A stretch of DNA of 64,000 nt from Eublepharis macularius (lineage: Eukaryota; Chordata; Lepidosauria; Squamata; Eublepharidae). Below are positions 1 to 64,000 of this stretch, piece by piece. Location: positions 16,450,001-16,514,000 of the forward strand of contig NC_072801.1 in NCBI RefSeq assembly GCF_028583425.1, given 5' to 3'. The translations under genes and the position numbers were made by a program. The notes beneath the pieces are model-generated. The model was not told the origin of the DNA and did no database searches. It saw nothing but the letters and a program-made list of their open reading frames with translations. Each line of letters opens with the position of its first letter. Position 1 is the stretch's first letter.

Positions 1-640
1 TATATTATCTGACATCTGCACAAACAGCACATCATGATTCTGACTCTGGTGGGAAGAATGTGCCTGATGGTAGGGGCAGATCTAGGAGAGGGAGAGGGAG
101 GGGGAAGGAATGATTTTGAAAAAACCACAGCAGCTAACAGTTGTAACAGTCTACCTGGAAGTCTCCCCTGCAAGCTCAAACTTCTGTTCTTCAAGCTAAG
201 TGGCTGCAGTGGCAATTCCTCAAGCAGCTTTATGTCTTACTGTTTTCTATTGATTCTGCCAGAGCCTTTAATGTTAAATATGGACCCTTTTCATTACCCC
301 CCAAGAAAGGTTTTTTTTTTAATTCAATCCATCTGATATTTGGCAGTGTAGATGTCCTAGTGGAGGACTGCAACCCCCCTGGTTTTTCCCCCCAGTTCAG
401 ATAGAAAACCAAGAAGGTACAGACCCAAGAAAAGGGGATGGGGGTACTTCCATTGAAATGAATGGGGGGAAATGAAACAATAACAAAAGAAACAATGAAA
501 CAAAGCCCTATGAAACAACTCAAAAGCAATCCCTTTGGGAATTAATAATAAAAATGAACTAAACAAAACAAACTCCCAATTACAAGTCTAGCAGTTACTC
601 TGTCTACTACTTAAAAAACCATCCCTACAGGAAAAATTAC
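1..640. other. No recognised feature
   Basis: AT-rich stretch with short spurious frames on both strands. I see no splice-flanked exon, no repeat family that I know and no RNA gene here. Confidence 0.4.
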
Positions 641-1000
641 ATGGCCAGTTGTGGCCCAGTCTCTAATCTACTTTTTCTGGACAAAGTGATTGAGAGCATA
701 CCAACTCCAGATGTTCCTCGATAACTTTTGCTCTGGACCCTTTTCCGGCCTGGCTATGGGACAGAGACGGCCCTGGTGGCTACACCTTATGACTCGTCTG
801 AATGTAGACAAAGGCCATGTATCTTTGTTATGTATATTGGAATTATCTGCAGCCTTTGATACAGTGTACCATGCTGTCTTGTTGAGGTGTTTGGACTGGA
901 GACAGAAACAGATATGAGGGGGTGTGCTTTGGAGTGGTTCAAATCATTCCTCCTCACACATTGGACTTAAAATGTTTCCCTTAGTCATCATGAGGGTAGG
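641..1000 (+). mobile_element. CR1/L3-type LINE fragment (reverse transcriptase)
   Basis: Translated plus-strand pieces read like the reverse transcriptase of CR1/L3 non-LTR elements: a GTETALVA-like stretch near 755-780, then LSAAFDTVYHAVLL at about 846-885 (the family has LSAAFDTVDH), then a WFKSFL block near 930-950. The matches are spread over more than one frame with stops between them, so this is an old 5'- and 3'-truncated copy. Family assignment is by motif memory only. Confidence 0.7.
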
Positions 1001-1004
1001 ACCA

Positions 1005-1222
1005 ATCTTGTGCCAACTGCGGCTTGAGAATTTCCCTGGAGATATGGGGAAGGTACCTGGGGAATGTGGAGTTTGGGCGGAAGAGAACTCAGCAGAGATG
1101 TGATACCATAAGAGTCTGCCATCTGAAACTGTCACTTCCTCCAGGGGAATGGATCTCTGTAGGCTGGAAATCAGTTGTAATTCTAGAGTGCCAGACCCTG
1201 CCTGGAGACTGGCAAGCCTACT
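1005..1222 (+). mobile_element. Diverged MITE, TAGGGTTGCCAG family (copy 1)
   Basis: Matches, with much divergence, three other copies in the window (41238-41455, 54863-55077, 59542-59761). Shared blocks include a 'tggagtttggg' block, 'cagcagagatgtgatacca', 'ctccaggggaatggatctctgta', and an end reading 'ggagactggcaagcct'. The better copies start TAGGGTYGCCAG and end GGCAACCCTA, so the family is a short non-autonomous DNA transposon. Confidence 0.55.
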
Positions 1223-1385
1223 AGTCATCTTTGTATCAGATATTTTAAAAAGAAACCACTTGCTTTTAGAATGAAATTACAATCTAATAATAACAGGATG
1301 ATTGGGGGGGAAATGAAATTGATTTCCATGTCTTTCCTTCCAGTTCAACAAGAGGCTGGAAATTTGTTTTTAACTGTGCTAACCA

Positions 1386-2290
1386 GCCACGAAGCAGTGG
1401 ACGGCTGTTTTTTTTGGTCCCATTGTGTCAGTGGACATGATCTAGTATTGTATGGTGTATTTTGGGTGGCCCCATGTAAAAATCAAGAGGATCCGTGAGG
1501 ATCCGTGCTTTTGAGCCATGTTTTTGCCCATTGGTGGTGCCACGAAGAGGTGGACAACTGAATTTCTGGGTCCCATTTGTGGCAATGGAAATTATCTAGT
1601 ATTGTATGGTGGATTTTGCATGGCCCCATTTAAAAATCAAGGGGATCCGTGAGGATCCGTGCTTTTTAACCATGTCTTTGCCCCGTGGCGGTGCCACGAA
1701 GGGGTGGACAGCTTAATCTTTGGGTCCCATTTATGGCAATTCTATGGTGGATTTTGGATGATCCCACGTAAAAATCAAGAGGATCCATGAGGATCCGTAC
1801 TTTTGAACGATGTTTTTGCCCTGTGGGAGTGCCACGAAGCGGTGGGTGGCTGAATTTTTGGTCCCATTTGTTGCAATGGACATGATCTAGAATTCTATGG
1901 TGGATTTTGGGTGACCCCATGTAAAAATCAAGAGGATCCGTGAGGATCCGTGCTGGTGAACCACATTTTTGCCCTGTGGCGGTCTCACGAAGCGGTGGAC
2001 GGCTGGTTTTTTTGGTCCAATTTGTGTCAATGGTCATGATCTAGTATTGTATGGTGTGCTTTGGGTGGCCCCATGTAAAAATCAAGAGGATCCATGAGGA
2101 TCCGTGCCTTTTTAGCATGTTTTTGTGCCGTGGTAGTGCCACGAATTGGTGGATACATGATTGTTTTGTTGCTGTTTGTAGACTAGAACATGATATATAA
2201 TATGACAGCCTTTTTGTTTTTTTTTTCAACATAAAAATCATATGAATTTATGAGGATCCGTTTAAAATCATCTGGATCCTGCTTTTACCC
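1386..2290. repeat. Tandem satellite, about 154-bp unit, five to six copies
   Basis: A unit containing 'gccacgaagcggtggac', 'tggcaatggacatgatctag', a 'gtatggtg' block and a doubled BamHI-like block GGATCCGTGAGGATCCGTGC recurs head-to-tail. The doubled block begins near 1487, 1641, 1779, 1932 and 2086, giving spacings of about 154, 138, 153 and 154; the 138 spacing reflects an internal deletion. A decayed last unit reaches about 2290. Open frames crossing it are by-products of the repeat. Confidence 0.85.
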
Positions 2291-2776
2291 ACTCCCGGAG
2301 TGGTGATTTGAGGTAATGGACTACTGACAGAGAGTTTGTCCAAATGTTGTCAGCCCTTGGAATTTTTAGTATGCTGACTTTGAGAAATTGCAGTGTCTTC
2401 ATTAAAATCTACCTCTTAATGCTGCTTAAGGGTGAATTGAGGCAGCAGGCCGAGTCCCCGCAGGGGTGGGGGCTGCTTCTGAGGGTGCCAAAGAGGGCGA
2501 AAAAGAGAGTGGTGGGACCACAATCCCCACTTGCGGTCACCTAAGCAGGAAGGTATTCCAACCTTTAATTTAGCATTAATTTCAGTCCAGTTGTACTTCA
2601 TCTGTACTGCACCTGTCTCCCCCATGGGGGGCGGGGAGCAGCTCACACCCTTCTCCTCTCCTTGTTCCTCCCTCACAATAGCCCCATGAGGCAGGCTAGG
2701 CTGAGTAATGTGGGGTATAAATGAAGCAAATCGACAGCCTGTGGGACAGAGAAAGAAAGAGACTGCCTGGCTTGCT
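2291..2776. other. Gene-free spacer with a possible SINE tail
   Basis: No gene seen. At about 2660-2730 'ctcacaatagccccatgaggcagg...' followed by 'ggtataaatgaa' resembles the core and tail of the tRNA-type SINEs found elsewhere in the window, but it is short and diverged. Confidence 0.35.
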
Positions 2777-2781
2777 GTCCC

Positions 2782-3172
2782 TGTACTGTAACCACAGCTT
2801 AGAAAGCCTCTGTATCTGTGTAGTCAGAACTATGTACTGTCCCTTTAACAATTGGTACTCATGGGAATCGTAGTCCCCCCTCCAACACAGAAGTTTATTG
2901 TAGGTCTTCCTGTTAAAGTGTAGTTTTAGGGTCCCGCTTCCTTTTTCTTTGTTCGGCAACTTACCCCCTCAAGCAAGGATGAAAAGGCTGTCATGAATTC
3001 GCCGCTAGTCTACGAATAAATCTAGACCAATAAAGATGTACCTAGCTTCTGACTGAACCATGTCTTGTTTACTGGCTCCAACTGTAAGTAAGGACTCCCT
3101 TAAAAACTGGGTTGAAAGAGGCGCGTTGAACTACCTGGGAGTCAGTCCCTCCATTCAGCTGCTCTCAGAATA
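2782..3172 (+). repeat. 5' LTR of the BEL/Pao fossil
   Basis: Begins TGTACTGTAACC and ends CAGAATA. It holds AATAAA-type signals near 3015-3035. It matches the copy at 10429-10822 almost throughout. Confidence 0.92.
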
Positions 3173-4073
3173 GTAAATTCATAGCTGTAGCATGTCTTGC
3201 TCCTTCAAAGATCAAAAATTACACGTGTGCATGTTTGCATGAAGACGGGAAAAGACATCAAAATCTTAGCTCGGCTCCCTCTCCTTTTCGTTCCTGCGAA
3301 CTAAGGGACCAAAAAAACTCTCCTTGTCCTGTAAATGCTTCCATCACCTCCGCTGGCTTCTAATGAAACAAGCCATGCTGAGGGAAGACTTCTTCCAGTA
3401 ACTAGAGTTAAATGAGAAAATTTGCCTGCATGCCTTATTCCAAGCAAAGGAAATGTTTTTATGTCTCAGCTTGTCGTTTGTGATTTAAGTGCTTCTTAAC
3501 TTAAAGAGGATGAGAGCCCCGGAGCCGATCAGCTCTCTCCCTCAGCTTTGAAAGTACCTCATGCCTTTGAATTGCAAAACAGCTTTAACCGCTAGCTTAT
3601 TGCTCTAAGAAACTCTGCTTCATGCCAGCCTGCTCTTGTAACCAAGCGCGCCTCCTCCACACCCCCAACTGCAAAGCACGCAAAGGGATTCAAACTCTGA
3701 AAGGCACAGGCGTTTAAAAACCATCTCCTGAATCCAGCCCTAAGCTGGGAAGAGTTGCTACCCGCCACAGCTCCTCCCCACAGCTCCCTGAACTGCAAAG
3801 CTGCCCCGGGGAACCAGAAGAGGCGTCCATCATAAGAAGAGTAGGCACGGCTAAGGAGCACACCCGACCCCTAGTGGTCACTTATAGTACCTACAACTGA
3901 ATTCTCATAAAGCTTACTCGCTGCGCCCCCGGTGGCCAACGTTGGAAGTGCAGCCAACATTTCTGTAAGCTATACAGAAGCCACGTGCTTGCACTACCAC
4001 AACAGTGCCACCGCAACAGCGCCATCCTAGTGGTCTGAAGTAGTACTGCAGCTTCACGCATTTTTTTGCCACA

Positions 4074-6941
4074 ATGGAAACTCCTGTGGGGAATCCGGCA
4101 GGTGAAAGGGATATCACGGATCCAGCCAACACACCCACTACGCCTTCCAATGGCAACAATGAAGCTGAGCCCAAACATCCACCACGGAAAAGAGCACTGC
4201 CACCCAAGATGCGCGATTTGTTATCCGCCAAGAAAGCAGAAAGGCTCAAGGAGTCTGAAAAACATTGGATACGGATACAAGAATGTCTGTGCAAACTGGA
4301 TAAGGTATCTGATGTGGACGATCTGCATGATTTGGGAGGACTTCTGGCAAGCCAGTTCGTGCACTGGAAGACTCATATGGACCGTGTGCGTAGCATCTTG
4401 GATCAGCTGGACACAGATGAAGCATTGGCTGAACAGCAACACCTTCAGGAGGTGAATGACGCAAAGGAAAAGCTCGTTGATGATGCCATGCACAATTGGG
4501 ATAGGTGCATCAAGGAAGAGACGGCAAAACTCCTTAGTTCCACCAGTGGTGAACCCCTTTCTAAAGCCGGTTCTTCCCGGAAGTCCAGCCATCCATCCTC
4601 CACAACTTCATCATCCAAGCACAGTAAATCAGCCTCAAAACGCAGCAGCGGTTCTCGTCGGTCTACTAAGTCCTTGCTCGCCTTGGAGGTAGCCAAAGCA
4701 AAAGCAGAAGCTGCTGCGGCAGCCAAGAGGGCTGAATTTGCCAAGAAGGAAGAAGACCTGATGAAGGAAGCTGCCAACAGGGAAGTTCAGCTACGGGCAC
4801 TCCGAAAAGAAGCAGAAGCAGCAGAGTTACGTGCCAAGGCGAAGGCCCTAGACGATGGCCTCCAGGATTTGCATTCAGATCACAGCCTACCCAAGCTGGA
4901 GGATCTGGATCCAACTCAACGGGTACTGACCAATGTAGACGAACAAAGAGCCTTCACGAAAAGCCTCGCCGCACTAGTGCTTGACCCCATAGCTCCGGAG
5001 TTCAAAGCAGCAGAGCCTACCCAGCCTATGCCTTCCGTGCAAGCCCAGACCTCGCCTGTGCTTGTGGAACCCCTGTATACTCCCCCAGTTCCAGTCATCG
5101 TCCGAACTTTGGCTGCACCTGCGGAGCCTCTGTACACCCCGGATTCAGGCATTCTGCCCTGGGCTCCAGCAGCTATTGCTGTGCCTCGGTTGCCTCAGCC
5201 ATCTGCTCCTGGCAGTCCAGCTTCGCAGCCCACTGCTCTTGTTCTTATGCCTGTGTATGCATCTCGGTGGACAAAGTGGGACCTCGCCGAAAGAGGCATG
5301 CAGAAGTTTTCTGACCGCCCAGAGGACTACTTGCTTTGGAAATCGCAGTTCCGTGACGCTACTAAAGACATGGGATTAAGTGCAGTGGAGGAACTCACAC
5401 TTTTAGCTGCATGGCTGGGACCTGAGTCTGCAGCCCAGGTGGACCGCATTCATGCAGCTAATGTCGCGGATCCTGAAACAGCCTTGCCACAAGCGTGGGA
5501 CCGGCTTGACAAACGTTATGGTGACTCATCAGAGCTTGAGACCTTGCTCATGAGGCGCCTGAATAAGTTTCCCAGGATACCCATCAATGAACCACGTAAA
5601 CTTTGGGACTTGGCCGATCTTCTTACTGAGTTGCAGGCTTTTAAGAAGAACCCAGCACTACCAGGGTTGGCTTGCCTCGATCTGCACTACACGCAGAAGA
5701 GCATCACAGAGAAACTGCCAGGCCCACTTCAAGATAAGTGGGGCGACACGGTGAGCTCCTACAAATGTGCACATCAGGGAGCATACCCTCCTTTCTCGTA
5801 CCTCGTGAGTTTCATTACCTGGCTGGTGGAGACACGTAATGATTCCCAATGTGGATATTCCACGTGCCCCAATGAACCTCGTGATGAGAAGATGCCTTCT
5901 CAGGACACCAGGACCATGTCTTCACGGGATACCAGGCCCAAGCCTCCACGGGATGCCACAGCCAAGACAACTGCTTCAGGGCTAAAGACAGGGGTCTCCA
6001 TGACTCCAGCTGAAGCCACCATGAGTAAACCATCAGCATTGAAGTTGCCAGCACAGCCATCAGCACAGAAGTCGCCAGCGCGACCTACATATTTCTGTCC
6101 ACTCCACATGGATGGACACTCTGCAAATAGGTGCTCACTTTTCAGAAAGCTGCCATTACTAGCGAGGAAGGTTCTGATCTCGGAGTTCAAGATGTGTTCC
6201 CGTTGTTGCCAATCTCGAGAACATGCATCAACTGATTGCAAGACCCACATAAAATGCTACGAGTGCAGCAGTGACACACATTCAACTGCCATGCATGTGG
6301 ATGCCACGCCGACACAGCCAGTTGTGCCTGACGACCCTGCCTCCCAAGGGGAGAAGCCTGTTGCGGTCCACTGCACTCAAGTCTGGGGCATTGGGAACAG
6401 CAACCGGTCCTGCCATCAGATATGTCTCGCCAAAGTCTTTCCTGCTGGCCAACCCGAACAGGCCATCAAGATGTACATCATCCTAGATAGCCACAGTAAC
6501 CAGTCCCTGGTCGACCCAATGTTCTTTGCGCTCTTCAACATACCAGAGGATGAACTGCCATACACCCTCAGAACGTGCGCTGGGGTCCAGCGCACGGCTG
6601 GGAGGAGAGCCGCCGGGTTCCAAATTGAATCTCTCGACGGCAGTATCCAGTTCTCTCTACCTCCACTGTTGGAATGCGACGCCTTGCCAGATGATCGCGA
6701 CCAGATTCCAACACCAGACGTAGCGCTCTACCATCCTCACCTACAACCAATAGCAGATCACCTTCCTGCCCTGGATCCAGATGCACAAATCTTGCTTCTG
6801 CTAGGGATAGACATCTCCGATCTGCTAGTTTGCCATGAGGTGATCGTTGGGCCTCCTGGCACTCCACATGCCCAGAGGTACGACCTAGGATGGGTCGTAG
6901 TGGGGAATGTGTGTGTAGATCGCTTGCAGATGCCAAACTAG
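4074..6941 (+). mobile_element. gag-protease region of the BEL/Pao fossil
   Basis: One frame of about 955 codons. The N-terminal third is charged and alanine-rich, with a long coiled-coil stretch (roughly residues 200-260). The middle (about residues 400-540) resembles the DUF1759 gag domain typical of BEL elements (WKSQFRDAT, then AWDRLDKRYGD). Cysteine/histidine-rich knuckle-like segments follow (about residues 675-745), then an aspartic-protease-like segment of the Pao A17 type near residues 795-890. In this family gag and pol products come from one transcript. Viewed here only as part of a fossil element. Confidence 0.88.
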
Positions 6942-7159
6942 ATGAGCGTCTTCACCACAACCATCATGGATAACAGACGAGCCTCACACTTGAAGCCATG
7001 TCCAGAACACTTCACACTAACCAAAGAGAACTATGACCTTTGAACTACAGTGTTCCAAACAACCAAAGATGACAACATGCTCGCCCCATCGATGGAAGAC
7101 AAGCAATTCCTACAACTAATGGGGAAAAAAACTTCAGCAAGACGACTCCAGAAGTTGGA

Positions 7160-8340
7160 TTGCTCCACTCCCTTTCTGCACACCTAGACAGCAATTGCCT
7201 AACAACTGTGAACAAGCCCTATCTCAACTCAATACCTTGCATAGAACCCTGGGATGAAGGCCCACTTTGTGGAATTTATGGACAAGATGCTGCAGAACTT
7301 GCACCTTCACTGCGAGAGGGAGAGGAATGCTGGTACCTGCCATTCTTCGGGGTATACCATCTCTAAAAGCCCGGCCAGATCAGAGTGGTCTTTGATTCCA
7401 GTGCCCTATTCCAAGGCTTCTCATTGAACAAGGCACTCCTAACTGGACCGGACCTGACCAACAGCCTACTTAGTGTACTCATCCATTTCAGGAAGGAAGC
7501 CGTAGCTGTCATGGCAGACATCCAGCAGATGTTCTACTCCTTCCTTGTCAGAGATGATCACCGCAACTACCTGCGATTCTTATGGTTCAGTGATGAACAG
7601 CATAGCCAGAAGATCACAAAGAATCGAATGAGAGTCCATGTGTTTGGAAATGGACCGTCCCCAGCAATCGCCAACTATGGATTGCATCAAATTGCACGTA
7701 TAGGAGAAGGGAAGTACAGTCTAGATACAAATTGCATCCAACAGCACGAAGGTGTTGGAAGCATTTGCTCCAGAAGACCATGCCAAAGGACTACAGGACC
7801 TAGACTTGGGTGGTGACACCCCCCTTCTCCAACACAGCCTTGGACTGAGTTGGGACTTGAAGAGGGACACCTTCACCTTCCAAGCGCCAGCCCAAGAGAA
7901 CAGTTCACACAACGAGGAGTCCTGTCGGCAGTGAACAGCCTGTTTGATCCCTTGGGGTTTGCTGCACCAGTGACCATCCAAGGAAAACACTTCCTACGCA
8001 CTCTCTCCTTAGGCACCAAAGACTGGGATGAGCCTCTTCCCTCAACCAAAGAAAGGAATGGGAGGCCTGGAGAGGTTTGCTCAACAGCCTGCAAGCCATC
8101 CAGATCCCATGCACCTATGTACCAGTCTCACCTGCCGCCACCTCCTGCAGAGAGCTACACATCTTCTCAGATGCAACAACAAAGGCAATTGCAGCTGTAG
8201 CATATCTGCAGGTTGTTGGCGGGGAGAACCAAGTCCACGTGGGCTTCGTCCTGGGGGAAGCCAAGTTAGCCCCGCTACAGGGACACATGATCCCATGTCT
8301 GGAACTATGCGGTGCTGTGCTTGCTGTGGAAGTTGCAGAG

Positions 8341-8376
<36 letters not shown>

Positions 8377-10216
8377 CCTTACCTTTGATACCACTTTTTA
8401 CACAGATAGCAAAGTAGTACTCGGATACATATACAATCAAAGCCATCAGTTCTATGTGTATGTCAGCACCCAAGTAGAACATATTCGACGATCCACATGC
8501 CCTAACCAGTGGCAACATGTCCCTATGGATCAGAATCCGGCAGACCACGCAACACGGTCTATCCCTGCCTCACAACTGGCTGAGTCCTTCTGGCTGAAAG
8601 GACCTGACTTTCTCCTGCATTTGGACAATCCATTACAACACGAGGAGGAACACTACGAGCTCCTAGACCCAGACCAGGACAAGGAAGTCCAGCCTCAAGT
8701 CACCTACATGAAAGTGGGAATCAAGACCGACTGCCATCTAGAAGCACAGAGATTCGAACGATTCTCCAAATGGATGCCACTTGTTCTAGGGGTGGCACGC
8801 CTCATCCACTTTGCTCGCCACCAGAATACAGAGCCAACCTCGCCAGAAGTACAACGCAGGGCGGAGTTCCTGATTCTCCAGAGCACAACATGAGTTCTAC
8901 GTAGAAAAACTTGAAAACACCAAGAAAGGGTCGCCTATACCCAAGAACAGTCCGCTACTTAAGCTGAACCCCTACCTCGATGATGATGGCTTACATCGGG
9001 TAGGAGGGTGACTGAAGGCAGCTGATGTAGGCCCAACTGTAGCAAACTCTATCATCCTTCCAGCTCGGCATCACATGACTGTCCTCTTAGTGCAACACCA
9101 CCACGAATGGGTCCATCATCAAGGACGTCACTTCACAGAAGGAGCCATCAGAACAGCAGGTCTATGGATAGTGGGAGCAAAAAGATGCATCGCTGCAGTC
9201 CTTCAGACCTGTGTACAATGCTGGAAGCTCAAAGGTCCCCGACAGCAGCACAAGATGGCCGACCTGCCACCAGATCGACTCAGCACTGAGCCCCCTTTCA
9301 CTAATGTTGGACTTGATGTGTTTGGTCCCTGGAATGTAGTGACATGAAAGACCAGGGGAGGACAGGCCAACAGCAAGAGAAAGGCAGTGCTCTTCACATG
9401 TCTGAGCATCCAAGCCGTACATATCGAGGTGATTGAGTCCATGGATGCCTCCAGCTTCATAAATGCCCTCAGAAGATTCCTTGCCATACAGGGACCTGTC
9501 AAGCTACTGAGGTCTTCGTCGGCGCCTGCAAGGAGCTGGGAATCAATGGAAGCACAGATCTTGATCCAACCCTCAGCAGCTACTTGAGTGACCAGAATTG
9601 CAAATGGATCTTCAATCCACCCCGCGCCTCTCATATGGGAGGAGTGTGGGAACGCATGATTGGCATTGCGCGTAGAATATTGGACTCTATGCTGGCAGGA
9701 AAACCTCCTCTCACTCATGAGACCTTAACTACCCTCCTGGCAGAGGTGTCCGCTATCATCAATGCCAGACCTTTAGTTCCAGTGTCCTTTGATCCTGAGA
9801 ACCCTACCATCTTAACACCAGCCACCTTGCTGACACAGAAGACAGGTGCTTGGCCCGCACTCCAAGGAGACTTCATCTCTAAGGATATGTTCAAGCAGCA
9901 ATGGAGGCAAGTTCAACTCCTCGCTAACACCTTTTGGAAGCGATGGAAACAAGAGTACCTTCCAGCTCTACAATGCCGACGCAAGTGGGAGAAGTCAGAA
10001 TCCAACCTACGAGAAGGTGATGTCATCCTCCTGAAAGACAAGGATGCTCCTAGGAACTCGTGGCCCATGGGACTTATAGATGGAGTTCTGCCCGGCGCAG
10101 ACGGGTTGGTCCACAAGATTGACATCTGTGTAGCCAGACACAACAGCCTGAAGATTTTCACCAGACCAGTCACCAAAGTGGTCCTGCTTGTACGGAAGGC
10201 TGATCCTGAAGACTGA
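7160..10216 (+). mobile_element. pol remnant (RT, RNase H, integrase) of the BEL/Pao fossil
   Basis: Reverse transcriptase is recognisable around 7385-7790 ([14 protein letters not shown], then [13 protein letters not shown]). An RNase H-like segment lies around 8110-8560. The integrase zinc-binding and core parts lie around 9060-9800 (HHEWVHHQGRHF, then TCVQCWKLKG). A DUF5641-like C-terminal tail lies near 9850-10200 (DAPRNSWPMGLIDGV). The domain order is that of BEL/Pao. The region is clearly broken, with several interruptions. Confidence 0.88.
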
Positions 10217-10428
10217 AGCTCAAGCTTTGCATGCCGTTGTGTTGCTTATATGTTATATTTAGCCCTTATTTACCTAGTTGTGAAAATTGCGCAGCATACT
10301 GTTACTTATTTTTAGCTATATTTGCTTAGTAGTGAGAATAGTGTAGCATGACGTATATGCTTAGACTTGTTAGGATGCTCCACTAGCTTGCATGTTGGGG
10401 TGGAATCCACAGGATCCCAGGCGGGGAG

Positions 10429-10822
10429 TGTGCTGTAACCATAGCTTGGAAAGCCTCTGTATCTGTGTAGTCAGAACTATGTACTGTCCCTTTAACAATT
10501 GGTACTCATGGGAATTGTAGTCCCCCCTCCAACATAGAAGTATATTGTAGGTCTTCCTGTTAAAGTGCAGTTTTAGGGTCCCTCTTCCTTTTTCTTTGTT
10601 CGGCAACTTACCCCCTCAAGCAAGGATGAAAAGGCTATCATGAATTCACCGCTAGTCTACGAAAAAATCTAGACCAATAAAGATGTACCTAGCTTCTGAC
10701 TGAACCATGTCTTGTTTACTGGCTCCAACTGTAAGTAAGGATTCCTTTAAAATCTGGGTTGAAAGAGGCAGCGCGTTGAACTACCTGGGAGTCAGCCCCT
10801 CCTTTCAGCTGCTCCCAGAATA
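10429..10822 (+). repeat. 3' LTR of the BEL/Pao fossil
   Basis: Begins TGTGCTGTAACC just after a purine tract and ends CAGAATA, followed at once by the second GTCCC duplication. Confidence 0.92.
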
Positions 10823-11085
10823 GTCCCTTTACCAGAGGCCTGAGAGGCAAAGAAGGGACTCTTTCCAGCATACTGCTGGAGCAGCTCAGCACCCGAGCTG
10901 CAACCAGGCAAGGCCACTGCCCAGTCCTTGCTTTTCTGCAGATTCACAAGGTGGCCCCAGGTGAGCCTCAGGCTCAGCCCCCCCCCTCCCCCAGGAGATA
11001 ACAGAGAATAGCATTGGTCTACCTTGCAGGGCTGCTGTAAGCATAACAATGGGGGGAAGAACACCTTAAGTACTATTATTGCAGC

Positions 11086-11244
11086 ACTAAACCAGATCAG
11101 TCTCTCAGTTTTGACACTGAGAGATCCCTGTCTTTTGGTGCTACACCTCTGAAGATGCCAGTCACAGCTGCTGGCGAAACGTCAGGAACTACAATGCCAA
11201 GACCACGGCGATACAGCCCGGAAAATCCACAACTAAACCAGATC
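11086..11244 (+). mobile_element. Short Penelope-like retroposed unit with 13-bp target-site duplication
   Basis: A 133-bp unit (11099-11231) is flanked by a perfect 13-bp direct repeat ACTAAACCAGATC (11086-11098 and 11232-11244). It opens with a perfect 9-bp hairpin (TCTCTCAGT 11101-11109, ACTGAGAGA 11116-11124) and then a hammerhead ribozyme fold. The sequence resembles a repeat common in reptile genomes, and hammerhead motifs are known from the terminal repeats of Penelope-like retroelements; assignment to that group is inference. No reverse transcriptase or GIY-YIG endonuclease is present, so the unit must have been mobilised in trans or be an extreme truncation. Confidence 0.75.
11133..11202 (+). 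ncRNA. Hammerhead ribozyme motif (type I-like, minimal stem III)
   Basis: The conserved core is present: CTGAAGA (11149-11155, fits CUGANGA), stem II GCCAG/CTGGC (11157-11161 with 11171-11175, plus a possible T-G wobble pair), GAAA (11176-11179), and the cleavage triplet GTC (11181-11183, predicted cut after 11183). Stem I is three inner pairs (CCT 11146-11148 with AGG 11184-11186), then an internal loop, then an outer helix (11133-11138 with 11197-11202). Stem III is only A-C/G-T across GAAACGTC, with no room for a hairpin loop, so activity would probably need dimerisation, as proposed for other retroelement hammerheads. Confidence 0.78.
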
Positions 11245-12736
11245 CTTTGCAGTTCTGCCATTCAAGAGGAAGCACTGCGGGCCAGCTCCAATGTCGACAA
11301 GCCCCCACATATCTGGGAGGGCTACCCTGCTTCCACCGAGGGAACTCCCTTCCTGTGAGGCTGGAGGGCAGACTGCAGACCCAACTTAGACCAGCTTAAA
11401 TAAATGACGCACCAGCTTGTCGCTCAGCTCCTCTTGGCTTAAACTGAGGCACTTCAATAGTTCCTCCCCAGCCTTTTAAGCCTCTTATTTTTCCAAATTT
11501 TTCAGACACCTGCCTGAGGAGAGGCACTTCCCTTGATATTTTGGCCCACCCACAGGCTCCTGTCTTCAACCACCCTTCTGTTCTTCTCTCTTGAATTCTT
11601 AACTGGGCTGTCTTTTGACCAATTCTAACAGCTTTATGAGTTGTTTAACCCTCTCTTTAATTCCTCATATTTCTACAGTGCCTGAGTCTCTACTTCACTG
11701 TCACTGCTCATCGTTTCAGCACCTCCCTCTTTCTCTGCAGCTCGCCTTATTTTTGCAGGTGGCACTTTGGTGATGACTCTTTACACCTTTTAGGGCTGCC
11801 AGGTCCCTCGTCCTTAAAACCAGGGGTAGGGGGGGCACACTCCTGGAGTCCATACCTTGCCATTTATTCTCACACAGACCTTCAAGGAAAGGGTATGTAG
11901 CTGGGGTCCCCACACCTCTGCCTGGGGAGGAAGATTGAGTGGGATTCCTCTTGACCCTTGGGGTGCCACATGCACGATATTTGCTGCCTAGTGTTCTCTT
12001 TCTAGCAGCTGGTATATATAAGGGGCAAGGGCTCATTAGATTCGAATGCAACCGCTGTAGAAGTGAACAACCAAATCCTCTGACCCTTTCCCGGTACATC
12101 AAGGCTCTTGGAAATCCCAGAAGATAAAGGCATCAGTTCCACTTACACACAACATTTCTCAACTCCAGAAAAAAAGAAAGAGGATTGTTAGCAATGATCC
12201 CAGTCTGGAAAGGAATACAACACTGAAGGGGAGGAAAGAAGGGGTGTCTGTTTATAGACCCCCAATAATTTCCTGTAGTATTTAAAGTTGACATCGAAGG
12301 CTCTGAAATGGCCTCTATGGGCCTTGTCTGTAAAATTATACAACAGTGGGGCAGGACTTAATGGTCAGCTTCTTTGAGTCTTACTCTTTGCCTAAAGTAC
12401 CAGGCTATGCTTCCTCTTAAGCCTGTGAGTTTCCTAGGCATTTTGACTGTGAGTGAACCAAGCTGCACATAATTGCTTGAGGGGGAGGTCACAACAGAGG
12501 CAACACACACAATTTGAGTACAGAAGGCTACATATGTAGCATCTTTCTCTCTGTCCCCAGGGTCTTAAGTAAGAAATTACTGGGACCTACTTAATCTCAA
12601 ATGGGGAATAGGCCCTGGAGAGGAACAGCGGAACACCCATTCACTGACTAGAAATTACTAGCCTGTGTTACATACTAAACAGGAAACACAAAGATCTGTT
12701 TGTTGGCATGTGACTTGAGCAGGGTTTTGGCAATAA
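11245..12736. other. Gene-free spacer
   Basis: No exon, repeat family or RNA gene that I can support. Frames on both strands are short and lack family resemblance. Confidence 0.4.
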
Positions 12737-12744
12737 CTTGAAAC

Positions 12745-13399
12745 TAGAGATGGGCACGAAATGAACCACAGAACAAAATTCCAAACGGAATGGCTGGTTC
12801 GTTTTCAAAGAAACTCATTCCGTGGATCCGTATTTTTAAACAACAAATGACTTTTCCTGCCGTTCTGTTCTGTTGCTGGTTTGGGAAGCCAGACACTTTG
12901 CGCCATTCAATCCATCACCCAAGCAACGGTAGCAGTCTTTTGGTTGCCCCCAATCTGAGGCCTCCACGCTTGATTGGCAGCCGTCCCTGCAAACTAGAGA
13001 GCTCCCACTCTGGCCAATCCAGCCAGGAAAAGGGCCAGCCCCTCAAAGTAGCTGCCAGCAGACACTCCAGTTTTTGCCACTGCAAAGAGAAAATTACAGG
13101 AAAGGGGGGGACCCATGGATCATGCCTTTCCCAGGCATGATCCATGGGTCCCTCTGAATCTTGGGAGGGTCTTTAGAGGACAGTGAGGACTAGGTCACCT
13201 GCAAATTTGGTGGGTACTAGACATTGGGAAAGTCTTGTTTAGCTTGGCTGTGAGTATGAAGGTGCCCATTCTGGGCTCCTTCAAACTGGTTCGGAACCAG
13301 CTCAAGTTTGGCTAATTCGTGGTTCGTGTTCCATGAAAATGAACGAACGATGAGGTTCGTCCCCGCGGCCCCCCCCCCCCCGTTCTGTGCCCATCCCTA
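12745..13399. mobile_element. hAT-type MITE, family 1 (TAGAGATGGGCACGAA)
   Basis: The 655-bp unit starts TAGAGATGGGCACGAA and ends GTGCCCATCCCTA (inverted repeats). It is flanked by CTTGAAAC (12737-12744) and CTTGAGAC (13400-13407), an 8-bp duplication with one change. Eight-base duplications and this end structure point to the hAT superfamily. It has no transposase frame. A perfect 20-bp hairpin lies inside (13108-13127 with 13133-13152). It sits just downstream of the SPSB3 3' end. Confidence 0.85.
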
Positions 13400-13477
13400 C
13401 TTGAGACCTTCAGGAACAGACTTGTGCTAGAAAGCAAAGTGGAGTGGAACCTGCGAGTGTGGCCCAACTACAGTGAG

Positions 13478-13483
13478 TTTAAT
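13478..13483 (-). promoter_or_regulatory. SPSB3: Candidate SPSB3 poly(A) signal (ATTAAA on minus strand)
   Basis: TTTAAT on the plus strand reads ATTAAA on the minus strand, about 420 nt past the SPSB3 stop codon. It is the only hexamer of the two common types I saw between the stop and the adjacent MITE. Use of it is inferred. Confidence 0.45.
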
Positions 13484-13900
13484 CAAATGTTGGTGTTTTC
13501 TACTTCATATGGATCAATAGGGAAGCTGCAGTTACAGGCATGCAAAGCAAAAGTTAGAAAGTGACACAGCTGACGGGAGATAGCTTTCTAGGTACAGTTA
13601 ATGAGTAACGAAACTCTGACTGGAGACACATACAATGTTCAGTGTTGCTATCTTCAAGCCCCTAAGCAGAGGCATCCATCACAGATGGCAAACCTGATAC
13701 AGAATGAGACAAATCAGGAGACAGGGCTGCTGGAGTCATTTTGTCTTCCTGAGCAGAAAATATCCAGGGCTGGGACTTTGGGGAGAGCAAAGGAACGGTT
13801 CTGTCTGACAGCATTGTCCTTATCCAGAGGGATGCCAGCATGGACCGCCCTTGATGGAAGAATCCTCTTTCCCCCAACGTGTCTTTTGAGAAAATGCAAA

Positions 13901-16900
13901 TTAAGTCCTCCTGCATCGCTTGTGCCGGCATGCCTCAGCCTCTGAGCTACACGAGCTATCCGAGTCGCTACCCGAAGAGGGGGAAGAAGATGACTGGGAG
14001 CCACAGTTCATGTTCAGCACCCAGCCGAGTTTGTTGTGCAGAACCTGCTTAAGTCCCGGGGGGAGAGGCAGCACCTCCAGCGTGTCTACAGAGTCAGGAA
14101 GCAGCTGGCGGAGGCGGTAACAGCAGAGGAACTGCAGGGAGGTGTGGCTGGTGCAGGAGCGGATCACTTTCATGCTGCTCTTGGCTGCCGTGGAGCACAC
14201 CATGGGGTAGAATCTCTTGTTCTGTAGCTTAGTGGCAGCAACGCCTGTGTGAAAACCAAAAATAACACTTAAGATAGAAATGGAGTGGAGCAACTGAACG
14301 ACAGGTGAATTACTGTCAAATGTTTCAGTGGTGATCTGTCCAGTCACTCTCTGCACCTAAAGGGCGGCTGTTCTGTGTTTACACCAACTGTGCAACTCCA
14401 TCTGGAGGGGTCACGTTTCACTGCTGTTTCCCCTTGCCTGGTATAAGGGCATGTCAGGTGTTTGGATGTGTGTGGGGTGTGTGTGTGTGTCCCTTTTTGT
14501 TATATTTGTCATGGTTTGCAAGTGGTTGCTAGTAAAGCAACCTAGGTAGAGGATCAGATAAACAATGGTACTAAGAAACTGAGTTTATGGGGATGCTCTC
14601 TTGCTTTGTATAAAAGACACAAAGACTGAGCACTGGCATTTATTAGTGGGTATGTTTGGTTATACTGATGGACTGCTGAGCCCTCAATCCTTATGGATGC
14701 TGTTTACATACAACTGGAAAAATCTTTTGAAATAAATGCAGTGGAAGGTGGTATGAATAACTACAGTGGGCTAAATCCATAGGCAAGGGCCTTGAATTGG
14801 AAAGAGAGAGTAAAGAGGCTGGCCAATATTTATTTCATTGACAGAGTAGGAATAAAATATGGTGGCTTCCCAAACAAGGCATGCAAACAGTGACTGAAAC
14901 TGGCTTAGTTCAACAGTTTTATGGGGGAGATGTACATGCATAGGAGGTTTATGCAAAAATGAATGCAAGGAAATGTCTTTGTGGAGGAATTGTTTTTATA
15001 GCAGTGATTACTGAAGAGGGGTTGCAGGATGCTGTCATACAACTTCTATGCCCCTAATGCAACTATTCTCCTTTATCTTTCCCAACCTTTTGTTGCTCTG
15101 TTTCATACAACCTAAAGTTTACAATGGGAGGTGTACTGTGGTCAAAGGTATGAGGACCAGCAGCTGGGTGTAGAACTTCTGACAACTGTGTTCCCTGTTT
15201 TTATTCCTTAACTGACCAACCCAGTAGAGATGAGTTTACTTGCACCAAGTAACCCTAAAAAGATTCTGCCAAAAACAGAAGATGCAGCACATGCCAGAGA
15301 CTTTATCACGTTGTGAACTCCTTGGTGCTCTTGTATTCATTCACATTTTATTTGTGAATAGAATATTTATTTGTTATGAAATGGTCTGGTTATTAGGAAT
15401 TCAAGGATTTTAGTGTTTCTTGATATGCTTCAGTCCTAAGCAATACATTTGATTGTGCAGTGTGTTTTCATAAATGTTAATTGTGAGTGTAAACACACTA
15501 AGAGTACTGAATGCTTGAAGTGAACTGTTAGTATTTGGTTTTGTTTTGCTTATCTCCCACACGTTTAAAAACTTGGAAAAACAGACCCCAAACCACTTAC
15601 CAATGCACTTCCGGTTTTTGAAGAAAGTCAGAGTTCCGTGCCAAGTATCCAAGTGCACCCCAATGATGGAGCCTTGGCCAAACCGTGATGAGAAATTGAC
15701 TCTATCACCCTTGTGATGGAGGAGCCCTGTAAGACAATAATTGCTTACAATCAGAACGTGGTTGCCTAGATTTTGAGTGATAGTCAACATTGCAGCTTTC
15801 TTGGCAAAAGAACCACCTTTACAATGATTACTCTCAGATTCGTTTTCCACTTGTAAAGTGTACCGATACAACTGGCAAAGCAAATACTAAATTTGTGGAA
15901 AAAGCACATGGTCCCACAACCAACCAAGAATAGCCTCAGAATAGGCAAAATTAGGAAGTGGATTGCTGTGAGCAAACATAAATTACCGTACAGCTGTATT
16001 GAAAATCAATCATAACCTTGGCTAAGGTTAGAAACATAATATTGTCAATGTACATTGCCTTATACTCCATGCTATCATTCTACAATTAATGACAGACTGT
16101 GCATAACAAACTACAGCCATATATGGATGCTGATTCGCAGTTTCCGAAGCATCAAAATGTCATGTTTGCAAAGAAACACCAACAGATGATTGGTGAACTC
16201 ATTACAAAAAAAAGTAAACTATTATATCATCTCCTGCAACTACAGCAATATGTATTAAGTCTGAGCTAGCGTTATATTTGTATGTAGATTCCTGGTTGGA
16301 AAGTAACCTTAAATTACAACAAACCACACACCTGCACTTTCCTACCTTTCCCTCAACATGCAGTTCACTCCAGGAACAGATGTCAATCAGCTACAGAAAG
16401 CAAACACAGGGATTTGATCTCCATCATCACTTACCTGTATAGGAAAGGCCCCAGCTGTCCTCATCTTTACCCAGCAAGCTACAAAACATGTGCCGGTACT
16501 TGTCTAGGTTCACATCCGAGGTCCCAATTCCTACCATCTGATCAAAACAGAACACAACAGTCATTAATCAGGCTGAATGGCAATTTACAAGCTCTCTAGT
16601 CCACAACCCCCTTCAAACATTAAGTGCCTCCTGACCTGGGGGACCTGTCTTCTAGCACTAGATCATATTTTAATGTGGGTTGTCTCATCATAACATTTTA
16701 GAGGTATTAAATGATCAGAAGTAGTTTACCATTGCTCTACTTAGTTAAAAGATCACTTCTGTTGTCTTTATAATAACAACAGAATGCTTAAATACCACCC
16801 TTCTGGATAGATTAGTGCCCATTCAGAGCGGTGAACCAAGTCTGTTATTACTATCCCCACAATACAGCTGGGGAGCTGGGGCCGAGAGGAGTGGCTGACC

Positions 16901-19900
16901 AAGACCACCTGCCGAGCTCATGGCATGAGTGGGAGTCGAACCACCCAACCACTTCGAAAATCGTCCAGCAGTACCACCCTCCACTACTGCTGCTGCGCAG
17001 TAGTTCCCCTTCAAGGAATCCATCACCACTGTCAGTATTAGTGCTGACACTGTCAGTTGTCCTCTGCTGATGTGAGCATTGATTCCTGAAGGGGGTGGCT
17101 GCATCTTAGTCGGGAGTCTCAGCTTTCACCATTCCACCTTGAGTGACTGTGCTAGGAATTCTTGACACGGGCGAAACCCTCAGCAATAAGGCTCTCAGCT
17201 TCACTGACACACCCAAACCATCTCAGCATGGTTCAGGTGTGTAAATGAGGGAGAGGGGGATTTTACACACCTAGCAAATTACAGAGAAGTGTTGCATGAA
17301 GAGCAAAGCAGAAGCATCCTGAATTTACAACTCACTGAATGGACTGTGGATGTTTTCAGCTAAGGAACTGCATACGAGACAGAAGTGCATCCAGATCCCT
17401 GTGTAAAACTTCTGCTCTGCGTGCAAGAATTGCTGTAATTTGTTTTGGGTGCCAGATTCTGTGCATTTTGTTCCGCATGTAGACTTCAGCTCAGCATGCA
17501 AGGTTGGTTGTAATTGACGCTTCAGCTTTGCTCTTCATACCAGACTTCTCTAACATGTGCTATGTAATCCACCTTGAGTCTCTGAGAAAGGTGGACTATA
17601 AATGACAAATAGATAATATTCATTGCTAAATTTCTGTTCTGCAATTTGCTGAAGTGTGTATTTTGACATTTTTTGTGTATATTGCATTGTGTGGGTGGGT
17701 CCCTTTTTATTGACAATTTCCAGTTATTCATGGCCAGAGCTGTGAGTCAAGATTAGGATTTGGTTCCCACTTAAGGGTGAGTCTAGTTGTGTGCCTCTTA
17801 GCTGACCCTGTGCTTTGTGCGAGGAGGATGCCTGTTGCCCAGGTAAATGGTTTGCAAGAATTGTCCATATTCTGTTACAGACAACAGTGGTCAATTGTGT
17901 GCTGCCCAGCTACTAAGACACAGCACAGGACAAAGAAAACTGTGCTGTTCTTAATATGCAACAAAATAAAGCCATTAAGGACATTCAGTTGCTGATGTAG
18001 ATAGATGCAAAGGGAAAGTCAAAAGCCATACAACACATAAAAAGAACATGGAACATGAGAAATATAAATCTAGGTAAACTTGAAATGTGAAATATTATAA
18101 TCATCAGTGAGAGTGAACTAAAGTCCACTGATTAGGACTTTTTCAGTCAGAGAATTACAGAGTATTATACTGCAGAAATGACAAGCTCCGAAGAAACTGG
18201 TGTTGTTTTAATACTGAGATGAGCCATACCACAAATAATCATACTCTACAATGCAAAGTCTGACCAAATAACTTCAGAATTCACAGAAAGTCTATTAACA
18301 CAACCATTGTTTAAGTTTATACAACAATTACAGATGCTAAAGAGGATGAAATTGAAAACTTTTAAATATGAAAATAAAACTTTAAATAGGAAAATATGGA
18401 TCCCGTGCATAAACAAGACGCAGTGATAATCAGAGGTGACCGAAATGCAAAAAGTAGTTGTTATGACCCTGTCTTTCTCTTGGGTAGATTTTGCCTTAAA
18501 TCTTCCTCTTACACCCTCTGGGTAGATTGCTGCCATCAGGAATATTATATTCCAAGATATTGTATTTAAATTTCCCCTTTAGTAACGTGCCCAAGGGTCA
18601 GGTTTTTTCATGGTACTATGTGGCCCTGAGGAAAGAAATGGGATATAGGAATGACAAATACTCTGGGATATAAAAAAAACAAAGTAAACTTTTATTTTTA
18701 TAAGAAGCATATCGGTTTAATATTATTTCTAAAGCTTGATGGTTTCAAGAGTGTAGTTCTCAGTTCTTAAAGTTACTTTACTTAAACCCAGTCACATAGG
18801 TCTTCTCTCAGGCTTCACACACAGAGCCAAAACACACGTTAAGAAATACCTAGGTTCAGCACGTGTTCTCTTACCTCAAAGTTTGCTTGGATCTGTAGGC
18901 ATCCTGGAAGCTTAAAGTTTAGCATTTACAGAGCAGCAGGAAGGGGAAGGGAAATACAGGCGCCTGTATTTCCCTCCTTGCTGCTCTGTAAATGCTAAAC
19001 TTTAAGCTTCCAGGACACCTACAGATCCCGGCAAACCTTGAGGTAAGAGAACACGTGCTGAACCTAGGTATTTCTTAACGTGTGTTTTGGCTCACAGTTT
19101 GCCAGCTTTCGATATTAATTTCTCTTTCAGTTGTAAGTAAGACCTTTTCTCAGGCGCACACACAGTTTGTCTGCTTTTCCCTGACTGAATGTTCTTTCAC
19201 AAACACCAGTTCAGGCTTCCACACCAGAGATGGGCACGAACCTGAATACGAACCAAAAAACCCACAAACCAGCCTGGTTTGTGGTTTGCAAACCAGAGGT
19301 TCATGGAAGCTCATTTCCATGAACTTCCACGAACTGGTGTACTGGTTCGTATTAAAGGGCAGTTTAAATGGCCATTTCCCCAGGAAGATGGCTATTTAAA
19401 CTTTTCCTGCCACTTGCAAGCGGCAGGGCCCTTTAAACGCCCAAATTCCACAAATCTCTCAGATAGGGATGGCTGAAAGATCAACACAGATATACATTAT
19501 CTGATCAGGACACTATGAAGAAAATATGGAAACTATAATGACCTATGCAGAAGAAATGCAAGGACAACATATGGCTTCTATAAAGAACCAACAACTTTAG
19601 AGAAAGTGAAGTGAAATCAGCATTCAAAGCTATTGAGAGAAACAAATCTTCAAGAGTAGATGGGATTTCAATTGAGCTATTTCAAGCTACAGAAACTGAA
19701 TCTATCAAAATCTTAACAAGGTTATGCCAACAAATATGGAAAACAGTGGCCTCTAGACTTGAAATATTCAATCTCTATTCCAATTCCTAAACAAGGAGAC
19801 ATCAAATATTGCAGCAACTACTGGACCACTGCATTAATTTCCCACACAAGGAATATGATGCTCAAAGTTTTATAACAGACACTCACCACATATGACAAGA

Positions 19901-22900
19901 GAAAGGTTCTAGCTGGACTCAGAAAGAGGCACTAGAGATCACATTGCAAATTTACAATGGTCACTAGAACATGCCACACAGATATTCAGAAGAAAGTCAT
20001 TCCGTGTTCCAAAGGTTACAGCTAAGCCCTCTACTGTATAGATCATGAACATATATGAATTGCTTTAAAGGAAATGGGTATGCCACAGCATCTGCTTGTT
20101 TTAATGCACAACCTATACTCCGGCCAAAAAGGTACTGTTAAGACAGACCATGGAGAAACATAATGGCTTCCAGTTTCCAAAGGTTTCAGACAAGGATGCA
20201 TTTTATTTTCCCATCTGTTCAATCTACATGCCAAACACATCATAAGGAAAGCTGCATTAAATTTAGATGAAGATGGGAGTGGGAAATGGTGGAAAGAGAT
20301 ACACAAATGACACCACAGTACTGGCAAAAAATAGTGAAGGCTTGAAACAACTTCTGATGAAGGGTAAAGGAAGTTCAAAGTATGATTACAGGATCAAGAC
20401 GACAAAACCTGTAACTACCAAGGAATCACACAACTCTGAAGAACTTTAAATTGTTAAAAAAAAGATTTTCTATTCCTTGGCTAAAACATTAACCAAAAGA
20501 AAGACTGCAACCGACAAATTTGGAGACTGAGAATTGGAAAGGTAGCTGTGAAAAAACTACAAAAGATCTTTAACTGGAGGGAAGTGTCGCAGGGGACCAA
20601 GATCATGATAATGCATACTATGTTATTCTCCATCATTATAAATGGATGAGAAAGTTGTATACTAAAGAAAGCTGACAGGAAGAAAATCAATTCAGTTAAA
20701 ATGCTGTGTCGGAGAAGAGCTTTACAGATATCACGGACCACCAAAACAAGCCATCAAATAAATGGGTTCCACATAAAGTCTAATTTCTTCCCAAAAGCTC
20801 AAATGACAACATTGAGGCTAACGTACTTGGCCACATAATGAGAAGCCAAGACTCACTGGAAAAGACAATAATGCTAGGAAAAGCCAGAGACAGTAGAAAA
20901 ATAAAAAGACCCATGATGAGATGGGCTGATTCAACAGAGGAAGCCACGGTCTTAATGTTCAAAGACTTGAGCAAAGCTGTCAATGATAAAACATTCTGGA
21001 AATAGTTAATCCATAGTGTTGCCAGAAGTCAGAAACAACTTGATGGCATGTAACACATTTCACTGTTGAGTTTCTGTCTGTTCAGTTATATATGTGTTAT
21101 TTGTTGAAATTTCTACTGTATAAGATTGACTGCTGAAATTCTCTGTGTAAACAATACAAAGTAATTTGTTAAAGTATTTTTGTTATGAATAGGAGAAAGC
21201 ATCAGCTCACCAACACCAATCACACCAGATTACTTTCCATCTACTCTGGCTGCAACAGACCTACCATATCGGTGCCATAGACGGGTGACGTCATCTTTAT
21301 TTCCCAAAAATGTTGCCCCTCTGCAAGCTCCTTGTTCCCACGGATGGCAGCAGTGCCACAGCTGTAGTCCACGTGGAAGTTCACCTTGCGGTTGTCACAA
21401 CTCAACAGCGTGGCAGTCGATTTGTTCAGATCATCCCACACCCAATCAAAATCTGGAAGGGAAAAATACACAATGTCAAAACACAGAAAGATGGCAGTAA
21501 AACATCCAACTGCAGCTGTACCTCTACAGGGTCCTTCCCCAACACTCAAAGAAAGAACCTCTGGGGCAAACCTGCATTCAAGGTGCCCCACAAAAACATA
21601 CATCCCCCTGCAGCCAGGTAAGTACTTCATCGCTAACCTTTCAACCACACATTCTACTGTTTTTATACACAAAAATATTTGGACAGCGGAGAACTCAATC
21701 ATAAATGGAACAGCCTCTTATATTCTGCTCTTGAGTTCCTTGGGGGAACAATGAAACACCCATAATGGTTATTTTCTGACCACCCCCCACCCCCAATACA
21801 TTGCCGCCACCCCCCACAAACCAACAACAACCCAGCACCACAATCTACCAACACTCAACTTTTGGAATTTCATCTTTTTCTAAAAAGGGTAAACAAACTG
21901 GGAGTTCAAAAAGGCACAAAGTTCTCTGCCACAAGAATTATTTCTAGGACAAAGACCTATAGCCTAAGCTTGCTGCTAGCGACAGACTGCCCTCCTTGCT
22001 TCATCTGCCATCACAGAGTTGGGACCACAATCAGCTAGACAAACTGCACATACTGAATTCACCACCAGCAAAACATGGCTTTGACTCCAGGGCTTCAAGA
22101 GGAATTATCTGCTTGCACCGCCACCTTCAGCTGCCTTCCTTACAAAGAGTTCTACTCCGTATCAACTTCTTACAAGTGGCAACATTACAATGCAGAACAG
22201 CTACAGAAAAGTCCCCTTCCCCACACTGTAGCCAGAGCCTCCCTCACACATTCAGACCCCACCCCTTTCCTCCACTACACACCCACCACAAATATTACTA
22301 GAAACAGAAGGGAGTAATTCCTAGTCTCCACTATATAGGTTACACATGATGGTTCTGTGCCAGAACCATCTCTCTGCTAAATACTGAGACATATCCAAGG
22401 GGGAAACAAATCAAGATGATAAGGTCAGCATAGCTTTGGAGAAGGAACAAAGAAAGAAGCCCTAGAACACCACAGCTTCCACTAAGTTATTAATGAACGA
22501 ATGGTAAGACTGCCCAGTTGAAGACAGAAGCCAAGATACAGTTCAAATGTGGTGCCTCTCATATGGGAGCCAACTAACTGTCAAACATGAGAGAAACCCA
22601 CTGCTATGTTTGATGTCTTGTGACAATTAGCAAAAAAAAAGGAATTTATAAATGGAACATTTTCAAAAGATAAAGTACACAACTTTGTATGGTGTATGAA
22701 ACTATACAACAACAACTATAATCAGCCATGCACATAAACCGCATCAAGTGGGAGAGACGGCTACTGTCTATTCAGACTTCCACATTTCAAGCTTTTCAAA
22801 TTCATTTTCTATCAGCTTCCTCCTAGAAGAGACTCCTTGACTTCAGACCCATTTGCTTTGTCTATTTCACAGACAGACACAATCCATTGATGGTACTATC

Positions 22901-25696
22901 ACACACCCTTCTGTGTTTGTTAACATTGTGCATATTTCTGTTTCTACATGAACATTCGACAGAGGCGTAGATTTTCCCCATGTGACCCAAGCACGATGCC
23001 AGTATCAAACCAGAAACATCGTAAGGTCTACCTCTTGCCAGATTAATGGTCTGACACAGCAAACTACAAGCTCGTTCACCTGTTCACTGCACACACAGAT
23101 CTGAATCTGCCCACCCAGAGTCATGCAGACCGCCCTTCCCCCTCAACGGATTAGGACAGCTCATTTCAAGATAAAAACTATGACCAGAACTTCAGAAGCC
23201 TCCTCTCACATTCATCTTCTTCACCACACTGACAGTCTTTTATCCGGTGGACAGCATGGAGGTTAGAGCAATACGGAGCTTCATTCTGGTTCTCGCAGTT
23301 GCAGTAGGACTCTCCAGTCACAGGGATTGCAGTGGGGATGGACGGCGACAGCGAAGGGAACTCCGGCTCCGAATCGGAGTCGCTGTGCTAGCAGGGAGGA
23401 GAACAGAACAATGAGACCGGCATATTTCTCATCCCAAACAGTGCCTAGCAACCAGCCAGCACTCTCAGGTGAGAGTTCACTTTGCCACACTCACACGCAT
23501 CGCTCCTCGAGAAATAACTATACACAACAATGAAGGAGCCGGAAACAGATCTTTGTCCTAAAGTTTCTACAGAGCAGTAGCACAAGGCTCCAATTTGCAT
23601 CAGGATCACATGGGGAAGAATAACCCTCTCCACCCTCATAGCAAGAACGGGAGCGCAAGGGGAGACATGACGACACTGTTCTAACACTTGAAAAGCTCTT
23701 ATGTTACAGAGGCCAGGGCTACATGTAAGAATCTTACGTTACAGAAGGGTAGAATACAGTAGAACATCAGGAGACAATTCCCAATGAGAACAAGAAGCCA
23801 ACAGCGGAACAAATAGCACAATTAAATACTTAGAATACTGGAAGCCGGTGGAGGGGCAGGGGAATGGTTTACCCAACTCTTTTGTATCAATAGAACAATT
23901 AGGAAAATGAACAGAATTAACCTGTTCTGGTTGTTTAACATGAATGCAGAGCTTCTAACTTTGTCAGTGTATAAATTTGTAATGCTTGCCATATTTATGG
24001 AATTATAACTAGATAAATGCCTTCATTTTCTAAAAGCAAAATTGCAAATAAACCCCGTACTCGACAAAACTGTGACCACCTCAACCTCTGCAACCTATGC
24101 TACCTGAATTTCTGCCTTATCAGGGGTTAGAAAGCAAGAGCAGAAATTAGAATACAACTTCTGTAATGAAAAACGGGGAGTGTATTATTGGGACAGAGAT
24201 ACAGCAACTGTCACAGAACTACCAGGATATCTGGACATCATGTTAAACTTCAACACGGAAACAATTACCTCTATAATACAGTTCTTGTACATATTGTAGC
24301 ATATTAATTATCACTATTAAACAAGTAACACAATATCTTGCCTAACTATCACCATTTCCTAATGCTGCAGATTGCCTAACATGCAATTTCCCCACCCTGC
24401 AATGCATTACCACTGAGCGAAGCCAGACCTGGAGTTGCTTTTCACTCACTGTGTCCGCCAAACTTATCAGCTTTCCAACTGGACAGTATTTAATCCAGCC
24501 CTCAAGGAAGAAGACAGCAGTCTACACTTCTACGTAGGACTATGTCACTTTGATGCACTGACCCAGGAGGGAATGAGCTCCCCTTGCTGCAAGAAGGAAA
24601 GCAGAAGCTGGGCTCCAGCTGTCTGCTAAGCATATTTGCATTTCCTTCATAATAATATCTGATTTATATACCACCCTTCAGGATGACTTAACACCCACTC
24701 ACAGCAGTTTACAAAGTATGTTATTATCCCCACAACAAAACACCCTGTGAGGTGGGTGGGGCTGAGAGAGCTCCAGAGAACTGTGACTAGTCCAAGGTCA
24801 CCCAGCTGGCTTCAAGCAGAGGAGTGAGGAATCAAACCCAGTTCTCCAAATCAGAGTCCCACCGCTCTTGACCATTACACCAAACTGGGTCTCGTTGGGC
24901 AGGAATCAAACAACATAGATGGTAGAACCCCATACACGTCTAAGACTCCACGGCTGATCTCAACTAAATCTCAACCCACCTCCCATTATCTCCAGAAGGA
25001 AACAGACAAGATACAAAAAGCAACCTGTCTTTTGCCCCTCCAAGGGCAAACAGGAGATTTCATGAGCAAGCATATGATGCAAACATTTCAATTAGTAAGT
25101 CAGACCACATTTAGGGCATGAGCATTCCTCCAGCAGCCAATTCTGTACAGCTTTTTACCTTCTCAGCTTTTTTAAAAAGAAAGTCATTTTACAGCTTTCC
25201 TAGAGTCACATCAGGGAAATGTTTACCTCGAAGCCCACATTCAACTTATTTTTCACCAGCATGCAAAAGACATCTGCACATTTATATTGAAGTGAGGCAA
25301 ATTTTATTTCAAGTACTAGAATTAGTTCTCAGATACTTGCAAGACACCTGAAACAAGCTGATATCCAGTAAGACAATCTACAACATCCAGGGGGTGAACA
25401 CTCGTGACAACACAGCCCACTACGCAAGGCAACAGCACTTGAAGCACAGGAAAGCCCAGTTGCAAACAACTGCTATAGTGCCTGACTGTGTGTTACCCAG
25501 CCCATGTGTGAAACCTGCTGAGGAGTGCCGAGGGGCTGCTTTTACGTCCACACAATGATGTTCTTACCTGCCCATCAGAGTCATATGCCCAGCCATGCGC
25601 TCCAGAGGCCAATGCTACCACCCGCGGGTCTGTATCTCGACGCACACCACTCAAGACATAGTGCCAGGCTCTGCTATTGCGCAAACGCCGTGCCAT
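13901..25696 (-). CDS. SPSB3: SPRY domain- and SOCS box-containing protein 3
   Basis: Six coding exons (5' to 3'): 25696-25568, 23387-23210, 21452-21265, 16537-16435, 15726-15601 and 14244-13901. All introns are GT-AG and the phases join to 355 codons plus TAA, equal to the human protein as I recall it. The protein starts [17 protein letters not shown]. The SPRY/B30.2 domain spans about residues 105-290 ([41 protein letters not shown]). The SOCS box spans about 276-318 ([13 protein letters not shown], then [15 protein letters not shown]). A serine/acidic tail ends KRCRRT. SPSB proteins recruit substrates to an elongin B/C-cullin-RING ubiquitin ligase; SPSB3 targets reported in the literature include SNAIL and nuclear cGAS. 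The ATG exon begins at 25716 after a TTTTCTTGCAG acceptor, so an untranslated upstream exon in the CpG island is expected but not placed. Intron 3 holds a BovB LINE and a 270-bp palindrome. Confidence 0.97.
14245..15600 (-). other. SPSB3 last intron
   Basis: About 1.36 kb between the last two coding exons. Only a short GT-rich run near 14467-14492 stands out; no known repeat seen. Confidence 0.6.
16770..16955 (-). mobile_element. tRNA-type SINE (MIR/CORE-like), minus orientation
   Basis: Read on the minus strand, a GGTTCGACTCCC box B-like block is followed by the family's middle ('ctccccagctgtattgtgggg') and the 'gggtggtatttaag' tail. Same family as copies at 24648, 28597, 39868 and others. 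In SPSB3 intron 3. Confidence 0.6.
18824..19093. repeat. 270-bp near-perfect palindrome (foldback element)
   Basis: Two arms of about 135 bp meet with no spacer at AGGC|GCCT (centre between 18961 and 18962) and are about 94% complementary by eye. The outer ends are GAGCCAAAACACACG and its complement. ACA flanks both sides, a possible 3-bp duplication. Each arm carries CACGTG. It is in SPSB3 intron 3 and would be transcribed into a long RNA hairpin. Probably a palindromic MITE, superfamily unknown. Confidence 0.85.
19225..19470. mobile_element. hAT-type MITE, family 1, partial copy
   Basis: Starts CAGAGATGGGCACGAAC like the family 1 copies at 12745 and 57053, with the characteristic 'gaaccaaaaaa...cactggttcg'-type interior. 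The right terminal repeat is not recognisable. Directly followed by BovB sequence. Confidence 0.6.
19490..21055 (+). mobile_element. BovB/RTE-type LINE fragment
   Basis: Plus-strand pieces read like the C-terminal part of the BovB protein: a stretch near 20835-21005 translates to [20 protein letters not shown], followed by a [10 protein letters not shown]-like block. The 3' end 'gccagaagtcagaaacaacttgatggc' (shown in part) matches the BovB tail. Upstream, degraded reverse transcriptase blocks are spread over several frames. Stops and frame changes are many, so the copy is dead. It lies on the strand opposite to SPSB3, within intron 3. BovB is typical of squamates and known for horizontal transfer among vertebrates. 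Confidence 0.82.
21453..23209 (-). other. SPSB3 intron 2
   Basis: About 1.76 kb with low complexity C/A-rich patches (21780-21850) but no repeat family I recognise. Confidence 0.6.
24648..24893 (-). mobile_element. tRNA-type SINE (MIR/CORE-like), nearly complete
   Basis: On the minus strand it opens CCAGTTTGGTGTAATGGTCA (box A region), then GGGTTTGATTCC (box B), a conserved middle (CAGCTGGGTGACCTTGG) and a tail 'cctgaagggtggtatataaat'. The tail and middle match the copies at 28597-28843 and 39868-40112. In SPSB3 intron 1 of the coding region. Confidence 0.8.
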
Positions 25697-26249
25697 GGCG
25701 TCTTTGGAGAGATAATCTGCAAGAAAAGGAAGGTGTCAGTGAGGATGGCAAAAGGAGCTCTGGTTCAACACCAATCTATCAGCTCATTCAATTCGAGATG
25801 CTCCCTTCCCCCCTCCCCCACTGACTGTGCAACAGGAGTGAAGGCTCTTCCTCAAACACAATAGCGCCACTACAGCACTGCAAACAAGCTCGCCCTGTGC
25901 AATCCACACCTGCAGCCGAATAACCTAATGAAATGGAGTCAAAAGGACACAGAGGAAACAGGAATGAACTGTGTCAAAGCTGGCCAGGGAGGAATCACAT
26001 CTGAAACATGGGAAGCTGCGTTCAACCACATCAAACTATGGCTTCATGTAGCTTTGGAGTGTTTTCTTTACTTGAGACCCTGGAGTGTGGTGAAGTCCTC
26101 CCTAACACCCCAGGGCCCACTGAACAACAGAAGTCAGGCAATGAACCTAAAACCTAAAGTGTATCACAAATAATGCCATCCAGGCAAGCAATTCAAATTT
26201 CATTACAACGCTTCTGTCTTTTAGCCTGAGCACAACCATGAAGTGGCTT

Positions 26250-26350
26250 ACAATATTTTAAACAGAAAAGAGTCCAGTAGCACCTGTAAGACTAACCAAC
26301 TTTACTGTAGCATAAACTTTCGAGAACCACAGCTCTCTTTGTCAATATTT
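26250..26350 (+). repeat. Dispersed repeat fragment ('gagtccagtagcacc' family)
   Basis: The block 'gagtccagtagcacctgtaa' followed by 'ctttcgagaaccacagctctc' resembles a repeat frequent in lizard genomes; a related diverged piece in the other orientation is at 42722-42840. I cannot assign a class. Confidence 0.5.
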
Positions 26351-26999
26351 CAAACAAGCTCTTAAACTTTTCATGCAGGCTGCCTAAGAGTGGTCAGAAC
26401 AAGCACCATGTTTGAGCTACCAAAACAGAACAGGAGCTTAAAAACTAAACACAAGGTAGTTTGGGAAAAGCATTGGTGACACTGAGCTCCGTGTACAGGA
26501 TGTGTGAAATGTTCATCTGTTTAGAAAATACTTATACTCGAAGCTGCAAATCACACGGAAGGGAAGTGTCTCAAGGAGAGGCCTGTGCCAGAGGCCATCA
26601 AAATAGAGGCCAATCCACTCTGTGGGTGAAGACAGTTATTGACCACCGCTAAATTTGCAAAGGAGGCCTGAGATGACGTTAGATTTAACCTCATCAGCAG
26701 ATACACCTGAAAAAAACAGGGATGCCTCTTGCCAGTCTGCCATGTCCTGGTGTACAGGAACACTGTACAGAGTTTGGGGTGGGGTGATGTGTCATGTGTC
26801 ACAATGGCCCACGCCTGGCCAAACAGCACAAAATCAACACAGGACTCCTAGTTCACTTCCTGCAAGAAGTGCTAATCTGCCTTGAACAAAGTCAACCTAC
26901 CGGAAAGTACTCTTTTCGCTAGGTTGACTTCTCGACCAACGGCAGGCCACTCACTGCCCAGAAAAGTGGGAATCAAAAAGCCGCAAGGACGTCCGTTCC

Positions 27000-28119
27000 T
27001 TGCAGGGCATAACACAAAGTCTGGAGATCTCCACACACCCCCCCAACACCTTTGCACAAGGGCAGGGGAAAGCACCGGCTTTGCTCCGAGCGACCTGAGG
27101 CAGCACAACCGTGTCAAGGCCTTCCTCTGGCCGGCCACTGAGAGTCCCCTGACAAGCGCAGGGCGGGATCACAATGACTAGGAGCGGCAGGAGCAGACCC
27201 CTCCGCCAGCTTGCAGGCCCAGCCAGCCTTGAGGGAAGAATGACGGCGGGGCTTATAAGCCTGCGAACAAGAGCCGAGGCCGCGGCGGCCAGTCCCTTCG
27301 CACTGCAAGGCACGCATCAAGGGGAAAGCGGGGCAGGCCCACGCACGGCCCCGCGCTCGCCCCGCCAGTTCCCACGCAAGCCGGCCTCCGCCTGCGGAGA
27401 AGAGCTGCGGCCGACGGAGGAGCCATCCGGGCTGCCGGGAGACCGCAGAGGCAGGGAAGCGGCGGGGCGCGGGGAGGAGGGCGCCAGGCCCGCCTGGGCC
27501 CCACGACCCCCAGCAGCCCCCTGGGCCGCGCAGGCGGCGAGACCCCCGCGTCGCTCTTCGGAAGCGAGAGGCCGCCCGCCGCCGCGCCACCCTCAGCCAC
27601 TGCCCGCGGCCAGAAATGTCCCACCGAGGCCACCGTGCCCGCGGCGTCGGTTGAGGGCCCGGGCCGCCTTGTTCCGGACGCCACTCGCAGGCCCCGTCGC
27701 GGACCAGGAACCCTCCCGCTCCCCAGGCCGCTTCCCGCCGACCTCTTTTCCTCGCCAGCCCGTCCGTTTCCGAAGGGAGACCGGGGCAGCCGCGCACTCG
27801 CCTCAGCCGCTCCTCCCTAACAGCCGTTCGAGGCGTCTCGCCTCTCCGATTGGGCAGCCGATGGCGCGCCCTCTCATTGGCTAAGGAAAGAACAGGGCGG
27901 GGAAACGGAACCTGCTGGGAGGTCACGTGCTCCGCCTCGCTGCTGGAACTGGACGGCGTCGAGGGTCCCGAGAGTGGGTTGGAGGCGGGAGCCGAGGAAG
28001 GCGGTCTCATTAGGACGACAGGGTGGCCCGCCCACCCGCCTGGCTTCCTCGTTGGCGGAGGCCGCTGTCAATCAGCGACGAAGGGAGGCGGAAGCGGCCG
28101 AGGGGTTCCTTGAAGCATC
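27000..28119. promoter_or_regulatory. CpG island and likely bidirectional SPSB3/NUBP2 promoter
   Basis: GC- and CpG-rich DNA (27.0-28.25 kb), sharply different from its AT-rich surroundings, lies between the 5' ends of the divergent genes SPSB3 and NUBP2. Near the NUBP2 start are two inverted CCAAT boxes (ATTGG at 27849-27853 and 27876-27880) and an E-box TCACGTG (27923-27929). No clear TATA box. The human orthologs are also head-to-head. The untranslated SPSB3 exon 1 should lie inside; donor candidates on the minus strand near 26.9 kb could not be decided. Confidence 0.82.
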
Positions 28120-31100
28120 ATGGAGGCGGAGGCGGGTGAGTGAACGACAGGCGCGCGCGCTCGGGCCAAAAGTGAATCCGCGCGGGCTCCGCCTCGGGCA
28201 GCTGCTAAAGGCGCGGCACAGGCGCTCCCCTTCGAGTTTGCCCTGGCAGCCCTACCGGGGCACGTTACGAGGCGGACACGTGTGATCCGTGAATGTGTGC
28301 ACGAATGAAAACCGAGTTTGATTCTTTGCTTGAAGCCAGCTGGGTGACCTTGGGTCAGTCTCAGCTCTCTTGGAGCTCTCTCAGCCCCACCCCCCTCACA
28401 GGGTGATTGTCCTGAGGATAACAACAACACACTTTGTAAACTGCTCTGATGGGCATTAAGTTGTCCTGAAGGGCGGTATTCAAATCGAATATTGTTATAT
28501 GATACAGGGAGAGAGGCTCTCTAAAGTGTGTGGGTCCAAAGTTGCGTAGAGCTTTGTGGATTAAATCCAGTCTCTTGAATTGGACCTGAAAGCGACCAAG
28601 AAAAGCCAGTTTGGTTTAGTGGTTAAGACTCTAATCTGGAGAGCAGGGTTTGATTCTCTACTCCTCCACTTGAAGCCAGCTGGGTGACTTTGGGGCAGTC
28701 ACATCTAGGACCTCTCTCAACCCCACCTACCTTGCAGGGTGATTGTCCTGAGGATAATAACAACACACTTTGTAAACTGCTCTGAGTGGGCATTAAGTTG
28801 TCCTGAAGGGCGGTATATAAATTGAATGTTGTTATTATTCTTAGGGAAGCCTCCTCGCGCAGTTACAGACAACATTTTATTTTATTTATTTTTGGCTTTT
28901 ATTCTGCCCTCCCCGCATTTCCAGCAGGCTCAGGGCGGATTACAAATACATAAAAGTTAACATATATAAAACAGTTACTGTAAATTAACAATAGTAAAAC
29001 ATCCAAATTTACACAGTTAAAATACAAGTAAAAATATAAACATCAGAACAGCAGCACAGAATTCCACTGATCAGATTTAAATTAACTTCAGAGCATGACA
29101 TCTGCGCTGGTGCAAGGGAAGCCTGCATGGGCAAAGCAGATACGCTCCTTTTTAAATGCTCCCAGCCTAGAGCTTGGGTGTCTGTCATTCCTGTGCATGT
29201 GCTCTGTGTGCTCACATGAACCACAGGCTAGTTGGCGGTGGGAGCGCTCGCCACCCTCTTTGCACATTAGATCCAGTGGGTCTCTCTCCTGTACGGAGCT
29301 GTCCGGTTCAGAGGGCTGAAGTTTAATGGTTGCGATCATCTACTCTGACCTGCCCCTGTGACTTCACTCCCAGTTTGCGATTCCTGTGCATTGAGAAGGT
29401 CGGCATTACTGCTGCAGCAATGGCAAGGAAACTACACCGGCCAAGCTGTGCTCATATACAGTAGAAAATCCATTCCTGTCCCACCATTTTTGCCATCTGA
29501 CAACTCAAGCCTCCTTGATCCAGGAGGGAAAAAGTTTATCAATACATTAACTTACAATGCAATCCTAAGCCCATTGACTGCAGTGGGCTTAGACAGGAGT
29601 AACTCTGTTCAGGATTGCACTGTTAATGCTGCATATCTGCGCTCATCACCTTACTTAGCCTATGGTTCCTTCTAGCAGTTCAGGAAGTATACATTGTTCT
29701 TCTCCCACATCTTTATCCTCACAACAACCCTGTAAGGTCGACCAGCACTCTAAGTTGCAGCGTAACTTCATAGTTACAGAGTAACTGGGAAGATAAGGTG
29801 GAGAGAACGAAAACAGCGTATGCTGTCCTGAGTCCCCAAGGGCAGAAAATGAGGGGACTTCAGAGCTCCAAACTTTACCCTCCCCTGTTCTGTTCCCATG
29901 GACTGTGTCCCAGTGCCCAACTTGTTCTGTGCTTCACCTGGGCACAAAATGCGGTTGTAACCACCCATTTAGCTATTAAATGGCTTCATTCTCCATTCGT
30001 AACTGCCTAAGGTGACTAGTACAAATGAGTGGTTTATTTAATTTCTAAAATTACCACATTACCCAACTTGTAATTTATCCCATGGTATTATTACTAATGT
30101 GAAAGAATGTGAATGTAGCCAGCAGATTGGTGCTAGGTTTTCAGAGGGTGATATGCTCCAACTCTACAACACCAAGCTTCTTGTTTACTCATTAGCTGAT
30201 TTTTTAATGGCACTTTAACTCACAAATACATGTCTTGGAATATTAGCTGTGAGCTTTGCAGTGTTTTCTTTACTCTTCCTTCAAACCACTGCTAGTATCT
30301 TAAAAATAGTGCAGCGAGTTCTGTGTGCCAAAGAGTACTGTTGACTTGTTTATCTCCAATGGTAGCGCTCTCTGAGCCACTGTTTGGGCTAGGGGAGTTT
30401 CAAAACTGGTTTGTAAAATGGTGTGGGGGCTCAGCAATTCAAAGGATGGGGGAAAGTCACATGTTCCAAAGGGTTGTGACTTAATGGCCTCCAAATTTCA
30501 GAGTCTTGAATTTCCATTAAACGGGTCTCGCTTCATTGATATTCAAGAAAAGCAGGAAGATCACAAGAATTGATTACATAAGGGGGAATATTTTTTTGTA
30601 TATGGCTGCCGTGGATGTTTCACTCAGAGTGTATCCAGGGTGAACTGAATATCTAGAATGTAATTTATTATGCTGAACAGAATTTTTTTTTGCAATTGGC
30701 AATTCAAGCCTTTTATATTGAAATAACTGGTTAGTAATAATTAGGTTATGGGCAGGGGTCATTTCGTAGAAAAAGAGCTGCTGGAATTCATTAGCATAAC
30801 TCGTTAGCATGTGCCACACTCCTTGATCAGGCCGAAATGGCCAGGATTCAGCTGCTGCCAGAGGGGGGAGTGTGCCCTCACCTGGCAGTGGCCTGATCAG
30901 GGCCATTTTGGCCCCAATCCAGGCCAAAAGGGGCCCAAAATGGCTCAAAATAGCGATTTTGGGCATATTTTGCCCTGGATCAGGCCCAAAACGGCCCAGA
31001 TTGGGTAGGTGCCAGGCAGGGGAGGGGTTCCCTGCCAGGCACCAACCCAATCCTGGCGGTTTTGGCCCTGATCCCGGCCGAAACAGGCCCCAAATGGCCA

Positions 31101-34100
31101 AAAATGGCCATTTGGGGCCCATTTGGGCCTGGATCAGGGCTGAAACAGGGCTGAAACAGCCCGGACCAAGTCAGTGCCACACAGGGGAGGGTTCCCCTGC
31201 CTGGCACCAACCTGATCCTGGCCATTCCGGCCCCAATCCCACTGGAAAAGGGGGCCAAAACGGCCCAACATGGGCTCAGCACCGACCCTATCGGGACAGT
31301 TTCACCTGATCCAGGCCAAAATGGGCCGAAAATGGCCATTTTGGGCCAGTTTCAGCCCGGATCGAGGCCTAAATGGGTGGGACCAAGTTGGTGCCAGGTG
31401 GAGAAGGCTTCCCCCTCCTGGCACCGACCCAATCCAGACGGTTTGGGCCCCAATCCTGGCCAAAATGGGCCAAAAACGTCCAAAACGGGCCATTTGGGCC
31501 CGGATCGGGGCCTAAACGGCTGGGATCAGGTCGATGCCAGGCAGAGAAGGTGTCCCTCTCCCAGCACCGACCTGATCCGGATGGTTTCAGCCCCAATCTG
31601 TGCCGAAAATGGCCAGAAATGGCCATTTTGGGCCTCTTTTCGCCCAGATGAGGGCCTAAACGGCCAGGATTGGTCAGTGCCAGGCGGGAGAGGCTTCTCC
31701 CTCCCAGTACTGACCTGATCCAGATGGTTTGGGCCCCAAAACAGGTCCAAAATGGCCAAAACCTGCCATTTTGGCCTGGATTGGGGCCTAAACGTCTGGG
31801 ACTAGGTCGGTGCTGGGCAGGGGAGGGTTCCCCCACCCAGCACTGACCCGATCCAGGCTGTTTCAGCCCCAATCAAGGCCTAAATGGCCCCAAATTTTTC
31901 AAAGTCAAGTGGGCGGGCCCACGTGACTATTAGGGGAACTACCGGAACGGCGTTCTGGTGCGTTCCCCCTCCAAATGAGCCCTGGTTATGGATATAAACA
32001 GTGGTGGACTAGGAGGGGGAAAGGGCTGTGTCCCAACTCTGCCCATCCAGGACAGAGGGAAAGACAGTGGGCTGCACAAGGCTCTGGCAGGCCACCTGCA
32101 GGCTTCCCCCTCACACCTAGGCCAAGCTAGCCCAGCGGCCAAATGTGATGCTGCATAAAGCTTGGGTGGGCCAAGCGTCGCCTTTCTCTTACTGGCTGGC
32201 CTGGCCCAGGTGTGTGGGGAAAGGGAATCCATTGGACCTCCAAGAAGAGTCCCGGTGCCCCTAGATATAAAGCAGTGTATTTTCTTTTGGCTGCCGACCT
32301 GATGTGTACCTTTTTAAAATTTAGAGTGTGGTTCTTATTTAAACTAGATTATGATAGTGGCAATTAAGTACGCTGAAACTTGTAACTGGAAAGGAGTTAC
32401 TGGTATATTTGAAATTGGGTAGTTGGGAGCTGTATTCAAATACTGCTTTTTCCCCTGGAGCCATTCAGTGTGGTTTTTCACCACTGGACCTCTCGGCACT
32501 GTTTAATGAAGGCATGCATGAACCTGAGGTTGGCCCTTCCGCTCCAGTCTGACACCTGGTTCGCCCATAGAGGAACGTGCGTAGGCCGAGATGTCAGACA
32601 GCAGAATGGTCAGCATTCCCGTCCTCTGCCAGTTGAAGAGCACATGTTGAAATGCACCCTTCAGAACTCTCTGAAATTAGAACACCAGAAGCACAAGAGA
32701 AGCTTTTTTCCTGCTGAGCTACTTCTCTCTTTGCATAGATTAAAAAACAACAACATAACATTCACATCTGGAACTCACCATACACAGTCTGAAGTGGCAT
32801 GGTTCATCCTACTGTGTCTGCCACCTCATTCTCCTGCATCTATGATTGAGAGACAAAGTGTCGTCTAAACAGGACCTGTAGGAGGTACAGATCGGACCCT
32901 AGCTAAACAAGAAACTAATCTTTCGCACTGGGATAATTTTAGTAAGCAGGATAGAAGTAACAGTCTTCAGCTGCTGTTCAACAGTAAATAACACAATGGA
33001 TAAGACGGTGAGCTGTGATGGACAAGGATGTCCTTCATTCACAAATTTCCTTGGCTATAAATTCTCTAGGTTGCCTTTGGTAAGCTGCACGCTGAGCCAC
33101 AGCATAGTAACAAAAATACAAACCTTTCTTATAGTGTTGCTGAACTCAGTAATTGTGCACAGTACTATTATTATGCAAACTTAAGAGAACCAAAGTATTA
33201 AAATGTGAGCTCTAACAATCTCTGTAGCCAGTATCATGAACAACGGGCCATAATTATCAACAACAGAATACCTAAAACCCTGGTTTTGTAGTTTACACAG
33301 TCTATCTTTTCCACTCCAACTTCTTTTGTGCATTTTTATTCCATCTTTCCTCCAAGGCACTCTAGGGCGTATACGGGGTTCCTCACAACAACCTTATGTA
33401 CTGAGAAAAGCGAATTACTCAAAGTAACCCAGTAAGTTTTCACAGCCAAATAGGGATTTGAACCCAGGTCTTTCCATCTGTATTCCAACACTACTACACA
33501 ACACCAGCTCTCAGCTAACATTATTTTTTTCCACAAATAATTAAGAACAAATGATTGTATAAGATCATGGTGCCAATCTCACCATATTTGGGGGCTCTCC
33601 AGTGGACTTTGATTTAGATGATATTTTTTCCTGTACACAAGAGAAGAAGTGTTACCTTTCGTGGACTGCCTGATAATTTCTGCCAAGGTGATGGGAGACT
33701 CAGTTTCCTTCAATCCTTGTTGGTTCCCACTTGACTCATTTTGTGCCTGAACAGAACCCCAAGAGTTCTGTTCCCCAACATCCATCTTGCTGTATCCTTG
33801 AAATGCTCAGAATTCTCTACAGAGGAGACAGTATTCTTCTCCTTCCAGTGCCCAGGAGTATTTTCTGGTTGAGCTCTTGTCTCATCCCAGCCGTGTGAAG
33901 TTACAGGAAATTCCTAGATGACTCAGGTGGTTCATCCTTATTCACCTTTCTTCCTGAGCCGCTGAACACGTTATAGTCGTGTTTACTTTTTTTTTCCCAA
34001 CTAAAGAGCCCAAGCCGTGCTGGAAGCTGCTTTGTTCCACGTGCTGGTGACTGACGCGCCGTGGAATCCTAATAACTCAATTGCCTCAGCAGCTGACATC

Positions 34101-37100
34101 CTCTAGATCTAGCAGGAATGCTGCAGCGACAGGACAAGCCCAAATGTTAATTAATTTCAAGCATTTCCAAAGACCTGGGAAATTGGGATGAGAGTGCTGG
34201 AGTCCACTTGCAATTGGAAAACCACAGTGCCTTCAGATATTTTGGGAACATTTCAGCAAAGACAAATAATTAATTGACCCTTGCACGGTTACAGTTAAAC
34301 TTTCATCCTGGATGCCGAAGCACACTTGCTGGAAGTAAGTTTCATTGAAATCCGGTGGGATATCTGCCAAGTAAATGTGCTGGGATCGAGGAAGCGTTTT
34401 TGCTTTCATTTTGTTTTTAGCACACTCCAGGAATCAAGACAGCATTTGATGAGTTCTTCCCTGCCTAGCTTTGGAAAATCGATCTGTAATTGGCTTTTCT
34501 AAGCAGCAAAACAGAGAACTGGCACTTTTAAACAAGAAAAAGATTTATCGTGGCGGATGGGCAAGGGTAGAGCCCACTCCATTAGAGGTGCCCCGCAAGG
34601 CTGTGGGTTGCTGGTCTACTCTGAACTAAGTCCCGTTTTATTCAGTGAGGCTTACTTCCAAGAAAATGTTCTTAGGCTGGCACTGGTAGACCTGCATGCA
34701 CCCAGAGGGTCGCAGCTGCTGGATCCCCTCAGAAATGAGTTTGCGAGCTCAAGGGTTACGGCTGCTGAGGCTGACAAAGTTGTGAAATAAGCCACGGTTT
34801 GTGTAGCCCATCAGAAAGCTGGACTGGCAAAGCTCACTTGCCGCGCTGTCTGCACCAGAGCAAGAAACTAACTTCAGGCTGTCAGTCTGGCTCGGTGTTT
34901 TAGCCAGGGGAAGGGTCACACTGAGCCAACGAGGAAAGCAGACAAAGCAAAATAAATTAAATGGGCCGTTGAAATTGGCGACGAATTGTGGTCCTACCGG
35001 TCCGGCATCCTTTTTTGTATAGTGGCAGCCCAGATGACCCCAGGAACGCCTATAAGCAGAGGCAGGAGGCCGAGGACTTCCCCTGATGTCTCCCCTCAGC
35101 GTGTTATTTGAAAGGTTACTGCCTCTGAACATGGAGGTTCCATTTAGCGATCACAGCTAATGGTCACTGATAGACCTCTCCCTCTCAGAATCTGCCTCCT
35201 TCCCTATTAAAGCCAACTACATGAACATCATCTCGAGTAAACAAGTTCCACGGGTTAATTACTCTTTGAGTGAAGGAATACTTCCTTTATTGTGTTCTCA
35301 ATTTACTGCCTACCAGTAGGAAGAGGGAGGAAAGACGGCCTCTGCAGGTCAAGCTGTGCTCACAACCTGAGTTCAATCCTGGCAGAAGATGGGTTCAAGT
35401 AGCCGGCTCAAGGTTGACTCAGCCTTCCATCCTTCCGAGGTTGGTAAAATGAGTACCCAGTTTCCTGGGGGTAAAGTGTAGATGACTGGGGAAGGCAATG
35501 GCAAACCACCCTGTAAAAAGTCTGCCAAGAAAATGTCGTGAGGCGACATCCCCCCATGGGTCAGTAATGGCTCGGTGCTTACACAGGGGACTACCTTTAC
35601 CTTTAATATTATAGAATACTCCAGTTTATTTCATGTGATGGATTTCTGTGTGCTTTGAATGTGCCCCACTGGATTACTGCAAGAAAGTGGCTAATTTTGA
35701 CCAAGCACCAGGATGAATGCCGGGGCAGATCAGGGACACTGGCGCAATTAAAACAATCCGTTTTTGTCAGGGCTTTTTTTCTGGGAAAAGAGGGGGCGGA
35801 ACTCAGTGGGTTGCCCTAGGTGAAAATGGTCCCTGAGCGCCGCGGATCTCAACTCCCCTCTGTCTGGAGATCAGGGGGCGGGGCCACCAGCCATGTGACC
35901 ATTTTCAAGAGGTTCCGGAAAGCAACCAATACTTGAGTTTAAGCAGCTTTGTAATTTGAAGTCAGGTAGCAAGTGGGTGCCTGCCATGTTGGACATTTCA
36001 GATTCACATATTAATTCATGGAGTAGTCGTCTCTGTGCCTTCATTGTCCACCTGTACAACGGAATAAAATAGGAACAATAAAAGTCCCACAGGGAGTAAC
36101 AGAATAAGGATTGTAAAGTGCTCTGTACTTTATGTGGGACCCTGACTTGGATAGCCCAGGTGAGCCTGATCTCATTAGATCTCAGAAGCTAAGTAGGGTC
36201 GGCCTTGGTTAGTAATTGGATGGGAGACCTCCAGCAAAGACTCAGGGTTGCAGAAGCAGGCAATGTCAAACCACCTTTGTTAGTCTCTTGCCATGAAAAC
36301 CCCACTGGGGGAGGGGGGGCACCATAAGTCAGCTATGACTTGGGGGCACTCTCCACCACCACTTTATGTGGGAGTGCAGGTTTGTTCCCCACCCCCAAGT
36401 CTGCTTTTCAGAATTCGTGGTCTCCTTGTATGTGCTTCTTATCCCAAACAGGCATGTCTTGTAATATGTTTCTAGCCCATACTTCAATCTGGACAGGTTC
36501 AGACATAGGCTGGCCACTTCTGTGGACACCTGAAGCATGTACAGAATGCCTTTTCCTGGTGAGGAAATTGTTATTTGGAATCAAGTTCAACCCCCTCTTT
36601 TGGTTTTAGAAACTAATCCAGGTTCGCTTCAAATCCAGTTCACCACAGGCAGGTGCCCATTGTGGCCTCTGGGTGATCTCATTTTGCCCCTCTTCTTCTT
36701 TCCAGAGAGGGGCAACCTGGCTGGAGTACAGCACATCATCCTGGTGCTCTCGGGGAAAGGGGGAGTGGGGAAGAGCACCATCTCCACTGAGCTAGCACTG
36801 GCTTTGCGGCACACTGGGAAAAAGGTATGTATCCTCGGGGTGCCACAGTTATTTCTGAGCTTTTTATCCTGTGTTCTGCCCTTTCAGCCTTCAAAGACAT
36901 TAACAAATTCATTTTTTAAAAAAATGGTAGGGCCCAACCAGCTTTTCTGCTGGTGAAAAAGGCAGGAAGGAATGCCTTTTGACCGCTGCACTGGGGATTG
37001 AGGGACCTGCGTGGATAAAAGGCAGGGAGGGGGAGGGGGCCTGTAGTAAAGAGAGAAATATTCGCTGAAATTGAGTGGGAAAGCTGGCTGGATCCAAACT

Positions 37101-40100
37101 AAAGCTTTTTTTCTCAGTAGGGACAAGGCGTTCCCCGATAGGCCTTCCACATTAGAACAGGCGTAACACGGAGAGGCATTTTATCTGACTCTTAGAGCGG
37201 GACCACAAGTGACGCCTGACACAGGTTGGACACTTGCCAGCTTCCCTCAAGTTTTGATGGGAAATGTAGGCAGCTTGGCGGAATGTTGGACAAGTGACAG
37301 TTGAAAAGTCCATTGGACAGCAGTCAGAGAGTCAAGCTGCAAGACCAGGACGCCTACATTTCCCATCAAAACTTGAGGGAAGCTGACTAGTGTCCAACCT
37401 GTGTCAGGCGTCACTTGTGGTCCCGCTCTTACCTGGCTCACTTGCTCTCTGTCCTGAGCAAATGCATCCCCTCCTGTCCTCTTCCTACTCCACCTGTTGG
37501 CAGAAGGATTGTAAAGTCTGCCCATAGCAATGCTCTTCAATTAGACTGGTTGATCAGCAGAGCCAGAGGAGGAGGAGGAGAAGAGGCCCAGCATCACAGC
37601 CATGAGTCAGCCTGGATATGAGGACACCTGGCTAATCATAACCTGCCTTGCACTGTCCTTATGAAGCCTCTTCACGCTGTTCCCTATCACTGGTTGATCA
37701 CTGCCCTCGTCCCAGGTGAGTCGGCACTCTTCAGGAATGTCTTGACTCCTGTGATATCAGTGGGTACAGCAGAGACAGGCAGATAAATCTGGCCCTGTGG
37801 GCACTTTGCATCTGGCTCACTCACTGCATAACTCTTTGTCTGGAGCACTGGCCCACTGGACTTTAGCATCAGCTTAGTGGGCTGTGCTCCAGAAAGGTTA
37901 AAAACAGCTTGAATGATGAACGCCATTAAAAGGAGCAGTGGAGACCACAAATATCTCTGATCGCTTTTTTATGGATAATAATAATGGCAACTATAACACT
38001 GATCGCACATTTTAGAGACCCCTTTCCCCCAAGGAGCTCAGGGCCACATCCTTGCCTCTCCTTTTTATCTTCACAACAACCCTACAAAGTAGGTACGGCT
38101 GTCAGAAAACAACTAGCCAAAGGTTGCCCGGTGGACGTTGTGTCTGGTAGAGATTCTAGCTAGGTCTTTCTGTCCCTAGTGTGATACTCTAACCCAGAGG
38201 TTCCCAAACTTATTTGGCCTGCCGTCCCCTTTTCAGAAAAAAAATTACTCTGCGCCCCTGGAAATCTACCTTCAAGAAGTGGACAAAAAGATGCAGGGAC
38301 AAATTTGCCCCCTCCCTCCCTGACCCCAGGGAAGACCAGGAGAAGGCCAAAAAAGCTGCTTTAGAGAGGTTCTGGACTCTTCTTTCTTTATGCTTCCACC
38401 GCCCCCTTATTTTTATTCAACGCTCCCCAATTGCACTCAAGGCTCCTACCACCCACCTGGATCATTCCAGCGCCCCCCAGGGGGCGGTATTGCCCACTTC
38501 GGGAACCACTGCTCTAACCACTATGAAACATTGCCTCTGTCATTAGTGAACTAGACCCATGACAGAGAGAGTGCACTGACCTGGGGGCAGCCAGTAATTT
38601 GCAGCAGTACCGTCCCTTCTCTGGCAAGTATAGAGTGCAGCTTCGTTCAACGTACCTCTGCCATAATTTTGCTGAACCTTCCATCACAGTTAGTACAGAA
38701 ATCTCTGTGGGGTTCCTGTTTGTTCTGGCCTTTTTAAAAAAAAGTGGGGTTTTTTGTTAAAAAAGGATACCTCTTTCCAGGGCTTTTTTTTCTGAGAAAA
38801 GAGGTGGTGGAGCTCAATGGGTGACTCCTGGCAGGAGTTGGAGTCCCTGGTACCACATGTGCGTGTGCAAAGTGCGTGCACACTCCCCGGACTGCACAAT
38901 AATGTCACTTTGGGTCAGCTGGGACAAGGGGGGTAGTTTTTTAAAGTTTAAATCGCCCTCAGCAAAAATGGTCACATGACCGGTGCCCCCCCCCGATCTC
39001 CAGACAGGGGGGAGTTTAGATTGCCCTCCGTGGTGCTCCAGTGGCGCAGAGGGCAATCTAAACTCCCATCTGTCTGGAGCTCGGGGTGGGGCCACTGGTC
39101 ATGTGACCATTTTCAAGCGGTGCCGGAACTCCGTTCCACTGCTTTCCAGCTGAAAAAAAGCTCTGCCTCTTTCTCTTCAAATGTAGGTTGGGATCCTGGA
39201 CGTGGATCTCTGCGGCCCCAGCATCCCTCGCATGCTCAACGTGCAGGAAAGAGACGTTCACCAGTGTGACAGCGGCTGGGTGCCAGTCTTTGTCGACCAA
39301 GACAAAACCATCTCCCTCATGTCCATTGGCTTCCTTCTGGAGAAGCCGGATGACGCTGTGGTATGGAGAGGGCCCAAGAAAAATGGTATGGAGTTCCTCA
39401 GTTCTCTCTGTCCCCCCAATGAAACTCCAGGACAGTGAAATCACAAAATTGCTTGTTTCGGAGCAATAGGGAATATAGGGTACAGGAAAAGGGTGTGTGT
39501 GTGGGACGGGGGGAATTGGAGATTCAAGAGAGTACCTGCAAGTTAGAATCACTGGAACTCCGAGCTGTTATACCCATACCCATCTTTCACTTTTTTATTT
39601 GTGCCAGAAACGATAAGGGCTAGAAGCATGACGTATTCAGATGTAAAAGGAAAAGTTCCCATGATTCTAGAAAAAGAATGTTGCAGCCAGCTCTAGAAAG
39701 GATACCAGCATCCCCAATTATCAGATTTAGGTTGATCTGAATAGAGAACTGACATGTACATCTCCCTTACCTGCAGTTCTGGTCAGAGCTCTCTATTTCT
39801 TCCCTTCAGCTTAGTGCAAGCTTGGTATGAAATAGGACTCAAAGAGGATTTTGCCTTTTTGTTTTGTTACCAGCTTGGGGTACTGGTTAAAAGCGGCAGG
39901 ACTCTAATCTGGAGAGTCAGGTTTGATTCCCCACTCCTCTGCTTGAAGCCAGCGGGGTAACGTTGGGTCAGTCACATCTCTCTCTGAGCAATCTCAGCCC
40001 CACCCTCCTCATAGGGTGATTGTCGTGAGGATAATAACAACACACTTTGTAAATCTCCCTGAGTTAAGTTGTCCTGAAGGACAGTATATAAATCAAATGT

Positions 40101-43100
40101 TGTTATGTTATTATATGAAACTGTGTTATGATGACTTGGACTATGGGCCTATCTAGCAACAGCGTCTTAGGCAGAGAAAGATTTTTTCAACCCAGCATCC
40201 TTGGATGGAAGATATCGGGGGCTGAACCCTGGATCTTCTGCATGAAAAACAGGTGCCTGCTTACAAGCAATAACTTCACCAACAGTTGTTAGGCAACCCC
40301 ATCCTTCCCTCAAATCAATACACTTCCCGTTCCATGTTGTTCTTGAGCAGCTTTGATCAAGCGGTTCGTTTCGGATGTGGCTTGGGGAGAGCTCGACTTC
40401 TTGATTGTGGATACGCCTCCCGGGACCTCCGATGAGCACATCGCAACAGTAGAATCCCTTCGACCGTATCAGCCGCTTGGGGCAGTTCTCGTCACAACGC
40501 CACAGGTATGAGTCATTAGCTTTGGGTTCTGGGCCAGCGCTTCCATCATAAGATACTTTGGCATTTTTGGCTAGATCTAGAATGGCATCGCTTAAATGAA
40601 GAGAAGCAGTTGTCTTGCTTTCTCAGGAAAAGTTTCTTTCTTGACCAAATAATAGAAATCATGTGGTAAGGTTCCCCACCCCCCCTCAATAAAGTTTGTT
40701 GATCTAACAAGGGAGGCGACAATTCCTCTGTGTGCCCTAAGTGATATTTTCCAAACACAACACAATTGGGGACACTAGGGGGTGCTCTTGTTAGTCACAG
40801 TATCTACCTTGTTAAACTCCAAGGCAGTACTGGCGCTGAGAAGTCCGGCAGAGATAGTATCTGAAGTGGTGCTGCTAAGGGGGCATGACCGTTAAAGGTG
40901 TTGGTTGGCAAGAAGCGAGCAGCGAGGATACCAGAAAGCAAGGAAAGTGTTACACTTCTGTTGGCATCAAAACAGAAGAGTTGCCCTTCCCTGGACCAAA
41001 CCAAAGTCTTATCTGGTATGATAGTCCATCGCCACCAGCAGTGAGACAGGCATCTCTGGCTGCTCACAAACAGGACGAAACATGGTTGACTTGATTTTAA
41101 AACTTTTCTGCAGGTCGCGTGCCTAACTGGTAAAAGCAAGCAGTAGAACTTCAACTGCAGATGGGGGCCTTGAATGATTCAAAGTATTCCCCTTACAGAA
41201 TGGAAAAATTCCCTGCGCTCAGAAGACTAGCACGATTAAAGGATGCCAAATCTGGATAGGGAAATTCTTGGAGATTTCGAGATAGCCCGGGGAGATTGGA
41301 GTTCGGAGAAGGCAGGGAGCTCAACAGAGATGTGATAGATGCTAGAACCCACTCTCTGAAGCTGCCGTTTTTTCCAGGGAGTTGATCTCTGTGTTCTAAA
41401 AATTAGGCACAGATGTGGGAGGACTTCACACACACCCTGGAGGTTGGCAAGCATAAGTGTGATGTGGAGATGGGTTTAATCTTAGCTTTGCTATATTCAA
41501 TTTTTATGTGCAGAATTTGTATGCAGGAAGCTTCCATTGTTTCTGCCCACTCGGAAGAGGTTCACACCACAGTCCAACAAACCTCATGAGCATCAGTGAG
41601 AAGGAGGCCCAAGTTAACCATCTTCCTTCCTTTGGGGCGCACTCGCTTGGGATGCCGGTAGAGTGCCGTTTCTGCTCAGGGTGCTCCGTGACTCTAGCCA
41701 CACTGCCGTAACATTGAGCTGTCTTTCTGCAGGCGGTGTCTGTGGGGGACGTGAGGCGAGAGCTGACATTCTGCAAAAAGACGGGGCTCAGAGTCATCGG
41801 CATCGTGGAGAACATGAGCGGCTTCGTTTGCCCACACTGTTCAGTGAGAATGGCTGTCTTGGCTCGGCGTGCAAATTTCATTATTTCTCAGAAAAGGGAA
41901 GGGGGGCATTGGGATGACTTTTGATCATGGCTCATTTTGAGGGGGAACACGCAGGAACGCAGTTCCGGCAGTTCCCCAAAGAGGTCACATGTCAGGTGGC
42001 CTCGCCCACCTGACTTGAAAAGGCCCAGATCGGGCCTCTGATGGATGGTGGATCACTCTCCCACTCAGCAGTGACCCAATCCTGACCATTTTAGGCCCCT
42101 TTCCGGCCATTTTCAGCCCCTTTTTGACATTTTGGGCCCAATTTCGGCCCTGAATGGCCAGGATTGGGTCCAAAACAGCCAGGATAGGTGATGCCAAGGG
42201 GTGTGGCATATGCAAATCAGTTATGCTAATGACACACTTCTGGTGATGTCAAGGGGTGTGGCATATGTTAATGAGTTATGCTAATGAGTTATGCCAATGA
42301 GTTCCTCCAGCTCTTTTTCTACGAAATGACCCCTGCTTTTGATCCAGCAGGGAGAGAGGACAGATGCTGGCACTGCCGATCTGCTGAAGTTGGTTGCCAT
42401 CTTCTGTAGCACAAGCAGAATCTCTAATATCTGCCTCGCATGTACAGGAGGAGGGGGCAGCAGAGTGATCTGTCGATTGCAGGGAGTGGGGCACCTTGGA
42501 ACTCCCCTCTTCGGGCCAGGGTGTTAAAGGATGGGTGACATCTAACCCAAGAAAGAGATCCCACCGCCCACACACAAGGCCATTGCTATCAATCTCCCAA
42601 AATCAAGACTGTGGTAGTGAGCACAAAACAAAGACTTGAAATGGTTCTAATCTTTGGTTGCTGTCATGCCTGCAGTTATATAAAACAGCAAGGCAATTAA
42701 TGGAGCCGAAACAAGATTCTGCCAGGTAGGTAGCCGTGCTGGTCTGCAGTAGAACAGCAGGATTTCAGATATCTGAAGAAGGGAGCTTTGATTCTCGAAT
42801 GCTTATACCTTGAAAGTCTTCTGAGGTGTCACAGGACTCACATCCTAAGATTCTGGCGATAACTCTAGACTCCACATTCAAGGCATGAGACCGAGCCAGC
42901 TTTGGCTTCCGTCTGCCCGGGAAGCATACCAGGGCCACATGCTTTTCAGAGGAGTGCAGCTGATGGGCTGTACAGACAGGACATTCTCCCATGGCAGATC
43001 AGTAGTAAACATCTTCAGTTAGGACAGGCGGCTCCATCCCAAGGCAGAACGATTGGCTGTTAGCAGAAGCAGTGCTGATCGCTGATAGGACCAGCATCTC

Positions 43101-44180
43101 TTAAATCTCAGGATCAGACGTCTCTGTCAGTTCCAGTCCCTGTAGCGAAGCTTCTTCTCTCCTGTTTTAGGAATGCTCAAATGTCTTTTCGAAAGGAGGT
43201 GGGCAAGAACTGGCCCAGCATGCTGGGGTCCCCTTCCTGGGTAAGTACTTCAGAGGGCTCTCTAGGAGAGGGCAGGGGTGTTCACGGTTAATTACAATGC
43301 GTTACTGCCACTAACAGGGCACCTGGGGCTTTCAAACAAAGGTCCCTGCCCCAAGGAGGTGGCAAACTGACATGTGACAGGTAAACAAATGGCAAGGGGA
43401 GGGAGTGTTCATAGGGAAAGGAGGACGAGGCTTCTAACGTTTTTGTTGGAGGAGGAAGGGAAGTCTGGGAGAGCTGAGCAAGGTGGGAGCTGCAGCCGGC
43501 TTCAGCTTTAGTGCTTGGGTTTTTCAGCTCGGTTGCAGAGCGTCTGCTTTGCATGTAGCAGGTCCCTGACTCACTCCCCATCTACTCCCATTGAAAAGAT
43601 CTCTGGCAGCTGGCCTGGGAAGAGCCCCTGCCGGAAAAACCTGCATAACCAATGCCATTCAGGTGACACTGGGCTAAACGACCCGACTTAGGAGAAGGCA
43701 GCATCGTACTTTGCTTACGGCAGCATTTCTCAGATTTTTTGAAGCAGGGCCAACTTCTAAGCTTAACTCGTGGCCCCCCACCACCATCACCACTGCAGTG
43801 CCACAGGCTGCCTGGGAATTCTTTTGTGAGAGAAGGGACTGTACAGCCATAAGGAAGGACCATTTTTACATAGTTTGCATGCTGAGAGGACATGGATGGG
43901 AGGACGGGAGCTAGCACTGAGGCTGCAAGGACGGGTGGGTGGTAGTCTCTGGCGGAATGAGGCCTTGTTTCAGCTCTTTCCTTGGCCCTTGTGCACCAGC
44001 TCTCACCTTTTGTGATTCTGCTTCCTCGCTCTAGGATGCGTGCCCCTGGACCCACAGCTCACCCAGAGCCTAGAAGGAGGTCGAGACTTCATCCAGGAAT
44101 TTCCCAAGAGTTCAGCTTTCCCCGCGCTAGTCGGCATCACCCAGCACATCTTGAGCATGGCATCTCCTCGCAGCTCTTGA
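28120..44180 (+). CDS. NUBP2: Cytosolic Fe-S cluster assembly factor NUBP2
   Basis: Seven coding exons: 28120-28135, 36706-36824, 39187-39385, 40351-40505, 41733-41843, 43171-43240, 44035-44180. All are GT-AG; phases join to 271 codons plus TGA, the length of human NUBP2. The 16-nt first exon (ATG GAG GCG GAG GCG G, donor GTGAGT) gives MEAEAE, followed by [19 protein letters not shown]; human has MEAAAEPGNLAG. The deviant Walker A motif GKGGVGKST is at residues 22-30, [11 protein letters not shown] follows, then [11 protein letters not shown], and a C-terminal CPHC (C196, C199) plus C202. NUBP2 pairs with NUBP1 as a P-loop scaffold that assembles 4Fe-4S clusters in the cytosol, using the CPHC cysteines to bind a bridging cluster. 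Intron 1 is about 8.6 kb; the exon 3 acceptor is remodelled by a MITE. Confidence 0.97.
28325..28497 (+). mobile_element. tRNA-type SINE, 5'-truncated
   Basis: Carries the middle and tail ('gcttgaagccagctgggtga' through 'gaagggcggtattcaaat') of the SINE family seen complete at 28597. Box A is missing. NUBP2 intron 1. Confidence 0.75.
28597..28843 (+). mobile_element. tRNA-type SINE (MIR/CORE-like), complete
   Basis: Opens AGCCAGTTTGGTTTAGTGGT (box A), then GGGTTTGATTCTC (box B), the conserved middle, and the tail GGCGGTATATAAATTGAATG with a TTATT ending. It lies 100 bp after another copy in the same orientation. Confidence 0.82.
28868..29010 (-). repeat. LINE/SINE 3'-tail remnant, minus orientation
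   Basis: 'attttatttatttttggctt' followed by 'ccagcaggctcagggcggat' is the reverse complement of the 'cgccctgagcctgc...aataaataaa' tails common in reptile CR1/L2-type retroposons. Confidence 0.5.
29011..30744 (+). other. NUBP2 intron 1, unassigned part
   Basis: Mostly unrecognised. At 29566-29625 'tgcaatcctaagcccattga' and its near-complement form a small inverted repeat of a type common in lizards; related pieces lie at about 34615-34685 and 53065-53155. Confidence 0.5.
30753..31984. mobile_element. hAT-type MITE, family 3, with internal ~140-bp tandem repeats
   Basis: The 1,232-bp unit starts CAGGGGTCATTTCGTAG and ends AAATGAGCCCTG. It is flanked by GTTATGGG (30745-30752) and GTTATGGA (31985-31992), an 8-bp duplication with one change. 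The interior is an array of roughly seven units of about 135-165 bp rich in GGCCAAAATGGCC-like palindromes and 'ccaggca..ggagg' blocks (for example near 31007, 31172, 31388, 31530, 31673 and 31807). The 410-bp copy at 41926-42335 has the same ends and little of the array. Frames crossing it are repeat by-products. Confidence 0.85.
31993..35299 (+). other. NUBP2 intron 1, mostly unassigned
   Basis: A tRNA-type SINE remnant in minus orientation lies at about 33328-33515 (box B-like 'tttgaacccaggtctttcca' on the minus-strand copy's complement). The rest shows no exon or repeat that I can name. Confidence 0.45.
35300..35612 (+). mobile_element. Sauria-type SINE
   Basis: Contains the conserved body 'ctcaaggttgactcagcctt', 'aaaatgagtacccag', 'gatgactggggaaggcaatg' and a BovB-like 3' end finishing 'ggggactacctttaccttta', the ACCTTT-type ending of Sauria SINEs. 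These SINEs are found in lizards and snakes and are mobilised by BovB, so this copy is strong lineage evidence. NUBP2 intron 1. Confidence 0.88.
35768..35921. mobile_element. hAT-type MITE, family 2, truncated
   Basis: Starts CAGGGCTTTTTTTCTGGG and follows the family 2 interior ('ctcccctctgtctggagatc', 'ttttcaagaggttccgga') but lacks the right end. Complete copies are at 38778, 47682 and 58838. Confidence 0.75.
36146..36355 (+). mobile_element. 5S rRNA-derived SINE
   Basis: The head aligns by eye with most of vertebrate 5S rRNA: GATCTCATTAGATCTCAGAA, then GCTAAGTAGGGTCGG, then TTGGATGGGAGACC. The body and tail ('aggcaatgtcaaaccacct', 'ccataagtcagctatgactt') resemble BovB/RTE 3' ends. Lizard SINEs with a 5S head and BovB-like tail have been described. 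About 360 bp upstream of NUBP2 exon 2. Confidence 0.85.
37195..37428. mobile_element. Palindromic MITE, PIF/Harbinger-like
   Basis: 234-bp foldback unit: left GAGCGGGACCACAAGTGACG, right its complement CGTCACTTGTGGTCCCGCTC. A second matching block ('ttgatgggaaatgtaggc') lies further in on each arm. TTA flanks both sides (37192-37194, 37429-37431), fitting the TWA target preference of PIF/Harbinger. NUBP2 intron 2. Confidence 0.75.
37970..38186 (-). mobile_element. tRNA-type SINE remnant, minus orientation
   Basis: 'cttcacaacaaccctacaaa' followed by 'gtaggtacggctg' and 'ttgcccggtggac' is the reverse complement of the SINE family's middle. Diverged. Confidence 0.55.
38195..38511. mobile_element. 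hAT-type MITE, family 4 (CAGAGGTTCCCAAACTT)
   Basis: The 317-bp unit starts CAGAGGTTCCCAAACTT and ends CGGGAACCACTG. It is flanked by a perfect 8-bp duplication CTCTAACC (38187-38194, 38512-38519). The CAGTGGTTCCCAAACT-type end is shared by several vertebrate hAT families. NUBP2 intron 2. Confidence 0.88.
38778..39165. mobile_element. hAT-type MITE, family 2, abutting NUBP2 exon 3
   Basis: The 388-bp unit starts CAGGGCTTTTTTTTCTGAG and ends GCTGAAAAAAAGCTCTG. It is flanked by a perfect 8-bp duplication CCTCTTTC (38770-38777, 39166-39173). The right-hand duplication is the first part of the polypyrimidine tract of the NUBP2 exon 3 acceptor; the element ends 21 bp before the exon (39187). Confidence 0.92.
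39868..40112 (+). mobile_element. tRNA-type SINE, nearly complete
   Basis: CAGCTTGGGGTACTGGTTAA (box A region), GGTTTGATTCCCC (box B), then the conserved middle and 'aaggacagtatataaatcaa' tail. NUBP2 intron 3. Confidence 0.8.
40145..40300 (-). mobile_element. Second tRNA-derived SINE family, minus orientation
   Basis: 'gggggctgaaccctggatct' then 'tctgcatgaaaaacagg' is the complement of a 'gcatgcagaaggtcccaggttcaatcc'-type (shown in part) box B region seen on the plus strand at 43520 and on the minus strand at 46395 and 54322. It ends about 50 bp before NUBP2 exon 4. Confidence 0.55.
41238..41455 (+). mobile_element. Short MITE, TAGGGTTGCCAG family (copy 2)
   Basis: Diverged copy. Conserved blocks are 'gggaaattcttggagat', 'ctctgaagctgccgtttttt' and the end 'ctggaggttggcaagcata'. 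NUBP2 intron 4. Confidence 0.65.
41926..42335. mobile_element. hAT-type MITE, family 3, short copy (inverted relative to 30753)
   Basis: Starts CATGGCTCATTTTGAGGGGG and ends TTTCTACGAAATGACCCCTG, with a perfect 8-bp duplication CTTTTGAT (41918-41925, 42336-42343). It lies 82 bp past the NUBP2 exon 5 donor. Confidence 0.9.
42722..42840. repeat. Dispersed repeat fragment
   Basis: 'gtagccgtgctggtctgcag' followed by 'tctgaagaagggagctttga' is a block common in lizard genomes, related to the piece at 26250. Class unknown. Confidence 0.45.
43520..43705 (+). mobile_element. Second tRNA-derived SINE family
   Basis: 'agctcggttgcagagcgtct' (box A-like), 'gcatgtagcaggtccctgac' (degraded box B), then 'ctctggcagctggcctggga' body. 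NUBP2 intron 6. Confidence 0.55.
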
Positions 44181-44729
44181 GACCAGCATTGATGCTCCTG
44201 GTGCCTCCTGGTGAGACGCAGAGTGGCAGCTGTTCAGAGCACTTGGCAAGGCAGGGAGCATCTTTACAAAGTGCCAAGAAAGACAACTCTGGGCAGAGCC
44301 TAATCCTTTGAGCGCGTCCGCGGGCTCCATTCGCTTCCCTGATAAGCGACTGCAGAGTGTGGCTTGGAGCAGCCACACGTGAGCCAAGCGTGCTGCTGTG
44401 TGTTCGGCCCCACATTTCAGCAGTCGGGAAGTCTGCACGGTGGTGCTGCTGCGCATTTCCACACCAGGGACAGACGTGAGATCTCCCCACACACTCTCAC
44501 ACTTTCGTGAAGTTGAGTTGTGGCAGCAGAAGTGGGGTGTTTGGTACTCTCATTTCATCTCCCTGCACTGTCCTGCACATAAGCCTTATTTCATTGGTAC
44601 GACATGTCCTCAGCGGGGCACTTGCTCCTTATGATGGAAGCATTCCTGCAAGCGCCTCGATTGATTGCTGTCACTTGAATATATTCCCGTGAATCATGAC
44701 TCAGGAATTTTGGAGCAGCTAAAAAATGC

Positions 44730-44735
44730 ATTAAA
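44730..44735 (+). promoter_or_regulatory. NUBP2: Candidate NUBP2 poly(A) signal (ATTAAA)
   Basis: ATTAAA about 550 nt past the stop, followed within 25-40 nt by a GT-rich stretch ('cttgtgtgcctatg'). It would give a 3' UTR of about 570 nt. Confidence 0.6.
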
Positions 44736-44739
44736 CCAT

Positions 44740-47440
44740 TTCTGTTGTTATTCAGACTTGTGTGCCTATGTTTTTATCTTGCCCGGTCAAAGTTTCAGCT
44801 CTGAACAGTTTGTGCCCTTTTCTCAAATTTTTAGTCCAAATTGGTAGAGTCCATTAGACTTTCAACACTTTCTTGATTACGAAGCATTGCCAAGAGACCC
44901 TCTGGGTGGAAGCATGTCCACAGGGACTCAGGCATCTGAGATTCCTAAAGCAGAAATGCCAGAGTTTGAATCTGGGCCCTTCTGCGTGCACACCCTGTGC
45001 CCTCTCCCTGAACCGTGGCTTCCAAGAAAATAGAAGGTTGTTGATCAGCCTTGGAAAGAAGTCCCCAGTTACCTGCTGCTATTTTGTAGCTCACCTGGCC
45101 CAAACGGTATTAGCCATTTGGGGATGGTTTAAAGGACGGGGAACAGGTCTTATAGATTACAAAACCTTCCTGGTCAGCTGTTTACCAAGAGAAGGGGATT
45201 CAATCCCTAAAGAAGCAGCATGTGTCAAGTTCCAAAACGTGCAGAAGGAAACAAAAACAGTACCGAGTTAATACTTGTGCCAAGTGGCCCTATGAGAATC
45301 GACAAGAGCTCCCATGTGCTCTCTCAGCATCTCTGGTCTATTGGTGCCAAGCTACTATAACTCCCACATCTGCATTGATGGGGCCGGTCCGCAAGCCCAC
45401 AGGCCCATCTAAACTACATAATTGTGGACAGACCTCTCCATGTTGTGGCTGGATAGGTAAACATTAAAGAACTAGAACGGCAAGGTCAAAGAATTATAAA
45501 AAAAATAAAAAAGCATGGCTGTGCTCTGACTGCCTGGGAGGGGCACCTGCATTTTAAAGCCCTTCTTTTATTGCCCCTGCCCAGTGCAATTTAGGTGATA
45601 GCTTGTCTGCCTGGAGATTTGAATCCTAAAGTCAACGTCTGCTTGAGGTCACGGTTTTTGGGCTTAAAGGCGGTTGCAAAATTCTGGTGGTACTCAGGGA
45701 AGGTCTGGCTGCAAGCCAGAAGGACATTTGTCCTCCGCAGGCTCTGCTGGGGTGAATGGGCGCAGGGCCGAAGAGTGGAGGCGTCTCTTGCGCACTTCTG
45801 CACATGCTTCATTGCAAGAAAGAGGAGCCATGCCAGCGCATTGGGGCTTGCAGGAAGTATCTCCTGGTGGAGCCATTGTGGTGTTGCAACGCCAGGGTTG
45901 AGCTCGGTCTGGGGAGCTCTACTTCTGCCACGAACCTGACGGGGGGATCTCGGGCCAGTTGCTCTCTGTCTCAACTGCCTCCCATGGATTAAAAGGTGGG
46001 GAGGGGCCCGTGTAAGCTTTCCAGGGCTCCTCAGAGGACAGTGAGAAGATACAAATGTAGGGAATGAATAACACAGAGAACTTCCCACAGATTGTGTTCT
46101 CTGGTTGAAGTTGCTGGCTTTGGTTAATTTAAACCCTCTGCTAGCTGTGATGGGGGCGATATCTGAATCAGACTGGGAGAAAAACGCTGAAAGCAACCGA
46201 GTAGGAAGTGAGGTGAGGAGAACAGGATTTAGGCCCCTTCCCGCTTGCACCACATGTTTCAAAAGGCTACACTTCTGCATACAGACTCATGGTTGCATTG
46301 TATGAACCCTTGAAGCTACCAAGTCAGTATTGTCGACTCATTTGGCAGCTGCTGTACAGGGTCTTGGTCAATAGTATTGCATGTCACTTTTCCTTTAAAC
46401 TGTAGATGCCCGGTATTGAACCTGGGACCTTCTGCATGCCAAGCAGATACACTCCCATTGATCCACAGCCCCTTCAACTGGGTCTAATGCCAAGCCAAGT
46501 GGTTTTCCAGGATTGAAAGGTGGGGGAGAGAAGGCCTGGGATCCTGAACCTAGGATCTTCTCCACAGAAAGACCTTAATTTTGCTTCTGTTTACAGATCA
46601 TATCAGTGAAAACCGAGGGATGAGAGGCTGTCTGCATATCCCACTATATAAAAGGCAAGCCGTGTTGGCAACGACTCACTTTTTATCCTTGGCAGGAGCA
46701 CTCTGGCCTTGAGGCTGCTGCAAAGCTCCTTCTTGCTGCCGGGAGGAGCGCTCAGGCCATTAATTTGCCGGGTCCCCTTGCAGCAGCAAGCTGGCATTTC
46801 ATGGCGGCCCTCAGGCCAGAGTGAGAGGGCGGTGAGGGGAAGTGTAACAGAATACAAATGAATCTTTGCGCAGGTGCATTGCCAGGAGGGGGCCTGCCAA
46901 ATTGACAGCCTAAGCACTCTTCCCCTTGCCTCACCCGAGGGTTGCTGACGAGAAGGTGGAAGCCCTGGTAGCACTGGACGCCGGTCCACACTTGCCTAGG
47001 AGGGGGCCCCGCCGGATCCTGTGGAGCTGCTTCTCCCCTTCCTAAAGAAGCCTGGCTGCAATCCTGAAGGCAGTTTCCTCAGATGCTTAGCACAAGCATC
47101 ACATCCGAGTAGAGTTTCTTAGGCAGTAGGTGTCTACCTTCCTGAATCAGTCTTTACCCACAGGCAACTTTATGTTGCGTTGTCAAGAGTACGACGCTTT
47201 GACGATCTGAAAGTTCAAATTGTCCATGGACCAGAGCGTGGCAAGTGACTTCCCAATTCTGACAAAATCTTTACAAAAAACATTGTATACAAAGAAATCT
47301 TTCAGTGTCGATGACTGATTGTTATGTTTCATGAAATTACCAACAACACTTTTCTAGAGCCCGTTGTATTTTTTCATACAATGGGCTTCATTGCTAGTTT
47401 AGAATGTTCATATATGTCAAAGCCTTAATTTTGTGACGTA
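44740..47440. other. Intergenic, NUBP2 to IGFALS side
   Basis: No gene seen. A minus-orientation piece of the second tRNA-derived SINE family lies at about 46395-46480 ('tgaacctgggaccttctgca'). Long frames here have no family resemblance. Confidence 0.55.
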
Positions 47441-48060
47441 GGGCCAAGCTAGAAGTGACGAATGACACTTGAATGGCAAGCAAACAGACTCACATGTATT
47501 CCTCCCTGTTCACTTACACTCTACTCGATCACTATGTGTCATTCATCACGTTCAAGTGTCATTCATCACTTAGCGCCAAGCTAGAAGTGACGAATGACAC
47601 TTGAACGGCAAGCGAACAGACTCACATGTATTCCTCCCTGTTCACTTACGCTCCTCTTGCGCTCCACTGGATCACTATGTGCAGGCCTTTTTTTCTGGGA
47701 AAAGAGGTGGTGGAACTCAGTGGGTTGCCCTTGGAGAAAATGGTAACATGGCCAGTGGCCCCGCCTCCTGATCTCCAGACAGAGGGGAGTTGAGATTGCC
47801 CTCCGCGCCAGTGGCACAGAGGGCAATCTAAACTCCCCTCTGTCTGGAGATCAGGGGGCGGAGCCACTGGCCATGTGACCATTTTCAAGAGGTTCCGGAA
47901 CTCCACGGAGGGCAATCTCAACTCCCCTCTGTCTGGAGATCAGGGGGCGGGGCCACCGGCCATGTGACCATTTTCAAGAGGTTCCGGAACTCTGTTCCAC
48001 CACGTTCCAGCTGAAAAAAAGCCCAGACTATGTGTAATTTAGCATTAAAAACATTTGCAA
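47441..48060. repeat. Palindrome-family MITE with a hAT MITE nested in it
   Basis: GGGCCAAGCTAGAAGTGACG opens one unit at 47441, and a near-identical second unit follows from about 47573 ('gccaagctagaagtgacgaa'). Both carry 'cacatgtattcctccctgtt'. The second is interrupted by the family 2 hAT MITE at 47682-48026. A well-preserved foldback copy of the same family is at 54119-54309. Confidence 0.75.
47682..48026. mobile_element. hAT-type MITE, family 2 (nested copy)
   Basis: Starts CAGGCCTTTTTTTCTGGG and ends AGCTGAAAAAAAGCCCAG, with a perfect 8-bp duplication ACTATGTG (47674-47681, 48027-48034). Internally it contains inverted copies of 'ctcccctctgtctggagatc'. Confidence 0.92.
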
Positions 48061-48419
48061 GCTTCCAGTGGGTTATCAGGTATGTGAGCAAGACTCACAT
48101 CAAAGGTGCCAGAAGTGTGCTGCACTTACTGAGCCATGCAAGCCTGTGTCACTACCAAACTTCCTCTGCAGAGCTGTCCCTGCACCCCAGGGATTTCTCC
48201 CTAAAGTGGAAACCTGGAGAAGACAAAAGGCCCACCCTTCTTCTCAGACTGCACTCTTGGTTGAAAGCATAGGAACAAGCAGCCATAACAAAGAGGTGGA
48301 ATGTGTTCCTGGGCCGAGTCACATGCGAAAGCTACGGCATGGTGCCAAATAACAAGCAATTTAACTGTTTCTTTTAAAGTCCTTGTATATGCCAAACAGA
48401 TGCAGACCAGGGTAATTTT

Positions 48420-48668
48420 CCCCTCTTACCATTTTATTTACACGACGTTTCTTCTGAAAAGCCCAAGATAGCACACATCATCTCCCCCACCCCCTTTTAC
48501 ACTTACAACAACCCTGCAAAGTAGGCTAGGCTGATGACGCCTGGCCTGAAATTATCCAGCTAAATGTGGACCCAGATTTACACAGTTCAAGGTAGGGTGT
48601 GGATTTGAACCATAGGTCTTTGAACTCCCTAGTCCAGCTCTCAGACTGCTGTGCCACACCAGTTCTCT
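48420..48668 (-). mobile_element. tRNA-type SINE, minus orientation
   Basis: 'ttacaacaaccctgcaaagt' followed by 'aggctaggctga' and 'tttgaaccataggtcttt' reads in reverse as the SINE family's middle and box B. It ends 'ctgtgccacaccagttctc'. Confidence 0.65.
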
Positions 48669-49154
48669 ACAAATAAGGACCATTCTTAGCTAATAAATGG
48701 ATCAACCTTCCATACTCAAAATAAAAGAGGGCTCTTTGCTCATCTGAGTGATCAGTGATATTTCTAGTACTTGGTATTTCATCTCTTCCTTTTATATTAT
48801 CATGACAGTTTTTTTAAACTTCTATTACATTGTGTTGATACGATCTTATAGTTTTCAGTTATTAGTGACAGCTTCATTCCCTACCAGGCACTTTGGGGGG
48901 TGGGGAGATTTCTATCGTGTTCTTGCAGCAGTCCACATTCTCTTACTTTACCCTGTCCCGTTTTTTTTTTGTAAAAAAAATCATCATTGGTATATTTTAG
49001 CACGTGGAGTAGTGGAGAATTTGGCTCAAGCAAGCGAGGCATACGGTGCCAAGTTTAGCAGTGGATCGCCAGTTCTTGGGAACAGCAAGGGAAGGAACTC
49101 AGGAGGGACTATGGGAGGATTAAGATAGTTGGGCATTATGACCTGCCTAAAAGA

Positions 49155-49316
49155 CGCCTGGGCCGTTTTCACACTGATTACCTGCCACGGAACATCACGC
49201 CAAGCTCCCAGAACGACACTGCCATTCTCGCGTGAAATTGCACCAGGAAGATGCTGTCGTTCCGGGAGCTTGGCGCAATGTTCCGTGCCCGGTAAACAGT
49301 GTGAAAACAGCCCTGA
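49155..49316. mobile_element. Palindromic MITE (GGGCCGTTTTCACAC family)
   Basis: Left GGGCCGTTTTCACACTG and right CAGTGTGAAAACAGCCC are inverted repeats, with further pairing inside ('ggaacatcacgccaagctcc' against 'gggagcttggcgcaatgttcc'). A related copy lies at 52668-52863. Between NUBP2 and IGFALS, close to the IGFALS stop. Confidence 0.75.
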
Positions 49317-49517
49317 TCAAAACTCAGGGATGGTTTCATTTTGTTCTTCCCCTGCACGCAACGAAATTGAAGGAGTGTGGGGGAAGAGCCTCAGTTGTGT
49401 ATAGCCTTGACAGTCTTGTTCTATGACTCAGTGGACAAACCAGAGGATCTGGAATACGGGGCTAACACCAGATAAGCAGAAAACAGGAGGAAGTGTTTTG
49501 GAAAGAAAGACAGGTAG

Positions 49518-52500
49518 TTAGCAATCAACAAAATGGCCTTCAGGGATATCTCGCAGGTCCATCCCTGTCACATCTGTCGGGGTAAGGCAGGTGACATTGT
49601 TGTAGGAGTACACAGGAGTGTCCCCTTCTGTAATGGACTGTGTGTACCGCAGGACCACACTGGGGTTTTGCAAAGCAAAGTCTCGCAGTCCTTTCAGTGA
49701 GCAATTGCATTCCCATTTGTTCCTTGCCAGCCACAACTGAGCCAGTTTTGGGGAAGGGCCCAGCCAATCCACTGAGAAGGTTCTGAGCGAATTGTTCTTG
49801 ACATTCAGATACTCCAGTTTTGATACGGGTGCAAGGACATCCCTGTCCAGCATCTCCAAGTAATTGTTGGAGAGGTCGAGCCAGGAGAGGCGCCGAAGCG
49901 GGGTGAAGGCTTCGGGAGAGATTTCCAACAGCTGGTTGGAGGACAAGAGAAGATACTCTAGGTTCCCAAGGCCTGCCAACTGATTGGGGAGAAGCCTGGT
50001 CAGCCGGTTGTTCTTCAGATCCAGATCGAGAAGTTCACGCAAATCACTTAGGCCGTGATCCTCAATCATGGTGATTGTGTTGTGCCGCAAGAAAAGTCTC
50101 CGGAGGCTGGAGAGGTTTGAAAACATTTGTGGCCTGATCCTGCTGAGGCAGCTGTTCTCCAGGTGAAGGCTGTGCAACTGGCTGAGACCTCTGAAAGCAA
50201 AATCTGGGAGGCCCTTCAGGCAATTGCCCGACAGATTCATCACAGCCACGTTGGTGAGGCCCAGGAATGCCCCAGCCCTGATCTCTTGAATCTGGTTGTC
50301 ATTAAGTGCAAGGACTTCGAGTTGACTAAGTTTTTCAAAACCCTTTTCCATCAGGCTCCTGATCCTGTTATTCCCCAGCTGCAGCTCTTCCAAGAACTGA
50401 AGGTCTCTGAAAGTCCTCGGCCTCAGACCAGTGATCGAGTTGCTCGAGAGGCGCAAAACATGCAGGGTTGAGAGGCCAAAGAACGTGTCCTCAAACAGTG
50501 TGGTCAAACGGTTATGGGACAGGTCCAACCACCGCAGAGACTTCATGCCCACAAAGGCACGAGGGGCGATGGCGTTGATTTGGTTGTGGTGCAGGTACAG
50601 CTTCTGCAGCTTCTGCAGCTTCGTGAAAATGTTGCCTTTGATGCCCTTGAGGGTGTTCCCACTCAAATCCAGTTCTCTCAGCTCGGTGAGGCTGTAGAAC
50701 AGCTGGTGCTGCAAGTAGTGCAGTTTGTTGCCTGCCAGGACCAGCTCCCGCAGGTTGGGAAGGTCGTGGAACACTCTGTCTGGTAGGACCACCAGAGAGT
50801 TCCAGCCGAGGTTCAAATACCAGAGGTTGGATAGTCCAGCAAACACACCTTCTTCGATCTTGCTGAACTGGTTGTTGTTGAGATTTAAGGAGGCCAGATT
50901 CTGCAAGTGGAGGAAAATGTTGGGTGTCAAAGATTTCAAACGGTTGCGCTCCAGGAATAAGGAGTACAGCCCTTCCAAGCCATGGAAGGCGTGCTGTTCG
51001 ATGAGCATCAACTGGCTGCCTTGGAGATTGAGGAATTCCAGGTTGGAAAGGTTTCGGAAGGTCAGGGCCGGCAACAAGGTGAAATTATTGCCATCCAACC
51101 AAAACAGCCTCACGGCCCTGGGTACATCTTCAGGGAGGCTTGTGAGGTTCCGAGAACTGCAGTAGATGCTCAACTCATCGTTGCAATCGTCGTAGCTGCA
51201 AAAGCATGGGCCAGGGCACTTCTGGCTTTCAGCAGCAGTGTGTTCTTTAGCAGCTCCTGCTTCAAGGGTCCGGGACCCTGCCGCCAGAGCCCAGATGAGA
51301 GCCATCACCAGGGCTGCTTCTGTTGGACAAAGGAACAAAACAGACAGCGATAAAACTGGCTAAAAAACGATAGTGAGGTAAGAGTGCAAAGGTGTATAAA
51401 GTCTGGACATTTGCACGGTTGCGCCGCATGGTCACGCAGAGTTCATATGATTTCAACTTCTGTTAACAAAAAAAAAGAGTTTCTAGCCCTCGATTGCAAT
51501 AGAAAGCTGCCATAGGTCAGACTTCTAAATAATATGGGTACTCCAAAACGCATCGGTGATGTTTTGGATCTGGGTTGCAGGATTTTAACATTATGACTGT
51601 GTCACGCAGTGGCTCGTGAACAAGTAACCACACCTAACCTCTACCCCAAGAATACTTTCTGCAAATACACCCCATTAAACAGTACACCTCCTTCAAATTG
51701 CTTTTTAAATCTCTCTCAGAACCTCTTCTAGGGTCCTCAAGACAGTCCTCCACTAATTCCCCAGAGAAAAGCAGACAAAACATTACTGATGGAAGATTTG
51801 TCTTGTGTTGTCCAGTGTAAACACAGACAAAAGGGACTATATGAAAGCTAACATCTCTCAACTGCCCTGAAAAATGGAGGATTTAGTGACAGCGGGCTTG
51901 AACTGAAATAAAGACGTTCTCCAGGGAGAAGCAATTTAGCAATGTGGGTAGAAATTACAGGGCATTTCTTTTATCTAGATGAAATCATATGAACACATTC
52001 TTTAATAGTCTGTGAAACTACATGGAACTCACTGCTTGAACTGCAATGCCTCCATTATCAACATCAAAAACTCTTTGGCAGGGGCTGGGAGTTGGTGGGA
52101 TGGGTCTCCTTTTTCAATCCCACCTTGCGTGGCAGAGTATAGAATGTGTCCAGGCTCACTTGAGAGTCTCCTGGTAAGTGGGGCATGAGAGGTTCCCCAC
52201 AACGGCTCGCAAACTGCCCATTTCTTAAACATGGCCCTTTTACCGGAATGGCTGCCATCCCAAACCTAATAGGTACACTTGGAGAAGATCAGCCACAATT
52301 TCACATGCACGGACACTGCTATAAATACACAAGTGTGTGCATAGAAATCTTTACGTCCCCACTTCCCACAGCTGTAAAATGCGTTTAATGCCTAAATAGG
52401 AAAGAAGGCAGTCTGCTGTCTTCGGCCTGGTCTATGTGTGCGGCAGAATGAGAAGGTACATGGACTGTACTACGAATAATTTTTTTTAGTGGAAAATCTG

Positions 52501-53293
52501 TACACCTTATGTAAAAACTAGGCTAGAATATCTCTTTCGCTCTCTCTGCTGGAAAGATAAATTTTATTAGTAGAGATTTTTTATAGTCATGGTTTCCGTG
52601 AGAATGGGCTCTGTACATTTTGTGTGTGTTATATTTGAATTTGACACAATAATTTTTCAACTTGGGCCGTTTCCACACTACTCACCTTCATTCGGAATGC
52701 TGCGGAACGTCGAACCCCCCCCCCCCCGCAAAAGATAGTGTCTTCTCGCACGAGTTTTGTGCGATGTCACGCAAAACTCGCGCAACAAGATGCTATCTTC
52801 CGCGGGTTCTTTTGCAACGTTCTGCAGCATTCTGAATGAAGGTGAGTAGTGTGGGAACGGCCCTGTACTTACTGGGTTTCGTGGCCCCTTGACCTTGCTG
52901 TTCTGGGTTGGTTCCCCCCCACCCCCATAATTTTAAATATAAAAATCTGCCTGGTGAGACTTCACAACACTTCAAAACATCCGCAGAAACTTATGCTGGA
53001 ATGAAACCATGTTCATCTTTAATGTCCAGAGAACTCCCCCCTCCACTGGAACAGACTTAACCATGCAATTCTAAGCAGATTTACACTCTTCAAAGTCCAT
53101 TGAAGCCAAGGGGTTTAGAAAGGCGCCACTCTGCATAGGACTGCAATGTAAGATGCTTACCTCTCTGGAATTACTGTGATTGGCCCAGCTCCCGGCAATT
53201 AGTCCAGGTGCAGTGCAGACATGCCTTTGCACAGGCAAAAAGAGACACAAAGGAAGCAACAGCTAGAAAGTTTGTCCCCTTACCTTTTCTCAT
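49518..53293 (-). CDS. IGFALS: IGF-binding protein complex acid labile subunit
   Basis: Two coding exons: 53293-53284 (ATGAGAAAAG, donor GTAAGG) and 51319-49518 (after a TTTGTCCAACAG acceptor), giving 603 codons plus TAA; human IGFALS has 605 residues and the same structure of a tiny first coding exon and one large exon. The spliced protein starts [20 protein letters not shown], a signal peptide that the large exon alone would lack. Then come an LRRNT cysteine cluster (CPGPCFC, from C38), about 19-20 leucine-rich repeats of the LxxLxLxxNxL type, and an LRRCT cap ([20 protein letters not shown]) ending GHFVDC. Several N-glycosylation sequons are visible (NLT, NFT, NLS, NNVT). The protein circulates in a ternary complex with IGF-1/2 and IGFBP3 or 5, prolonging IGF half-life. 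No disabling change seen. Confidence 0.97.
51320..53283 (-). other. IGFALS intron
   Basis: About 1.96 kb. Holds the palindromic MITE at 52668-52863 and a small lizard-type repeat at about 53065-53155 ('catgcaattctaagcag'). The rest is unassigned. Confidence 0.7.
52668..52863. mobile_element. Palindromic MITE (GGGCCGTTTCCACAC family)
   Basis: Left GGGCCGTTTCCACACTACTC, right GAGTAGTGTGGGAACGGCCC, with arms pairing through 'accttcattcggaatgctgc'. A poly-C run (about 52717-52730) lies inside. In the IGFALS intron. Confidence 0.82.
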
Positions 53294-54118
53294 GCTTGCC
53301 GGCCAATGTTTGGCAGCCAAAGTTCTGCACGGCAGCCCTGGCAGTAGCTTCTGCCTTCTGCATTTCCCCCCTACTGATAATGTAGCATTACAGCAATCGC
53401 TTTGACACTTGTCCAGCCCCAGCCTGGCTGCTTTTTAACCCTTCTAGTACTGGTTAGGAACACCAAACAGAGTGGAGCTATCAACGCAAACAGTGTTGAT
53501 GACGAGCAAGAGCGGCTTGGATTGGAAAGGACCCCTGCCCCACTGCGGAAAGGGCGTCCGTTTGATTTTCGAAACAGGTCATTTGCAACTTGCAAGCGAC
53601 TTGCTTGAGGTCAGAAATAAGAATCCAGTGGTTCTTTTTGCTCCTGAGAAAGCTGATAGAGGCGAAACAAACCTGAGCTGGCAGTTTGTTGAGCAAATTA
53701 GAAATTTCAGTGCTGCATACAAGCTGATTAATGTTATCTGATTGGACTGAGTCATGATACTTGTGGATTAACGACCTTGAAACCACGGAGAATAGAGACT
53801 ACAATGAAATTGAGCAGTAAAATCTTTATGAACTGTATAGACTGCATAGACGTGTAAGGATTGATTTGGTACATGAATTGGTCAGACTTGATTTATGCGT
53901 AATCATTTAGTGTATCGTTGTCTATTTATGACTGTAACATTGCACATTGAGCACTTAGCACTTTAAATGAGAGTAAATTAGTTTATTGTTGCTTAATAGC
54001 ATCCACAAGGGAGCTTTTGTTGTACCTTTGGATTAGAAAGGGGCATTCAGAGCAAAAGGATTGCTCCAAGTGACCAACTATTTATGGTGAGGATCTAAAG
54101 AGCTGCCTCCTACTAACA
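53294..54118. other. Upstream of IGFALS; untranslated leader and promoter expected
   Basis: The IGFALS transcription start should lie within a few hundred bases above 53293. I looked for a STAT5-type TTCNNNGAA site, as in mammalian IGFALS promoters, and did not see one between 53294 and 53700. Confidence 0.45.
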
Positions 54119-54309
54119 GCCAAGCTACAAGTGACGAATGGCACTTGAATGGCAAGTGAACAGACTCACGTGTATTCCTCCCTGTTCACTTGTGCTCCAC
54201 TTGCACTCCACTCGATCACGTGATTGAGTGGAGTGCAAGTGAACAGGGAGGAATACACGTGAGTCTGTTTACTTGCCATTCAAGTGTCATTTGTCACTTG
54301 TAGCTTGGC
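54119..54309. mobile_element. Palindromic MITE (GGGCCAAGCTACAAGTGACG family), foldback copy
   Basis: Arms of about 95 bp are near-perfect complements around a CACGTG centre (about 54217-54222). Outer ends are GCCAAGCTACAAGTGACG and CACTTGTAGCTTGGC. Partial copies are at 47441. Confidence 0.85.
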
Positions 54310-54321
54310 CCTGAGACAGAT

Positions 54322-54500
54322 CATTGGCCTATTGAGCCTGGGCAGTGTATAATCTGGCTGGCTGTCGCTCTCCAAGGTCTCCGGCAGAGGTCATGCATGC
54401 CCAGATCTGCTACCAGATAAACGGGAGCTGCCAGGGATTGAACCTGGGAGATTCTGCAAACAAGTTTTGGGTTCTGCCACTGAGTTGTGGCCCTGTCAAG
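54322..54500 (-). mobile_element. Second tRNA-derived SINE family, minus orientation
   Basis: Read in reverse: 'gggccacaactcagtggcag' (box A), 'ggttcaatccctggcagctc' (box B and after), then a body. It is the clearest copy of this family in the window. It is a SINE, not a tRNA gene: the anticodon arm does not fold. Confidence 0.7.
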
Positions 54501-54862
54501 GAATTCCAGAAGGATGCTGACAAGCTGGAAAGGATTCAGACGCAATGTAGGAAAATGACAGAAGAAGAGCACTGCCAGATAAGACCCTCTAAGCTTAAGA
54601 TCTAGTCCAGTGACATCTGCCAGAAGACCCACAAACAGAGGCACAGAGTCCAAAGCTTCCCTCCGCTGCTGCCCCTCCCCTTTAGAGATACACTGTCTCT
54701 GAACCTGGAAGTTCAGTTTAGCTACTAAGGCCACTGTCATGATCCTGGGCTTGTAGGCCTCAAGAAAGCCTGAGGCCTTAGAGTAAATTTCCAAAAGGCC
54801 TGGCTGCCATTTTCCCTGCAGGCTTACATTTCCCAAGTTCCTTCCCAACTTCTGGACAGGAC

Positions 54863-55077
54863 TAGGGTCGCCAGCTCCAGACAGGGAAATTCCTGGAGTT
54901 TTGGATGGTGGATCCTGGGGAGGGCAGGTTTGGGGAGTGAGTGACCTCAGTCAGGTATAATGTCATGAAGTCCACCTTTCAGAGCAGCCATTTTCTCCAG
55001 GGGAACTGATCTGTGTTGTCTGATCAGCTGAAATTCCTGGAGACCTCCAGCCACCACCTAGATGGTTGGCAACCCTA
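54863..55077 (+). mobile_element. Short MITE, TAGGGTTGCCAG family (copy 3)
   Basis: Starts TAGGGTCGCCAGCTCC and ends GGTTGGCAACCCTA. Flanks GACAGGAC and GATAGGAA agree at six of eight positions, a weak hAT-like duplication. Confidence 0.75.
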
Positions 55078-55588
55078 GATAGGAATAAGGGACCTTGGGA
55101 GGGGAAAGGAATGCCAACCATCAGTGAAGAGACTGTGCTATGGGAAAACTAATATCAGGCTCTCTTGGATGGGGAAGGGGTTCTTATCCCAGGCGCTGTG
55201 TGTGGCATAAAAGCAGCTACTGACAGGAGAGGAGTCCTCGCCCAGGAAGGGTGGGTTGGACCCAGGAAGGGCCAGGAATTGTAGGGACCAGTCAAGTAGC
55301 CACATTCGGAGCCTTTATGGGGTTTTTTTTTGCCCTGCTTGCTGAAAAGCATCCCCTGTTTAATCTGTTGCTCACAAGTATTCTTTTGTCCCCCATGTGT
55401 TTGGTGATTGCCCATCTTGCAAATAAAACAGTTTGTTTTACTCTGCCTGAGTTCTCAAGTCTGTAGCTCAACCGGTCACCTGACAATGCCCTCACCAGTA
55501 AACATGTGCTGTGAGGAAGGGTAAAGGGAAAGGAGGGTCCTCCGGAAACTCCCTACTTGAACTCCCAAACTAGAGTCGTGGCAACCAG

Positions 55589-55980
55589 TAGGGTTGCCAG
55601 GTTCTTGAGTCCCCCAGTGGGGGATTTGGAGCCTGGCACTTTCCCTCTGAGGTCTTCTGTGTAGATTCTCATGCGCGCATGTTCCCAGCATGCGTAATGA
55701 CATCACTTCTAGGAAGTGACATCATCATGTGGGTCAAAGGGCAGCCCAGCGTGCGCTCCCACGCTTGCAAACGGGCTGAATCGCCCCTCCGTGGGCCTGA
55801 TTTGGCCCAAAACAGGTGCGTTGTGGAGCACAGGGGTGGTGCCACGGCAGGGTGCAGGGGCACACTGTGCCACCAGGGGCGCCCAGGGGAAATGCTCCCC
55901 CGCTAGCCAGGTAAGTGGGGATGGGGGGAGGAGGTGGGAGCAGGGGATCCCCTGCCCCGGGCAGGGGAATGGCAAGCCTA
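55589..55980. mobile_element. hAT-type MITE, family 5 (GC-rich)
   Basis: Starts TAGGGTTGCCAGGTTC and ends GGCAAGCCTA, flanked by GCAACCAG (55581-55588) and GCAGCCAG (55981-55988). Contains 'aatgacatcacttctaggaa' and 'gtgacatcatcatg', shared with the copies at 60638 and 62393. Confidence 0.82.
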
Positions 55981-55988
55981 GCAGCCAG

Positions 55989-57044
55989 TAAGGACCTTAC
56001 TTGCTCAATGGCTGGAGAGGCAGGAGGGAAAGGGATGTGTTTGTGGGGCTAACGGGCTCCTGGGAGGGGACGCTTTTATTGGCAAGGCCCCTGACCTGTG
56101 ACAACCACTGATGGAGTATCCTCCAGGAATGCACACACAAGGCAATTTTAAGGGCCTCAGAGACAATATCCAACAATAAACAACCATAGGTGCTGGATAT
56201 ATTGAGCACCGAGTGGGGTGTGAGGCTGTGAGGCTAATAGATTCCACACATTTAACATGCGTTCAAAAAGAAGACAGGAGAACAACAGTGAGGGTAAGAC
56301 AACATGCAATGCTTTTAAATCACCAGGCACTATTTTTAGGTTAAGCAGCAGGAAGTACGAATAATATGACCAAATTCACAATGGAAACTGCCTTAGAGTG
56401 TTGCAGAATCTCTTCCCTTCAGCCATGACGTGTATAAAGGGCAGGCTGCTGAAAAGGAGGTGTGGACGACGAGTATATGCTTGTTAGTTTTCTTATAGAC
56501 CCACAAAGCACCAGGCAAAAGAACAATCTCAACACAGTTGCATTCCAACCGCAATAAACGTCAATGCAGTCAATAAACATGTAACCATTCTTGGGAGCGC
56601 AGTTCACAACATAGGGGCAGCTATCAAGAAGGCCCCGCTGCCATCCTTTCTGGTACTCTAAACATACGAACCTTCTCCAATGATCCTAGAGTGAATGGGG
56701 CTAGGGGAGAGGGAGGCCCAAAGGGCAGCACTGGGAGGTGGCACTGGACATTGGCAGCAGAGCCGGGTCAAGCTGCAATCGATATGCTTGCCATGGTGCA
56801 CCTATGCAGTGACCATTGCAAATGGCATGCGTTCCAACCTTCTCCATAGCTAAGGCTACCAGCAGGAGAGAGCAGGGCTATTAAAATGGCCCCAAAGCAA
56901 CCGACATTAAGAGGTGCCAGCAGGGGTTGCGTGGCTCAGACCCAGTCTGTGGTGACATTGATCACAGACAAGGCTTTGCCCATCATAAATACCTCTAGCC
57001 AATTCAGAGTGAGTGACTCCACCACAGGGATTTGTCTTGGCATG
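55989..57044. other. Gene-free spacer
   Basis: No gene or repeat family recognised. Confidence 0.45.
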
Positions 57045-57052
57045 GTCTGGAA

Positions 57053-57801
57053 TAGAGATGGGCACGAACAGAAAAAAAACGAACATGATGTTCGTTGTTC
57101 GTTGCCATCCACGAACAGGGACTCACAAACAACCATGAACACGGCCCTGTTCACGAATATGTTCATGGTTGGCTGTTCGTAGTGGCCAGCAGGCTCTCCT
57201 CCGGCCATCATCCAAGTTTGGTCCAGATCCCTACCGCACCACTCCCAGAAACTCTACCTGAGCAGGCAGCAGGAAAGGTACCAATAGTAAATAATAGCTT
57301 GGCTCAGAGCCTGGCAGCAGCCCTGGAACTTGAAGGGATAGATCCCTATCCCACCACACACACACAAAATTCAAGCTCCAATGCACTCTCCCTGTCTCTC
57401 TATCAAAATGCCAACAGCAACTGTCTCTCCGTCTCCACGGTCTGCAAAGACTAGCCAGAGCTGGGGGCCCACCCTCCCCCATGGTCTTTGCTCTCTTGTA
57501 ACAAATTTGGAGCTTCACACTTGAAAGGAAGACCTGCCTATCAAGCTAAATTGGGCTTAGATTGGGGTTTCCAGGGCAACAGCAGGAGTCCAGACAGAGT
57601 TCAGACAATCCCTGCCTACGTTGCCATGGGAATTGATTGCAGGTGCCAGACTGTCTGGCTTGACGAACAGCAATGAACGAGGCTTGCAATGACTACCTGT
57701 TCGTTTAGAATGGGGCCTCAGGAACAGCTTGTTTGGGAACAATAGATTGGGCTGTTCGTGGCTTTTTTTTTGGTTTGTATTGCTGTTTGTGCCCATCTCT
57801 A
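57053..57801. mobile_element. hAT-type MITE, family 1
   Basis: The 749-bp unit starts TAGAGATGGGCACGAAC and ends GTGCCCATCTCTA, with a perfect 8-bp duplication GTCTGGAA (57045-57052, 57802-57809). 'cgaacatgatgttcgttgtt' and similar GTTCG/CGAAC runs occur near both ends. No transposase. Confidence 0.92.
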
Positions 57802-57825
57802 GTCTGGAACACCAGAGCTGGTATG

Positions 57826-58030
57826 GAGTAGTGGTTAGAATGTCTGAAAAGGGCCTGGGACAACCAGGTTCAAATCCTTGTTCTGCCATGGGAGTTCATC
57901 GGGTGACCTTGGGGACATCACAATCTCTCAGCCTAATATAGCTCACAGGGTCGTTGTTGTGAGGATAGAGGAGGGGAGAACAATGTGATAAGTTGCTTTG
58001 GGCTACGAAGGAGAAAAGAGAGAGATGAAT
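57826..58030 (+). mobile_element. tRNA-type SINE
   Basis: 'gtatggagtagtggttagaa' (box A), 'caggttcaaatccttgttct' (box B), then 'gctcacagggtcgttgttgt' middle. It starts close to the right end of the family 1 MITE. Confidence 0.75.
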
Positions 58031-58829
58031 AATAATTCTAAAAAGCAGTGGCTTTACATGGTAGATGCCCACTGGAAACTTTCCTGGTGAGTTAAAAGGG
58101 CCAAGACCAAGACACTCCAGAGCTAGTGGCATGGATTGAAGAGGCAAGACAAATCAGGCCATATTCAGTATTGCCATCACATGCGCATTAAAGGCACATG
58201 GCCGCTAAAATCCGATATGGGCCATGTCTCCACCCAAACAACCTTGAGGAGTTTTTTAAGAACGAAGCATCCTTCCTTAAAGACGGCTCCTTCCCGCTCC
58301 TGCGTGCAGAACATCCATTCCTAGAGTTCCTTGAAAAGAGGGAAATAATGACTAGGAACTGAGTATTGCTGAAATGCCACAGTGTAGAGTTTGGCACCTA
58401 TTCAAAACTATTTGTGAAGCTTTCTCTGTATGCTAGGTCATTTCCCCACTAGCCCACTAGATGTCATTTCCCCAAATGACATCACAAAAAGGAGGAAGAA
58501 GAGGGGAAAAAATCCTGCAATGTTTTCTAAGAAAAGGTCATTGTCGCCTGGGCTGCAGAATGCCAATGAGCAGAAGTCAACAACCTGAGGACTTCGTGCC
58601 AATTACAGCGAAGTAAAGCCCAGTAGAATGAAGTGCTAGAAGGTGCTGAGCCACTTTATTCAACAGGTAGGCAAGGCGCCCCCCCCTTTTTTTTTACATT
58701 ACCTTATGTAAAAAAAACCCTCACACAAATTAAAAAATATATATCATAAGAGGAAGAAAAGTTTTAGCATAGCCTATTGCCCGCTATGCTATTTTTCCAC
58801 TTCCAGGGAATTATGAATCAGGGGAAACT
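58031..58829. other. Gene-free spacer
   Basis: Nothing recognised beyond short A/T runs. Confidence 0.45.
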
Positions 58830-58837
58830 GGACTGTG

Positions 58838-59097
58838 CAGGGCTTTTTTTCAGCAGGAACGCAGTGGAACGGAGTTCCGGAACCTCTTGAAAATGGTCAC
58901 ATGGCTGGTGGCCCCGCCCCCTGATCTCCAGACAGAGGGGAGTTGAGATTGCCCTCCGTGCCACAGAGTGGCACGGAGGGCAATCTCAACTCCCCTCTGT
59001 CTGGAGATCAGGGGGCGGGGCCACCAGCCATGTGACCATTTTCTCCGAGGGCAACCCACTGAGTTCCACCACCCCTTTTCCCAGAAAAAAAGCCCTG
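58838..59097. mobile_element. hAT-type MITE, family 2, compact palindromic copy
   Basis: Starts CAGGGCTTTTTTTCAGCAGG and ends CCCAGAAAAAAAGCCCTG, with a perfect 8-bp duplication GGACTGTG (58830-58837, 59098-59105). Inverted relative to the copies at 38778 and 47682. The interior folds around 'cgtgccacagagtggcacgg'. Confidence 0.93.
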
Positions 59098-59105
59098 GGA
59101 CTGTG

Positions 59106-59541
59106 TAATCTTTCCCCTTTACAGTCTGAAGTGGTCCAGTCCAGTACGCTACCTCAATGTTCTCCCATGTCATTTTGTCGCGCTTCTAGACCGGCCCTCG
59201 TTTTTCTGGCTTTTATCACAACCGTCTACCAGTGGAGAAATGGACCACTGCACAGCAAGAAAGCGACAGGAAGACATTTAAAAGACGGCCTATGCCTGTC
59301 TTTTAAGATCTGGGTCAGAGGACCTGATATGTATCTGCCCCCTTTGGAGGAAAAGCAGGCCTTTTGGGTGATGGGACCTTAACAGTGGCACATTCTCCCT
59401 GCCCTTAGCAGTCGACCAGACTTGTTAAAGCTTTGGGTACCAACTGAAAATTCTGACTGCTCTAATATTTCAACATACCACAGAGAGAACGTGCTCTAAA
59501 ATGGCTTTCTCAGAGACAAAGTCTAAGACCTCACTACCACA
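59106..59541. other. Gene-free spacer
   Basis: No gene or known repeat recognised between two MITEs. Confidence 0.4.
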
Positions 59542-59761
59542 TAGGCTGTGCCAGCCTCCAGGTGGTAGCAGGAGATCTCCCGGAATTACAACTGATCTCC
59601 AGGCCAAAGAGATCAGTTCCCCTGGAGAAAATGGCTGCTTTGAAGGGTGAACTCTAAAAGCATTGTATCCCACTGAGGCCCTCCCCTCCTCAAACCCCAC
59701 CCTCTCTATGCTCCACCCCCAAAATCTCCAGGAATTTCCCAACCTGGACCTGGCAACCCTA
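59542..59761 (-). mobile_element. Short MITE, TAGGGTTGCCAG family (copy 4)
   Basis: Minus orientation, ending GACCTGGCAACCCTA on the plus strand. Contains 'gatcagttcccctggagaaa' and 'aactgatctccaggcc'. The flanks CTACCACA and CTTACCACA agree apart from one inserted base. Confidence 0.78.
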
Positions 59762-60637
59762 CTTACCACACTTGAGTATATTTTGACAAAGTCACAAAAT
59801 TCATTTCAGGCTTTTGCAGGGCCAAGGCAAAGCTATTTGTTGATTGTGTATCCTACCTGACAAAGGAGCGCTGGCTTGTGAAAAGAGGGCAAGACACAGT
59901 CAGTCTGGTAATAGACGAAGGAATTCTTTATTTGCTTTGAAAGAGCTTCTCCAAACATTGGTCCGATTGGAGAAAAATGCATACACAGATCTGGGATAGA
60001 AAAGAGTCATAGAGAAAGACATATACACAGAAGGACTCCGGTATACTTTTGTCCCGCATGCTCAGTTTTTCACTGCTTGCCTTCACCCTCTCCCTGCATT
60101 TTTCTTCTATTTAATTTAGATTTTTTTCTCCCTCCCTCCCTCTATTTTAGTGTCCTATTCTTGGAAATTATAGATTGAAATGGAGAAATGAGAAAGACAC
60201 ACAATCGCTCAGGCGCTAAGTACATATTGACACAAGTCGAGTAATCAACCTGGGAGCATGGAAAAAGACCTGAATCAGCAGCGACCTTCGAGCCACCCCC
60301 CTCGCAAACCCTTGTAATTTCATTATGGATTGAAAAAGAAATGCCAGTGCATTTTTTTAAAAAAAATACAGTCATATTGTTGAAGTTCTTACATAGGGTG
60401 GAGAAGGATATTGGCCCACAACATTGTTGTCCCTCCCAACTACATTTTAGCCATTATGCAATATCTCCCTGAGTCCTTTTTAAATAGCAAACCCATAATG
60501 ATATCTCATTCGCACATGGGTATATGTACAAGGAGGACAGCTTTACTGCAGAGTCTATAACGGTGGGGTTTTGACCTAGCCAGTTGGACTACCTTTGTAA
60601 AAATAAAGTTGACAAGATGTGCTGTAGTCATTGTTAA
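59762..60637. other. Gene-free spacer
   Basis: No gene recognised. Pyrimidine-rich run near 60120-60145. Confidence 0.45.
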
Positions 60638-61127
60638 TGGGGTTCCCAGGTGCCCGCCAGTGGCGGGCAAACTCCTGGGGATTTGCCCCCTTGCCTAGTG
60701 ATCGTTCAGCAATCGGCAGGAGATAGTGAGACCCCCAAAGGTTTCCCGCTACTGGTAGGCACCCAGGGAACATGTGCCATGCACATGCTCGCTTGGGAGA
60801 ACGGTGTCTAGCGGAGCTACGTTAAGCCCATTGCCTGAAACAATGTAGGCAATGGGCTTACTTCCAGAAGTGACATCATCACGCTGGTCACGGGAGTGTT
60901 CCCACACTTTGTTTGGGGCCGATTTGGGTCTCAAATGGGCTGAATCAGCACCATGTGGAATGCGGGAGCACTTGTGCCGCTGGCACAGTGACGGCACTAC
61001 TGGAAGAGACATCACCGTGTTGGCCCCCGGGGCGCACGCATGCGAAGAAGGAACATGTGCTCAACACAAGGTAAGTGCCAAGTTCCCTCCCCTCCTGGTG
61101 GGAGGGGAGAAGGACCTGGCAACCCTA
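60638..61127. mobile_element. hAT-like MITE, family 5, diverged copy
   Basis: Starts TGGGGTTCCCAGGTGCC and ends GACCTGGCAACCCTA. Shares 'ttccagaagtgacatcatca' with the other family 5 copies. An internal inverted repeat, 'aagcccattgcctgaaacaa' against 'ttgtttca..'-like 'caatgtaggcaatgggctta', is present. No clear duplication. Confidence 0.65.
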
Positions 61128-61132
61128 GTCAT

Positions 61133-61300
61133 TAAGAGTGTTGGACTGATGTCCAGACCTCGTTTCAAATCCCACATCTTCTCTCACAAAGCTTGCTGGA
61201 TAACTTGGGGCAAATCATTTTCCCTCAGCTCAACCTACCTCCCATGGCTGTTGTGAGGACAAAATGTGGCATGAAGAAGCATGGATACTGCCCTGAGCTT
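61133..61300 (+). mobile_element. tRNA-type SINE, diverged
   Basis: 'cgtttcaaatcccacatctt' (degraded box B), 'gataacttggggcaaatcat' and 'ccatggctgttgtgaggaca' match the middle of the SINE family. Confidence 0.55.
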
Positions 61301-62384
61301 GGAGGCATGTATGGGTGTGTTCCTATGGGAAACTACGAAAGGAAGGATCCCCAATGTGGTGCCCACATGGCACCCTTCAAGTGTTTTTAGAAGGTGGGTG
61401 AGGCTCTTGCCCAGCAGGCCTTCTGACTGGCTGCTGTGCAGTTTTTTTTAAAGTTGCTTCATCACAGCTGCCACACGGCACAAGGATCCCTACTGAATGT
61501 CTAAAGGTAAGTTGTGTGTCTGCAAGAAAATATTTTTAAACAATATGTTTATTTTAAAAGGCATCTTGTTACACAGTGTGTCTGCCTGAAGTATTGAAGA
61601 CTATTAAAGCTATGTATGACCTCACGTCCTGATTTTGAGGTTGGCTTTGCATCCTGTGGGAGCCATTTTGTGGTTGGCTTCATCTCCTGCAGCAGCCATT
61701 TTGTAGTTGCACCCACCACCCTGTGTCAAAATTCCTAAGGTTCTTGCAGGCTCAAGAAGGTTGGGGACCCCAAGGTCTGCAGATACTTTTCGCAGGTTGC
61801 CCTAGCATCACAGCATTGTTTATTTATCTGTTTAGAATTTTTTTGCCACCTCTTTATGAATCTGCCCAAGGCACCTTACAAAACAAAAACAAAAACATAA
61901 TATTAAAAGATATTAATGAAAAGCTCGCATAAAATGTGAGAGACATATAGATATGTGTTCCGATACAACAATATCGGATACACAGCCTCCAAATAATTCT
62001 TAAAAATACTTTTACCCCTCATTCTCCACTAAAAATAATTCTTAAAGCAGCTCACAATAAAATATAATTTAAAAGAGTAAACAATGAGATCAAAATTAGC
62101 CTAACAAAACAGCAACATAAAGTTAAACAATGCCAATACCATAACAATTCAGCCAATGTAACAACGTGGCAAGAAGCAACAGCCATTAACTTCCGGTTAA
62201 GGACAACAGTCAAAATGTTATCGATGTATTTGTCTGTGTGCAAGGCAGCAGAGTATGTCAGGGTAGAACCTACAAAGATCAATCATGGAAAAGAGGGGAG
62301 ATTGGAATGTTTGAGTGGTAACTTATAAGTACCCTTATTGTCAAGTTTGCACATTTTGCAGCTTGGAGGGGCAGGAGCCACTCA
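61301..62384. other. Gene-free spacer with repeat remnants
   Basis: At 61670-61775 'gcagccattttgtagttgca' followed by 'ctcaagaaggttggggaccc' resembles one end of a vertebrate hAT family. At 61817-61925 'gtttatttatctgtttagaa' and 'caaggcaccttacaaa' look like a reversed LINE/SINE tail. Both calls are weak. Confidence 0.4.
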
Positions 62385-62392
62385 CGCCCAAT

Positions 62393-62939
62393 TAGGGCAA
62401 AGTGTGCGAACACCCACAAGCACGATGACATCACTTCGGGAGTGATGTTATTTGGGTGGCCCCTGGGAGCGCGCCCAGGCTCTGCAGGGGCTCAAAAGGG
62501 GCCTGATCTACACCAAAACAGGCCCGTTTTCAGGCGCTGCGGAGTGCAGGAGCGCTCCTGCACTCTCTGCAGCATCTGAAAACAGGCCGTTTTGGCACGG
62601 ATTGGGCCTGTTTTGAGGCACTGTGGAGCGCAGGAGCGCTCCTGCACTCCTCAAAACGGGCCCAATCTGTGGCAAAACGGGCCCAAAACGAGCCCGATTT
62701 TGGCCGAAACAGGTCCGTTTTGAGGCGCTGTGGAGCACAGGAGCAGTCTCATGCTCTGCAGCTGCCCTGATCCGAGCCAAAACGAGCCCGAGCCCGCCGG
62801 CGGCTGCGCACAGGAGCATGCAGTGCCGTGGGGGAGCACGCACGGAAGGTGCACCCCCCGCTGGTTAGATAAGTGGGGGTGGGGTGTGGGGAGCAGGGGC
62901 GGGCATCCCCCACCCCCCGCCGGGGGTCTGGCATCCCTA
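62393..62939. mobile_element. hAT-type MITE, family 5, longest copy
   Basis: The 547-bp unit starts TAGGGCAAAGTGTGC and ends CTGGCATCCCTA, with a perfect 8-bp duplication CGCCCAAT (62385-62392, 62940-62947). Interior has 'gatgacatcacttcgggagt' and three repeats of 'gcgctg(c/t)ggag(t/c)gcaggagc', forming GCAGGAGCGCTCCTGC palindromes. Confidence 0.9.
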
Positions 62940-63182
62940 CGCCCAATCCTTGGCATTTGCATTCACATTCCATTCATGCCTCACTCTCCTGAGCAGAACT
63001 TGGCAACGCTTTGCTCAGCTGGCTAGAACTCTAATGAGAATAAAGGCGCATCAGATTCAAGGGGCTTATGATCTTTATATCATAAGCTGCTATTAAAGAT
63101 GGCGGAGGCCAGGGTCAACTGCACACATACCCTCTCAGTACTCTAACCCCAAAGCAATCAGAGAGCAGATAACTAAATGGGT

Positions 63183-64000
63183 TGCACTTACCTTTAACTG
63201 TTGTTCATCTTGGTCTCCGTGCAGGCATACATTGAGAACTGCTCTCGAAACAGGATTTTAGAGTTCTGAGCAGGCAACCTCTCCCCCTCAGACCGCTCCA
63301 GAGTGGTTTTTCTTGCTGAAATGGTCACATGACTAAGAGGGGGTCACCCACCTTTCCCCCTCAGTTCTCCTGTGCTGCCGCAAACCCTCCAACTAATTAA
63401 TTTCAGAGAGCTCACAGTGGGGCAAGAGGGGGGGGGGGAGATGTGCCTGCATGAAGACCTAGATGAACAACAGGTACAGGTAAGTGCAAGCCTGTTTTCA
63501 CCTACGGTCTTCAGTGCAGTCCCACATTAGGACACTAGCAAGCCACTCACCAAGGAGGCGGGGCAATGCTCGCACCTGAAGAGCGGTTGCAGGACTGCTC
63601 GGCCAAGTGCTGTTTCTCTTCTAGAGTTGGCATCAACTGCGTAATGCATGAAAAAGGTATCTGTGGACTCCCATATCGCTACTTGACAGATGTCAGCCAG
63701 CGGCACTCCCTGAAGAAATGCTGCGGAGGTCGCTTGTGCTCTTGTTGACTGAGCGTGGAGATTAAATGGACAAGGGACTAGTGCCGATTTATAACAAAAT
63801 TTAATGGCAATTACTGGCCACCTGGATATTATCTGGGCCAACACAGCTTTGCCTTTATTGGGGCCAGAATGACAAACAAAGAATGTGGAGTCCTTTCTAA
63901 AAGATTGAGTTCTGTCCATATAAAATCAAATTGTTCTTCTAACATCCAAAGTGTGCAGAGGGTATTCATGTGGAGATGAAGGGTTGGGAAAAAACAGCGG
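63183..64000 (-). mobile_element. DIRS-type retrotransposon fossil, 3' end, runs past the window
   Basis: A minus-strand frame (63527-63919 and beyond) resembles the C-terminal part of a DIRS tyrosine recombinase: STRAQATSAAFLQGVPLADI, then TDTFFMHYAVD. Toward lower coordinates lies a pair of imperfect inverted repeats (about 63183-63232 and 63441-63488, 'tgcacttacct...gcaggcat' and complement). This fits the terminal and internal complementary repeats with which DIRS elements end. The other parts would lie beyond 64000. Viewed as a fossil; only part is visible. Confidence 0.68.

Follow-up and report, generated by a model that had tools for sequence, protein, structure and literature searches.

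A short hammerhead-bearing insertion in a gecko genome as a by-product of an abundant Penelope-like element

The 133-bp unit with a hammerhead motif found in the 64-kb stretch of gecko DNA analysed here (the window) represents a short insertion made as a by-product of a Penelope-like element (PLE) that is very abundant, and not a new mini-element. The best explanation of its form, to which a probability of roughly 0.9 can be given, is that a PLE mRNA would have been copied from an internal start (site 1), that the cDNA tip would have folded back into a short stub, and that in related insertions both ends of the target would have been primed. The relatives of the unit suggest that insertion in this family uses two copying start points, one per DNA end. 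Inverted pLTRs with a one-sided tail have already been published; a near-strict rule of one short and one long end per inverted insertion was not found stated in the open-access papers searched, a set that many subscription papers fall outside.

The unit and its source element

As the initial annotation had read from the letters, the 133 bp lie between exact 13-bp target duplications, the direct repeat ACTAAACCAGATC occurring on both sides with no mismatch (Table 1). In the following, unit positions 1-133 correspond to window positions 11099-11231, which places the predicted ribozyme cut at unit 85/86.

Table 1. Coordinates of the features of the unit and its borders in the window
Feature	Window positions	Strand	Basis
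Target-site duplication, left copy (ACTAAACCAGATC)	11086..11098	+	Exact 13-bp repeat
Inverted fold-back stub (AGTCTCTCAG)	11099..11108	-	8/10 nt antisense to 11117-11124
PLE leader (end of pLTR), probable transcription start to ATG	11109..11154	+	TATA-like box; homology to L053
Minimal type I hammerhead without helix III; predicted cut after 11183	11146..11186	+	Core letters; Anolis Poseidon alignment
PLE ORF, first 77 nt (MPVTAAGETSGTTMPRPRRYSPENP...)	11155..11231	+	ATG at 11155, same peptide as intact ORF
Reverse-transcription start site 1 (short end, CCACAAC)	11227..11233	+	Recurrent short ends; sites described in part of PMC11167929
Target-site duplication, right copy	11232..11244	+	Exact 13-bp repeat

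The view of the unit as free-standing and non-coding did not hold, since unit 14-133 is the ORF start of an autonomous PLE, including its first 25 codons. This segment is 95.0-95.8% identical to intact PLEs with open ORFs of 863 aa in three fetched stretches (L051-L053), and it matches across L031-L050 at 93-97.5% identity. The intact ORF starts MPATAAGETSGTTMPRPRQYSPENPQQP and contains a reverse transcriptase domain (RVT_1, E 1.4e-12, above the Pfam cut-off) together with a weak T5orf172 endonuclease match (E 0.0067, below the cut-off), and its C-terminus reads GVYRI...YIGTT...R..EH; this motif and the T5orf172 clan would make the weakly recognised domain a candidate GIY-YIG endonuclease. In L051, tandem copies of the PLE lie 2669 bp apart and are 99.9-100% identical. 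The identity to these sources and their RVT_1 domain bear out the earlier recognition of a retrotransposed Penelope-type piece with a target duplication. When the N-terminus of Anolis Poseidon (78 aa) was used as a query against the 2.24-Gb genome, the 150 places scored among 25,495 candidates showed 64-68% identity, many of them with open frames of 884 codons, and the unit itself aligns with the Anolis Poseidon junction over the ribozyme and the adjoining downstream block. A 36-mer from the unit region has 27,701 exact genomic sites, and its control none. Both the pLTR/ORF-start identity and the source coding for a reverse transcriptase place the unit in the Penelope/Poseidon clade as a solo pLTR copy; tandem and inverted pLTRs with target duplications are present elsewhere in the genome, and the window copy is a single-armed, solo insertion.

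At its 5' end the unit opens with 10 nt that repeat the leader in inverted form (TCTCTCAG against CTGAGAGA) and make up the 5' arm of the hairpin noted earlier. They are missing in the copies that extend upstream, which read there either CTCCACAG followed by TTTGACAC or CCACACTG followed by TGACAC. The hairpin is a real fold (z-score of the whole unit -2.17, with 8/200 shuffles equally stable) whose 5' arm is foreign to the element; 2 nt of the stub (AG) are not accounted for by a fold-back origin.

Elsewhere in the window, two direct repeats of ~395 bp (2782-3174 and 10429-10824), 95% identical and 7.6 kb apart, enclose a 955-codon ORF (4074-6941) with no Pfam match at E 0.001, and together they look like an LTR retroelement. 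A 5S rRNA-like segment above the Rfam gathering score (36138-36256) is possibly a pseudogene or a 5S-derived SINE, and a 606-codon ORF on the minus strand (49518-51338) carries many leucine-rich repeats according to Pfam.

The hammerhead motif

The core elements of the hammerhead are present in the right order, as previously described: CTGAAGA (11149-11155), GAAA (11176-11179) and GTC (11181-11183), with stem II formed by GCCAG and CTGGC (11157-11161/11171-11175) and stem I by CCT and AGG (11146-11148/11184-11186). One extra U (11156) separates the core from stem II, as it does in Anolis PAc; helix III is impossible in cis, and two copies could pair through an ACGU palindrome only. Both stems I and II and the conserved core of hammerhead ribozymes (CUGANGA...GAAA...UH) are present. 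Within 11139-11198, the hammerhead pairing reaches -8.4 kcal/mol as compared to -13.3 kcal/mol for the MFE structure, so that the hammerhead is not the favoured fold in isolation.

The covariance-model check proposed with the initial annotation gave no support: the Rfam hammerhead models found no match in the 64-kb window at the gathering score, or within 10900-11400 at E values up to 10. The same models also miss the matching segment of the intact PLE in L053, which makes this negative result weakly informative on minimal PLE-type motifs, and the absence of helix III from PLE hammerheads may lie behind both misses. A loose core pattern gave 177 matches in the window against 187 expected, and is uninformative because its spacing was guessed and the unit itself fits it with 3 mismatches; in viral and prokaryote collections, scans by pattern gave 0 matches. 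The primary paper on minimal PLE hammerheads is that of Cervera and de la Pena (2014). Short tandem PLE derivatives with one hammerhead per repeat also occur (L043:1462-2195, with a 286-bp period, and L031, L039, L042 and L033), the jump point lying near element position 293-302 in L031, L039, L042 and L043, and at 358 in L033.

Ends of the copies and head-to-head insertions

Two 3' ends recur among the copies, a short one (...CCACAACAACCA) and a long one reaching ~30 nt further (...GCCTTCGACAATAT), and all 53 arms fetched by position (52 of the first 100 listed 36-mer sites) stop at one or the other. The 3' border of the window copy is site 1, whose last AC (11232-11233) is common to the target duplication, and the short ends of other copies fall at ref 135-148. 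Inner fragments may stop elsewhere, with 7/194 arms ending before unit 130. Among the similarity hits, 55/66 rows end at query positions 131-133, which is no evidence by itself because the query stops there, the evidence being in the flanks. The two recurrent ends fit the internal start sites of reverse transcription and the optional tail published for PLEs (PMC11167929, in the portion available); according to the same portion, reverse transcription of the Anolis PLE initiates internally in vitro, with two starts, and its protein cuts and extends both strands.

The 5' ends of the 32 arms of the positional sample are spread over unit 11-67. As only 15 of them begin at unit 11-18, 4 of these extending upstream, the 5' end is preferred rather than fixed. 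The clean borders claimed for the unit are supported on the 3' side only: in the copies measured, 3' ends recur at two sites and 5' ends vary. Upstream-extending copies carry, ~30 nt before TTTGACAC or TGACAC, the motif TATAAAT (5 of the 15 shown) or TACAAAT (8 of the 15), which makes it plausible that transcription starts at unit 11-14; by this TATA-like box, transcription would probably begin near 11109.

The arrangement of the copies was followed in 51 inverted insertions, 35 coming from similarity searches and 16 from position. The two similarity searches scored 40 of 1741 and 40 of 1669 candidates, and both are biased to window-like copies, the first query having included the stub. The first gave 30 loci, 20 of which were counted as dimers (leaving out L001, L008, L011, L012, L018, L019, L021, L026, L027 and L030), and the second gave 29 new loci, 15 of them counted, 10 repeating earlier places and four being non-dimers (L060, L063, L075 and L077). 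The positional sample comprises every -/+ pair under 400 bp apart among the first 100 of the 27,701 sites, with two duplicate place-pairs. The length of a duplication is the longest common stretch, in which 1-2 bases are possibly due to chance. In C1, the place-pairs L083/L084 and L087/L088 share insertion and flanks, and L111/L112 and L115/L117 have identical match coordinates, suggesting local or assembly duplication in all four cases.

Close neighbours are oriented head to head: among the first 100 listed sites, all 16 pairs less than 400 bp apart are -/+, and pairs within 1000 bp comprise 17 -/+, one +/- and one +/+. Opposite outer ends were found in 50 of the 51 inverted insertions (28 short/long and 22 long/short), the sole exception being L058, which is long/long and has no clear duplication. 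Counting unique insertions, the figure is 48 out of 49, and in the positional subset 16/16, or 14/14 once duplicates are removed. Perfect duplications of 10-15 bp flank 40 of the 51, all of these with opposite ends and 38 of them with 12-15 bp, while only 7 of 2550 swapped partners attain at least 10 bp. The same opposite ends are found in three additional or longer composites whose duplications measure 12-13 bp (L104/L105, L113/L114 and L107), and with 12-bp duplications in those of the 20 Poseidon-query loci whose outer ends were measured (L039, L042 and L043, plus L052, a wider fetch around L045/L046). Two further places carry no such duplication: the short arms of L099/L100 face the opposite way to head-to-head, with no duplication in common, and the facing short and long arms of L108/L109, ~420 bp apart and with no clear duplication, may be single pieces. 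Unpaired sites number 68; the 20 fetched comprise 17 that extend into longer copies, the dimer L107, and L108/L109. Unpaired copies show both ends (12 short and 7 long, repeats included and L107 left out), so that the rule of one short and one long end does not arise from the rarity of one of them.

Since short arms have no tail, they cannot template long arms, which need a start of their own. Moreover, in six of the 35 dimers (L014, L028, L064, L070, L071 and L073) the 5' reach of the short arm exceeds that of the long one by more than 40 nt, so that the short arm cannot have been copied from the long one by folding back; within these six, the duplications of L064, L070 and L071 are only 8, 8 and 9 bp, and the arms of L073 lie 233 bp apart. 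These data point to two separate cDNA starts in some inverted insertions. A further trait of L064, L070 and L071 is that their long arms are extremely short (43-61 nt), stopping at unit 115-130, just past site 1, where extension may have been halted by the second cDNA of the same RNA.

Alternative explanations, proposed pathway and known systems

The initial annotation had compared the unit to plant retrozymes. It is very improbable, though, that it is a discrete short retroposon of this non-autonomous kind, with a hairpin of its own, ends made by the ribozyme and PLE proteins acting in trans. The clean duplication and small size would suit such an element, other single pieces with 8-12 bp duplications exist (e.g. 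L012, L027 and L075), and a few mini-tandems with PLE hammerheads are known, such as the 286-bp repeats of L043. However, the sequence of the unit is the PLE's own ORF start, the 5' arm of the hairpin is lacking in upstream-extending copies, most of the unpaired sites fetched (the above 17/20) run into longer PLE copies, and the mini-tandem junction of L043 was found in one array only (2 sites, with at most 2 mismatches). Nor do the ends follow the ribozyme: the predicted cut falls within the unit, and none of the 36 partner outer arms (L002 supplying two), which give the fair count for the cut site, begins at unit 80-92. Ends of any kind fall there in 2 of 194 measured arms, neither exactly at 85/86; these two, an inner fragment of L024 ending at 87 and an arm of L043 beginning at 83, lie near the cut and count in favour of the retrozyme-like reading. 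Likewise, 0/102 outer arms start at unit 84-88, a count in which most arms were chosen by a cut-spanning query or the 36-mer and could not show such starts. Neither bounds cut by the ribozyme nor a direct tandem of hammerheads, as retrozymes have, was found for the unit: its ends fit reverse-transcription sites, the window holds one copy of the motif, and none of the 16 neighbour pairs under 400 bp is direct. Tested against the ends of the arms, the orientation of neighbours and the mini-tandems, a retrozyme reading was rejected. As the window copy reads across the cut, its template was uncut, in agreement with the part of PMC11167929 in which cleavage is dispensable for insertion of the Anolis PLE in vitro and its hammerhead cleaves only when its protein is present. 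From the earlier interpretation there remains a retroposed Penelope-type piece, and not the free-standing unit, the two clean borders, the ribozyme-set ends or the likeness to retrozymes.

Regarding the inverted relatives, a single self-priming cDNA copied back on itself, as proposed for rotifer Penelope in the accessible part of PMC3846280, would make a second initiation unneeded. Palindromic or zig-zag junctions speak for it, as do the window copy's own stub and the greater likeness between the two arms of an insertion than between shuffled partners (3.9 vs 5.0% in the 35 dimers and 1.3 vs 1.9% in a second comparison, each with 0/5000 shuffles), which is compatible with one RNA and also with two RNAs that share subfamily and age. 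This explanation nevertheless seems rather unlikely, because the tailless short-end cDNA cannot template a long arm and, in the six dimers with a further-reaching short arm, this arm cannot have been copied from the long one. A descent of all inverted dimers from a single dimeric master locus or a small number of them, with the pattern of ends fixed by inheritance, would explain how near-strict that pattern is, and can be given hardly any credit: the junctions vary between insertions, the arms are truncated differently, both orders are present, and 40 of the 51 have duplications at both outer ends.

Our preferred explanation, based on the PLE mRNA, would proceed as follows. The template would be an mRNA with its 5' end near 11109, on which reverse transcription would start inside the RNA, at site 1 (~77 nt past the ORF start), with the cut end of the target as primer. 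As the mRNA would start ~45 nt before the ORF, the cDNA could reach ~120 nt at most, and running only to the nearby 5' end of the RNA it would yield ~120 bp rather than the whole element, as judged from the ends. The cDNA tip would then fold back, be extended by ~8-10 nt and be joined to the other target end, producing the 5' hairpin, with the hammerhead carried along as an uncut passenger that does not set the ends. Short hammerhead pieces would thus need no separate retrozyme-like family, since a start so close to the 5' end of the mRNA makes the first-site product short. A full element would call for read-through RNA from a tandem copy, which fits the tandem arrays. In many relatives, priming seems to occur from both ends of the target, site 1 serving one of them and site 2, ~30 nt further, the other, and two initiations per event would yield two cDNAs meeting head to head within one duplication, mostly of 12-15 bp. 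We lean slightly towards a two-headed complex making each insertion, in which sites 1 and 2, flanking a stem-loop, would each be used once, one per target end, perhaps with a protein dimer holding a single RNA. If so, inverted pLTRs, a one-sided tail and a 12-15 bp duplication would be the normal product and no accident. The window unit itself is ordinary, and the family-wide short/long rule is the part worth following: a single genome offers the 36-mer sites by the thousands, intact sources, and insertion ends that record the start of reverse transcription per target end, so that the open question of how PLEs insert two strands becomes countable and testable.

The motif and the family can be compared with several known systems. 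PLE hammerheads lack helix III and sit in terminal repeats, as stated in the part of a review at hand (PMC6155905), and the window motif shares both the missing helix and the pLTR location, with no essential difference from that description. The closest likeness is to Poseidon_Ac (PAc) of Anolis carolinensis, for which the available portion of PMC11167929 describes a hammerhead straddling the ORF start, a core with an extra U, a downstream block with two reverse-transcription starts and tandem copies, all as in the gecko family, and both target strands cut and extended. The leader upstream of the hammerhead differs, the N-terminus is 64-68% identical over 77-78 aa, and neither inverted insertions nor one start site per target end is discussed in that portion. 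Animal non-LTR retrozymes, in the sections available of PMC7229834, are likewise short pieces with type I hammerheads, acting as dimers where helix III is short, but they form direct tandems giving RNA circles, whereas close neighbours in the gecko are inverted and their outer ends fit starts of reverse transcription. Finally, the Penelope of the rotifer Adineta vaga, as reported in the accessible part of PMC3846280, has inverted pLTRs, mostly head to head, with palindromic junctions and duplications of 8-10 bp; one of these pLTRs bears a 31-bp tail, and self-priming on an antisense template was the explanation proposed. Inverted pLTRs, palindromic junctions and the one-sided tail are thus common to both families; in the rotifer copies are few and the tail is termed optional, whereas in the gecko exactly one tail is present in 50 of 51 insertions and the duplications are mostly of 12-15 bp.
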